Positions 1 through 41,671 of a stretch of 41,671 nucleotides of DNA are shown here, piece after piece (the first letter of the stretch is position 1; each line of letters begins with the position of its first letter). The position numbers were made by a program, and so were the translations under genes. Source of the stretch: Gemmataceae bacterium (GTDB lineage Bacteria > Planctomycetota > Planctomycetia > Gemmatales > Gemmataceae); contig JAKEHV010000074.1 in the NCBI GenBank assembly GCA_022614915.1, forward strand, positions 1 to 41,671, given 5' to 3'. The notes under the pieces are model-generated. The model did not search any database. It saw only the letters and a list, made by a program, of their open reading frames with translations, and was not told the origin of the DNA.

Positions 1-534
1 CGTGTCGGTAAAGACATTCTTGTGCCGCACCAGATGATCGAGGAACGCGAGCTGCGCCCGCCAATCGTCGCCGAAGCTGCTAAGGTGCGGAATGATGAAC
101 GACACATCCGGGTACTCGGTCGCGAACAATTCGATGGGCGCTGTTTCGCCCATTACGTCGTACAGGATCGGCAGGCGATAGGCGCTGGCGGCGACGCAGA
201 TCTCACGCGTGATCCGGCCGTCGTAACGGTGCACCTTGATGCCGCGAAAGCCGTATTGCTCGACGGCGACTTTGACCATGCGAAAGATCCGGCCGCGATC
301 ACGCTCCGGATGGAGAAACGCGAAACCGAGAAAGCGCTCAGGCCGTCCGGCGACGATGCGGGCGACTTCGCGGTTGGCCACCGCGTAGTCGGAGTGGAAG
401 GCGGCGAACAGCACCGTGGCGTCGATGCCGGCGGCGTCGGCCTGCTCGAGGTATTTCTCCAACGGCGCGGCCGTATCCCACGGGCCCGTCAGGCCATCTC
501 CTTTGCCCGCATGGCAATGGCAATCGATGATCAT
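1..534 (-). CDS. Amidohydrolase-related (TIM-barrel) protein, C-terminus cut by window edge
   Basis: This frame is open for 178 codons from an ATG at 534 to the window edge, so the C-terminus is missing. The product starts with MIIDCHCHAGKGDG, where the D-x-H-x-H pattern is the metal-binding signature at the start of amidohydrolase-2 barrels. Later segments fit the same fold: FRGIKVHRYDGR, and a strand with a conserved His in FIIPHLSSFGDDW. The family includes decarboxylases and hydrolases of small carboxylated compounds, and the substrate cannot be read from the sequence. It lies 19 bases after the stop of the trypsin-like gene on the same strand, so co-transcription is likely. There is no clear Shine-Dalgarno before this ATG. 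Confidence 0.8.
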   Translation of the reverse strand, partial: MIIDCHCHAGKGDGLTGPWDTAAPLEKYLEQADAAGIDATVLFAAFHSDYAVANREVARIVAGRPERFLGFAFLHPERDRGRIFRMVKVAVEQYGFRGIKVHRYDGRITREICVAASAYRLPILYDVMGETAPIELFATEYPDVSFIIPHLSSFGDDWRAQLAFLDHLVRHKNVFTDT

Positions 535-553
535 GGGAAGGCTCGGAAGGGAA

Positions 554-1651
554 TCAGAACGGTGTCACCAGCCGGTTCCAGGTTTGCGGTCCGACGATGC
601 CGTCGATCAACAGGCCGAACGCTTTTTGGAAGGCGCGGGTGGCGGCCAGGGTTTTGGGGCCGAAAATGCCGTCCACGACGAGCGGAGCGGGAACCACACC
701 GGGCGTGATCGCGATCCAGATGTTAAGGCGATATTGCAGCTCGCGCACCGCGACGCCCGTGGAGCCATGACGCACGGTGGGGCGTCCTGCGGAACCCGGG
801 GGAGCGGCGCCCGGCGGATAGAAGGAGTGAGCGCGGACGAATTCGAGCACGGGCCCCCGGATAAACACGCCGCGATTGGCCTTGTCGGAAAACTCGTCGG
901 AGTCGCCGGAGATGTGCACGGCCACCAGAGTACGGCCGCCCATGTTCGCGGGCAGCTCGCGCCACACGGGGCTGCCGCTCATACCGCCGGCAGTGTCATT
1001 CACATATTCGAGGATTCCTTGGGAAGTGACCCGCAGGGCTTGATTGATGTCGATGTACTGCACGGTGGCGGTCAAATCGACGCCTGGCACGAAACAGGGA
1101 TCCCTGCGGCCGCCCAGGTGTGTGGCCGCCGGCAAGTCGCCGGGATAACCCGCGATACGCACTTCCGTGGGAGTCGGGATGCTGCCGGTTTGCAGCACGC
1201 TGGCGCCCACGGCGTCGCCGGGCCAGCGGAAATTGTCGAAGGTCCACCAGCCGCAGCGCATACCAATGGGATCACGCAGAATGATGACGCCGTAGTCCGT
1301 GGGGCCGGTGGCAATGAAGCCGCGCGCGATGACCAAGGCCGCGGCGCGCGTGTCGCCGAAGGGGGGCGGCTGATGGGCTTTGCGGCCTGGAATAACGCGC
1401 AGAGTGGCGGCGGCCATTCCTTCCAAGCAGTGGCCCGCGGTCAGCACGGTGCGCGGCCCAATCAACGTGCCACTGCACATCGGAAACGGCTGCCCCGGCA
1501 CGCTGACGTCTTCCAGGTTGCAGATAAACCGGAATGGAAACGCCTTGGTGTCGGGGACGCAGACGCGCGTGTCGACCGGTGGGATGACTTCCAGTTGGTA
1601 AGGATCAGACTCCAGGGCGGGGAAAGTCATTTCTTGATAGATGTCGCGCAT
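554..1651 (-). CDS. Trypsin-like serine protease with C-terminal peptidoglycan-binding domain
   Basis: The 365-residue product carries a chymotrypsin-fold triad: His74 in TAGHC, Asp119 in PTDYGVIIL, and Ser226 in GGMSGSPV. The last 65 residues or so (about 298-363) form a PG_binding_1-type repeat with VDGIFGPKTLAATRAFQ and IDGIVGPQTW. The start at 1651 (MRDIYQEM) is preferred over the longer frame at 1693 because AGGAG lies 7 bases ahead of it. That site falls inside the 3' end of the PLP gene, giving a 25-base overlap and probable translational coupling. The N-terminus has no Sec signal or membrane helix. This is odd for an enzyme with a wall-binding domain, so export may use another route or a partner. 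The substrate is unknown; neighbouring proteins in the same gene string are candidates by context only. Confidence 0.87.
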   Translation of the reverse strand: MRDIYQEMTFPALESDPYQLEVIPPVDTRVCVPDTKAFPFRFICNLEDVSVPGQPFPMCSGTLIGPRTVLTAGHCLEGMAAATLRVIPGRKAHQPPPFGDTRAAALVIARGFIATGPTDYGVIILRDPIGMRCGWWTFDNFRWPGDAVGASVLQTGSIPTPTEVRIAGYPGDLPAATHLGGRRDPCFVPGVDLTATVQYIDINQALRVTSQGILEYVNDTAGGMSGSPVWRELPANMGGRTLVAVHISGDSDEFSDKANRGVFIRGPVLEFVRAHSFYPPGAAPPGSAGRPTVRHGSTGVAVRELQYRLNIWIAITPGVVPAPLVVDGIFGPKTLAATRAFQKAFGLLIDGIVGPQTWNRLVTPF

Positions 1652-2901
1652 TGCACATCTCCTATTGAGATTGGAATCAAGTAGTGTTGGCAAGCCATCG
1701 CAATGCTCTCAACGAGGCGATCAATGTCATTCGTTGAGTGTCGAGCCGTCAGCAGCACGGCCAGGTGCGGTTGTTGGACCCGGCAAGTGCCGCGTAAGAG
1801 CACCGTGCGCATGCCTCGCTGCAACAAATGCTCGTGCACTGCCAGGGCGGCCGGGCCGGGCGCTGTAAGAGTTTGCATGGGAAAGGTCCCGCCGATTGCA
1901 CCTAGCCCCAGCCTTCCAATCCCCAACTGAAAACGCCGCACCAAATGCCTTAAGTGGGAGCGCAGTGCGTCGCCTTTTTCCTGGTTCACGCGCAGAGCAT
2001 GCTCCGCGGCGCGTAGCGCGGCGACCGAGGGCGGACTGCAATGGACGCGGGTTTCACTGTGTTCGCGAAACCAATTCACGGTCGTGCGGCTGCCGGACAA
2101 GGCCGCCGCCGGCACGCCGAATCCCTTCGCAAGCGAGGCGACCAGGATGACTTCCGCGCCGCGGCCCTCGCTCGCGCGTCGGGCTAGTGTTGGTCCCTCG
2201 CTCGCGCGTCGGGCTCGTGTTGGTCCCTCGCTCGCGCGTCGGGCTCGTGTTGGTCCCTCGCTTACGCGTCGGGTTAGTGTTGGTCCCTCGCTCGCGCGTC
2301 GGGCTAGTGTTCCCTTGCTAGCGCTTCGGGCTCGTGTTAGTCCCTCGCTTGCGCGGCGGGCTAGGGTGCCGCCGCCGTCATGGCCCAGGACACCCAGCGC
2401 CTGCGTGTCGTCTAGGATTAGGCGGCCGCCCCAATGCTGCGCCAGCTCGAGCATTTCCAAAAGGGGCGCAGTTCGGCCGCAACCCGGGCAGACACCGTCG
2501 GCGACGATCAGCGGTTGACCAGCGGTGCGTCGCAGGACTCGCCGGAGGTCATCGGCATCGTAATGCCGAAAACCAACCAGGCGAGCCCCGCGTGTTGTGG
2601 CGCAGGCGGCGCCCCAGCGGGCGATAGCATAGGCGGCGCCGTCCAGAATGATCGCCGTGCGCCGCGACGCTAGCAGGGCGAACAAGTCCCAGAAAAGGTG
2701 CAAGGTGGAAGGGCCCAACACCGCCGCCCCGCACCGTTGCAAGGCGGCAAGCCGCTGGGCGACCACCGGCGCTCGAGGCGATTCCACAAGGGCTGCGGGC
2801 GCTCCGGTCGTTAACCCGGCCCAAGGAGCGAGCTCCCAGCTCGCGTGGCGCATACCGAGGTAATGCGCCCTGGTGAAGTCCAACACCGATGGCGTCTCCA
2901 T
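1627..2901 (-). CDS. PLP-dependent aminotransferase class I/II-like protein (BioF/KBL type) with inserted repeat tract
   Basis: The 424-residue product resembles the fold-type I alpha-oxoamine synthase group (8-amino-7-oxononanoate synthase, glycine C-acetyltransferase). LILDDTQALGVLG matches the strand holding the Asp that contacts the PLP ring. VASLAKGFGVPAAALSG contains the likely Schiff-base lysine. Between these two, where homologues have a short loop, sits a roughly 70-residue run of ARRASEG-type repeats that looks inserted. The ATG at 2901 shares one base with the stop of the upstream 608-aa gene (TGATG), so translation is probably coupled. The 3' end overlaps the protease start. The frame stays open through the repeat, but activity is uncertain. 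No other biotin gene is nearby, so a role in biotin synthesis is not supported. Confidence 0.75.
   Translation of the reverse strand: METPSVLDFTRAHYLGMRHASWELAPWAGLTTGAPAALVESPRAPVVAQRLAALQRCGAAVLGPSTLHLFWDLFALLASRRTAIILDGAAYAIARWGAACATTRGARLVGFRHYDADDLRRVLRRTAGQPLIVADGVCPGCGRTAPLLEMLELAQHWGGRLILDDTQALGVLGHDGGGTLARRASEGLTRARSASKGTLARRASEGPTLTRRVSEGPTRARRASEGPTRARRASEGPTLARRASEGRGAEVILVASLAKGFGVPAAALSGSRTTVNWFREHSETRVHCSPPSVAALRAAEHALRVNQEKGDALRSHLRHLVRRFQLGIGRLGLGAIGGTFPMQTLTAPGPAALAVHEHLLQRGMRTVLLRGTCRVQQPHLAVLLTARHSTNDIDRLVESIAMACQHYLIPISIGDVQCATSIKK
2165..2368 (-). repeat. Seven tandem 27-30 bp repeats inside the PLP gene
   Basis: Seven near-identical units of the form CCCTCGCTCGCGCGTCGGG plus CTAGTGTTGGT follow each other. 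They start at 2165, 2195, 2225, 2255, 2285, 2312 and 2342. Five units are 30 bases and two are 27, so the reading frame is kept and each unit adds roughly ARRASEGPTL on the minus strand. The same core sequence occurs between genes at 26866-26925 and 37754-37778. Confidence 0.95.
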
Positions 2902-4727
2902 CAACTGCCCGCGGTCTGCGCGGCCAGGCGTTTACGCAAGTGCACCGAGGGGGGGGCGGAATCGACCGGTTCAATGGTCAAATCAATACCCGACACCGCA
3001 CGATAGCCGTGGATGTAGCCCTGGATTTCCGGCCGCCAATAACGTGCCCAGTTGGCAGCGTGCACGGAATCGTGGATCGTGCTCCAGGCGCCGAACCGGG
3101 CCGAAAGCAGAATCTGCTCGCCGAACACACCCAGATCACGGAAGTGGGTCACCGGTGTATCGGACCAGCCCTGCAGTTTCTTCATGGTGTCCACGCGCTC
3201 CATCCATGGCTCGGGATAGGCCACCATGATCCGGCTCGTGAGGAATTCGCGCATCTCCGGGCGGGCCAGAAGCCATTCTTGCATCAGCATTTCCAGCCGC
3301 GCATTCCAAGGCAAATCGCCGTACTGGTTGTGATGTCCCTGCGTGAGCAACAAGTGCACTTCCTTCAGGCTGTTGAGAATCGGGAAACCGTCGGCGATCA
3401 CCATCGTGTCGTCGTCCTCCTTGAAGAAAACGGCGCACAAGTGCAGCAAGTTGTGGAAGGCCTCGATGAATTTGGAACGCGTATCGGCGCCGCGAACCGT
3501 GCCCACGGCTTTGCCGTCCAGCGCGAGGCCGTAATGATGGTCGTACTCATAGGCCCGGCGCAAGAGGGTGAGCCGATGCTGCTCGTCCTGGATGTAGCCC
3601 CAAAGGAGGTTGTTCAACGGCCGCAAGGGATCGAGCTCCAGGTGAGCGAGCGGATCGCGCTCGCCGGCGGCACGACGGTTCTGGAAGCGCAAGTTGATGG
3701 CGTTCAAGGATTGCACCAGCATGCCCTCCTCATGCCAGTAGGACCAGATCAATTCCAAAAAGCAAGGATGGGCCAGCTTGCTTTGCAGAATGCCGAAGCA
3801 GTTGTCCACCTGACGGCGCTCGTCGGCATCGAACGTGTCCGGCTTGATGGGCACATCCTTGAGTTTGGCGCGAATCAGAGCCAGGTATGGCAACGTGGGG
3901 ACGGCGCTCTTTCGCGCCCGATCCAACTCTTCCTTGGTGTCAAATGGAGGCACAACGGACGCGTCTTGGTAAACGACTTTCACGTACCGGGCCCAAAGTT
4001 CCTCTACCAAAGCCTGATTGGTGTCGCGGTTGAACCGGCGTGTTTCCTCCAGCTCATTGACGGAGCCGACAAAGCTGCGAGTGCGGAAGCGCGCTGCGTC
4101 AAGATCGTTCACGTCAATGTCGATGGCGACGCCGCAGCGATCCATGAGGAAGATCTCGGTCGCGACTTTAAGCAAGTTGTAAGCGTCCACGCCGGGAAAA
4201 GGGAGCCTGCTTTCGAAGCTCCGATTCTTCAGGAGCTTCGGCTCGCGCAGGTCGGTAGTGCAACACATCACGCCGTCGATGAACTCCATGTACGGGTTGA
4301 AGGCGATGGCGTTCGTGGTATTGCGTATGGCCACCCACAGGGCCAAGTCGGCAGTCATGGGGTTATCGTGGCGCTTCATGCTGATAGCCAGACTGTCGCC
4401 GGAAGCCAAAGGATGCGGCAGCACTTCGAACTTGGCCGCCCCCTGATAGAAACTCGTGGGGTTGGGCGGAGTGAAACCTGGAGTCTTGGGCACTGCTTGG
4501 ACCGCGATACCGTAGCCGGTTCCCGGAGGCACTCCTTTTGTGCTCATGTGGACCACGGGCCCCTCCTGTTGGTCCAGCGGGTCCGTCAGTCTCAGGGCGG
4601 ATGGTTTTAGGGTCCAAATGAATCGATAATTCTTGATGTCTTCCTTTGGGTCGTCCATTTTGGCTTCGAGGATAACCTCGCCGCCTTCGGCGACTTTTTC
4701 CGGGATGGTAATGATGTCGATGGCCAT
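2901..4727 (-). CDS. Uncharacterised 608-aa protein with beta-rich N-terminus and helical body
   Basis: I do not recognise a named family. The start at 4727 (MAIDIITIPEK) has a very strong AGGAGG site five bases upstream, so the longer open frame reaching 4982 is not used. Residues 1 to about 105 look beta-rich and Ig-like (GGEVILEAKMDD, YRFIWTLKPSALRL, YGIAVQAVPK). The remainder is mainly helical, rich in charged and aromatic residues, with several histidine pairs (YEYDHHYGL, TQGHHNQYGD, TIHDSVHAANWARYW). No signal peptide or membrane helix is visible. The gene lies 44 bases after the metallopeptidase and overlaps the PLP gene by one base, so it is an internal member of the string. A structural or substrate-binding role is possible but not shown. 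Confidence 0.75.
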   Translation of the reverse strand: MAIDIITIPEKVAEGGEVILEAKMDDPKEDIKNYRFIWTLKPSALRLTDPLDQQEGPVVHMSTKGVPPGTGYGIAVQAVPKTPGFTPPNPTSFYQGAAKFEVLPHPLASGDSLAISMKRHDNPMTADLALWVAIRNTTNAIAFNPYMEFIDGVMCCTTDLREPKLLKNRSFESRLPFPGVDAYNLLKVATEIFLMDRCGVAIDIDVNDLDAARFRTRSFVGSVNELEETRRFNRDTNQALVEELWARYVKVVYQDASVVPPFDTKEELDRARKSAVPTLPYLALIRAKLKDVPIKPDTFDADERRQVDNCFGILQSKLAHPCFLELIWSYWHEEGMLVQSLNAINLRFQNRRAAGERDPLAHLELDPLRPLNNLLWGYIQDEQHRLTLLRRAYEYDHHYGLALDGKAVGTVRGADTRSKFIEAFHNLLHLCAVFFKEDDDTMVIADGFPILNSLKEVHLLLTQGHHNQYGDLPWNARLEMLMQEWLLARPEMREFLTSRIMVAYPEPWMERVDTMKKLQGWSDTPVTHFRDLGVFGEQILLSARFGAWSTIHDSVHAANWARYWRPEIQGYIHGYRAVSGIDLTIEPVDSAPPSVHLRKRLAAQTAGS

Positions 4728-4771
4728 GGAAACCTCCTTTGGGCATTGTGAACGAGTGGAGAATCGTAGCT

Positions 4772-6079
4772 TCATGCCGGCCGCGCTGTTCCCGCCGGCT
4801 GTTGCAACGCGCACTGGGCCGTCGTGTTCAAGCTGTTGAGCATCGCCCAGTGGGTGAGCAACTCGGCCAGCAGCTTGCTCTCTTCTTCCGGACCCAAATG
4901 TCCGTCGATTCTGGCTTGACCGATCACCGCGAAGGCCATGGACGGCGCCGCGGCGAACATCTGCCCAGGCAATGCCTTCCATTGCCGGTACAACGCAGTC
5001 AACCGTTCGGGGCTGCGCTGGGATTGGGTGAGCACTTCACCCAGGGACTTGCCGCGTAACAGCCGCGGCCGGTGGTTTACAAGCAGTGCCACGAAGGCGG
5101 GCATCGTGTTCTGCAAGAGGACCAGAATCTTGCTGCGCTCCGGGTCCAATTCCGCGGTGGGGTAAAACGCGTGCCACAAACGGGCCAGGCGGTCCCATTG
5201 CGCGTGCGGATACAGGCCGTTGCCCATGGCGCAACTCAGCACCACGCGAATCCATGCGAACGGATGCGGATCGTCGAGGCTGATCCGAAACACGAAAGCC
5301 CGCGGCAAGCTAACCACGCCGATGAGGCCCGTGGTGGCCGCCGCGCCGACGCGGCCGAGGGCCCAAAAGTCAGCGAGGATTTCCGAAATCCATCGTTCCC
5401 AAAGCGTCCAGGCCAGTTGCTCGGCGCCGCCTTTTTTTTGCAAGCCTTGCAAGACGGGCCGCAGCGAATTGATGAGATCGAGCAACGCCGCTCCCTGGTG
5501 CCCCACCTCATGCACCAGGCTGGAGGCGATGCCGGCGCCCACCATGCGCTCGCGGGGGACGCGGACGACGGCGACGGGGTTGTCGCCGCCGCCGGGCAGC
5601 CGCGTACGCGCCCGCCGAATGGCGGCGCCATGTCCGCGATCCAGGTAACAGATGACCGGCGGCATTTCGTAATAGCCTCCCGGCAGGGCCAAGGCATCGG
5701 CGGCCGCGACGTCGAGGCCCGAGAGCCAGACGCCGCTTTCATGTTCGCTGCGCTGGTTCAAGACATCGGCAAAGATGTCAAACTGCGCCAGGATGGCGTT
5801 GAAGCGCAAACGCAGAAAGGTAAAGCGTCGCTGCGCTTCCGCGGGCGCGGCATCCTTGCCGGCGCGGCTAGTCAACCAAGTCAGAAATTGCATCACCAGG
5901 CCCCGGAGTTCCCCGCGGCCCTGCGCCAGGAAGCGTTCGATGGCGGTCAGGGCCGACGGGGAAATTCCCGCCGCTGGAAGCATCGGCATCTGCAGCACGA
6001 AGGGCTTGACTCGTCCCAAACGCGTCAGCAATGCACGTGCTTCCGTCTCCAGGAATCGGGACACCATGCCAAACGGCAT
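4772..6079 (-). CDS. HEXXH zinc metallopeptidase-like protein of unknown family
   Basis: This 435-residue protein has HEVGH at residues 190-194, a zincin motif in which the two His bind zinc and Glu191 is the general base. About 40 residues on, ISEILADFWALG (231-242) offers Glu233 as third ligand, an arrangement typical of gluzincins. The N-terminal 100 residues are helical (RGELRGLVMQFLTWL), and PPVICYLDRGHGAAIRR precedes the catalytic helix. There is no signal peptide. ATG 6079 has GGAG nine bases upstream and lies only two bases after the stop of the two-unit repeat protein, so the genes are surely co-expressed. A natural hypothesis is that it processes one of the glycine-rich neighbours. 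Nothing in the sequence proves this. Confidence 0.8.
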   Translation of the reverse strand: MPFGMVSRFLETEARALLTRLGRVKPFVLQMPMLPAAGISPSALTAIERFLAQGRGELRGLVMQFLTWLTSRAGKDAAPAEAQRRFTFLRLRFNAILAQFDIFADVLNQRSEHESGVWLSGLDVAAADALALPGGYYEMPPVICYLDRGHGAAIRRARTRLPGGGDNPVAVVRVPRERMVGAGIASSLVHEVGHQGAALLDLINSLRPVLQGLQKKGGAEQLAWTLWERWISEILADFWALGRVGAAATTGLIGVVSLPRAFVFRISLDDPHPFAWIRVVLSCAMGNGLYPHAQWDRLARLWHAFYPTAELDPERSKILVLLQNTMPAFVALLVNHRPRLLRGKSLGEVLTQSQRSPERLTALYRQWKALPGQMFAAAPSMAFAVIGQARIDGHLGPEEESKLLAELLTHWAMLNSLNTTAQCALQQPAGTARPA

Positions 6080-6081
6080 TG

Positions 6082-7362
6082 CTAGACTCCAAGGAGAATG
6101 ATGCGTTTGCCGCGGCGGATCCAGCGCCCGCTATGACCTGGCCGGCCGGCTGCTGCCATGCCCGGACCCATGGCGGCGACGCCGGGGCGGACGGCCGTCG
6201 GCGCTGCGCCGACTTCACCGAGCAGACTCAAGAGACCGGGGGCGAATCTGCGCGCCGCCGCCGACAAAGCTGCCTTCGCCGCCGCGCGCGGATCGATATT
6301 GGGGGGCAAGCCAATGGCCGACTTCGCCGCGGAACCGGCCAAGCGCACAAAGCGCCGCGCCCAGTCGAACTCCTGATCCTCGGGCGTCTCGCCTTCCAGC
6401 GGCACTTCGAACAGATTGCTGGCAGCGGTCCCCAGGCTTGTCCCGAGCGCCGAGCCAATGCCGGGAATGAACGAGCCTAGCGCCCCACCCAGCGACGGCA
6501 ACCCCTGCTTGGCCACCCCTTTGAGCACGCCGCCCAGGCTGCGGCCGATCGGACTGCTCACGAATCCGCCGACCGCCCTGCCGACTCTGCTGAAAAGACT
6601 GCCCAGAAATTGATCCAGCTCGGCATCCTCGCTGACGGCCAAAAGCTCCGCAGCCAGGTCCGTCTCATCCTGCTGGCTGAGGGGGCTATCGACGGCGCTA
6701 ACTCCGCCGCCGAAGCCTGCTCCCGGCATTCCGCCTCGAATCGGCGGTCGGGCAGCAATGAAGCTCTGCAGCCACTTGAGCAGACCGGGCGCGTGCCTTC
6801 TGGCCGCTGCGGTCAACGCGGTCTTCGCCGCCGCACGCGGATCCATGTTGGCCGGCAAGCTGGCGGCCGTTTTCGCTGTTGCCCCCGCTAGCCGCACAAA
6901 GCGACGGGCCAGGTTGAATTCCTGATCCTCGGGCGTTTCGCCCTCCAGAGGCACCTCGAACAGATTGCTGGCCGCGCCCCCCAGCGCCGTGCCCAGCGCC
7001 GTGCCGACGCCCGGAATCGGAATGAACGAGCCGAGCGCCCCGCCGACCATGGGCAGTGCCTTCTTGGCGATGCCTTTGAGCGCGCCGCCGATGGCGCGGC
7101 CAATCGGGCTGCGCGCAATTTTTTTCACAAAGCCGCCGATTTTCTTGAAAACGTTGCCCAGGAACTGGTCCAGTTCGGCATCCTCGCTGACCGCCAACAG
7201 TTCGGAGGCGAGTTCAATCTCGTCGTTTTCGCTGATGGGGCTTTCGGCGTCCCCGACTTCGCCGAACATTCCTCCGTCGGCTTCGAAGTCGTACTGGAGC
7301 GTCTCCCCTTGGAAGTCGCCCTCGGTTTGTAGAGCGGCGCGCATGGGATCGAGGTCGTGCAT
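6082..7362 (-). CDS. Two-unit glycine-rich repeat protein (426 aa), unknown function
   Basis: The start at 7362 (MHDLDPMRAAL) is fixed by AAGGAG six bases upstream; a longer open frame running to 8289 is not the gene. The N-terminus is acidic. Two copies of one unit follow, at about residues 43-195 and 228-380. Each has an acidic helix with LLAVSEDAELDQFLG, a basic stretch around SPIGR, a glycine-zipper segment (GGALGSFIPIPGVGTALG in copy one), then SNLFEVPLEGETPEDQEF, ARRFVRLAG and RFAPGLL or RHAPGLL. The protein ends in SGRWIRRGKRIILLGV, similar to the end of the 261-aa neighbour. There is no Sec signal. The small-residue hydrophobic segments recall pore-forming or self-assembling peptides, which is inference only. 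I recall similar uncharacterised proteins in other bacteria. Confidence 0.83.
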   Translation of the reverse strand: MHDLDPMRAALQTEGDFQGETLQYDFEADGGMFGEVGDAESPISENDEIELASELLAVSEDAELDQFLGNVFKKIGGFVKKIARSPIGRAIGGALKGIAKKALPMVGGALGSFIPIPGVGTALGTALGGAASNLFEVPLEGETPEDQEFNLARRFVRLAGATAKTAASLPANMDPRAAAKTALTAAARRHAPGLLKWLQSFIAARPPIRGGMPGAGFGGGVSAVDSPLSQQDETDLAAELLAVSEDAELDQFLGSLFSRVGRAVGGFVSSPIGRSLGGVLKGVAKQGLPSLGGALGSFIPGIGSALGTSLGTAASNLFEVPLEGETPEDQEFDWARRFVRLAGSAAKSAIGLPPNIDPRAAAKAALSAAARRFAPGLLSLLGEVGAAPTAVRPGVAAMGPGMAAAGRPGHSGRWIRRGKRIILLGV

Positions 7363-7388
7363 GATGGTCTCCTTGGAGTACACAGGTT

Positions 7389-8174
7389 TCACGCGGACGT
7401 TTGGTCCGCTGTTGGTGCGGGTTCGGGGTCCGGGAACACGTTGACGACAACCAGGTCGCGACCCTGGCGATACCAGCCGCCGCTGGGGGTCGCGCATTGT
7501 GGGCACTTGCAGCCGCCGCAACCCATGCAGCGGGGCAGTGGTGCTGAGGCATCGGTGTCGAAAGGCTCGTCGATCGGGGGCTGGACGATGGTTGGTTGAA
7601 CAACGATGGGGCTGCCGGCAACAGGCACGGGCACGGGGATGGGCCGTCGACGCCAAGGCGGCCAGCGTCTGGGTCTGGGCCATTTGGGACGCGGGCGAAG
7701 CAACCCCGGGGCATAGCGTCGTGCCGCCGCAGCCGCGCCCGCGCGTGCGGCCCGCGCGGGGCCGATTCTTCGCTCCAACGCCAGCGCTTGCCGCGCCGCA
7801 TCCGTGGCGAAGCGGACGAAGCGCCGCGCCGCCTGAAATTCCTGGTCCTCGGGGCTTAGGCCTTCCAGCTCGATGCCGAACAGCGTGGCGGCGCGCGTAT
7901 CCCAGGACTGGCCCAAGTCTTGACTGGGCGCCGTCAACCGCCCCAAGGCTCGCCCCGCGAACGGCAACGCCACGCGCGCCGCGCCTTTGACCAAACTGCC
8001 AAGCGGCCTTCCCAGCGCCGATGTCATTTTTCCGCGCCCTGCTTTTTGGAGCAGCCTGCCCAGAAAGCGGTCCAACTCGGCGTCGCTGACGACTTCGAGC
8101 ATCAGGGCCGCCTCCTCGACTTCTTCTTGTTGCGACAAGGGAAGTTCCGTTGGTGCTTCTAGAGCGCTTGGCAT
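7389..8174 (-). CDS. Single-unit paralogue of the glycine-rich repeat protein with Pro/Arg and Cys-rich tail (261 aa)
   Basis: Residues about 13-160 repeat the unit of the downstream 426-aa protein: VVSDAELDRFLG, LPFAGRALGRL, then LFGIELEGLSPEDQEFQ, ARRFVRFA and RRYAPGLL. The glycine segment is shorter and more divergent. After it come a Pro/Arg-rich linker (RPRPKWPRPRRWPPWRRR), a Pro/Val stretch, and five cysteines in twelve residues (CMGCGGCKCPQC, 216-227), probably a metal-binding knuckle. A C-terminal SGGWYRQGRDLVVVNV matches the end of the neighbour. It is the first gene of the minus-strand string and lies 26 bases before the 426-aa gene. The start at 8174 is the first usable ATG, and no good ribosome site precedes it. 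Confidence 0.78.
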   Translation of the reverse strand: MPSALEAPTELPLSQQEEVEEAALMLEVVSDAELDRFLGRLLQKAGRGKMTSALGRPLGSLVKGAARVALPFAGRALGRLTAPSQDLGQSWDTRAATLFGIELEGLSPEDQEFQAARRFVRFATDAARQALALERRIGPARAARAGAAAAARRYAPGLLRPRPKWPRPRRWPPWRRRPIPVPVPVAGSPIVVQPTIVQPPIDEPFDTDASAPLPRCMGCGGCKCPQCATPSGGWYRQGRDLVVVNVFPDPEPAPTADQTSA

Positions 8175-8304
8175 AAGGCACGCGTCGTTGGTCGATTGCA
8201 GGGGGACAGAGAGAAAGCAACAAGCGTGCCAGCCGGTTTTTCACGGTTTTCAACGGGGGGAAGGCGAAATCACCTTCGGCGTCACGCACGAAACGCGCGG
8301 ATAG

Positions 8305-8385
8305 GCCGAAGCACGCTTCGGCGTTGGGAATGGGGGCACGTTGAAAACGTGCCGCTGTCCGCTGGCACGTTGAAAACGTGCCCCA
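8305..8385. repeat. Cluster of three perfect hairpins between divergent genes
   Basis: GCCGAAG and CTTCGGC form a 7-bp stem at 8305-8322. GGCACGTTGAAAACGTGCC, an 8-bp stem with a GAA loop, occurs twice, at 8335-8353 and 8364-8382. Outer TGGGG and CCCCA allow an alternative long pairing across both copies. It lies between the minus-strand string and der, in a 239-base gene-free stretch (8175-8413) with no other clear feature besides a possible -10 for der. Confidence 0.85.
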
Positions 8386-8401
8386 CAGACACGCCGCAAT
8401 C

Positions 8402-8407
8402 TACAAT
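8402..8407 (+). promoter_or_regulatory. Possible -10 element of der, suggesting a leaderless transcript
   Basis: TACAAT lies six bases upstream of the der ATG, so transcription would start at or next to the start codon. There is no Shine-Dalgarno sequence before that ATG. No convincing -35 hexamer is seen at the right distance, which keeps confidence low. Confidence 0.35.
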
Positions 8408-8413
8408 GACACC

Positions 8414-9859
8414 ATGTCGATTCCACAAGTCGCCATTGTCGGCCGGCCCAACGTCGGCAAATCGTCGCTGTTCAACTGGCTCGCGGGCCGGCGCATAGCC
8501 ATCGTCGATCCGACGCCGGGCGTCACGCGCGATCGGCTGTGCGCGCCCGTCGAGGCCGGCGACCGATACTTCGAGCTGGTCGATACCGGCGGCATAGGCA
8601 TCGAGGACAAAGACGAGCTCACCCGCGACGTGGAACGCCAGATTCAGCTCGCCATCGACAAAGCCCACGTCGTCGTGTTCCTCGTCGACGCGCGCAATGG
8701 GCTCGTTCCGCTCGATGAAGAAGTGGCCACGCGACTGCGCGGCCTGACCAAACCGATTCTCCTCGTGGCCAACAAGTGCGACGAGCCGCACCTCGAGCCG
8801 CAAGCCGCCGAGTTTCACCGGCTTGGCTTCGGCAATGTGCTGTGCGTCAGCGCCTTGCAGAATCGCGGCAAAGAAGAATTGCTCGATGCGATTGTACACA
8901 GTCTTCCGCGCGAAACCCAAAGCGCAGCCGAAGTCAAGGAGCCGGACTTGAAGTTGGCCATTGTCGGACGGCGCAACACCGGCAAAAGCACCTTCATCAA
9001 TTGCCTGGCCAAGGAAGAAAGAACGATCGTCAGCGAGGTGGAAGGGACGACACGCGACAGCGTGGACGTGCGCTTCGAGCGCGACGGCAAGGGCATTGTC
9101 GCCATTGATACGGCCGGCGTGCGCAACCGGGGCAAAATACGCTCGGACGTCGAGTTTTACAGTCTGGCCCGCGCCGACCGCTCGATCCGCCGGGCCGACG
9201 TGGTGCTGCATTTCTTCGACGCCGCCAAGAAAGTGAGCCACGTCGATAAACAGCTGGCCGGCTACATCCTCGAAAACTACAAGCCGGCCATCTTCGTCGT
9301 CAACAAATGGGATCTTCTGAAAGGCGCGCTCGTCACCGGCGAATTCGGCGATTACTTGAAGCGCGTTTTCCCGAGTTTGGACTTCGTGCCGATCGCGTTC
9401 ATCACCGCCAAGGACGGCAAAAACGTGCAACAGGTCTTGAACCTCGCGCAGAACTTGCACAAGCAAGCCGGGGCCCGTGTCGGCACCGGAGAGCTGAACC
9501 GCGTCGTCGAAAAGGCTGTGGCCGCCCAGTCGCCGTCGCTGCGTTTCAATCGCCAGGGCCGCATCTACTACGCCACGCAAGCCGGCACGCAGCCGCCGCT
9601 GGTCGTCTTGTTCACCAACGGGGCGCATCTGTTCGACCACACGTATCAGCGCTATTTACTGAAGACGTTTCGCGATTACTTGCCCTTTCACGACGTGCCG
9701 ATCAAGATGTACTTGCGCACCCGCGGGCGCGGCGAGGAGGGCGACGCGGAGGGACGCGACAAGCGTTCGCGCGCTAAGCGTGGTGATGCGAAAAAGCCGG
9801 CAAAGATCCGCGCACGGGCCAGGAAAGGCGCGACCGGCGAATTGTGGAGCGATATCTAA
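8414..9859 (+). CDS. der: Ribosome biogenesis GTPase Der (EngA)
   Basis: The 481-residue product is a double-GTPase protein needed for maturation of the 50S ribosomal subunit. The first G domain starts at once with GRPNVGKSS (residues 10-18), then DTGG and NKCD. The second has GRRNTGKST, DTAGVRN and NKWD. The final 120 residues or so fit the KH-like domain (GTQPPLVVLFTNGAHLF), ending in a Lys/Arg-rich tail usual in Der. Length is normal for the family. The start at 8414 is chosen because MSIPQVAIVGRPN places the first P-loop at the usual distance; the frame upstream crosses repeats. It is followed after 14 bases by a small secreted protein. Confidence 0.97.
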   Translation: MSIPQVAIVGRPNVGKSSLFNWLAGRRIAIVDPTPGVTRDRLCAPVEAGDRYFELVDTGGIGIEDKDELTRDVERQIQLAIDKAHVVVFLVDARNGLVPLDEEVATRLRGLTKPILLVANKCDEPHLEPQAAEFHRLGFGNVLCVSALQNRGKEELLDAIVHSLPRETQSAAEVKEPDLKLAIVGRRNTGKSTFINCLAKEERTIVSEVEGTTRDSVDVRFERDGKGIVAIDTAGVRNRGKIRSDVEFYSLARADRSIRRADVVLHFFDAAKKVSHVDKQLAGYILENYKPAIFVVNKWDLLKGALVTGEFGDYLKRVFPSLDFVPIAFITAKDGKNVQQVLNLAQNLHKQAGARVGTGELNRVVEKAVAAQSPSLRFNRQGRIYYATQAGTQPPLVVLFTNGAHLFDHTYQRYLLKTFRDYLPFHDVPIKMYLRTRGRGEEGDAEGRDKRSRAKRGDAKKPAKIRARARKGATGELWSDI

Positions 9860-9873
9860 CTGTCAGGTGCAAT

Positions 9874-10350
9874 ATGACCAAAAATCAGCTTCGGTGCTTT
9901 GTTGTTATCGCGCTCGCCATGCCGCTCTTGCCCATGCTCCGCGCGGCGGGCCAAGGCGACAACGCGCCGTTTAAGACCGAGTATTTCAACGGCAAAGTCG
10001 TGCCGCTCGAACAAATCCTGAAAAAACACGGCGCCAAGCTCGACGCCGACGCCACGCCCACTTGGCATGCACTCCTGACCGACGACGGCAAAGTCTATCC
10101 GCTCGTCAAAGATGCCGGCGCGCGCATGTTTTTCAAAGACGCCAAGCTGTTGAACCGGCCCATGCGCTTGACCGGCCGGCTCATACCCGGCGCCACGCTC
10201 CTGCAAGTCGTCAACGTCCACAGCTATCAGAAAGGCCAACTGCACGACGTCTACTATTGGTGCGACATCTGCACCATCCGCGGTTTCGAGGCCGGCATCT
10301 GCGACTGCTGCGGGGCGCCAATGGAGTTTCGGGAAACGCCCGTCAAATAA
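9874..10350 (+). CDS. Small secreted protein with C-terminal cysteine cluster
   Basis: The 158-residue product begins MTKNQLRCFVVIALAMPLL, a good Sec signal with probable cleavage near AAGQG, so it is likely periplasmic or exported. The middle contains a compact beta-rich stretch (MRLTGRLIPGATLLQVVNV) that could be an OB-like barrel. The C-terminus holds WCDICTIRGFEAGICDCCG, five cysteines in CxxC and CxCC patterns that could bind a metal or form disulphides. I do not recognise a named family. Its start is 14 bases after the der stop, so the two may share a transcript, though the functions seem unrelated. Confidence 0.75.
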   Translation: MTKNQLRCFVVIALAMPLLPMLRAAGQGDNAPFKTEYFNGKVVPLEQILKKHGAKLDADATPTWHALLTDDGKVYPLVKDAGARMFFKDAKLLNRPMRLTGRLIPGATLLQVVNVHSYQKGQLHDVYYWCDICTIRGFEAGICDCCGAPMEFRETPVK

Positions 10351-10352
10351 AC

Positions 10353-10479
10353 CCGAAATCCGAATCACGAAATCCGAAACAAATTCAAAGTCCCAAAAAA
10401 GTGAAAAGCCAACGAGCATTTTTTGAGTTTTCTTCTTTGGATTTCGGGCTTGTTTCGAGTTTCGGGATTCGGATTTCGG
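10353..10479. repeat. AT-rich imperfect palindrome of CCGAAATCCGAA type
   Basis: A left arm at 10353-10393 (beginning CCGAAATCCGAATC) pairs with a right arm at 10439-10479 over about 41 bases with few mismatches, leaving a roughly 45-base loop. It fills most of the space between the Cys-rich protein and gcvT and is much more AT-rich than the genes. The same words occur at 12299-12495. Confidence 0.85.
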
Positions 10480-10553
10480 ATTTTCAGGTGCTTGATTCCT
10501 TCCCATCGTCCCTCTAGACTTCTCACATCCTCGCGCCGTCGGGAGCATTTCGA

Positions 10554-11666
<1,113 letters not shown>

Positions 11667-11682
11667 AATCCGTGGAGTAATC

Positions 11683-12069
11683 ATGATTCCGAAGAACTTG
11701 CGCTACGCCACCACGCATGAATGGGCCAGCCTGGACGGCGACGTGTGCACCGTGGGCATCACGCAATTCGCGGTCGAGCAATTGACCGACGTGGTCTACG
11801 TCGAACTAAAGCCGGCGGGGACGAAGTTGAAAGCGGGCGAGCGCTTCGGCGAGATCGAATCCGTTAAAGCGGTCAGCGACTTATACGCCCCGGTGGAAGG
11901 TGAGCTGGTCGCCGTCAACGACGCGGTGGTCAAGGACCCCGGCGCGGTGTCGGGCGATCCCTATACGAAAGGCTGGATGGTGAAGATCAAAGTCGCGGCC
12001 GGGACCAAGTTGGACGCGCTCTTGAGTCCGGAGCAGTACGAGCAACAGATCGCGACGCAAGGGCACTAA
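11683..12069 (+). CDS. gcvH: Glycine cleavage system H protein
   Basis: This 128-residue lipoyl carrier shuttles the aminomethyl group between the P and T proteins. The opening MIPKNLRYATTHEW is typical. GEIESVKAVSDLYAP contains the lysine that receives lipoate, and NDAVVKDPGAVSGDPY plus GWMVKIK complete the hammerhead domain. Length matches the family. GGAG six bases before ATG 11683 fixes the start. It is 16 bases downstream of gcvT, forming a gcvTH operon. The downstream hairpin at 12191-12280 is a possible end of the transcript. Confidence 0.97.
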   Translation: MIPKNLRYATTHEWASLDGDVCTVGITQFAVEQLTDVVYVELKPAGTKLKAGERFGEIESVKAVSDLYAPVEGELVAVNDAVVKDPGAVSGDPYTKGWMVKIKVAAGTKLDALLSPEQYEQQIATQGH

Positions 12070-12190
12070 GTTGTCGGCAATGAGGACCGAGCTGAATCAA
12101 GTGTTTGTGGGGAAATCCCTGACACTTCTTGTTCCCGTCTCCTGACTTGTGCGCTTTGGCTCTAATTCGCATACTGACGTCGCTATGAAG

Positions 12191-12280
12191 AACGGGCGGC
12201 CGGCGTTGGCCTGACGCCAAAAGCGGACCCCACTAATTACCTCTTCGACCCGTCAGGCCAACGTCCGCCTCCCGTTTTTA
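12191..12280 (+). terminator. Long hairpin followed by a T run, possible terminator of gcvTH
   Basis: AACGGGCGGCCGGCGTTGGC at 12191 onward pairs imperfectly with the arm at 12251-12276 (CGTCAGGCCAACGTCCGCCT) over about 26 bases with a 34-base loop. TTTTTATTT follows. The loop is longer than in a classical intrinsic terminator, so this may be a dispersed repeat that also works as a terminator. The rest of the gene-free stretch 12070-12575 holds only this and the AT-rich palindrome after it. Confidence 0.55.
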
Positions 12281-12298
12281 TTTCACTTCGCTCGCATG

Positions 12299-12495
12299 GC
12301 TTTTTTCAAAATTCAAAAACTCAAAGATCCAAATCCGAAACAATCTGCAAATTCAAAAAAGAAATGCGCAAACAAGAATGCAAGTTTTCCGCTTTCTTGT
12401 TTGAATTTGGATTTCCGATTTGTTTCGGACTTGGTTCTTCGGATTTCGAATCTGTTTTGGATTTGGATCTTCGAATTTCGGATTTGTTTCGTTTT
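12299..12495. repeat. Second AT-rich imperfect palindrome (CCGAAATC-type words)
   Basis: The left part holds AAAGATCCAAATCCGAAACA and AATTCAAAAA words. The right part holds the complementary GGATTTGGATCTTCGAATTT and TTTGGATTTCCGATTTGTTT. Together they form a long imperfect inverted repeat between gcvH and the oxidoreductase gene. Base composition differs sharply from the flanking genes. It is of the same kind as 10353-10479. Confidence 0.75.
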
Positions 12496-12575
12496 CTTCT
12501 TGAGACCAGTATCAAAATCCACGAAGATAGCTGCAAGCGTTTTTCTCCCTCCCACGATAAGACGGATGTTTTCAC

Positions 12576-13946
12576 ATGAGCACGCAGAAAAAAGGCGGCC
12601 TTTCGCGCCGCGACGTCATGAAAAAGACCGGCCAGGTCGCCGCGGTGTCGGCGCTGGCGGGCGTGGCGCTGCCGCAAGTCCACGCCGGCGAAGACAACAC
12701 CATCCGGCTCGCCCTGGTCGGCTGCGGTGGCCGTGGCACCGGCGCGGCGGCCAACGCCCTCGCCTCACGCAATGGGCCGACCCGCCTCATCGCCATGGCT
12801 GATGTTTTCGAGAATCGGCTCAACTCCAGCTTCCAGAATCTACAGCGTCAACACCAGCGCCAGATGGACGTGCCGCAAGGCCGTCGCTATGTCGGCTTCG
12901 ACGGCTACCGCCGGGCCATGGACAGTTTGCGCGCCGGCGACGTCGTCATCCTGGCCACGCCGCCCGCCTTCCGCTGGGTGCAGTTCGCTTATGCTCTTGA
13001 AAAAGGCCTGCACGTCTTCATGGAAAAGCCGGTTACGGTGGACGGGCCGAGCACGCGCCGTTTTCTCACGATCACCGAGCAATCCGAACGCCGCAACCAG
13101 AAAGTCGGCGTCGGCCTCATGTGCCGGCACTGCGACGCCCGCAAGGAATTGTTCCAACGCCTTCGCGACGGCCAGATCGGCGACCTCGTGCTTTGCCGCG
13201 CCTACCGGATGGCCGGCCCAACCGCGACCGCATTTTCGCCGCCGCGCCCGGAAAACATCCCTGAGCTGCACTATCAGATCCAACGCTTCCACTCGTTCCT
13301 GTGGGCCAGCGGCGGCGCCTTCAGTGATTTCCTCATCCACAACATCGACGAGGCTTGCTGGATGAAGGACGCCTGGCCCGTTTCCGCCAAAGGCTCCGGC
13401 GGGCGGCATTATCGCAGCAACAACATCGACCAGAACTTCGACAGCTATTCGACCGAATACACCTTCGCGGACGGCTCGAAGTTCTATCTCGAAGGCCGCA
13501 CCGTGCCCGGCTGCCACAACGAGTTCGCCACCTATGTCCACGGCGCACGCGGCTCAGCCATCGTTTCGACCAATGGCCACGCCCCGTCGCGCTGCCGCAT
13601 CTTCCGCGGCCAGAATTTCTCGAATCAGGAAGTGGTCTGGCGCTTCCCGCCGCCCGAACCCGATCCCTATCAACTGGAATGGGACCACCTGCTCAGCGCG
13701 ATCCGCAACGACCGCCAGCACAACGAAGCCCGCCGCGGCGCGGAAGCCAGCCTCATCACCGCGATGGGCCGCATGGCGTGCCACACGGGGCAGATTGTGA
13801 CCCGCGATCAGATGCTGGCGCACGAGCACGAATTCGCGCCAGAGGTGGATCGGCTGACACTGGACGGGCCGGCGCCGCTACGGTTGGGGCAGGATGGCAA
13901 GTATCCAGTGCCGTCGCCGGGCCTTGTGACGCGGCGGGAGTATTAG
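12576..13946 (+). CDS. Gfo/Idh/MocA family oxidoreductase with TAT signal
   Basis: The 456-residue product starts with LSRRDVMKKTGQVAAVSALA, a twin-arginine signal, so it is probably folded in the cytoplasm and exported. The NAD(P)-binding motif is ALVGCGGRGTGAA, in the glycine-rich form usual in secreted members. FMEKPVTVDGPSTRRF matches the conserved EKP segment holding the catalytic lysine. The C-terminal half is the usual alpha/beta substrate domain. Such proteins oxidise or reduce sugars and related compounds; the substrate here is unknown. Exported Gfo/Idh/MocA paralogues are abundant in Planctomycetota. The gene appears monocistronic, preceded by the palindrome-rich gap. Confidence 0.92.
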   Translation: MSTQKKGGLSRRDVMKKTGQVAAVSALAGVALPQVHAGEDNTIRLALVGCGGRGTGAAANALASRNGPTRLIAMADVFENRLNSSFQNLQRQHQRQMDVPQGRRYVGFDGYRRAMDSLRAGDVVILATPPAFRWVQFAYALEKGLHVFMEKPVTVDGPSTRRFLTITEQSERRNQKVGVGLMCRHCDARKELFQRLRDGQIGDLVLCRAYRMAGPTATAFSPPRPENIPELHYQIQRFHSFLWASGGAFSDFLIHNIDEACWMKDAWPVSAKGSGGRHYRSNNIDQNFDSYSTEYTFADGSKFYLEGRTVPGCHNEFATYVHGARGSAIVSTNGHAPSRCRIFRGQNFSNQEVVWRFPPPEPDPYQLEWDHLLSAIRNDRQHNEARRGAEASLITAMGRMACHTGQIVTRDQMLAHEHEFAPEVDRLTLDGPAPLRLGQDGKYPVPSPGLVTRREY

Positions 13947-13988
13947 GGACACCGCCGCAGCGTTAGACATCTTGGAGGTTGTCCTGTC

Positions 13989-14900
13989 GTGAGGAAGATC
14001 GCAGTGCCGAACGCGGTGAGTAAGAGACTCGCGGACTTTTATCGCAAAGGCGGTAGTGTCCGCAGACATGACTCCGAGCGGCTCGCACTTGAAGGCTACA
14101 TGTTGTACAAGAAGGGGGACGAAATTCGGCTGCGGGCCCGTTCCAAAACAGAGTTGCGCTTGTTGCGCCGTCTACTGCGTCAAGCCGGGTTCAACCCTGG
14201 CAGGCCCGAGCCGAAAGGGCGCGGGTGGCGTCAGCCGTTGTATGGCCGAGAGGAAGTGACTCACTTCCTAGTTTGTGTGCTTGGCGTTGACGAGACTCTC
14301 CTCCAAAACGAAACACCGACGCCGACGACTTCAAGTCGTGCGTCCGACCTGAAGAGTGTTGCAAGCACGTCAAGCGCGGGGGGTATTGCGCCGAATCCCG
14401 CCATACGGCCGCGCGGCAGCGTGTCACCTACCACGGATTTGCGCGGTCGGGCCTTGGTGAAACTGCGGTTCGGCACGGCGTCGTTAACAAAACAGGAAAT
14501 GTCGTTGATACCGCCACAGCGCCGGCAACAGGCGCTAGAGCTTCGACTGCGCTCCGAGCGCGAAATCGCGGAGTTGTTGAGTCTATCGATACCGCGCGCG
14601 CACCAGATTCTGTGGTACGCCATGCGCAAACTACCAGACGTGCGTCGCTTTATTCCAAAGTGGTATGCGAAAGGAATGCGAATCCGCGCCGGCTCTCCCG
14701 GGCAGCAGGCAAAGAATGCGCGAGCCGGCGACGCACAGCCAACGGCGCCGCCCCCTCCCACGGCGCAGACTCAGTCGCCGCTTTGCCGCCTTGCTCCTAT
14801 CACCGTTGCAACTTCTTGCACGTGGCCAATCGCTTTTCCAAAAACGCATTCGTGGGCAAATATTGCAAGCCGGCCTCAAATACCTCTGCCGCTTCGTTGA
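13989..14900 (+). CDS. Unknown protein with a possible sigma-region-4-like helix-turn-helix
   Basis: A GTG start at 13989 has GGAGG about ten bases upstream. The first 95 residues form a compact basic domain (RLADFYRKGGSVRRHDS, TELRLLRRLLRQAGF) that I do not recognise. A low-complexity linker with short palindromic DNA (14325-14339) follows. Residues about 155-220 include LRSEREIAELLSLSIPRAHQ and ILWYAMRKLPDV, which read like the helix-turn-helix of sigma-70 region 4, so DNA binding is plausible. The last 60 residues are Pro/Ala-rich and look like read-through. They overlap a TPR-like frame on the other strand, so the original C-terminus may have been lost. No operon partner is evident. Confidence 0.6.
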   Translation: MRKIAVPNAVSKRLADFYRKGGSVRRHDSERLALEGYMLYKKGDEIRLRARSKTELRLLRRLLRQAGFNPGRPEPKGRGWRQPLYGREEVTHFLVCVLGVDETLLQNETPTPTTSSRASDLKSVASTSSAGGIAPNPAIRPRGSVSPTTDLRGRALVKLRFGTASLTKQEMSLIPPQRRQQALELRLRSEREIAELLSLSIPRAHQILWYAMRKLPDVRRFIPKWYAKGMRIRAGSPGQQAKNARAGDAQPTAPPPPTAQTQSPLCRLAPITVATSCTWPIAFPKTHSWANIASRPQIPLPLR

Positions 14901-14991
14901 ATCTCTTTGCATTCAAAAGCGGCACGCCCGCGCCGTCAATGGTCTTTGCGATCCTCTGCGCCTCAGCGGTTAGATTTCGGCCAGAATTCAT
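14800..14991 (-). pseudogene. Possible TPR-protein remnant or tiny TPR gene
   Basis: The minus frame from an ATG at 14991 to a stop at 14800 encodes 63 residues whose second half, AKRFNEAAEVFEAGLQYLPT followed by NAFLEKRLATCKKLQR, fits one tetratricopeptide repeat well. It overlaps the weak C-terminal end of the plus-strand gene, and only one of the two can be authentic there. No ribosome site is visible. It may be the broken end of a larger TPR gene whose upstream part was replaced by the AT-rich stretch beyond 15000. Confidence 0.35.
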
Positions 14992-15000
14992 GCGACACAA

Positions 15001-15433
15001 TAATTGCTGATACTATCGTGAAACACGATGTGTCAGCAATTTAAGTATAAGTCATTACTTAACTTACGTCCAAAACACAGTGAAAAAATTGCTGACACAT
15101 CGCTCATTTTGGGTGTCGTGTCATGCATTTTTGTTACTCCTTTGATTGCAAGGGTTTGTGAAAAACAGATTGATGACACGCATTTCTTGGCGGCTATCAC
15201 TAATCCTGGCAATTAGTTGCCGACAACTTCCGCTTGTTTTTTCGGCAGCGGTTTTCTAACGTTGGGACCGGCGGGTCCGACCCACGGTTGCAATCGGCCA
15301 CGAAGCCGGTTCGACCAGAGACTCGCTAACGGACCAGGGAGGAGGATCCGATTCGCCGCGTGCGTTCTGCGCGCGTCCAAGTCCTTTCTCTCTACACACT
15401 CGGCCCATTTGTCCCATACGCAAGGATGCGCTT
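15001..15433. other. Gene-free stretch, AT-rich in its first half
   Basis: No gene is supported here. The first 220 bases are clearly AT-richer than the window average and include a perfect 17-bp inverted repeat (15026-15102). The remainder returns to high GC and serves as the upstream region of the secreted peptidase gene, with AAGGA eight bases before its ATG. Confidence 0.7.
15026..15102. repeat. Perfect 17-bp inverted repeat in AT-rich DNA
   Basis: CGATGTGTCAGCAATTT at 15026-15042 is exactly complementary to AAATTGCTGACACATCG at 15086-15102, with a 43-base spacer. A further AATTGCTGA lies at 15002-15010. It could be a regulator site pair, the ends of a lost mobile element, or a hairpin. 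Confidence 0.9.
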
Positions 15434-17227
15434 ATGGCACGATGGCTCTTGCCCGCCAGCCTGCTCGTCGTACTCTTCGGAACACACCATCACCTGCGAG
15501 GCAATCCCCCCAAAGAGGATGCCGGATTGCACAGCGCATTGGCCCTGCAACAGGCGATGGAGCAAGCCCGGCACTTCATGCTGCTAGGCGAGTCGAAGAA
15601 AGCCGTGGACGCGCTGGAGGAGCAACTCGCGCGCGTCAACGGCCACGCCGGCTTCCTGCGCATGTTGCGCGAAGCCTATCGCGGTCTCATCCAAGATCTG
15701 TGGCTGGCCCATCAAGGGCCGCAGGCGCAGCGCTATGTGGAACGGCTTTGCATCCTTGAACCGGCCGCCGCCAAGGATCCGACGCTGCGGCCGCCGGACT
15801 TGACGCGGGCGAAATCGGCGGACGGCAAAGCCGCACTGCATCCGGAAGGCGACAGCGTGGCGGCGCAGAAAACCAAGACGCCGCTGTCGCTGCCCAACTT
15901 CGCGTTGCATCATCTGAAAGGGAAGAAGGAAGACAATACGCAGGATGCCAAACCCGCCACGGCGCGCGGCAAGATCGAAGATCCCAAGGACGACCCGTTT
16001 TCCTTGGCGAACCAACGCAAAGTAGGCGACGCTGCCAGCGTCGCCGATGGAAGCATGTACCCGGCCAGCGGAGCGAAGCTCGCAGCTTCGCCTACGTCCA
16101 CCGGAGGTGAATCAGAGCTCGCGCGCAGATTGCTTGGCAAAGCGGAGCAGGAATTCAGCCACGGGCGCTTCACGCAAGCCAAGTACTTTTTCGACCAGGC
16201 GTATCAGGCCGACCCTGGAGCGATCGTTTCTTCGCGCGAGCGTTGGGCCTACTGCATGCTCAGCCATGTCGTCGAGCAGCTCAGTCAGCCGGAGCTGGAC
16301 GGCAAAGCGCTCGCGAGCTTGAAGCAACAGGTGCACGGCGCGTTGGTTCTCGCGCCGAGGCTCAAGGATACGGGCCACAAGGTGCTCAAGGAAATCGATC
16401 AACGGGGCAAGGAACAGCCCAGCGGGGCCGCGACACAGGAGAGGCCGGAAACGACCGTGGCGGTCAAGCACGCTGGGCGCAACGCGCAGGGTTGGCTGGT
16501 CGCGGAGACCGCGCACTTCCGCGTCTTTCACACGCAGTCGCAGGAATTGGCGGAAAAGGTCGCGCGCATCGCCGAGGACACGCGCCGCGCCATGTTTCGC
16601 AAGTGGTTCGCCAGCGACGGCGTCCCTTGGAACCCAAAGTGCGAGCTGATCCTGCACCCCACCGGCGCCGATTACCACCGCATCACCGGCGAGTCGCCGC
16701 AGTCGCCGGGCCACACGCGCATCGAGCGCGATCCGTCGGGACAACGCATTGTGGGCAGACGCATGGACCTGCGCTGCGACGTGCCGGCGTTGCTCGAAGC
16801 GATCTTGCCGCACGAAACGACGCATGTGGTCTTGGCAGGCATGTTCGACCAGCATCACGTGCCGCGCTGGGCGGATGAAGGCATCGCGGTCCTGACCGAG
16901 CCGGCGTACAAGGTCGAACAACATCGCCGCAACGCGCTTAAGTGTTACCAAGACGGCACGAAGTTCACGGCCAAGGAACTGGTGTCGCTCCATGATTATC
17001 CGCAGCCCGCGCGTATCCCGGCGTTTTACGCCCAGAGCGTGTGTCTGGTGCAGACCCTGGTGGAGCTGCGCGGCCCCCAGACGGTGACGCAGTTCGTGCG
17101 CGACGGCTTGCGCCAGGGCTACGACGCCGCACTGCAAAAGCACTTCGGCATGAACATGACGGAGTTGGAGCAGCGCTTCAGCCAACGCATGCTGGGCGAG
17201 GGGCAACGGGTGGCGGGAAACAACTGA
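15434..17227 (+). CDS. Secreted gluzincin (peptidase MA-like) with TPR-like N-terminal half
   Basis: The 597-residue product begins MARWLLPASLLVVLFGTHHH, a Sec signal. Two helical TPR-like segments follow, near residues 35-95 (LLGESKKAVDALEEQL) and 230-320 (HGRFTQAKYFFDQAYQADPG). From about residue 355 (VAETAHFRVFHTQSQELAEK) it matches the peptidase-MA architecture. The catalytic HETTH in LPHETTHVVLAGMF is followed 16 residues later by PRWADEGIAV, whose Glu is the third zinc ligand. AAGGA eight bases before ATG 15434 supports the start. A composite palindromic element (16022-16095) is inserted in frame in the linker. The family acts outside the cytoplasm on unknown protein substrates. Confidence 0.85.
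   Translation: MARWLLPASLLVVLFGTHHHLRGNPPKEDAGLHSALALQQAMEQARHFMLLGESKKAVDALEEQLARVNGHAGFLRMLREAYRGLIQDLWLAHQGPQAQRYVERLCILEPAAAKDPTLRPPDLTRAKSADGKAALHPEGDSVAAQKTKTPLSLPNFALHHLKGKKEDNTQDAKPATARGKIEDPKDDPFSLANQRKVGDAASVADGSMYPASGAKLAASPTSTGGESELARRLLGKAEQEFSHGRFTQAKYFFDQAYQADPGAIVSSRERWAYCMLSHVVEQLSQPELDGKALASLKQQVHGALVLAPRLKDTGHKVLKEIDQRGKEQPSGAATQERPETTVAVKHAGRNAQGWLVAETAHFRVFHTQSQELAEKVARIAEDTRRAMFRKWFASDGVPWNPKCELILHPTGADYHRITGESPQSPGHTRIERDPSGQRIVGRRMDLRCDVPALLEAILPHETTHVVLAGMFDQHHVPRWADEGIAVLTEPAYKVEQHRRNALKCYQDGTKFTAKELVSLHDYPQPARIPAFYAQSVCLVQTLVELRGPQTVTQFVRDGLRQGYDAALQKHFGMNMTELEQRFSQRMLGEGQRVAGNN
16022..16095. repeat. REPIN-like composite palindrome inside the peptidase gene
   Basis: Terminal GTAGGCG and CGCCTAC (7 bp) enclose two perfect hairpins: GGCGACGCT-GCC-AGCGTCGCC at the left, and GCGAAGCT-CGC-AGCTTCGC at the right. 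The 74-base element is read in frame, contributing GDAASVADGSMYPASGAKLA to the linker of the protein. Confidence 0.85.
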
Positions 17228-17269
17228 GCAATGGAGAATGTGTAACCTACTAATTGGCAAGGGGCATGG

Positions 17270-17587
17270 TCACGCCCCCGACGCCTGCTTTGCCGCAAGT
17301 CGTCGACGAAGTTCCGCGACGTCCGGCCCGCGCGGCGCAATCGCTCGCTGCCGCTCCATTTCCGCCTCAGATGACGCCACGTACGCGTCCACTTCCGCTC
17401 GATTCTCAAGGTAAAAGGCTATGACCTTGTGAATGACGGCCAGCGACAATGTCGGAAAAACGTCCAGCAACGATTCCGGCGAATGTCCCTCGTTGTAAAA
17501 GTGTACCAGATCTTGCAAACCGATCCGGTGACCCGTGACGTGGATGTAGCCGTAGTTGTCCTTGGTAAGATGCTCGGGCAAGGTCAT
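17270..17587 (-). CDS. DUF433 family protein (possible antitoxin-like DNA-binding protein)
   Basis: The 105-residue protein opens MTLPEHLTKDNYGYIHVTGH and continues GLQDLVHFYNEGHSPESLLD with FPTLSLAVIHKVIAFYLEN. This is the DUF433 pattern, a short domain with a winged-helix-like fold often found in VapB/antitoxin-like genes. The tail (MERQRAIAPRGPDVAELRRR) is charged and helical. ATG 17587 is chosen because GGAGG lies eight bases upstream. No toxin (PIN or DUF5615-like) gene follows: downstream is the convergent peptidase gene, and upstream is the methyltransferase, 59 bases away on the same strand. So it is an orphan of its kind here. Confidence 0.85.
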   Translation of the reverse strand: MTLPEHLTKDNYGYIHVTGHRIGLQDLVHFYNEGHSPESLLDVFPTLSLAVIHKVIAFYLENRAEVDAYVASSEAEMERQRAIAPRGPDVAELRRRLAAKQASGA

Positions 17588-17646
17588 GCACAATCCTCCG
17601 AATCGGTCAGGCTGTATTATACCACTCGATCACCTTACTTTTGCAA

Positions 17647-18855
17647 TCACAGAACGCGGCAGAACACCGCTTTGAGATAGCGCCCCTCCGGCACGTGCGC
17701 CAAAAAAGGGTGATCCGGCCCCGCGCCTGTCAGCTTGAGGATTTGGAGGATGCGGCCCGCTTGCCAGGCGGCGCGGCGCAGCGTTTCGAGAAACGTTTCT
17801 TCGCTCACCAGACCCGTGCAGGAACACGTCAAAAAGATGCCGCCCGGCGCGACGGCTTGCAGCGCCAGCTTGTTCATGTCGAAGTAACGCTTGAGTGCGA
17901 AGCCGATCTCCTCCCGATCGCGCGTTTGCTTGGCAGGGTCGAGGACGACGACGTCGAACTTCTGTCCTGAAGGAAGGGTTTCGCGCAGCCAGGCGAACAG
18001 GTCCGCTTGCACGAAGCGGATACGGGCCTGATTCAAGTTGGCGTTCTGCTTAGCCAGAGCGATGACTTGCTCATCTAAATCGAGACCGACGACTTCCTCG
18101 GCCTGGCCCAGCGCCTTGGCATAAACCGCGAAGCCGCCTGTGTTGCAGCACAAATCGAGCACGCGCTTGCCGGCACAAAACTCCGCCAGCGCTCTTCGAT
18201 TATCTCTTTGATCCAGAAAGAAGCCCGTTTTGTGCTTGCTCCCCGGTGTTACACGAAAGCGCAATCCGTGCTCTGCGATCGTGCCTGGCGAAGGCGCTTC
18301 CGGCGCTCGGCAATCAAACGACTCTTGCTTTTGCACGTGTTCTTCGGCAAACCAATAGAAGCGCGCCTCCGGAAAGTGCTTCGTAAGCGCGTCCTCTATG
18401 ACTTGCCGAAAGCGATACATGCCCGCCGCGAAAAACTCCAGCACAATCGTGCCGCCGAACCGGTCCGCGACCAGGCCGCTTAAGCCGTCGCCTTCGGAAT
18501 GCACCAGACGATAGGCGTCGCTTACTTCATCCAGGCGCAACAGGCTTCGGCGCAAAGTTACGGCCTGGTCGAGGCGGCGCGCGAAGAAATCGGCACCGAT
18601 GGCTTCGTTCGGATCGGCGGTCAAGACGCGCAAGGCGATGCGCGAATGGCCGTTGTAAAAGCCGCGGCCGGCCCACTGCCCGTCGCGGTCCACGATGTCC
18701 ACGACGGTCCCAGGCGCCAACCCCCTCACCCCCAACCCCTCTCCCTGAGGGCGAAGGGAGTCCGGTTTCTCAACCATTTTTTGAAAGATCCAAGGGTGCG
18801 AGGAGCGACGGGCGATCTTGAGGCGGACCGTTGGAAGTGTTTCCGGACTCGACAT
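17647..18855 (-). CDS. Class I SAM-dependent rRNA methyltransferase, RlmI-like
   Basis: The 402-residue product has an N-terminal PUA-like domain (TVVDIVDRDGQWAGRGFYN), a middle EEHVQKQESF region, and a Rossmann domain. That domain has VLDLCCNTGGFAVYAKALG as the SAM motif, DVVVLDPAKQTRDREEIG as motif IV and FLTCSCTGLVS as motif VI. This order matches RlmI (23S rRNA m5C1962 methyltransferase) and its relatives; the exact target base is not certain. Between about residues 30 and 46 a repeat-derived SLRPQGEGLGVRGLAPG interrupts the junction between the first strand and the PUA core. The ATG at 18855 is preferred over a TTG further upstream. A TATAAT lies upstream on this strand. Confidence 0.88.
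   Translation of the reverse strand: MSSPETLPTVRLKIARRSSHPWIFQKMVEKPDSLRPQGEGLGVRGLAPGTVVDIVDRDGQWAGRGFYNGHSRIALRVLTADPNEAIGADFFARRLDQAVTLRRSLLRLDEVSDAYRLVHSEGDGLSGLVADRFGGTIVLEFFAAGMYRFRQVIEDALTKHFPEARFYWFAEEHVQKQESFDCRAPEAPSPGTIAEHGLRFRVTPGSKHKTGFFLDQRDNRRALAEFCAGKRVLDLCCNTGGFAVYAKALGQAEEVVGLDLDEQVIALAKQNANLNQARIRFVQADLFAWLRETLPSGQKFDVVVLDPAKQTRDREEIGFALKRYFDMNKLALQAVAPGGIFLTCSCTGLVSEETFLETLRRAAWQAGRILQILKLTGAGPDHPFLAHVPEGRYLKAVFCRVL
18719..18765. repeat. In-frame palindromic repeat inside the RlmI-like gene
   Basis: CCCCCTCACCCCCAACCCCT followed by CTCCCTGAGGGCGAAGGGAG is a GC-rich dispersed type of hairpin related, in inverted orientation, to the one in gcvT. It is read on the minus strand as LRPQGEGLGVRG. 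Confidence 0.75.
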
Positions 18856-18890
18856 GGGGTCGGGACTCGCCAAATTGCCCTGTTTCCGCC

Positions 18891-18896
18891 ATTATA
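18891..18896 (-). promoter_or_regulatory. Possible -10 element of the RlmI-like gene
   Basis: A perfect TATAAT on the minus strand lies 35 bases upstream of the ATG at 18855. The -35 region 17-18 bases further on (around TCCAGT) is weak. The site sits in the divergent gap between this gene and the secreted protein gene at 18976. Confidence 0.4.
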
Positions 18897-18975
18897 GACA
18901 ATAAGGAAATCCAGACTGGACGCTGACTCGTCGTTACTCAATCCGGAAATACGTCATCCACACGAGGACAATCAC

Positions 18976-19839
18976 ATGAAGCATTGGAAGATTTGCCTTG
19001 CAACCATTGCCGTCGCTCTTTTGGCCGGCGTCGTGCCGGCGCGGGCCTTGGTCGTGGCCCCGCCGCCCGGGCCGACGCGCGTCGCCCAAGCCGACGTCAT
19101 CGTAGTGGGCCGTGTCGTTGCCCACGAGCCCAAAGACATCGAGGTCATGATTGGGCCGGGAGCGAAACAGACCTATCGCGTCGCCATTGTCAACATCACC
19201 GAAATCGTGCGCGGCGCAAAAGAGCTGAAGTCCGTGCGCGTCGGCTTTATCCCGCCGCCTCCCAACGATCCGAACCAGCCGCCCATCATTCGCCCACGTC
19301 CGTTCGGGCGCAACGTCCAGCTCAACGTCGGCCAGGACGGCTTGTTCTTCTTGACCAAAGCCGCGCAAAAAGATTTGTATACGGCGCCCATGTACTACGA
19401 CGTGGTGGCCGGCGAAGACGGCAATTTCAAGAAGGAAGTGGACGAAGCCAAGCAGGCCAGCAAACGGCTGGACAACCCAACGGAAGGGCTGAAATCGGCC
19501 AACGCCGAGGAACGCTTTCAGACTGCGGCCCTGCTGGTTGCCTATTATCGCAATCCGCGCAATCAAGGCGGCAAGACCGAAGCCGTAGACGCCGAGCAAA
19601 GTAAGCTCATTCTAAAAGCCATCGCCGACGGCAATTGGAACGCTCCGCAAAGGTTCGGCGCCCAGCATCCCTGGATGGTCTTCAATCAATTGGGCTTGGC
19701 GAAAAAGGACGGCTGGATGCAGCCACGCAACGTGAAAACGGTACAGGATCTCCACCGGGCGGCACAAGAGTGGCTGCGCGCCAATCTGGATTCGTATCGC
19801 GTGCAACGTTTGTTGCCGCGCGAGGTAGCGCAACAGTAA
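18976..19839 (+). CDS. Secreted protein of unknown function (287 aa)
   Basis: MKHWKICLATIAVALLAGVV followed by PARA is a clear Sec signal with an AxA cleavage site. Residues 35-140 look beta-rich (ADVIVVGRVVAHEP, YRVAIVNITEIVRGAKELKS, LNVGQDGLFFLTKA), possibly an OB-like or sandwich domain as in extracellular tissue-inhibitor-like proteins. The C-terminal 120 residues are helical and charged. GAGG eight bases before ATG 18976 supports the start. The gene is monocistronic: a divergent gene lies upstream and a strong terminator lies 30 bases after its stop. I do not recognise a named family. Confidence 0.75.
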   Translation: MKHWKICLATIAVALLAGVVPARALVVAPPPGPTRVAQADVIVVGRVVAHEPKDIEVMIGPGAKQTYRVAIVNITEIVRGAKELKSVRVGFIPPPPNDPNQPPIIRPRPFGRNVQLNVGQDGLFFLTKAAQKDLYTAPMYYDVVAGEDGNFKKEVDEAKQASKRLDNPTEGLKSANAEERFQTAALLVAYYRNPRNQGGKTEAVDAEQSKLILKAIADGNWNAPQRFGAQHPWMVFNQLGLAKKDGWMQPRNVKTVQDLHRAAQEWLRANLDSYRVQRLLPREVAQQ

Positions 19840-19868
19840 GCGTGACTAAACTGGCCGCGGGAAAACGA

Positions 19869-19899
19869 AGCCCCTCGCCATGTCGCGAGGGGCTTTTTT
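19869..19899 (+). terminator. Intrinsic terminator after the secreted protein gene
   Basis: AGCCCCTCGC pairs perfectly with GCGAGGGGCT around a six-base loop (CATGTC), followed directly by a run of six T. This is a textbook intrinsic terminator and the clearest one in the window. Confidence 0.95.
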
Positions 19900-20035
19900 G
19901 TTCACTAGCTTTCTGTTAAATTGAAGTGAAGATTGTGTTTCCCGTCTGTTCGTTGATTGGACGCCGTCCTAGTGCAAGACTGCAAGACTCGCGACACCCC
20001 GGTAGGGCGAATATCGCTTTTTAAGGATCAAGGAA

Positions 20036-22267
20036 ATGAGCGTTGCTTCCCTCAATGGCGAAGTGCTGGTCCACGAAGTCGCCGTCCCGCAGCGCAAGAC
20101 GCTGGAGCCGACGCCTGCGCTGGACGACCCGTCCTTGTATTTCAATCGCGAGCTAAGCTGGCTCGAATTCAATCGCCGCGTGCTTGAAGAAGCGCTCGAC
20201 CGAACAGTTCCCTTGCTTGAACGGCTCAAGTTTCTCGCCATCTTCGGCGCCAACCTGGACGAGTTCTTCATGGTGCGCGTGGGCGGCTTGCAGCAAAAGG
20301 TGGAAGCGGGGATTGCCGTCGGCTCCGGGGCCGACCGCATGCCGCCGCGCGAGCAGCTCGACCGAATCAGCCAGTCGGTACGGCAATTGATCGCCGAAGC
20401 CTACGGTTGCTGGCGTGAGGAGCTGTTGCCTGGTTTGGAGAAAGAAGGCATCTTTATTCGCGCGCCCAAAGACTTGACCGACGAGAATCGCAAGTATCTC
20501 ACCGACATGTTTCGCCGGGAGATTTTCCCGGTGCTGACGCCCTTGGCCATCGACCAGGGTCATCCGTTTCCGCATCTATTGAACAAGTCGCTGAACCTGG
20601 CAGTGATTCTGCACCGGCCGCGCAGCCAGGAAAAACTGCTGGCGGTGGTGCAAGTGCCGGCGGTTTTGCCGCGCTTCGTGCCATTGGCCGCCGAAAAGGG
20701 CAGCGCCTTCGTCCCGCTGGAAACCGTCATCCGTTTGCACCTGCACGAGTTGTTCCCGGGTATGCAGATCGACAAGGCCAATGTCTTTCGTGTGACGCGC
20801 AACAGCGAATACGACATCGACAACGACGAAGTCGAGGACCTGCTCAAGGCCATCGAGGAGGAAGTGCGCAAAAGGCGGCGCGGCTTCGCCGTGCGGCTGG
20901 AGATCGAAGCCGACGCGCCGCCCGAAGTCGGCAACGCGCTTGTGCAAGCACTCGATCTGGAATCGATGGACGTGTACCCGATTCCTGATCTCATCGACAC
21001 GACGGGACTTTTCCAAATTCACGGGCTGCCTGGCTATGCCACGCTGCGCGATCCGCAATTCGTGCCGCAGCCCGTGCCGGAGTTCGCCCCGGGCGCCAAC
21101 ATTTTCGCCGCCATTCGCGCGCGTGACGTTCTCGTGCACCATCCCTACGAGTCGTTCGGCCACGTCGTCGATTTCATCGAAAGCGCCGCCACCGACGAGC
21201 GCGTGTTGGCCATCAAGCAAACGCTGTATCGCACCAGCAGCGATTCGCCGGTCGTCAAAGCCCTGCAGCTGGCCGCGGACAACGGCAAACAGGTGACGGC
21301 GGTGATCGAGCTCAAGGCGCGCCTCGATGAAGAGCGCAATATTCTCTGGGCGCGCGAATTGGAAAAAGCCGGCGTCCACGTCGTCTTCGGCTTTATCGGT
21401 CTGAAAACGCATTGCAAGGTGGCCTTGGTCGTGCGCCGCGAGGAAGACGGCATCCGCCGCTACGTGCATTTGGCGTCGGGAAACTACAACCCGCAGACCG
21501 CGCGCGTTTACACGGACCTCGGCTTCTTCACCTGCAAGACGGACTTCTGCGAAGACGCCTCCGCGCTGTTCAATTACCTCACCGGCTATTGCGAGCTGCC
21601 GCAGTTTCGCAAGCTGATCGTCGCCCCCAGCCGGATGCAGTCGTTCATGGTGGAGAAGATCCAACAAGAAACAGCGAATCAGCGCGCGGGCAAAACCGGG
21701 CGGATCATCGCCAAGATCAACGGCTTGCTGGAGCCGGCCATCGTCCAAGCGCTTTATGAGGCGAGCCGGGCCGGCGTGAAGTTCGACCTCGTCTGCCGCG
21801 GCATCTGCGCCTTAAGGCCGCAAGTTCCCGGCGTCAGCGACAACATCCGCGTCTATTCGGTCGTGGACCGCTTTTTGGAGCATAGCCGGGTGTTCTATTT
21901 TCACAACAACGGCGATCCGCAGGTGTACATCGGCTCGGCGGACTGGATGGACCGAAACCTGAGCCGGCGCGTCGAAGTAGTGTTTCCGGTGGAAACGCCG
22001 GAGCTCAAAAAGCGGCTGATCGACGAGGTTCTGGCGATTTCGCTGGCGGACAATGTAAAAAAACGGGAATTGCAGCCGGACGGGACTTATCGCCGAGTGG
22101 AGCGCGGGCCCGGCGAGCCGGCGCTGCGCAGCCAGGAGCGCTTCCTGGAATTGGCGGCGCAAAACGCGCAAAGACGCCTGATCGAAGCCGCGCCGCAAAA
22201 GCCGCCGGTGCTCACGCCTAAGCCGGTGAGGGCGAAGATCACTCGCAAGCGCGTTGCCAAGACGTAA
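20036..22267 (+). CDS. ppk1: Polyphosphate kinase 1
   Basis: The 743-residue enzyme reversibly makes polyphosphate from ATP. The N-terminal domain has LYFNRELSWLEFNRRVLEEA, and NLDEFFMVRVGGL follows. The two catalytic-domain histidines are His459 in LKTHCKVALVVR (the autophosphorylated one by family analogy) and His623 in FYFHNNGDPQVYIGSADWMD. SGNYNPQTARVYTDLG and NLSRRVEVVFPVE are also conserved in the family. The last 60 residues form a basic Pro/Lys tail beyond the usual end. AAGGA sits upstream of ATG 20036. A terminator separates it from the previous gene, so it has its own promoter. No exopolyphosphatase gene is adjacent. Confidence 0.97.
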   Translation: MSVASLNGEVLVHEVAVPQRKTLEPTPALDDPSLYFNRELSWLEFNRRVLEEALDRTVPLLERLKFLAIFGANLDEFFMVRVGGLQQKVEAGIAVGSGADRMPPREQLDRISQSVRQLIAEAYGCWREELLPGLEKEGIFIRAPKDLTDENRKYLTDMFRREIFPVLTPLAIDQGHPFPHLLNKSLNLAVILHRPRSQEKLLAVVQVPAVLPRFVPLAAEKGSAFVPLETVIRLHLHELFPGMQIDKANVFRVTRNSEYDIDNDEVEDLLKAIEEEVRKRRRGFAVRLEIEADAPPEVGNALVQALDLESMDVYPIPDLIDTTGLFQIHGLPGYATLRDPQFVPQPVPEFAPGANIFAAIRARDVLVHHPYESFGHVVDFIESAATDERVLAIKQTLYRTSSDSPVVKALQLAADNGKQVTAVIELKARLDEERNILWARELEKAGVHVVFGFIGLKTHCKVALVVRREEDGIRRYVHLASGNYNPQTARVYTDLGFFTCKTDFCEDASALFNYLTGYCELPQFRKLIVAPSRMQSFMVEKIQQETANQRAGKTGRIIAKINGLLEPAIVQALYEASRAGVKFDLVCRGICALRPQVPGVSDNIRVYSVVDRFLEHSRVFYFHNNGDPQVYIGSADWMDRNLSRRVEVVFPVETPELKKRLIDEVLAISLADNVKKRELQPDGTYRRVERGPGEPALRSQERFLELAAQNAQRRLIEAAPQKPPVLTPKPVRAKITRKRVAKT

Positions 22268-22321
22268 GGAAGCCGCTGTCGCAGTGAAACCAATCGACGC
22301 GAACCGAGTATCATTTGCAAT

Positions 22322-23233
22322 ATGTTGTCGACCTGTATCCTCACGTTGTTCAGTTTCGCGTCTTGCCAAACCGAATCCCTCGGTCCGGGCCGCCATTGGC
22401 GCAACATCGACGTCGGCAACCTGAAGCGCACCTATCTTGTCTATGTTCCCAAGAAATACGATCCGAAAACGCCGGCCCCCCTCGTCCTCGCCTTGCACGG
22501 CGCAACCATGAGCGCGCGTATCATGGAACCCTTCTCCGGGCTGAGCGCGCTTGCGGATCGCGAAGGCTGCATCGTCGTCTATCCCAATGGCACCGGGCCC
22601 AGCGAAATCCTCTACACCTGGAACTGCGGCGGTTTCTCGCCCGCGCTCGCCAAGAACAAGCCCGACGATGTCGCGTTTCTCGGCAAAGTGCTGGACGACG
22701 TGGAAAAAACGTTTGCAGTGGACAAAAAGCGCATTTACGCCGCCGGCATGTCCAACGGCGCGATGATGGCTTACCGCCTGGCTGCGGAAATGTCGGAGCG
22801 CATCGCCGCCGTGGCCGCGGTCGCGGGCACATTGACTCTGGACGAAGTGAAGCCCAAGCGGCCCGTGCCCATTCTGCATTTTCACGGCACCGCCGACGGA
22901 CTAGTTCCCTTTAAGGGCGCCAGCAAGGAGACGGCGGCGTTTTGGAAATTCTGCTCCGTTGAAGAAACGATCGCAGTTTGGGTCAAAATCAATGGCTGTT
23001 GCAAAACGCCGGAAGTCGACAAGCTGCCCATGCCGAAAGACAAGTATCCCATCACGCGCAAGTCTTATAACAACGGCAAAAGCGGCTCTGAAGTAGTGCT
23101 CTATGTGGTGGAGGACGGCGGGCATTGCTGGCCGGGCCGGCCCATCGGCGGCGGCTTCCTTGGACCGTATACGATGAACTTGCACGCCAACGATGTCATC
23201 TGGGAGTTCTTCCGCCGCCATCCCATGAAGTGA
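22322..23233 (+). CDS. Secreted alpha/beta-hydrolase esterase, LpqC/PHB depolymerase type
   Basis: The 303-residue product has a short hydrophobic N-terminus (MLSTCILTLFSFASC) that could be a signal or lipoprotein leader. KRTYLVYVPKKYDPKTPAPL is typical of this esterase group. The oxyanion strand is LVLALHGATMSA, the nucleophile is the Ser in AAGMSNGAMMAYRLA, the acid Asp is in FHGTADGLVPF, and the base His is in EDGGHCWPG. This fits the LpqC/feruloyl esterase/PHB depolymerase family. Members release acids from plant polysaccharides or hydrolyse polyesters; the substrate here is open. It lies 54 bases after ppk1 on the same strand without a visible ribosome site. Confidence 0.88.
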   Translation: MLSTCILTLFSFASCQTESLGPGRHWRNIDVGNLKRTYLVYVPKKYDPKTPAPLVLALHGATMSARIMEPFSGLSALADREGCIVVYPNGTGPSEILYTWNCGGFSPALAKNKPDDVAFLGKVLDDVEKTFAVDKKRIYAAGMSNGAMMAYRLAAEMSERIAAVAAVAGTLTLDEVKPKRPVPILHFHGTADGLVPFKGASKETAAFWKFCSVEETIAVWVKINGCCKTPEVDKLPMPKDKYPITRKSYNNGKSGSEVVLYVVEDGGHCWPGRPIGGGFLGPYTMNLHANDVIWEFFRRHPMK

Positions 23234-23451
23234 CCGTATTCCTGCAACGCGCCATCCATTTCACCAAGCAGCATACACGGCACAATCTGCCTAAAGCGCT
23301 TAACTGTTCAAGGCAGTTTTGTTTCGCGACTGAGTTGAGTTTGCAACCACTTCGCCTTCGTTTCTTCGTTTGCTTTGGGTATGGATGCCGATGCTAGATT
23401 AGGCACAGAAGTGCAGGAACACCGTCCGGCTGCGCACCCAAGGAATGAATC

Positions 23452-24996
23452 GTGAGCAAAAAAGTCCTGCACGTCTACCCGAAATTTCCCGACACCTACT
23501 GGAGTTTTCAACACGCCCTTGGGCTTTGGGGACGCCGCTCGGCTTTCCCGCCGCTTGGGCTCATGACCGTGGCCGCCATGCTGCCGGGCGGCTGGGAGCA
23601 TCGGCTCGTGGACCTAAACGTGCAGCCTCTGGCCGATGCCGACATCGACTGGGCGGACCTCGTTTTCACGAGCGCGATGATTGTGCAGCAGGATTCGCTG
23701 CGCAGCATCCTGGCACGCTCCAAGGCGCGCGGCAAACGCGCCGTGGTGGGCGGGCCGTACGTCAGCACCAGCGCTAACCTAGTAGAGGCGGATCATCTTT
23801 TCATCGGCGAGGCGGAAACGACGCTGCCCGACTTTCTCCGCGATCTGGAAAACGGCACGCCCAAGCGCATCTATCAAGCGGACGAAAAACCCGACCTCAC
23901 GAGCGCCCCGACGCCGCTGTTTCACCTTGCCGACTTCCGGCATTACTTGGCGATGCCGGTGCAATTCTCACGCGGCTGTCCCTTCCGCTGCGAGTTCTGC
24001 GACATCATCGAGATTTATGGCCGGGTGCCGCGCACCAAGACCAACGAGCAAATGCTCGCCGAGTTGGACGCGCTTCTTGCCGCCGGTTGGCGCGGCCTGG
24101 TCTTCATCGTCGACGACAACTTCATCGGCAACAAGCGCAACGTGAAGAGCTTGCTGCCGCATCTTGCCGACTGGTCGGAGCGCCACGGCCGGCCATTTTC
24201 GTTTCTCACCGAGGCGAGCTTGAACCTGGCCGACGACAACGAGCTTTTGGCAATGATGAAGCGCGCCGGTTTTCGCCGCGTGTTTTTGGGAATCGAGACG
24301 CCGGTGGAACAGAGCCTGAAGGAAGCGCAGAAGGGACAAAACACGCGCCGCGACATGTTGGAGGGCGTCCGCAAGATCCAAAGCTACGGCATGGAAGTCA
24401 TGGCCGGCTTCATCGTCGGCTTCGACAGCGATCCGCCCGACATCTTTCAGCGGCAGATTGACTTCATTCGCGCGAGCGCCATTCCGCAAGCCATGGTCGG
24501 CCTCTTGTCGGCGCTGCCGGACACGCAATTGTCGCGGCGTCTGGAGCGCGAAGGCCGCATGCTCCTGGGCTCGAGCGGCAACAACACCGACGGCTCGCTC
24601 AACTTCATCCCGCGCATGGACGCCGGCCGTCTCGTGGACGGCTACAAGCACATCTTGCGGACCATTTACAGTCCCGGCGAGTTTTACGAGCGTTCGCTGG
24701 CCTGTTTAGCGCGGGTCGAGCAGGAGCGCGCCGAGCCGCCCGCCGACGGCTTGCTCAAGTCCCTGATGCATGTCGGGCGCATCCTGCTCACGCTCGGGAT
24801 TCGCGACCGCGAACGAGGCCGCTTCTGGAAGTTCCTCGGCAAAGCCCTCGTCAACTTTCCCAGCAAGATCCCGCAGGCGCTGATTCTGGCTGGTCTGGGC
24901 TATCATTTTCGCATTATGACGGAAGAACTCTTGGGCGCCGAAGGAGGAGAGCGTTTAGCGCCGATCGTAAGCAACGAGGCATCCCGCGCCGCCTGA
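23452..24996 (+). CDS. B12-binding-domain radical SAM protein (DUF4070-type)
   Basis: The 514-residue product starts at GTG 23452 with AAGGA eight bases upstream. Residues 1-150 form the cobalamin-binding-like Rossmann domain ([13 protein letters not shown]-type end: [19 protein letters not shown]). [11 protein letters not shown] carries the CxxxCxxC cluster at Cys176, Cys180 and Cys183, which binds the 4Fe-4S cluster that cleaves [22 protein letters not shown] and [17 protein letters not shown] complete the barrel. A C-terminal domain of about 140 residues with [11 protein letters not shown] fits the DUF4070 class. Relatives include hopanoid-modifying enzymes, but no hopanoid gene is nearby, so the substrate is open. 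Confidence 0.9.
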
Positions 24997-25029
24997 CGCC
25001 AAGTTCGTCACTAAGGAGTCGATCGGCAA

Positions 25030-25058
25030 TTGATAGCGCCCGCGTTAGACCGTAGAAT
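25030..25058 (+). promoter_or_regulatory. Sigma-70-like promoter of the di-heme cytochrome gene
   Basis: TTGATA (25030-25035) and TAGAAT (25053-25058) are separated by exactly 17 bases, close to the consensus. Transcription would begin near 25065, so the GTG at 25061 cannot be the start codon and the ATG at 25100 is favoured. Confidence 0.6.
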
Positions 25059-25099
25059 CAGTGCAGTTTCCTACCTGCAAAAACCGCGATCTAACTCTC

Positions 25100-26860
25100 A
25101 TGCCAAAGAACCGTCCCGTCTGGTGCCTCCCCGTCTTGCTTGCGCTTGTGTGCACGCGCTGGAATGACCGAACAGCGCAATCACAGGAAGAGGACATCCG
25201 CCTGCGCCGTCCGATCCGCTTGTTGCTTGTCGACGATGGCAAGACTCTGCTCGTGGCACACCGTGACAGCGGAACTATTTCCGCTGTCGATACCGAGCGC
25301 TTGCACACGGTCCGTGAAGCAAAGTTTGGCCGCCGCTTGGCGGACATGACCGCGACGCACGATGGGAGCAAGATCGCCGTCGTCAATGAAGACACGGGCG
25401 AGTTTGTGCTGCTGGCGCGCCAAGGGCTCGAGCTGCGTGAGCTGAGCCGCGTGCCAGTGGGAACAAGCCCGGTCAGCGTGCGCCTAAGCGCAGACGGCCA
25501 ATGGGCTGTCGTCGCGAGTTTGTGGCCGCGCCGGCTCGCGTTTGTCGATATGGCCGCCGTCGCGAAAATGGCCGACGCGAAGGCGGTTTCCCATCTCGAT
25601 TTGCCGTTCGCCCCGCGCCGGCTGCTTTTCGTAAACAACAGCAAGCTGCTCGTCGCCGATTCCTTCGGCGGCAAGCTTGCCGTCGTGGACGTGCCCGGCA
25701 AAAAAGTCGACTCCCTGCGCGATCTGCCGGCGCACAATATCCGCGGCCTGGCCCTCGCACGCGATCGCAAGACCGTCATCCTGGCGCATCAATTCATGTT
25801 TGCTACCGGAAGACCCAACCCCGGACAAATCCAGTCCGGCGATCTTATCAGCAACAAGCTCACCTTTTTGTTATTGGACGATTTACTGCGGCCAGGCGCC
25901 GACATTTGGCGCAACGGCCGTTCGCATGACTTCGGCGACATCGAACAAGGCGCGGGCGACCCGGGCGACGTGGCTCAGGGTCCGAGCGGCGAAACCATCG
26001 TGTCCTTGTCCGGCACGCAGGAGCTGGCGATCGGCTGGCCCGAGAAAGCGACCTGGCAACGCCTCGGCGTGGGCCGCCGACCGACCGACCTGGCGATCGA
26101 CGCCAAACGCCAGCGCGCTTACATTGCAAACACATTCGACGATTCCATATCGGTCATCGATCTCGACAAGCGGAAAGTGCTGAGCGAAGTGCGCCTGAGC
26201 CCGACGCCGTCGCTGCGCGCCGAAGAGCGCGGCGAAGTGCTCTTTCACGATGCCCGTCTCTCGTTCGAGGCGTGGTTCAGTTGTCACAGTTGCCACACCG
26301 ACGGCCACGCCAACGGCCTCTTGAACGACAATTTCACCGACGGCTCGTTCGGCACGCCCAAGCGCGTGCTGTCGCTATTGGGCGTCAATGACACTGCGCC
26401 GTGGGCATGGGGCGGACAGATGGCAAAGCTGGAAACCCAAGTCCACAGCTCCATCACCAGCACGATGCAAGGCAAGACTCCGAAGGAAGAGCAGGTTCGC
26501 GACATTGTGGCCTATTTGCAAACGCTGAAACCCGCGCCTGCGCAAGGCACTGCGCGCGGCACGTTGGATAAAGCCGCCTTTGAGCGTGGCCGCAAAGTTT
26601 TCGAACAGCAGAGTTGCGCCGCCTGCCACGCGCCGCCGACGTATTCCACGCCGAAAACCTATGACGTCGGCATCCATAGCGCCGGCGCGACGCATTTCAA
26701 CCCGCCGTCGTTGCGCGGCCTAAGCCAGGGCGGCCCGTACTTCCATGACGGCAGGGCCCAGACTTTGGCGGAAATCTTTACGCGCTACCAGCACCGGCTG
26801 ACAGAGCCGCTGGGGGAGAAGGAGTTGGCGGACTTGCTGGAGTTCTTGCGCGGGCTTTGA
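25100..26860 (+). CDS. Secreted beta-propeller/di-heme cytochrome c protein (MauG/CcpA-like C-terminus)
   Basis: The 586-residue product has a signal (PVWCLPVLLALVC) and then a YVTN-type beta-propeller over about residues 30-370 (RPIRLLLVDDGKTLLVAHRD, RRPTDLAIDAKRQRAYIANT, DDSISVIDLDKRKV). The C-terminal 210 residues have two heme-binding motifs, CHSCH at 395-399 and CAACH at 506-510. Around them are GTPKRVLSLLGVNDTAPWAW and FNPPSLRGLSQGGPYFHDGR, typical of di-heme cytochrome c peroxidase/MauG-like proteins. It is therefore likely a periplasmic electron-transfer enzyme with a binding propeller. It is transcribed from the promoter at 25030-25058 and ends at the inverted repeat 26866-26925, opposite a convergent gene. 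Confidence 0.88.
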   Translation: MPKNRPVWCLPVLLALVCTRWNDRTAQSQEEDIRLRRPIRLLLVDDGKTLLVAHRDSGTISAVDTERLHTVREAKFGRRLADMTATHDGSKIAVVNEDTGEFVLLARQGLELRELSRVPVGTSPVSVRLSADGQWAVVASLWPRRLAFVDMAAVAKMADAKAVSHLDLPFAPRRLLFVNNSKLLVADSFGGKLAVVDVPGKKVDSLRDLPAHNIRGLALARDRKTVILAHQFMFATGRPNPGQIQSGDLISNKLTFLLLDDLLRPGADIWRNGRSHDFGDIEQGAGDPGDVAQGPSGETIVSLSGTQELAIGWPEKATWQRLGVGRRPTDLAIDAKRQRAYIANTFDDSISVIDLDKRKVLSEVRLSPTPSLRAEERGEVLFHDARLSFEAWFSCHSCHTDGHANGLLNDNFTDGSFGTPKRVLSLLGVNDTAPWAWGGQMAKLETQVHSSITSTMQGKTPKEEQVRDIVAYLQTLKPAPAQGTARGTLDKAAFERGRKVFEQQSCAACHAPPTYSTPKTYDVGIHSAGATHFNPPSLRGLSQGGPYFHDGRAQTLAEIFTRYQHRLTEPLGEKELADLLEFLRGL

Positions 26861-26865
26861 TCAGT

Positions 26866-26925
26866 CCCTTGCGCGCGCGTCGGGCTCGTCTTATTCATCC
26901 GCGGAGCCCGACGCGTGAGCTAGGG
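26866..26925. repeat. Inverted ARRASEG-type repeat pair between convergent genes
   Basis: CCCTTGCGCGCGCGTCGGGC at 26866 onward pairs with the arm at 26904-26925 (GAGCCCGACGCGTGAGCTAG...) over 22 bases with few mismatches and a 16-base loop. The arms match the tandem unit inside the PLP gene. It begins five bases after one stop codon and ends one base before the other, so it is probably used as a bidirectional terminator. Confidence 0.85.
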
Positions 26926-26926
26926 C

Positions 26927-27415
26927 TTAGTAGTTGGCGAGAAAGATCCCGAACAACGTCAGCGCAATGCCGCCAACGTTGCAAGCAAACGCCCATTTCG
27001 CGATGTCCCAACGTTGATAAGCGAAGTACCAAGTGAAAAAGGGCACGACAAATGCCAGTAAAACCGCTGTTGGACTGCACTCACGCACCATCAGCACGAA
27101 CAACCAGATCAGCCCGGCCTGAGCGATGAGGTAGCCAAGTCCCGTGAAGCGGCCGTGGGCGAAACACCAAAAGTAGCCAGCCCAAAAGCCCGTTCCGAAC
27201 ACCAAAACGCCGAGCACGATCAGGGCAAGATGCCCCACGGTCAACGATGACTCCGTCGGGATCTTAATGTCCACGTCGTCCGTGAACTGTCGGCGCAGCT
27301 CGCCCAGCGACGGCACCTGCACAGTGCGGCCGCATTCGCAGGCCACGGCGCTGCCGGCCGCACCGTCGGTCAGGTTGAGGCGTCGGCCGCACTCGCACGT
27401 TAGACGGAATTCCAT
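26927..27415 (-). CDS. Membrane protein with N-terminal zinc ribbon
   Basis: The 162-residue product opens MEFRLTCECGRRLNLTDGAA and contains a second CECG, so four cysteines in two CxC pairs probably bind zinc. A polar linker (residues 35-58) is followed by four hydrophobic segments: HLALIVLGVLVFGTGFWAGY, YLIAQAGLIWLFVLMV, TAVLLAFVVPFFTWYFAY and FACNVGGIALTLFGIFLA. Proteins of this layout are frequent in Planctomycetota and have no known role. It is convergent with the di-heme protein gene. The upstream gap 27416-27674 contains no gene I can support, only a short AAGGTTGT/ACAACCTT inverted repeat. Confidence 0.8.
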   Translation of the reverse strand: MEFRLTCECGRRLNLTDGAAGSAVACECGRTVQVPSLGELRRQFTDDVDIKIPTESSLTVGHLALIVLGVLVFGTGFWAGYFWCFAHGRFTGLGYLIAQAGLIWLFVLMVRECSPTAVLLAFVVPFFTWYFAYQRWDIAKWAFACNVGGIALTLFGIFLANY

Positions 27416-27674
27416 CGGTGATGCTTTTCAAGCTAGCGTATCAGGGCAAGCCAGCCGGGATTCTATGAGCTAAGGTTGTTTTTGGGATTTCCTGATCGCC
27501 GACAACCTTGGAGCCCCATGCCGGCTTCTCTCAACAAGAAACGTTGCTTGTGTTGGATACTCGCCGTTGGAGCGTTACTTTTCCGAGTGATCCCTCCACC
27601 AGGTTTGCCACTTCGCCGCGTCTTGCCCGTGCTTCTGGCCGGTCAACTCTTCCAGCGCTTGCACCAGGTAAGAG

Positions 27675-28073
27675 TCATGACACGTCCTCAGTCGACTCGA
27701 CTCTCAAGTCGAGCTCCTCCCGAAAATCCTCGAAGCAGTCGCGGCAGACCCACCACTCTTGCACCTGGGAGTAGCACACATACCCGAAGCGGTGGATGCC
27801 GGGATCATCGACCTCCATGAATTTCTGCCCGCAGAACGCGCAGTGATCGTGGTCCCAGACCTCGCTGGGAGCGACGTACTCCTCCCAGCGAAAGACCGCG
27901 CCGCGCAGGAAGTCCATACCACCACTCAGCCGCCAATCGAAAACGAGTCCGCAGTGAGTGCAAGTGGCCACGAAAAACGGCGTCCGGATCTGATCCTCAC
28001 CCGGCTTTTGCACGACCTCATTGCAAACCGGACAACAAACCCATCCCAAATTGCGCATGCAACAAGCGTCCAT
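27675..28073 (-). CDS. Small Cys-rich zinc-ribbon-like protein
   Basis: The 132-residue product carries four cysteine pairs: CCPVC near the N-terminus, CTHC, HDHCAFC and CRDC, suggesting two zinc-ribbon-like sites. Other conserved-looking segments are FRWEEYVAPSEVWDHDHCAF and HRFGYVCYSQVQEWWVC. There is no signal or membrane helix. The start is uncertain: the ATG at 28073 gives MDACCMRNLGW, while the ATG at 28058 (MRNLGWVCCP) is equally possible, and neither has a good ribosome site. The family is not recognised. Neighbours on the same strand are a membrane zinc-ribbon protein and an unknown gene, both separated by over 200 bases, so it is probably transcribed alone. Confidence 0.65.
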   Translation of the reverse strand: MDACCMRNLGWVCCPVCNEVVQKPGEDQIRTPFFVATCTHCGLVFDWRLSGGMDFLRGAVFRWEEYVAPSEVWDHDHCAFCGQKFMEVDDPGIHRFGYVCYSQVQEWWVCRDCFEDFREELDLRVESTEDVS

Positions 28074-28288
28074 CAGGACGCGCTAAGAACCACTTTTGTT
28101 GGATTATATCGCAGCGCGTACTGCCTAAGCTTCCATTTTGGTGATGCTCGAGATTCAGGCGTTATGACTCATCGATTGTGACGGCCTTGAACGCCGTAAT
28201 TAGCAAACTTCGAAGTGAGGTTAACGCGCCGCCTCCAGCGCCGCAAGCAAGAAGCACCGAAGAGGACCTCCGGCCGGCGTCTGCCTGG

Positions 28289-28855
28289 TTAGGCCGTGCC
28301 CAACGCTACCACCCAAGCCGTATCGTCATGGAACGATTCGATCAACGCCAGCACCGAGTTTGCGCTCATCCAGGCAAGCAGCTCGGCGGCACTGCACCGA
28401 AAGACATCCGGCGACTTCCCCGCGACCGGACCCGGAGCGATGTAAAACCTCCAGTCGCCAAGGTCAAACAGCCAATGCCTGATGACCGGATCGTCTAGGC
28501 TGAAGTCCGGGGGCACAATCCAGGTCGCTTCGCCCGCCAGCGGCCGCAGGCTAAAGCCTGCGGCTACAGGGTCTGTAGCCGCAGCCTTCAGGCTGCGGTC
28601 GCCTGCGGGCTGCCAGGTCCCCGGAACCCCGTACTCCTCGGGCGGCTCTTTGTGCATCAAAAAGATTGGCCCAGCCGACGCCAAGAGGGCGGTCAACAAT
28701 TCCCGCCGGCACGCCGCGACGGCTTCTTCTCTCTGGCGGCGGCGGCGCGCGAGGAACCTCGGCCGGCCTAGATCCCAGACGGAGCTTTCGCGCCGCCGGA
28801 TATCCGTGCTCTGCCAGCGGGACAGTATCTCGTCAATGTGCTTGCTTAGAGTCAT
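28289..28855 (-). CDS. Unknown cytoplasmic protein with inserted repeat (188 aa)
   Basis: The product begins MTLSKHIDEILSRWQSTDIR, has a basic helix (RFLARRRRQREEAVAACRRE), and ends with a beta-rich part (RHWLFDLGDWRFYIAPGPVA, LLAWMSANSVLALIESFHDD). Between them, about residues 86-104, SLKAAATDPVAAGFSLRPL is encoded by a palindromic repeat and interrupts what would be one domain (EEYGVPGTWQPAG to EATWIVPPDFSLDD). The start at 28855 is inferred because the longer frame runs into the upstream cytochrome gene. I do not recognise the family. The gap to the mono-heme gene is 55 bases on the same strand, so they may share a transcript. The stretch 28074-28288 before the next gene is empty. Confidence 0.65.
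   Translation of the reverse strand: MTLSKHIDEILSRWQSTDIRRRESSVWDLGRPRFLARRRRQREEAVAACRRELLTALLASAGPIFLMHKEPPEEYGVPGTWQPAGDRSLKAAATDPVAAGFSLRPLAGEATWIVPPDFSLDDPVIRHWLFDLGDWRFYIAPGPVAGKSPDVFRCSAAELLAWMSANSVLALIESFHDDTAWVVALGTA
28544..28598. repeat. REPIN-like double hairpin inside the 188-aa gene
   Basis: CCGCAGGCT-AA-AGCCTGCGG (28544-28563) and CCGCAGCC-TTCA-GGCTGCGG (28579-28598) are perfect hairpins joined by a third pairing, GCGGCTAC with GTAGCCGC (28560-28567, 28575-28582). The element is read through in frame. Confidence 0.88.
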
Positions 28856-28910
28856 GTCCAAGCTGCCGAACGAAGACGTACAACAGCGGGGCCGGCTTCT
28901 GGCCGGTTTA

Positions 28911-29867
28911 CTATTCTTGCTTTTCTTTCGGCGCTGGCCGCAGCGTGTAGGAGAACGCCCCCAACAAATCGCCGATCTCGGCATCATGGCATTTTTGGCA
29001 CGTCTTCGTAGCCCGCAACGCTCCAAGCATTCGAATGGTGTTGTCCTTGCTGACGATATAGAGATCCTCCCCATCGCGCAATGAAGGCAGTGCGGCTTCT
29101 TCGAAGAAGTCCAGCGCCCGTGTCTTGCCCTGACGGACCTGCTCCATGCTCGGCAACTTGTCGGTCAGGTATACAACGGGCTGTTCATGGGACAGAATGC
29201 CGACGAGCTGAATGTGGTTGATGCGCCAGCGTTTGCTTTCGTGGACAGGCACGCCCAGATGGCGAAACCCATGTGACTTGAAACCGGCAACGTGTTCGCG
29301 GTCTTTGATGTAGCCGAATCCAAAGGGATAAAGGAAATCGGAGAGGCCGATGTCATGATAGAAATAGAACTCATCGTCCGGTTTCACCCGGCTCAGATTC
29401 TCGCCGGGCGAATAGGGGAAATCGGCCGGCTCGCCAGGATGGCGCGGATCACCGTTCTTGTACACGGTGTCCAAGAGGAGTTCGTCGGGAACAGGCCAAA
29501 TAGGCCGCTGGGGGCCCGCTCCGGGACTTTCAACAAAGAACTTGCGTGTCTTCTCATGAAGGGCCTTGAGCAGCTCGGCCCGCTGAGCTTGGTAGGCGGC
29601 GAGATTGCCGTCTAAGATTCCCCAGCGCTTCTTAGACTCGGCATCCAAGCCCTTCTTGGGCGAATTGGGCTTTCCTTTCGGCAAGCGCTCGACGAGCGAT
29701 GCAAATGCCAGTGTCTTTCGAGCCTCAGCTTCCTTCTGCTCAGGGGTTTGGACGAGTTGCCCGGAGGGATCTTCGGACCAAAGCCGCCTGATGTCAGCTG
29801 CGCAGTAGACGCCGATCGCTGCAGCAGCAAGAAGGAGAATGCCCGCCAATGTGATTGCGATTCGCAT
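28911..29867 (-). CDS. Exported or membrane-anchored mono-heme cytochrome c-like protein
   Basis: The 318-residue product starts MRIAITLAGILLLAAAAIGV, an uncleaved or cleavable signal segment. A helical region rich in Lys/Glu follows (residues 30-100), then a domain with DEFYFYHDIGLSDFLYPFGF and GFRHLGVPVHESKRWRINHI, and near residue 290 a single heme motif in KTCQKCHDAEIGDLLG. ATG 29867 has GAGG about nine bases upstream, better than the further ATG at 29888. The histidine-rich middle may supply the second axial heme ligand. Likely place is the periplasmic face of the membrane. The electron partner is unknown, and it sits 55 bases before the 188-aa unknown gene on the same strand. Confidence 0.78.
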   Translation of the reverse strand: MRIAITLAGILLLAAAAIGVYCAADIRRLWSEDPSGQLVQTPEQKEAEARKTLAFASLVERLPKGKPNSPKKGLDAESKKRWGILDGNLAAYQAQRAELLKALHEKTRKFFVESPGAGPQRPIWPVPDELLLDTVYKNGDPRHPGEPADFPYSPGENLSRVKPDDEFYFYHDIGLSDFLYPFGFGYIKDREHVAGFKSHGFRHLGVPVHESKRWRINHIQLVGILSHEQPVVYLTDKLPSMEQVRQGKTRALDFFEEAALPSLRDGEDLYIVSKDNTIRMLGALRATKTCQKCHDAEIGDLLGAFSYTLRPAPKEKQE

Positions 29868-29923
29868 AGGAAAACCCTCTTTCCCCACGGATGGTGCTCT
29901 TGTAGCTCCGAAAACTCTGACGC

Positions 29924-30667
29924 TCAGCGACGTTTGGGCTCGCGCCCGGCGGCCCAGACGATCATGCGTGTCAGGATTGTATCAGAGATGGGAAAGATCG
30001 CGCCATAGTTCTCGTTGGAGGTTTGCACGACGATGCGGCCGTCGCCAAACGAGCAGACGGCGAGCGAGGGCGACCCGGTGCTTTTCTGCTTGGCCAGCAC
30101 GCGGTAGCGGTTGTCGATTTCCTTGATCGGGTCAAACGGGAAAGGCATGTCGTTATCGGCCAGGTCCTCGGTGATGAAGTGGTCGTGCGCTAAGTTGACG
30201 CGTGCCGGCTCGGTCTTGTCGTAGTGGGCTTGAAACGTGATCGGAAACGGCATCACGCTGGGCGTGCACGTGCCGTCTTGAAAATGATTGGGATTGGGTT
30301 GGCACACCAATAAGCCGTGGCCGCGCTCGACAAACTTGTGGATAGCATCTCTTTTGGCTTCGATGCCCTGGTAGATCGTTTCGACGCCGGCCCAGCCCGT
30401 GGGGAGAAAAATCACGTCGATGTCCTTCGCCCGTTCCGGATCGAATTTGGACCACGGCGCGACGACCACGTCGAACTTCAGTTTCCGCAGGCGCGCGATG
30501 ACCGGCGTTTCTTCGTCGCGCTTCACGTCTGGCTGGTTGTCCGCGAGTTTGACGTAGAGCACGCGGATCGCCCGCGCTTTGGCTTCGCCCGGCTGGTCCT
30601 GAGCCCACACGGCCGGCAAGGCGAGCGCGACGCCGAGGAATGCCGTGAACATGAGCCAGGGTTTCAT
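29924..30667 (-). CDS. Secreted ThuA/glutamine amidotransferase-like protein
   Basis: The 247-residue product begins MKPWLMFTAFLGVALALPAV and WAQ, a Sec signal. The mature part reads AIRVLYVKLADNQ, then VIARLRKLKFDVVVAPWSKF, DIDVIFLPTGWAGVET, FVERGHGLLVCQPNPNH, and near the end VCSFGDGRIVVQTSNENYGA. This order is that of class I glutamine amidotransferase-like folds of the ThuA kind, which are very common as secreted proteins in Planctomycetota. CQPNP lies where the nucleophile elbow is expected, though the assignment is tentative. GGAGG seven bases before ATG 30667 fixes the start. The exact family and substrate remain open. Confidence 0.75.
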   Translation of the reverse strand: MKPWLMFTAFLGVALALPAVWAQDQPGEAKARAIRVLYVKLADNQPDVKRDEETPVIARLRKLKFDVVVAPWSKFDPERAKDIDVIFLPTGWAGVETIYQGIEAKRDAIHKFVERGHGLLVCQPNPNHFQDGTCTPSVMPFPITFQAHYDKTEPARVNLAHDHFITEDLADNDMPFPFDPIKEIDNRYRVLAKQKSTGSPSLAVCSFGDGRIVVQTSNENYGAIFPISDTILTRMIVWAAGREPKRR

Positions 30668-30764
30668 GAATCGCCTCCCGGGTATGCGCAATGACTTTAT
30701 CCCTACGACGTGCTGGGCGGCGAAAAGGATTGCGATTCGTCCTGGCACCTAAGGCTCGTTCGGC

Positions 30765-31568
30765 TCACGCCTGTTTTTGCGGAATGGGCTTGCCCATCTT
30801 GGTCAGGAGCATTTTCATGTCTTCCCACACGTCGCGCTTCTTCTCCGGGGCGCGGTGCGGCAAGAGGTAAGCCGGGTGATACGTCACCATGACCGGAATG
30901 CCTTTGTAGTCGTGGAATCGGCCACGCAGCTTGCCGAGCGATTGCGTCGTGTTCAAGAGGTTGGACGCGGCGCTGCTTCCCAAGGCGACGATGAATTTGG
31001 GCTTCACCAACTCCAGTTGACGCTCGAGAAAACCGCGGCAGTTCGCAGCCTCGTTGGGCAGGGGAGTGCGATTGCCCGGCGGCCGGCACTTCAAGATATT
31101 GCAGATATACACTTCCTCGCGCTTCAGGCCGCATCCCTGAATGATCTTGGTCAAAAGTTGGCCGGCGGCGCCGACGAACGGAAACCCCTGCGCGTCTTCG
31201 TCTGCGCCGGGCGCTTCGCCGACAAAACACAGCTCCGCCCCCGCCGGGCCTTGCGCGAAGACCGTCTGCGTGCGCGTTGAAGCCAGGGCGGCGCACTGCG
31301 TGCATTTGCTCACTTCCTCGGCGAGCACTTTTAGCGCTTGGCGGCGCTCTTCAAGAGTGAGGACAGAGCCGGAATCCGCCGCTGCGAGCAATGACAACGG
31401 CGGCGAGGCGACTTCCGGCGGCGTAGTTGGGACAGGTTGACAAGCAGTCCCACACGGTTGCGCAGTTTCCAGTGGAGGCCCCAGCGGCGCCCACTCGACG
31501 CCTGCGCCGCGAAGACTTTGAACGTGTTGTTGGAGCTGTTTACGCAGATCGACATTCTCGGTGGACAT
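30765..31568 (-). CDS. Uracil-DNA glycosylase, family 4 (4Fe-4S)
   Basis: The 267-residue enzyme removes uracil from DNA. The catalytic domain starts near residue 85 with CTQCAALASTRTQTVFAQGP, whose two Cys are cluster ligands. LCFVGEAPGADEDAQGFPFV is the active-site loop (GEAPG). ICNILKCRPPGNRTPLPNEA with a later NC supplies the other two Cys, and VTYHPAYLL is the HPAYLL motif that grips the DNA. The first 80 residues are a Pro-rich extension beyond the family core. MSTENVDLRKQLQQH at 31568 is chosen as start; ATGs at 31583 and 31616 are possible. Together with dinB at 35894 it gives this segment two DNA damage-handling genes. Confidence 0.92.
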   Translation of the reverse strand: MSTENVDLRKQLQQHVQSLRGAGVEWAPLGPPLETAQPCGTACQPVPTTPPEVASPPLSLLAAADSGSVLTLEERRQALKVLAEEVSKCTQCAALASTRTQTVFAQGPAGAELCFVGEAPGADEDAQGFPFVGAAGQLLTKIIQGCGLKREEVYICNILKCRPPGNRTPLPNEAANCRGFLERQLELVKPKFIVALGSSAASNLLNTTQSLGKLRGRFHDYKGIPVMVTYHPAYLLPHRAPEKKRDVWEDMKMLLTKMGKPIPQKQA

Positions 31569-31825
31569 GCGACGGCAATCCATTGGCCTTTGAATCCACT
31601 CTTGATTCGAAGTCATTATCCGGGTGCATTCGCGATTTGCAAGAACTTTGCCCCGATGTCGAAGATGCCTTCCTGGATCTTCTGCCGCAGGTATTCAACA
31701 GGGCATCGATCCAGTGCGGTAAAACCGGCGCATACGGCAATATTGGCACGAAGATTAGAAAGGAAAAAGCCAGGCCGCTTTTCCCGGTTGCGCCCGTCTG
31801 GTAGAATCGCGCCCATCAAAAGTCG

Positions 31826-34744
31826 ATGTCCAGGATGCGCGGAATGACGACGGTTTCCTCCACTGTGGGACCTGCCCCAGACGGTCTGTCCGGAGACTGG
31901 ACGCGCGCGCTTTTCGAAGCGATCGACGACGCGGTCTTTGTCCACGACCAAGCCGGCAAGATTCTTGAAGCGAACCCCGCAGCTTGCCGGCGCTTGGGCT
32001 ACACGCGCGAGGAAATGTTGCGGCTCACGACGCGCGACATCGATGATCCCGAATTCGCCGCCGGTTTCAAGGAACGGCTGGCGGCGCAAATGGCGGAGGG
32101 CTCGTTTCGCTGCGAGGGCCGCCACCGCACCAAAGACGGCCGCGTCATTCCCGTTGATATCAACACTTCTGCGGTGTTTCTGCACGGCAAGCCGGCCGTC
32201 TTGGCCGTCATGCGCGACATCACGCAACAGAAACAGGCCGAACAGAATCTGGCCCGACAATCCGATTTGCTGCATTCCATCCTCGACAGCATGGGCGACG
32301 CGGTCGTGGTCGCCGATACGGCCAAGCACTTGCTCATGTACAACCCGGCGGCGCAGCGCCTGTTTGGATTGCGACCGCCCGGCGAGGAAGTCGGCAAAGT
32401 GATCAGTCCGCGAGCGCTCTTTCTACCGGACCAGGTCACGCCGTTTCCAGCCGAGCAAGCGCCGTTGGAGCGCTGCATCCGCGGCGAGGAAGTGGACGAA
32501 GTGGAGATGTTCGTTCGCCTGCCGGATTCGGCGGCGGGGTTGTGGGTGAGCGTGACGGGGCGGCCGATGCGCGATGAGCGGGGGCGCATCAAAGGCGGCG
32601 TCATCGTGTGCCGGGATTTCACCGAGCGCAAGCGCGCCGCCAGCCGCCTTGCCGCCCAATACGCCGTGGCCCGCGCGCTCACCGAAGGCGATAATCTCGC
32701 GGCTGCTGCCGGCCAGATTCTGCAAGTGCTGTGCGAGACGCTGGGACTCGACGCCGGCATCCTGTGGCTGGTGGAGCCCACCCGCAGCTGCCTGGTCTGC
32801 GCCGAAACCTGGCGTCGTCCGGGGCGTGCGCTGGCAAAGTTCTTGGAAGCGACGCGCGCCATCGCCTTAGACATCGGCCGCGATCTGCCGGGTCAGTGTT
32901 GGGCGGACAGCGCGCCAACGTCGCTTATCTTCGCTCAACAAGCCGAGAATCTGCCGCTGCGGCTTTCCTTGGCGCAACAGGAAGGACTCAAAGCGTCTTT
33001 TGCTTTTCCCATTCAGGGCAGCGACGACATCGCCGGCGTCGTCGAGCTCTTGAGTGCAACGTATGAAGCGATCGACGACGAATTGACCTCGCTCATGACG
33101 GCCGTCGGCAGCCAGATCGGCCAGGTTCTCGAGCGCCAAAAAGTCGAAGCGGCCTTGCGCGACTCCGAGGCTCTCTACCATTCGCTGGTGCAGTCGCTGC
33201 CGCAAAATGTCTTTCGCAAGGATCGCGCCGGCCGAGTCACCTTCGGCAACGAGGAGTATTGCAAGACCTTAAAGATGCCGCTGGCGCAACTTTTGGGCAA
33301 GACCGATTTCGACCTCTTTCCGCCCGAACTCGCCGCGAAATACGTCGAAGATGATCGCAAAGTCTTGGACGAGGGCGACTATTTCGAGACCATCGAGAAA
33401 CACCATTTGCCGGACGGCGAAACGATTTTCGTGCAGGTCGTCAAGACGCCGGTTTACGATTCGCAAGGCAACATCGTCGGCATCCAGGGCATCTTTTGGG
33501 ACGTGACCCAAAAGCAGCGGGCCGCGGACATTCTCACGGCGTCCGAGCGCCGCTATCGCCAGCTCACCGAAGCCACGCTCGACGGCATCTTGCTCATCGA
33601 TCACAACGAGAATATCCGCCTGTTCAATCCCGCGGCCGAGCGGATGTTCGGCTACGAAGCGCACGAGATCACCGGCAAGCCCGTGGCCCTGCTCATACCC
33701 GCGGAGTTTCGCGACGCGGAAGAAAAAGGTTTTCTTCGCTATGTGCAGAGCTTGCATGCCGACGTAGTGGGGCACGCCGTCGAGATGCGCGCCTTGCGCA
33801 AGGACGGCACAGAATTTCCGGTCGAAATCGCCCTCAGCGTCGTCTCCGCGGGGGAGAACCACAATGGCGCGGACCAATACTTGGCCGCTTGCCGCGACGT
33901 CACCGAGCGCAACCGCATCCGCTCGGCCCTCGTGCAGAGCGAAAAGCTCGCCTCGATCGGACTCTTGTCCGCCGGCGTCGCCCACGAGATCAACAATCCG
34001 CTCGCCTTCGTCGGCAACAACCTCGTGGTCCTCGAGCGCGACACCAAGGGCCTGTTCGGCCTGTTGGCGGCTTACGAATCCGCCAAGAGCACCCTGGCGG
34101 AAAGGACGCCGGATACTGCCGCCCGGATCCAAAAGATCGAAGAGGAAATCGACCTGGAGTATTTGCGCGACAATTTAGGCCGGCTGTTGGCGCGGACGCG
34201 CGAAGGCGTGGACCGCGTGACCCGCATTGTGCACAGCCTGCGCGGCTTGGCCCGCACCGACGCGCCGCGCCTCCAAGAGACCAGTATCCCCGACCTCATC
34301 GATAACAGCTTGGAAATCCTGCGCGGCCGCTTCAAGCGCAGCGGCATCCTCGTCGAGCAGGTGCACGATCCCAATCCACGTTTGCCGTGCGTGCAGACGC
34401 AGATCAGCCAGGTGTTGCTCAATCTCCTGGTCAACGCGTTTCAAGCCGTCGAAACCTATCGCAAGGAGGGGGGCCGCATCACCATCCGCACGCGCCGGCT
34501 GGCCGAGGACATGCTTATCGAGATCTCCGACAATGGGCCGGGCATCCCGACGGATGTTCAGGCCAAGGTCTTCGATCCGTTCTTCACCACCAAAGACGTG
34601 GGCGAGGGCACCGGACTCGGCTTGTCGATCACGCACAACATCATCATCAATCACGGCGGCCGGATCGAGGTGGACAGCCAGGCGGGCCAAGGCGCGCGCT
34701 TTCGCATTTATCTTCCCTTGACGCCCAACAAGGACAAGTCATGA
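31826..34744 (+). CDS. Multi-PAS/GAF sensor histidine kinase
   Basis: The 972-residue product has, in order: a PAS domain (about 22-140, ending AVMRDITQQKQAEQN), a second PAS (145-265, ending GVIVCRDFTERKRAASRL), a GAF domain (270-425), a third PAS (445-565, GKTDFDLFPPELAAKY) and a fourth PAS (570-690). The kinase core follows, with the phospho-accepting His720 in SAGVAHEINNPLAFVGNN, LLNLLVNAFQAVETY as N box, and DNGPGIP and GEGTGLGLSI as G boxes. There are no membrane helices, so it senses a cytoplasmic signal. ATG 31844 (MTTVSSTV), with AGGA eight bases upstream, is an alternative start. Its stop overlaps the response regulator start by four bases. Confidence 0.93.
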   Translation: MSRMRGMTTVSSTVGPAPDGLSGDWTRALFEAIDDAVFVHDQAGKILEANPAACRRLGYTREEMLRLTTRDIDDPEFAAGFKERLAAQMAEGSFRCEGRHRTKDGRVIPVDINTSAVFLHGKPAVLAVMRDITQQKQAEQNLARQSDLLHSILDSMGDAVVVADTAKHLLMYNPAAQRLFGLRPPGEEVGKVISPRALFLPDQVTPFPAEQAPLERCIRGEEVDEVEMFVRLPDSAAGLWVSVTGRPMRDERGRIKGGVIVCRDFTERKRAASRLAAQYAVARALTEGDNLAAAAGQILQVLCETLGLDAGILWLVEPTRSCLVCAETWRRPGRALAKFLEATRAIALDIGRDLPGQCWADSAPTSLIFAQQAENLPLRLSLAQQEGLKASFAFPIQGSDDIAGVVELLSATYEAIDDELTSLMTAVGSQIGQVLERQKVEAALRDSEALYHSLVQSLPQNVFRKDRAGRVTFGNEEYCKTLKMPLAQLLGKTDFDLFPPELAAKYVEDDRKVLDEGDYFETIEKHHLPDGETIFVQVVKTPVYDSQGNIVGIQGIFWDVTQKQRAADILTASERRYRQLTEATLDGILLIDHNENIRLFNPAAERMFGYEAHEITGKPVALLIPAEFRDAEEKGFLRYVQSLHADVVGHAVEMRALRKDGTEFPVEIALSVVSAGENHNGADQYLAACRDVTERNRIRSALVQSEKLASIGLLSAGVAHEINNPLAFVGNNLVVLERDTKGLFGLLAAYESAKSTLAERTPDTAARIQKIEEEIDLEYLRDNLGRLLARTREGVDRVTRIVHSLRGLARTDAPRLQETSIPDLIDNSLEILRGRFKRSGILVEQVHDPNPRLPCVQTQISQVLLNLLVNAFQAVETYRKEGGRITIRTRRLAEDMLIEISDNGPGIPTDVQAKVFDPFFTTKDVGEGTGLGLSITHNIIINHGGRIEVDSQAGQGARFRIYLPLTPNKDKS

Positions 34745-35226
34745 ACCAGAACAGGCATACGCTCTTGGTGGTGGACGACGAGCCCGACGTGTGCGATTCG
34801 GTGCACGACCTGTTGCGAAAACACTTCAACGTCCTGCGCGCCCGCAATGCCGAGGAAGGCATCAAGCTGATGCAGGAAAACGAAGTCCATATTGTCATGA
34901 CCGACCAGCGCATGCCCAAAGTCAGCGGCGTCGAGCTCTTGTCCAAGGTTCGCACGGGACATCCCCAAGCGGTCCGCATGCTCTTCACGGGCTATGCGGA
35001 CCTCGATTCCATCATCGCCGCGATCAATCAAGGACACATTTACCGGTTTTTGAAAAAGCCTTGGCAGCCGGAGGACTTGGAAAGCGCCGTGCGCGACGCC
35101 GCCGCCGAGTACGACCGCATCGTCGAGCAGGCAGAAGAGATGCTGTTTCTGCGCACGGAGCTGAAACAGTTGCGCGACCGGCTGACTGCGCTGGAACAAG
35201 AGGTGCAGCGCCTGCGCGGCAGCTAA
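34741..35226 (+). CDS. Response regulator: receiver domain plus C-terminal coiled coil
   Basis: The 161-residue product starts MNQNRHTLLVVDDEPDVCDS. Its acidic pocket is DDE, and the phospho-accepting Asp55 lies in VMTDQRMPKVSGVE. The Thr in MLFTGYAD and the Lys in RFLKKPWQPEDLE complete the receiver signature. The DQRMP and KKPW forms resemble receivers of the HupR/RpfG group. After about residue 125 there is only a coiled coil (FLRTELKQLRDRLTALEQEV) and no DNA-binding or enzymatic output domain. So it probably acts by protein contact or as a phosphate relay. It overlaps the kinase gene by ATGA, and the kinase is surely its partner. Confidence 0.93.
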   Translation: MNQNRHTLLVVDDEPDVCDSVHDLLRKHFNVLRARNAEEGIKLMQENEVHIVMTDQRMPKVSGVELLSKVRTGHPQAVRMLFTGYADLDSIIAAINQGHIYRFLKKPWQPEDLESAVRDAAAEYDRIVEQAEEMLFLRTELKQLRDRLTALEQEVQRLRGS

Positions 35227-35390
35227 ATCTGTCCTGCGCGGCGCATGCGCTCGCTTCCTTTCACGCTCTGCAAAGCAGCGGCGTCAACTTCGATCCCATC
35301 TCAGCGCTGGACGTGATCACCGACCGGAGCAATCGCGAGCGCGTCCGGTAAGCAAGCTGCGAACCTTCCGCGCGTGAAGGTGTCTTAACC

Positions 35391-35475
35391 AGGGGTCAGG
35401 AATCAGCGGTCAGGAGTCAGAGGTCAGGAGTCAGGGGGCGCAGGCTGACTTCTGACTCCTGACATCTGACCTCTG
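35391..35475. repeat. GGTCAGGAGTCAG-type direct repeats forming a hairpin
   Basis: GGTCAGGAATCAGC, GGTCAGGAGTCAGA and GGTCAGGAGTCAGG follow each other. They then face the complementary CTGACTTCTGACTCCTGACA and TCTGACCTC, so the segment can fold into alternative hairpins. It ends six bases before the first tRNA gene. The preceding stretch 35227-35390 holds nothing I can support. Confidence 0.85.
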
Positions 35476-35480
35476 GTGTT

Positions 35481-35551
35481 GCGTCCATGATGTAGCGGAA
35501 GCCTGCTACCTTGCCATGGTAGACGTGCGGGTTCGACTCCCGCTGGACGCT
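35481..35551 (+). tRNA. tRNA-Gly (anticodon GCC)
   Basis: GCGTCCA pairs with TGGACGC as acceptor. The anticodon stem CTACC/GGTAG encloses TTGCCAT, giving anticodon GCC. The T arm is GCGGG-TTCGACT-CCCGC. The D arm has one mismatch but keeps A14 and GG. CCA is not encoded. It is the first of four tandem tRNA genes. Confidence 0.92.
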
Positions 35552-35555
35552 TCGT

Positions 35556-35627
35556 GCCCTGTGACGCAGCGGGTGTGGCGACCTGCCTGTCGAGCAGGCG
35601 AGACGGGTTCGAGTCCCGTACAGGGCG
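35556..35627 (+). tRNA. tRNA-Asp (anticodon GTC)
   Basis: GCCCTGT pairs with ACAGGGC. The anticodon stem CCTGC/GCAGG encloses CTGTCGA, anticodon GTC. The T arm is ACGGG-TTCGAGT-CCCGT. The discriminator is G, as expected for Asp. CCA is not encoded. It starts four bases after the Gly tRNA. Confidence 0.92.
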
Positions 35628-35630
35628 CTT

Positions 35631-35703
35631 GGGGGCGCATGTGCCAAGGGGGCGAGTCTGCCTTGCAAGCAGACTGAGATGGGTTCGATTCCCATCGTCT
35701 CCA
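35631..35703 (+). tRNA. tRNA-Ala (anticodon TGC), unusual D arm
   Basis: GGGGGCG pairs with CGTCTCC, including the G3-U70 wobble that marks tRNA-Ala. The anticodon stem TCTGC/GCAGA encloses CTTGCAA, anticodon TGC. The T arm is ATGGG-TTCGATT-CCCAT and the discriminator is A. By standard numbering the D stem does not form; GCC and GGC one step further in could pair instead. CCA is not encoded. Confidence 0.85.
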
Positions 35704-35712
35704 CTGTCTTAC

Positions 35713-35799
35713 GGAGGGCAGCCGGATACTGGTTAGCCGGGCCGCTTTGCTAAAGCGTGCGACCGCAAGGTTATGAGGGTTCGACTCCCTCGCCTTCCG
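35713..35799 (+). tRNA. tRNA-Ser (anticodon GCT)
   Basis: GGAGGGC pairs with GCCTTCC. The anticodon loop TTGCTAA gives GCT. The long variable arm (around GCGACCGCAAGGTTAT) is typical of a class II tRNA-Ser, and the T arm is GAGGG-TTCGACT-CCCTC. The discriminator is G. CCA is not encoded. Confidence 0.93.
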
Positions 35800-35825
35800 C
35801 TGATTCCGATGACACAGCTTTTTTC

Positions 35826-35855
35826 TTGACATCTGCTTCTGCGATCATGGATTCT
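35826..35855 (+). promoter_or_regulatory. Possible promoter of dinB
   Basis: A perfect -35 TTGACA (35826-35831) is followed after 18 bases by GATTCT, a poor -10. It lies between the last tRNA and dinB. No palindromic LexA-like site was recognised. Confidence 0.35.
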
Positions 35856-35893
35856 GATGAATACTCCACGCGCGAGCGAGGGACGGATCACTT

Positions 35894-37072
35894 ATGCGGG
35901 ACGACATCGCAATCCTGCACGTGGATATGGACGCCTTCTACGCGGCGGTCGAGCAGCGAGACAACCCGAAGCTGCGCGGCCGGCCGGTGATCGTCGGCGG
36001 CCCCACGCGCCGTGGCGTGGTGAGCGCCGCCTCCTATGAGGCGCGGCGTTTCGGCGTGCACAGTGCGATGCCGGTCGCTCAAGCGCGCCGGCTCTGCGCC
36101 GACGGCGTGTTCCTTCCCGTGCGCATGGGTCATTATGCCGCGGTCAGCAGCCAAATCCGCGACATTTTGCTTTCTTTCACGCCCCTGGTCGAGCCCTTGA
36201 GCCTGGACGAAGCGTTCTTGGATGTGCGCGGTTGCGAAAAGCTGTTCGGCCCAGCGCCTAGGATCGCGCGAACCATCAAAGAGCGCATCCATAAGGAGAT
36301 TGGTCTCATCGCTTCGGTCGGCGTCGCTCCCAACAAATTCCTTGCCAAGCTTGCCAGCGATCTTGGCAAACCGGACAGCTTTGTCGTCGTTGGGGCGGAA
36401 GAGGTCCGCGCCTTTCTCGAACCACTGCCCGTTAGCCGCATCTGGGGCGTCGGCGTCAAGTCGAACGAACGGTTGCAAGCGCTGGGCGTCCGCACCATCG
36501 GCCAACTGGCGGCGCTCGGCGAGGAATCGTTGCGCGAGCACTTCGGCGCGATGGGGACGCACTTTTGGCAGCTGGCAAACGGACTGGATAGCCGGACGGT
36601 CGTGCCTGATCGCGAGGCCAAGTCGATCAGCACGGAGACGACATTTAGCCATGACATTTCGTCCCTCGAAGCGCTGCGTGTGGTGGCGTTGGAGCAAACC
36701 GAGAACGTAGCGGCGCGGCTGCGGCACAGCTGCCTGATGGCCCGCACGATCGACCTCAAAGTGCGTTCCGCCGACTTCCGCACAACCACGATGGCGCATT
36801 CGCTGGACGCGCTGACAGACGCCACGGACACGATTTGGCAGGCGGTGCGAACGCTGTTTGACCGATTTGCATGGAAGTCGTTCTTGCCGGTGCGGCTCTT
36901 GGGCGTCGGCGCAACGCGGCTAGCGCGTGCGGGTGTCGTGCAAGGTGATCTGTTCGAAGAGCCGGCACGGCAAAAGCGCCGCGACTTGGACCACACGGTG
37001 GACAATATCCGCGATTCGTTCGGGCGCGACGCGATTCAGCGAGGAAGTTTGCTGGAGCGGGAAGAAGAGTAA
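35894..37072 (+). CDS. dinB: DNA polymerase IV (Y-family translesion polymerase)
   Basis: The 392-residue enzyme copies past damaged bases. Metal-binding residues are Asp11 in HVDMDAFYAAVEQ and Asp105/Glu106 in LSLDEAFLDV. VSAASYEARRFGVHSAMP is the fingers signature. SVGVAPNKFLAKLASDLGKP and IWGVGVKSNERLQALGVRTI cover the palm end and the thumb helix-hairpin-helix. The little-finger domain spans about 240-345. A beta-clamp-binding peptide of the QxDLF kind, QGDLF, lies near residue 350. Length is typical. It sits directly after the tRNA cluster, with no lexA or other SOS gene in the window. Confidence 0.96.
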   Translation: MRDDIAILHVDMDAFYAAVEQRDNPKLRGRPVIVGGPTRRGVVSAASYEARRFGVHSAMPVAQARRLCADGVFLPVRMGHYAAVSSQIRDILLSFTPLVEPLSLDEAFLDVRGCEKLFGPAPRIARTIKERIHKEIGLIASVGVAPNKFLAKLASDLGKPDSFVVVGAEEVRAFLEPLPVSRIWGVGVKSNERLQALGVRTIGQLAALGEESLREHFGAMGTHFWQLANGLDSRTVVPDREAKSISTETTFSHDISSLEALRVVALEQTENVAARLRHSCLMARTIDLKVRSADFRTTTMAHSLDALTDATDTIWQAVRTLFDRFAWKSFLPVRLLGVGATRLARAGVVQGDLFEEPARQKRRDLDHTVDNIRDSFGRDAIQRGSLLEREEE

Positions 37073-37122
37073 AAGTGCAACCAGCCCAACTGCTGTCTTC
37101 GTAGTTGTGGTTGCGACGATAT

Positions 37123-37401
37123 CTACTCTTCGTACGGACAATCACACGAAATCGCTTGTCCACCGCACCGTGGACACCGCTCCACGTCGCAGCCCGGGAC
37201 ATGGAACTGCCCCTTCACCACGGCGCAGTCGTGGCAGGGGCGCTTGTTCGCTCCCCAATCGTCTTCCTCGTCGCCGTACCGAATCCGATCATGGTTCTTC
37301 CCGCCGATACGGTATTTCTTTTGGCGCTGTGCTTCCTCGATGCGCTGCGGCCAACCTTCCGCCATTTCCACGCCGTTATGAATGACCGTGTTTTCCTTCA
37401 T
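37123..37401 (-). CDS. Small zinc-ribbon-like protein
   Basis: The 92-residue product starts at ATG 37401 ([20 protein letters not shown]) with GAGG eight bases upstream. The N-terminal half is charged ([20 protein letters not shown]). The C-terminal half has CHDC, a [13 protein letters not shown] segment and SCDCPYEE. That is seven cysteines and two histidines, suggesting one or two zinc sites. I do not recognise a named family, but this looks like a conserved cytoplasmic protein and not a chance frame. It is convergent with dinB, whose stop is 50 bases away. Confidence 0.72.
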
Positions 37402-37802
37402 TTCCAAAACCTCATTTTATGGGCCACTGGGCGATGTATTCCTGCCCCTTTTTGGAGTCTGCCGGAATGGGTGGGCGCTTTGACATCTGGTGGTATTCGA
37501 TTAATTACGGCGCAACTGTGTGATCGTAGCCGCCAATCACTGCAAGATTCCAGCAGAAACTTCAAACCGAGGTTTTTTCCCAGAACTTCCTTGACCCCAA
37601 TGCACAAGAGAATTACCATGATCTCATTCCAAGGGCGCCGCTGCCTTGAATCGAGAACTGAGAATTCCCCACAGCGGTTACCTGCCGATGCAACGCCTGC
37701 CCGCCGATTTCGCCGCCCTAGCGAACCTCGCCATCGCGCTCTTTAATAACAGTCCTGCGCTCGCGCGTCGGGCTAGTGCATATTACTTCTGGAGTGGATT
37801 TC
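37402..37802. other. Gene-free stretch with a single ARRASEG-type repeat half
   Basis: No gene is supported on either strand. One copy of the CTCGCGCGTCGGGCTAGTG repeat core lies at 37754-37778, just before the PPC protein gene. GGAG eight bases before ATG 37803 is the ribosome site of that gene. Confidence 0.7.
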
Positions 37803-40454
37803 ATGCCTGGCGTTTGTCGCCTTCGGTCTATAGCGGGAGTTCTCTTGGCCGTTTTCGTGGCACTCTGCCACGCCTCGACCGCATGTGCGCAAGTGCCGCT
37901 CGGCAATCAATGGCCCAATCCGCGCTTGACCTACCTCATGCCAATGGGCGGCAAGGTCGGCACGACTTTCGAAGTGTCCTGGGCCGGCAGCGATCTGGAC
38001 GAGCCGCAAGCGCTCTGGTTCAGCCATCCGGGCATCAAAGGCACGCCGATCGTGCCGCCGCCTCCCAACGCCGATCCAAAGGCCGATCCCAAAGCTGATC
38101 CCAAGAAGCCGCCGCCCGCGCCGCCGCCTGTCACTAAGTTCTCCGTGACCATCAACAAGGACGTGCCGCCCGGAACCTACGACGCCCGCTTCGTCGGCAA
38201 GCACGGCGTCAGCAATCCGCGCGTCTTCGTTGTCGGCGAGCTGAATGAGGTCGCCGAGAAAGAAGCCAACAACGACGTTGACCAGGCGCAAAAGGTCGAG
38301 ATCGGTTCAACGATTTCGGGCAACCTTGTCAATGCCACCGACGTCGATTACTACGTGTTTGCCGGGAAGAAAGGGCAACGACTGACGCTGGTGTGTCTGT
38401 GCGCCAGCATCGATAGCCGGCTTCTGCCCGAGCTGCGAGTGCTGGACACCACCGGCAAGCAGCTGGGCTACCAGCGCCCGCTGCCGGGCAACGACGGCGT
38501 GCTCGACGTCACTCTCCCCGCGGACGGCGATTACTTGGTGCGCTTGAACCAATTCACATATACACAGGGCAACGCGGAATACTTTTATCGCTTGAACATT
38601 GCCGGCGCGCCTTGGATCGAAACGGTGTTCCCGCCGATGATCGAGCCGGGCAAGACCGCCGCGATAACGCTCTATGGCCGTAATCTGCCCGGCGGCAAGC
38701 CCGAACCCGCCGCAGTCGTCGACGGCAAGCCGCTCGACAAGCTGGTTGTCAACGTCGCCGCGCCTGGCGATCCCTTGGCGCAGCAGCGGCTGGCGTTTTC
38801 GGGCGTGGTTCCGCCGGTATCGGCCACGCTCGACGGTTTTGAGTATCGCCTGCCCGGTTCCAATCCAAGTCTTTTGACATTCGCGAAGGCAGCCGTCGTT
38901 TTGGAGAATGAAGGCAACGATTCCGCGGACAAAGCGCAAGAGATTCCGGCGCCGGTGGAAGTCGCCGGCCGCATCGACAAGCGCGGCGACCGCGATTGGT
39001 ATGCGTTCAACGTCAAGAAAGGCGACACGTATATCATCGAGCTGTTCAGCCATCGCCTGGGCACGCCGGCCGATATGTTCCTTTTCGTGCGCGACATGAA
39101 GGCCAAGCCGCCCCAAGACGTGACCTCGCAGGACGATAATCCGCAGACCTTCAACACCAAGAATCTTTACACCGCGTCGCGCGATCCGGTCCCCTTCAAG
39201 TTCGTAGCGCCCGCCGACGGGAAGTATCACGTCTACGTCGGCAGCCATACTTCGGATCTGGTTGCCGATCCGACGCACATTTACCGCTTGCGCATCAGCC
39301 CGGAGAAGCCGGATTTTCGCGTGATCGTGATGCCGAACGAAGATTTCCGGCCGGATTCCGTGGTTCTCATGCAAGGCGGCTTGGAAACCTATCACGTATT
39401 CGTCGAACGCCTGGAGGGATTCAAAAGCGATCTGACAATTACTATGGAAGGACTGCCTCCCGGTGTTACTTGTACAGCGCAAGTGTTGTCCGCCAACATG
39501 AAGTTTGTCAACCTCGTCGTGAGCGCCGCCGACAACGCTCCAGTCTTCACCGGTGAAATCAAAGTCACAGGCACGGCGGTGGTCAACGGGCAGAAAGTCG
39601 TGCGCGAAGCCCGGCCGGCCACCGTCACCTGGCCGGTGCAGCCCCAACAGAACATCCCGACGATTACGCGCTTGGACCGGCAGCTCATGCTGGCGGTCCG
39701 CGAGAAAGCGCCGGCCAAACTGGTCGCCACCCCGGACAAAACCGTTGCTGTCCTAGGCGACAAGGTGAATATCCAATTGAAGCTGAACCGCATTTCGCCC
39801 GAGTTCAAGACCAACTTCCAAGTCCAGCCGGTGCAGGGCGAATTTCCAACCGGCCTGAACTTCCCCAATCTCACTTTCGCCCTGCCCAAAGAGGAAAAGA
39901 AAGACGCGAAAAAGGAAGAAAAAAAGGAAGAGCCCAAGAAAGAGGAAAAGAAAGACAAGCCCAAAGGCAACCCGGACGAGCAGACCGCGGTCGTGACCGT
40001 GGCGCCCAACGCCCAGCCGGGCACGTACAACCTGGTTTTTCGCGGCTTCGCGCCGATTGCGCCCAATCCCAAGGCAAAACCGGTCAACACGATCCTGCCC
40101 TCGACGCCGATCACGCTTACCATCTTGCCCAAGCAGATCGCGACCTTGACCGTGGACAACGCCAATCCCACCGTTAAGCTCGGCGCGGACGGCGTGGTTG
40201 TGGTCAAGCTCGCGCGCTTGCCCGATTACAACGAAGCTTTCAAGGTGGATTTGGTGTTGCCCAAAGAGGCCAAAGGGATTTCCGCCGAACCGATCACCAT
40301 ACCGGCCGGCGCAAGTGAAGCCAAACTGACACTCAAATTGGAGAGCAACACGCCGCCGGGACAATTACAGAACATCACGATTCGCGCGGTCGCGGTCGTG
40401 CACGGCGTCACGCTGACGCATGAAACCAAAATCAATGTTACGGTTGTGAAGTGA
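37803..40454 (+). CDS. Secreted PPC-domain protein
   Basis: The 883-residue product starts MPGVCRLRSIAGVLLAVFVA and is exported (cleavage after HASTACA or nearby). Bacterial pre-peptidase C-terminal (PPC) domains are seen as EKEANNDVDQAQKVEIGSTI followed by TDVDYYVFAGKKGQRL and ADGDYLVRL near residues 150-260. They recur as EGNDSADKAQEIPAPVEVAG and RDWYAFNVKKGDTYIIELFS near 370-500. Ig-like strands and a Lys/Glu-rich linker (KEEKKEEPKKEEKK, about 700-720) follow. There is no catalytic motif. The downstream cytochrome c/WD40 gene is on the same strand, a pairing common in Planctomycetota. GGAG before ATG 37803 decides the start over GTG 37776 in the repeat. Confidence 0.85.
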   Translation: MPGVCRLRSIAGVLLAVFVALCHASTACAQVPLGNQWPNPRLTYLMPMGGKVGTTFEVSWAGSDLDEPQALWFSHPGIKGTPIVPPPPNADPKADPKADPKKPPPAPPPVTKFSVTINKDVPPGTYDARFVGKHGVSNPRVFVVGELNEVAEKEANNDVDQAQKVEIGSTISGNLVNATDVDYYVFAGKKGQRLTLVCLCASIDSRLLPELRVLDTTGKQLGYQRPLPGNDGVLDVTLPADGDYLVRLNQFTYTQGNAEYFYRLNIAGAPWIETVFPPMIEPGKTAAITLYGRNLPGGKPEPAAVVDGKPLDKLVVNVAAPGDPLAQQRLAFSGVVPPVSATLDGFEYRLPGSNPSLLTFAKAAVVLENEGNDSADKAQEIPAPVEVAGRIDKRGDRDWYAFNVKKGDTYIIELFSHRLGTPADMFLFVRDMKAKPPQDVTSQDDNPQTFNTKNLYTASRDPVPFKFVAPADGKYHVYVGSHTSDLVADPTHIYRLRISPEKPDFRVIVMPNEDFRPDSVVLMQGGLETYHVFVERLEGFKSDLTITMEGLPPGVTCTAQVLSANMKFVNLVVSAADNAPVFTGEIKVTGTAVVNGQKVVREARPATVTWPVQPQQNIPTITRLDRQLMLAVREKAPAKLVATPDKTVAVLGDKVNIQLKLNRISPEFKTNFQVQPVQGEFPTGLNFPNLTFALPKEEKKDAKKEEKKEEPKKEEKKDKPKGNPDEQTAVVTVAPNAQPGTYNLVFRGFAPIAPNPKAKPVNTILPSTPITLTILPKQIATLTVDNANPTVKLGADGVVVVKLARLPDYNEAFKVDLVLPKEAKGISAEPITIPAGASEAKLTLKLESNTPPGQLQNITIRAVAVVHGVTLTHETKINVTVVK

Positions 40455-40456
40455 AG

Positions 40457-40592
40457 TCGAGCGGGGCACGTCCGCCTCCTGGGGGGTTTAGGGGGGCGCT
40501 CCCTGGGAGGCGCACGGCCCCGCTCGAATCGATTCATCGTTTCGCGCTCACTGTATCCCTAGCTGTACTAGGGGCGCTGCGAGCGCGAAACG
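40457..40592. repeat. Nested hairpins between the PPC and cytochrome/WD40 genes
   Basis: TCGAGCGGGGC (40457-40467) pairs with GCCCCGCTCGA (40517-40527). CGTTTCGCGCTC (40538-40549) pairs with GAGCGCGAAACG (40581-40592), enclosing CCCTAG/CTAGGG (40557-40562, 40568-40573). All pairings are perfect. They may act as mRNA processing or attenuation structures, or be dispersed repeats. Confidence 0.85.
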
Positions 40593-40618
40593 TAAACAGG
40601 TTTTCCGGAGTTCCATCG

Positions 40619-41671
40619 ATGCGCAGTTTGTTCACCATTTTTGCCCTTTTCGTTGTTCCGTCCATGGTCTCGGCCCAGGACAAGAAAGACAAAGACCAGG
40701 AGCCACTGGAACTTCCCAAGCTCGAGCGCAAAGAGCCGGTCGTTTACGAAAAAGAAATCGAGCCGATCTTCTACAAGCGCTGTGTGACCTGTCATTCCGG
40801 CTCGGTCAAGGAAAGCCGCTTCGACATTAGTCATTACGAAGGGCTGGTCAAGGGAGGCAAGCGCGGCACGGCCATCGTGCCAGGCAAGTCGGAAAGCAGT
40901 CAGCTCTTCAAGGTGATCGGCCGCACCGCCAAGCCATTCATGCCGCCTAAAGGCGAACAGCCGATTACGCCGGACGAAGTCGCACTCGTCAAGCTGTGGA
41001 TCGACCAGGGCGCCAAAGCGCCGACCGGGCAGCGCGAACGGCCCAAGATCATCGTGCAAGCGCCGCCGCCGGGCGTGCATCCGGTGCGGGCGCTCGCGGT
41101 GAGTCCCGATAAGTCCGCGGTCGCCGCCGGCCGGGGCAACCAGATTCACATTTACGATGCCGGCTCGGGCGCGCACATCCGCACCCTCGCCGACCCCAAC
41201 CTCAAAACCCACGACGGAAAGCCCGTCAAGGCTGCCCATTTGTCCATCGTCGACTCTATGTCCTATTCGCCCGACGGCAAATGGCTTGTCTCCGGCAGTT
41301 TCCAGGAAATCGCCATTTGGGACATCCTCACGGGCCAACTGCGGCATAAGGTCTCCGGCTTCGCTTACAACGTCGTCGCCGTCGCCTTCTCGCCGGACAG
41401 CAAGCTCTTTGCGGTCGCCGGCGGCGAGCCCACCGTCGAAGGCGAAATCAAGGTTTTCGAAGTCGATTCCTGGAAGCAAATCATGGACGTGAAGAACGGC
41501 CATTCCGACACGGTCTACGGCATCTGCTTCAAGTCGGACAACAAGATGCTGGCGACCGCCTCGGCCGACAAGTTCGTAAAGATCTGGGAGATTCCCTCAG
41601 GCAAATTCGTGAAGTCGTTTGAAGGGCACACGCACCACGTGCTCGACATCGGCTGGATGGGCGACGTCAAA
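40619..41671 (+). CDS. Secreted cytochrome c / WD40 repeat protein, C-terminus cut by window edge
   Basis: The frame from ATG 40619 (GGAG nine bases upstream) is open for 351 codons to the window edge. MRSLFTIFALFVVPSMVSAQ is a Sec signal. PIFYKRCVTCHSGS carries one heme motif, CVTCH. The surrounding KGGKRGTAIVPGKSESSQLF and FMPPKGEQPITPDEVALVKL with WIDQGA are typical of the planctomycete C-type cytochrome domain (PSCyt/PSD-associated). From about residue 150 WD40 repeats begin (VRALAVSPDKSAVAAG, VDSMSYSPDGKWLVSGS, VYGICFKSDNKMLATASADK). It follows the PPC gene by 164 bases on the same strand. Substrate and partner are unknown. Confidence 0.88.
   Translation, partial: MRSLFTIFALFVVPSMVSAQDKKDKDQEPLELPKLERKEPVVYEKEIEPIFYKRCVTCHSGSVKESRFDISHYEGLVKGGKRGTAIVPGKSESSQLFKVIGRTAKPFMPPKGEQPITPDEVALVKLWIDQGAKAPTGQRERPKIIVQAPPPGVHPVRALAVSPDKSAVAAGRGNQIHIYDAGSGAHIRTLADPNLKTHDGKPVKAAHLSIVDSMSYSPDGKWLVSGSFQEIAIWDILTGQLRHKVSGFAYNVVAVAFSPDSKLFAVAGGEPTVEGEIKVFEVDSWKQIMDVKNGHSDTVYGICFKSDNKMLATASADKFVKIWEIPSGKFVKSFEGHTHHVLDIGWMGDVK

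Follow-up and report, generated by a model that had tools for sequence, protein, structure and literature searches.

The window analyzed here, a stretch of 41,671 nucleotides taken as a whole, is contig C462 (61% GC) of a 6.1-Mb draft genome of a Gemmataceae bacterium (86% complete; GCA_022614915.1). An open reading frame (ORF) on its reverse strand runs in frame across a double hairpin, where it reads PGTWQPAGDRSLKAAATDPVAAGFSLRPLAGEATWIVPPD (fuller stretch, PAGDRSLKAAATDPVAAGFSLRPLAGE). The hairpin region is a 79-nt imperfect inverted repeat with outer arms of 38 nt each, which are 84% complementary and 3 nt apart. It contains hairpin 1 (28543–28564; 10-bp stem, 2-nt loop TT), hairpin 2 (28579–28598; 9-bp stem, 2-nt loop TC), and a central pairing that overlaps both (28558–28584; 12-bp arms, 3-nt loop). 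The first-pass annotation had described two hairpins with a third overlapping pairing, translated within a 188-aa ORF, and we confirmed both this anatomy and the same translation. Each half of the dimer consists of a GTAG tag followed by a hairpin, GTAGCCGCAG[G/C]CT-T[T/C]-AG[G/C]CTGCGG. The tags of both units point inward (28564–28578), which corresponds to the tail-to-tail (TT) arrangement in the terms of Di Nocera et al. (2013, PMC3733652). The repeat core in its GGC form matched once in the window at ≤3 mismatches, with 0 matches expected in shuffles, and the GCC form, also present in the window, is the second unit. The translated segment provides a candidate repeat-derived peptide for proteomic detection, AAATDPVAAGFSLR. 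The features of the window are listed in Table 1.

Table 1. Coordinates of the double hairpin, its host gene, and the other in-frame repeats of the window.
Feature	Position	Strand	Evidence
Host gene, 188-aa protein without known family, interrupted in frame	28289..28855	-	codon potential, coding substitution pattern vs G027
Complete inverted repeat: two GTAG REPs joined tail to tail, outer arms extended	28532..28610	-	arm complementarity, RNA z-score
REP unit 1 GTAGCCGCAGGCTTTAGCCTGCGGC, translated VAAGFSLR in the gene	28543..28567	-	exact family-core match, 0 expected by chance
7-nt spacer separating the two inward GTAG tags	28568..28574	.	direct reading, alignment
REP unit 2 GTAGCCGCAGCCTTCAGGCTGCGG, translated RSLKAAAT in the gene	28575..28598	+	core matches
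Head-to-head GTAG REP dimer of another family (GTAGGCGAMGCTG), the second dimer, within peptidase_MA-like gene 15434-17227 and in its frame (VGDAASVADGSMYPASGAKLAAS)	16022..16095	+	
Tandem array of seven 30-nt ASEG units (LARRASEGP...) within PLP aminotransferase-like gene 1627-2904 and in its frame	2165..2367	-	
LTPDPSP-type insert LVPSPLAGRGVGGAQD in gcvT 10554-11666; adds ~12 aa that solved GcvT proteins lack	11448..11495	+	
LTPDPSP family, other-strand reading DSLRPQGEGLGVRG, in RlmI-like methyltransferase 17647-18873	18721..18762	-	

In-frame repeats were indeed found in all five unrelated genes for which the first-pass annotation had claimed palindrome copies, but these do not belong to a single element: at least four repeat families are involved, and the PLP gene carries seven units in tandem and not a simple palindrome. 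The insert of the RlmI-like gene comprises ~11 aa that E. coli YccW/RlmI lacks. Elsewhere in the window, we noticed unassigned long palindromes (12191–12276, 15026–15102, 35409–35463, and 40538–40592), inversely arranged A/T-rich TTCGGATTTCGG repeats around or between genes (10345–10483 and 12317–12485), three adjacent tRNA genes (35481–35703, the third with a score barely at threshold), and, at the right end, a PSCyt1 cytochrome domain of planctomycete type, which points to the phylum. An Rfam scan of the window returned tRNAs only.

If the 188-aa ORF were spurious, the dimer would merely be extragenic like most REPs. The protein has zero Pfam or NCBIfam matches, our simple gene finder gave the ORF a weak coding score of 18, and a single-sequence structure prediction was not usable (pLDDT 44), all of which would agree with such a reading. 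However, codon potential is positive on both sides of the insert in the frame of the ORF alone and negative in all other frames, and a genome from another genus of the same family (G027) contains a homologue, starting at a contig edge, that matches residues 4–46 at 72%. Over 38 aligned codons, substitutions at codon positions 1, 2, and 3 number 7, 3, and 16, with 15 synonymous and nine non-synonymous codon changes and one 6-nt indel, which is in frame. The N-terminal part is therefore coding, and the ORF is a real gene in at least that part. We consider a spurious ORF scarcely probable. No homologue covering the insertion site was found in 95 genomes of the family, 398 genomes of the class, or a collection of 84,980 species. 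One weak hit, in G166, falls in a protein of another type, and we discarded it as noise.

The repeat unit is dispersed over the genome. Its core, with the consensus GTAGCCGCAGSCT-TY-AGSCTGCGG, gave 25 genome-wide matches at ≤3 mismatches, at ~19 sites, and the reversed control gave 0. These sites comprise eight singles, five head-to-head (HH) and six TT dimers or groups. Five of the 19 sites are in genes, as against 82% coding sequence (p = 1e-7), and the other 14 are outside genes, in line with the mostly extragenic location of the GTAG REP superfamily. In a 0.94-Mb sample of the genome, a perfect 9-bp hairpin follows 37 of 3010 GTAGs (1.2%), compared with 0–4 cases (≤0.17%) for permutations of GTAG and 0 for CTAC. 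The tag is thus real and polar, since the hairpin enrichment occurs at GTAG and not at its permutations or CTAC. With the tag on both units, stems of 10 and 9 bp, 2-nt loops, and dispersed singles and dimers, 28532–28610 carries the hallmarks of the GTAG REP superfamily. The core is absent from 40 relatives, and the exact heterodimer was found in no other species among 84,980 species genomes. Related inward dimers are present in a few genomes of the host's family, mostly without a long frame across them. A further GTAG family, GTAGCCGAAGTCGTGAGACTTCGG, was seen at L055 3960–4033 and L058 12799–12822.

The same REP family lies in frame in four other genes, encoding an ABC ATPase, a transglutaminase-like protein, TssG, and a Dus protein. 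Two of them provide exact empty sites. The ABC ATPase (L055 6577–6720, G000:C477), with MlaF among its nearest solved relatives, has a 46-aa insert directly before the signature motif that is absent from 26 aligned homologues; here an LTPDPSP palindrome and a REP dimer stand side by side in one loop. In the transglutaminase-like protein (C9), ~35 extra residues after GHFIVK are absent from nine homologues. The alignment of TssG (C529), which also carries both the LTPDPSP and the REP family, to a solved homologue reaches the edge of the insert, and solved homologues of Dus (C540) align on either side of it. By analogy with these copies, 28532–28610 is very probably an in-frame insertion in the 188-aa gene rather than ancestral sequence, as the first-pass annotation had proposed.

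We estimated the density of in-gene repeats in the same 0.94-Mb sample (101 contigs picked by contig number), in which a simple home-made gene finder called 784 genes with 82% coding, so that all counts are estimates. Pattern families B and J were left out of the counts as unspecific (10 control hits each). The seven specific families form 55 in-gene insert clusters in 46 of the 784 genes (5.9%, ~1 in 17), a count in which out-of-frame copies would be underrepresented, as such an insertion would break the ORF. Five of the 46 insert-bearing genes carry two or more families, and the inserts lie at relative positions between 0.04 and 0.86 along the genes. The in-gene fraction of all copies is 24/35 for LTPDPSP, 6/7 for GCACAC (L173, L185, L209, L229, and L050), 8/53 for ASEG, whose ~53 clusters are mostly intergenic, 2/17 for GGACAGG, 5/16 for CACGC, 7/20 for GGAATG, and 3/8 for the REP family of 28532–28610. 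Compared with 82% coding, depletion in genes is clear for every family other than LTPDPSP (p = 0.04) and GCACAC. LTPDPSP repeats number 92 exact copies in this genome and 18–53 in each of six relatives, and they are rare or absent in others; this patchy spread is typical of mobile repeats.

Selection for frame-preserving insertion, or a role in protein diversification, had been suggested in the first-pass annotation, together with a check on whether intragenic copies avoid stop codons more than intergenic copies. The outcome of this check was negative. The mean numbers of stop-free frames inside and outside genes are similar for LTPDPSP (5.08/5.00), CACGC (5.67/5.75), GCACAC (5.91/6.00), and ASEG (4.5/4.0), and dimers of the REP family have 2–4 stop-free frames in genes versus 2–3 outside. 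In-gene LTPDPSP copies are spread almost evenly over four frames (7, 5, 8, and 4 copies; p = 0.64), so that no LTPDPSP peptide is favored; the two skipped frames would be, by our own reading of the palindrome, those in which one or the other arm carries a stop. These stop-frame and LTPDPSP frame data speak for passenger elements and against selection of a peptide.

A coding element might nevertheless be selected for its peptide, as has been proposed for Rickettsia palindromic elements, with a helix or linker that diversifies proteins. In support of this possibility, the four in-gene TT copies share one orientation and one frame (RSLKAAAT...VAAGFSLR), although 2–4 frames are open. Their spacers of 7, 16, 16, and 13 nt are all 1 mod 3, and three of the four have extra outer arms in common. 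Their uniformity is a hint of a preference beyond openness, for which n = 4 is too few to decide. Likewise, most arms of the mostly intragenic GCACAC family read GTLRVP...GTRSVP, even though almost every one of the six frames is open. However, one GCACAC arm is read in another frame (HTPCA), which weakens the candidate rule that this family always uses one frame, and the Dus copy of the REP family is in a different frame from the TT copies. Together with the even use of the LTPDPSP frames and the depletion of most families in genes, these exceptions make selection for the peptide improbable in our view.

The hairpin might also act as RNA within the message, by pausing, stabilizing, or processing, in which case translation would be incidental. 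The RNA fold of the region is very stable (-68.3 kcal/mol; z = -6.9 versus dinucleotide shuffles), and two GTAG REPs at other loci (L050 6271–6274 and L059 6507–6510) terminate the preceding gene, whose TAG stop codon is part of their tag, as is described for extragenic REPs in PMC3733652. The fold stability, however, follows from the palindrome itself, and the inserts occur anywhere along genes that are unrelated. We therefore regard an RNA-level role as very improbable.

The most probable explanation, to which we assign a probability of roughly 0.87, is that 28532–28610 is a TT dimer of GTAG REPs, a short non-autonomous mobile palindrome, which inserted into the 188-aa gene, and that the surviving in-gene copies have been filtered by tolerance. 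Intragenic copies are no poorer in stops than the others, the LTPDPSP frames are evenly used, and genes hold fewer copies of most families than their coding share predicts. This pattern agrees with selfish or passenger elements whose survivors have passed purifying selection, and not with selection for insertion or with protein diversification. Under the proposed mechanism, a RAYT (REP-associated Y1 transposase) acting in trans would probably move the GTAG REPs, and most copies landing in genes would be lost. The survivors would be those that leave a multiple of three, keep a frame free of stops, and sit in a tolerant loop; they would then be translated as 20–35 extra residues, a segment that might be functionally neutral.

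The genome contains three Y1_Tnp genes, two of which are RAYT-like, both below the NCBI cut-off for the REP-associated family. One of the RAYT-like genes (G000:C538, L068 9194–10289) has GTAGGATGGACATTC(C/T)TGTCC repeats of another GTAG family on either side, and the gene with its flanking repeats is a classical REPtron of that family. Among the three Y1_Tnp genes of the 86%-complete assembly, none is flanked by the REP family of 28532–28610. A RAYT flanked by the same REP is a frequent rather than universal trait of GTAG REPs and does not serve as a strict criterion; REPtrons may be missing from REP-bearing species, according to PMC3733652.

A broader proposal is that this lineage tolerates coding palindromes of many unrelated families at once in ~6% of its genes, plausibly ~300 genes per genome, with frame or orientation preferences beyond stop avoidance in some families, so that the repeats would form a standing source of protein loops. 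We regard this as rather unlikely as a whole. With at least seven families in ~6% of the sampled genes, this ~6-Mb genome represents a large natural experiment on where proteins tolerate 10–45 extra residues. Since repeat-derived peptides recur in unrelated proteins, annotation is affected as well. Our literature search found no paper on the repeat peptides ARRASEG and TPDPSP or their variants, and no description, for the phylum, of the density of in-gene palindromes or the number of coexisting families. In-gene GTAG REPs are already known; the density and the number of coexisting families are the interesting part.

In-frame palindromes were once called a peculiarity of Rickettsia and were later met, with REPs, in several other bacteria. 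The Rickettsia palindromic elements are likewise palindromic repeats standing in frame in many unrelated genes, and the comparison with them made in the first-pass annotation holds as an analogy. The tags differ: RPE-4 and RPE-6 are CGTC-tagged REPs according to PMC3733652, whereas 28532–28610 is GTAG-tagged in both units. REPINs and RAYTs (Bertels and Rainey 2011, PMC3116915) resemble the present case in that two inverted REPs form a unit and RAYT-like genes occur in the genome. However, REPINs are HH dimers with GTAG outside, and 28532–28610 is a TT dimer with GTAG inside. Intragenic MITEs such as ERIC (PMC10969869) are similarly non-autonomous inverted repeats able to fuse in frame, but MITEs are 70–300 bp long with terminal inverted repeats, whereas 28532–28610 is marked out by a hairpin bearing a GTAG tag.

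The closest likeness is to the GTAG REPs themselves. In PMC3733652, these are palindromes of 20–40 bp with a tag at one end, stems of 5–13 bp, and short TY loops, which form HH and TT dimers, are mostly intergenic, and have been described in Planctomycetes and Verrucomicrobia. The paper also describes intragenic copies, dimers read in frame as 20–30 aa, and genes with two insertions, and it reasons in terms of passengers. The double hairpin is alike in its tag, 9–10-bp stem, TY loop, occurrence as singles and dimers, and some in-frame copies; it is likened to the 24 families of that paper by described traits. The difference here is that a single genome carries, within its genes, several families both with and without the GTAG tag.
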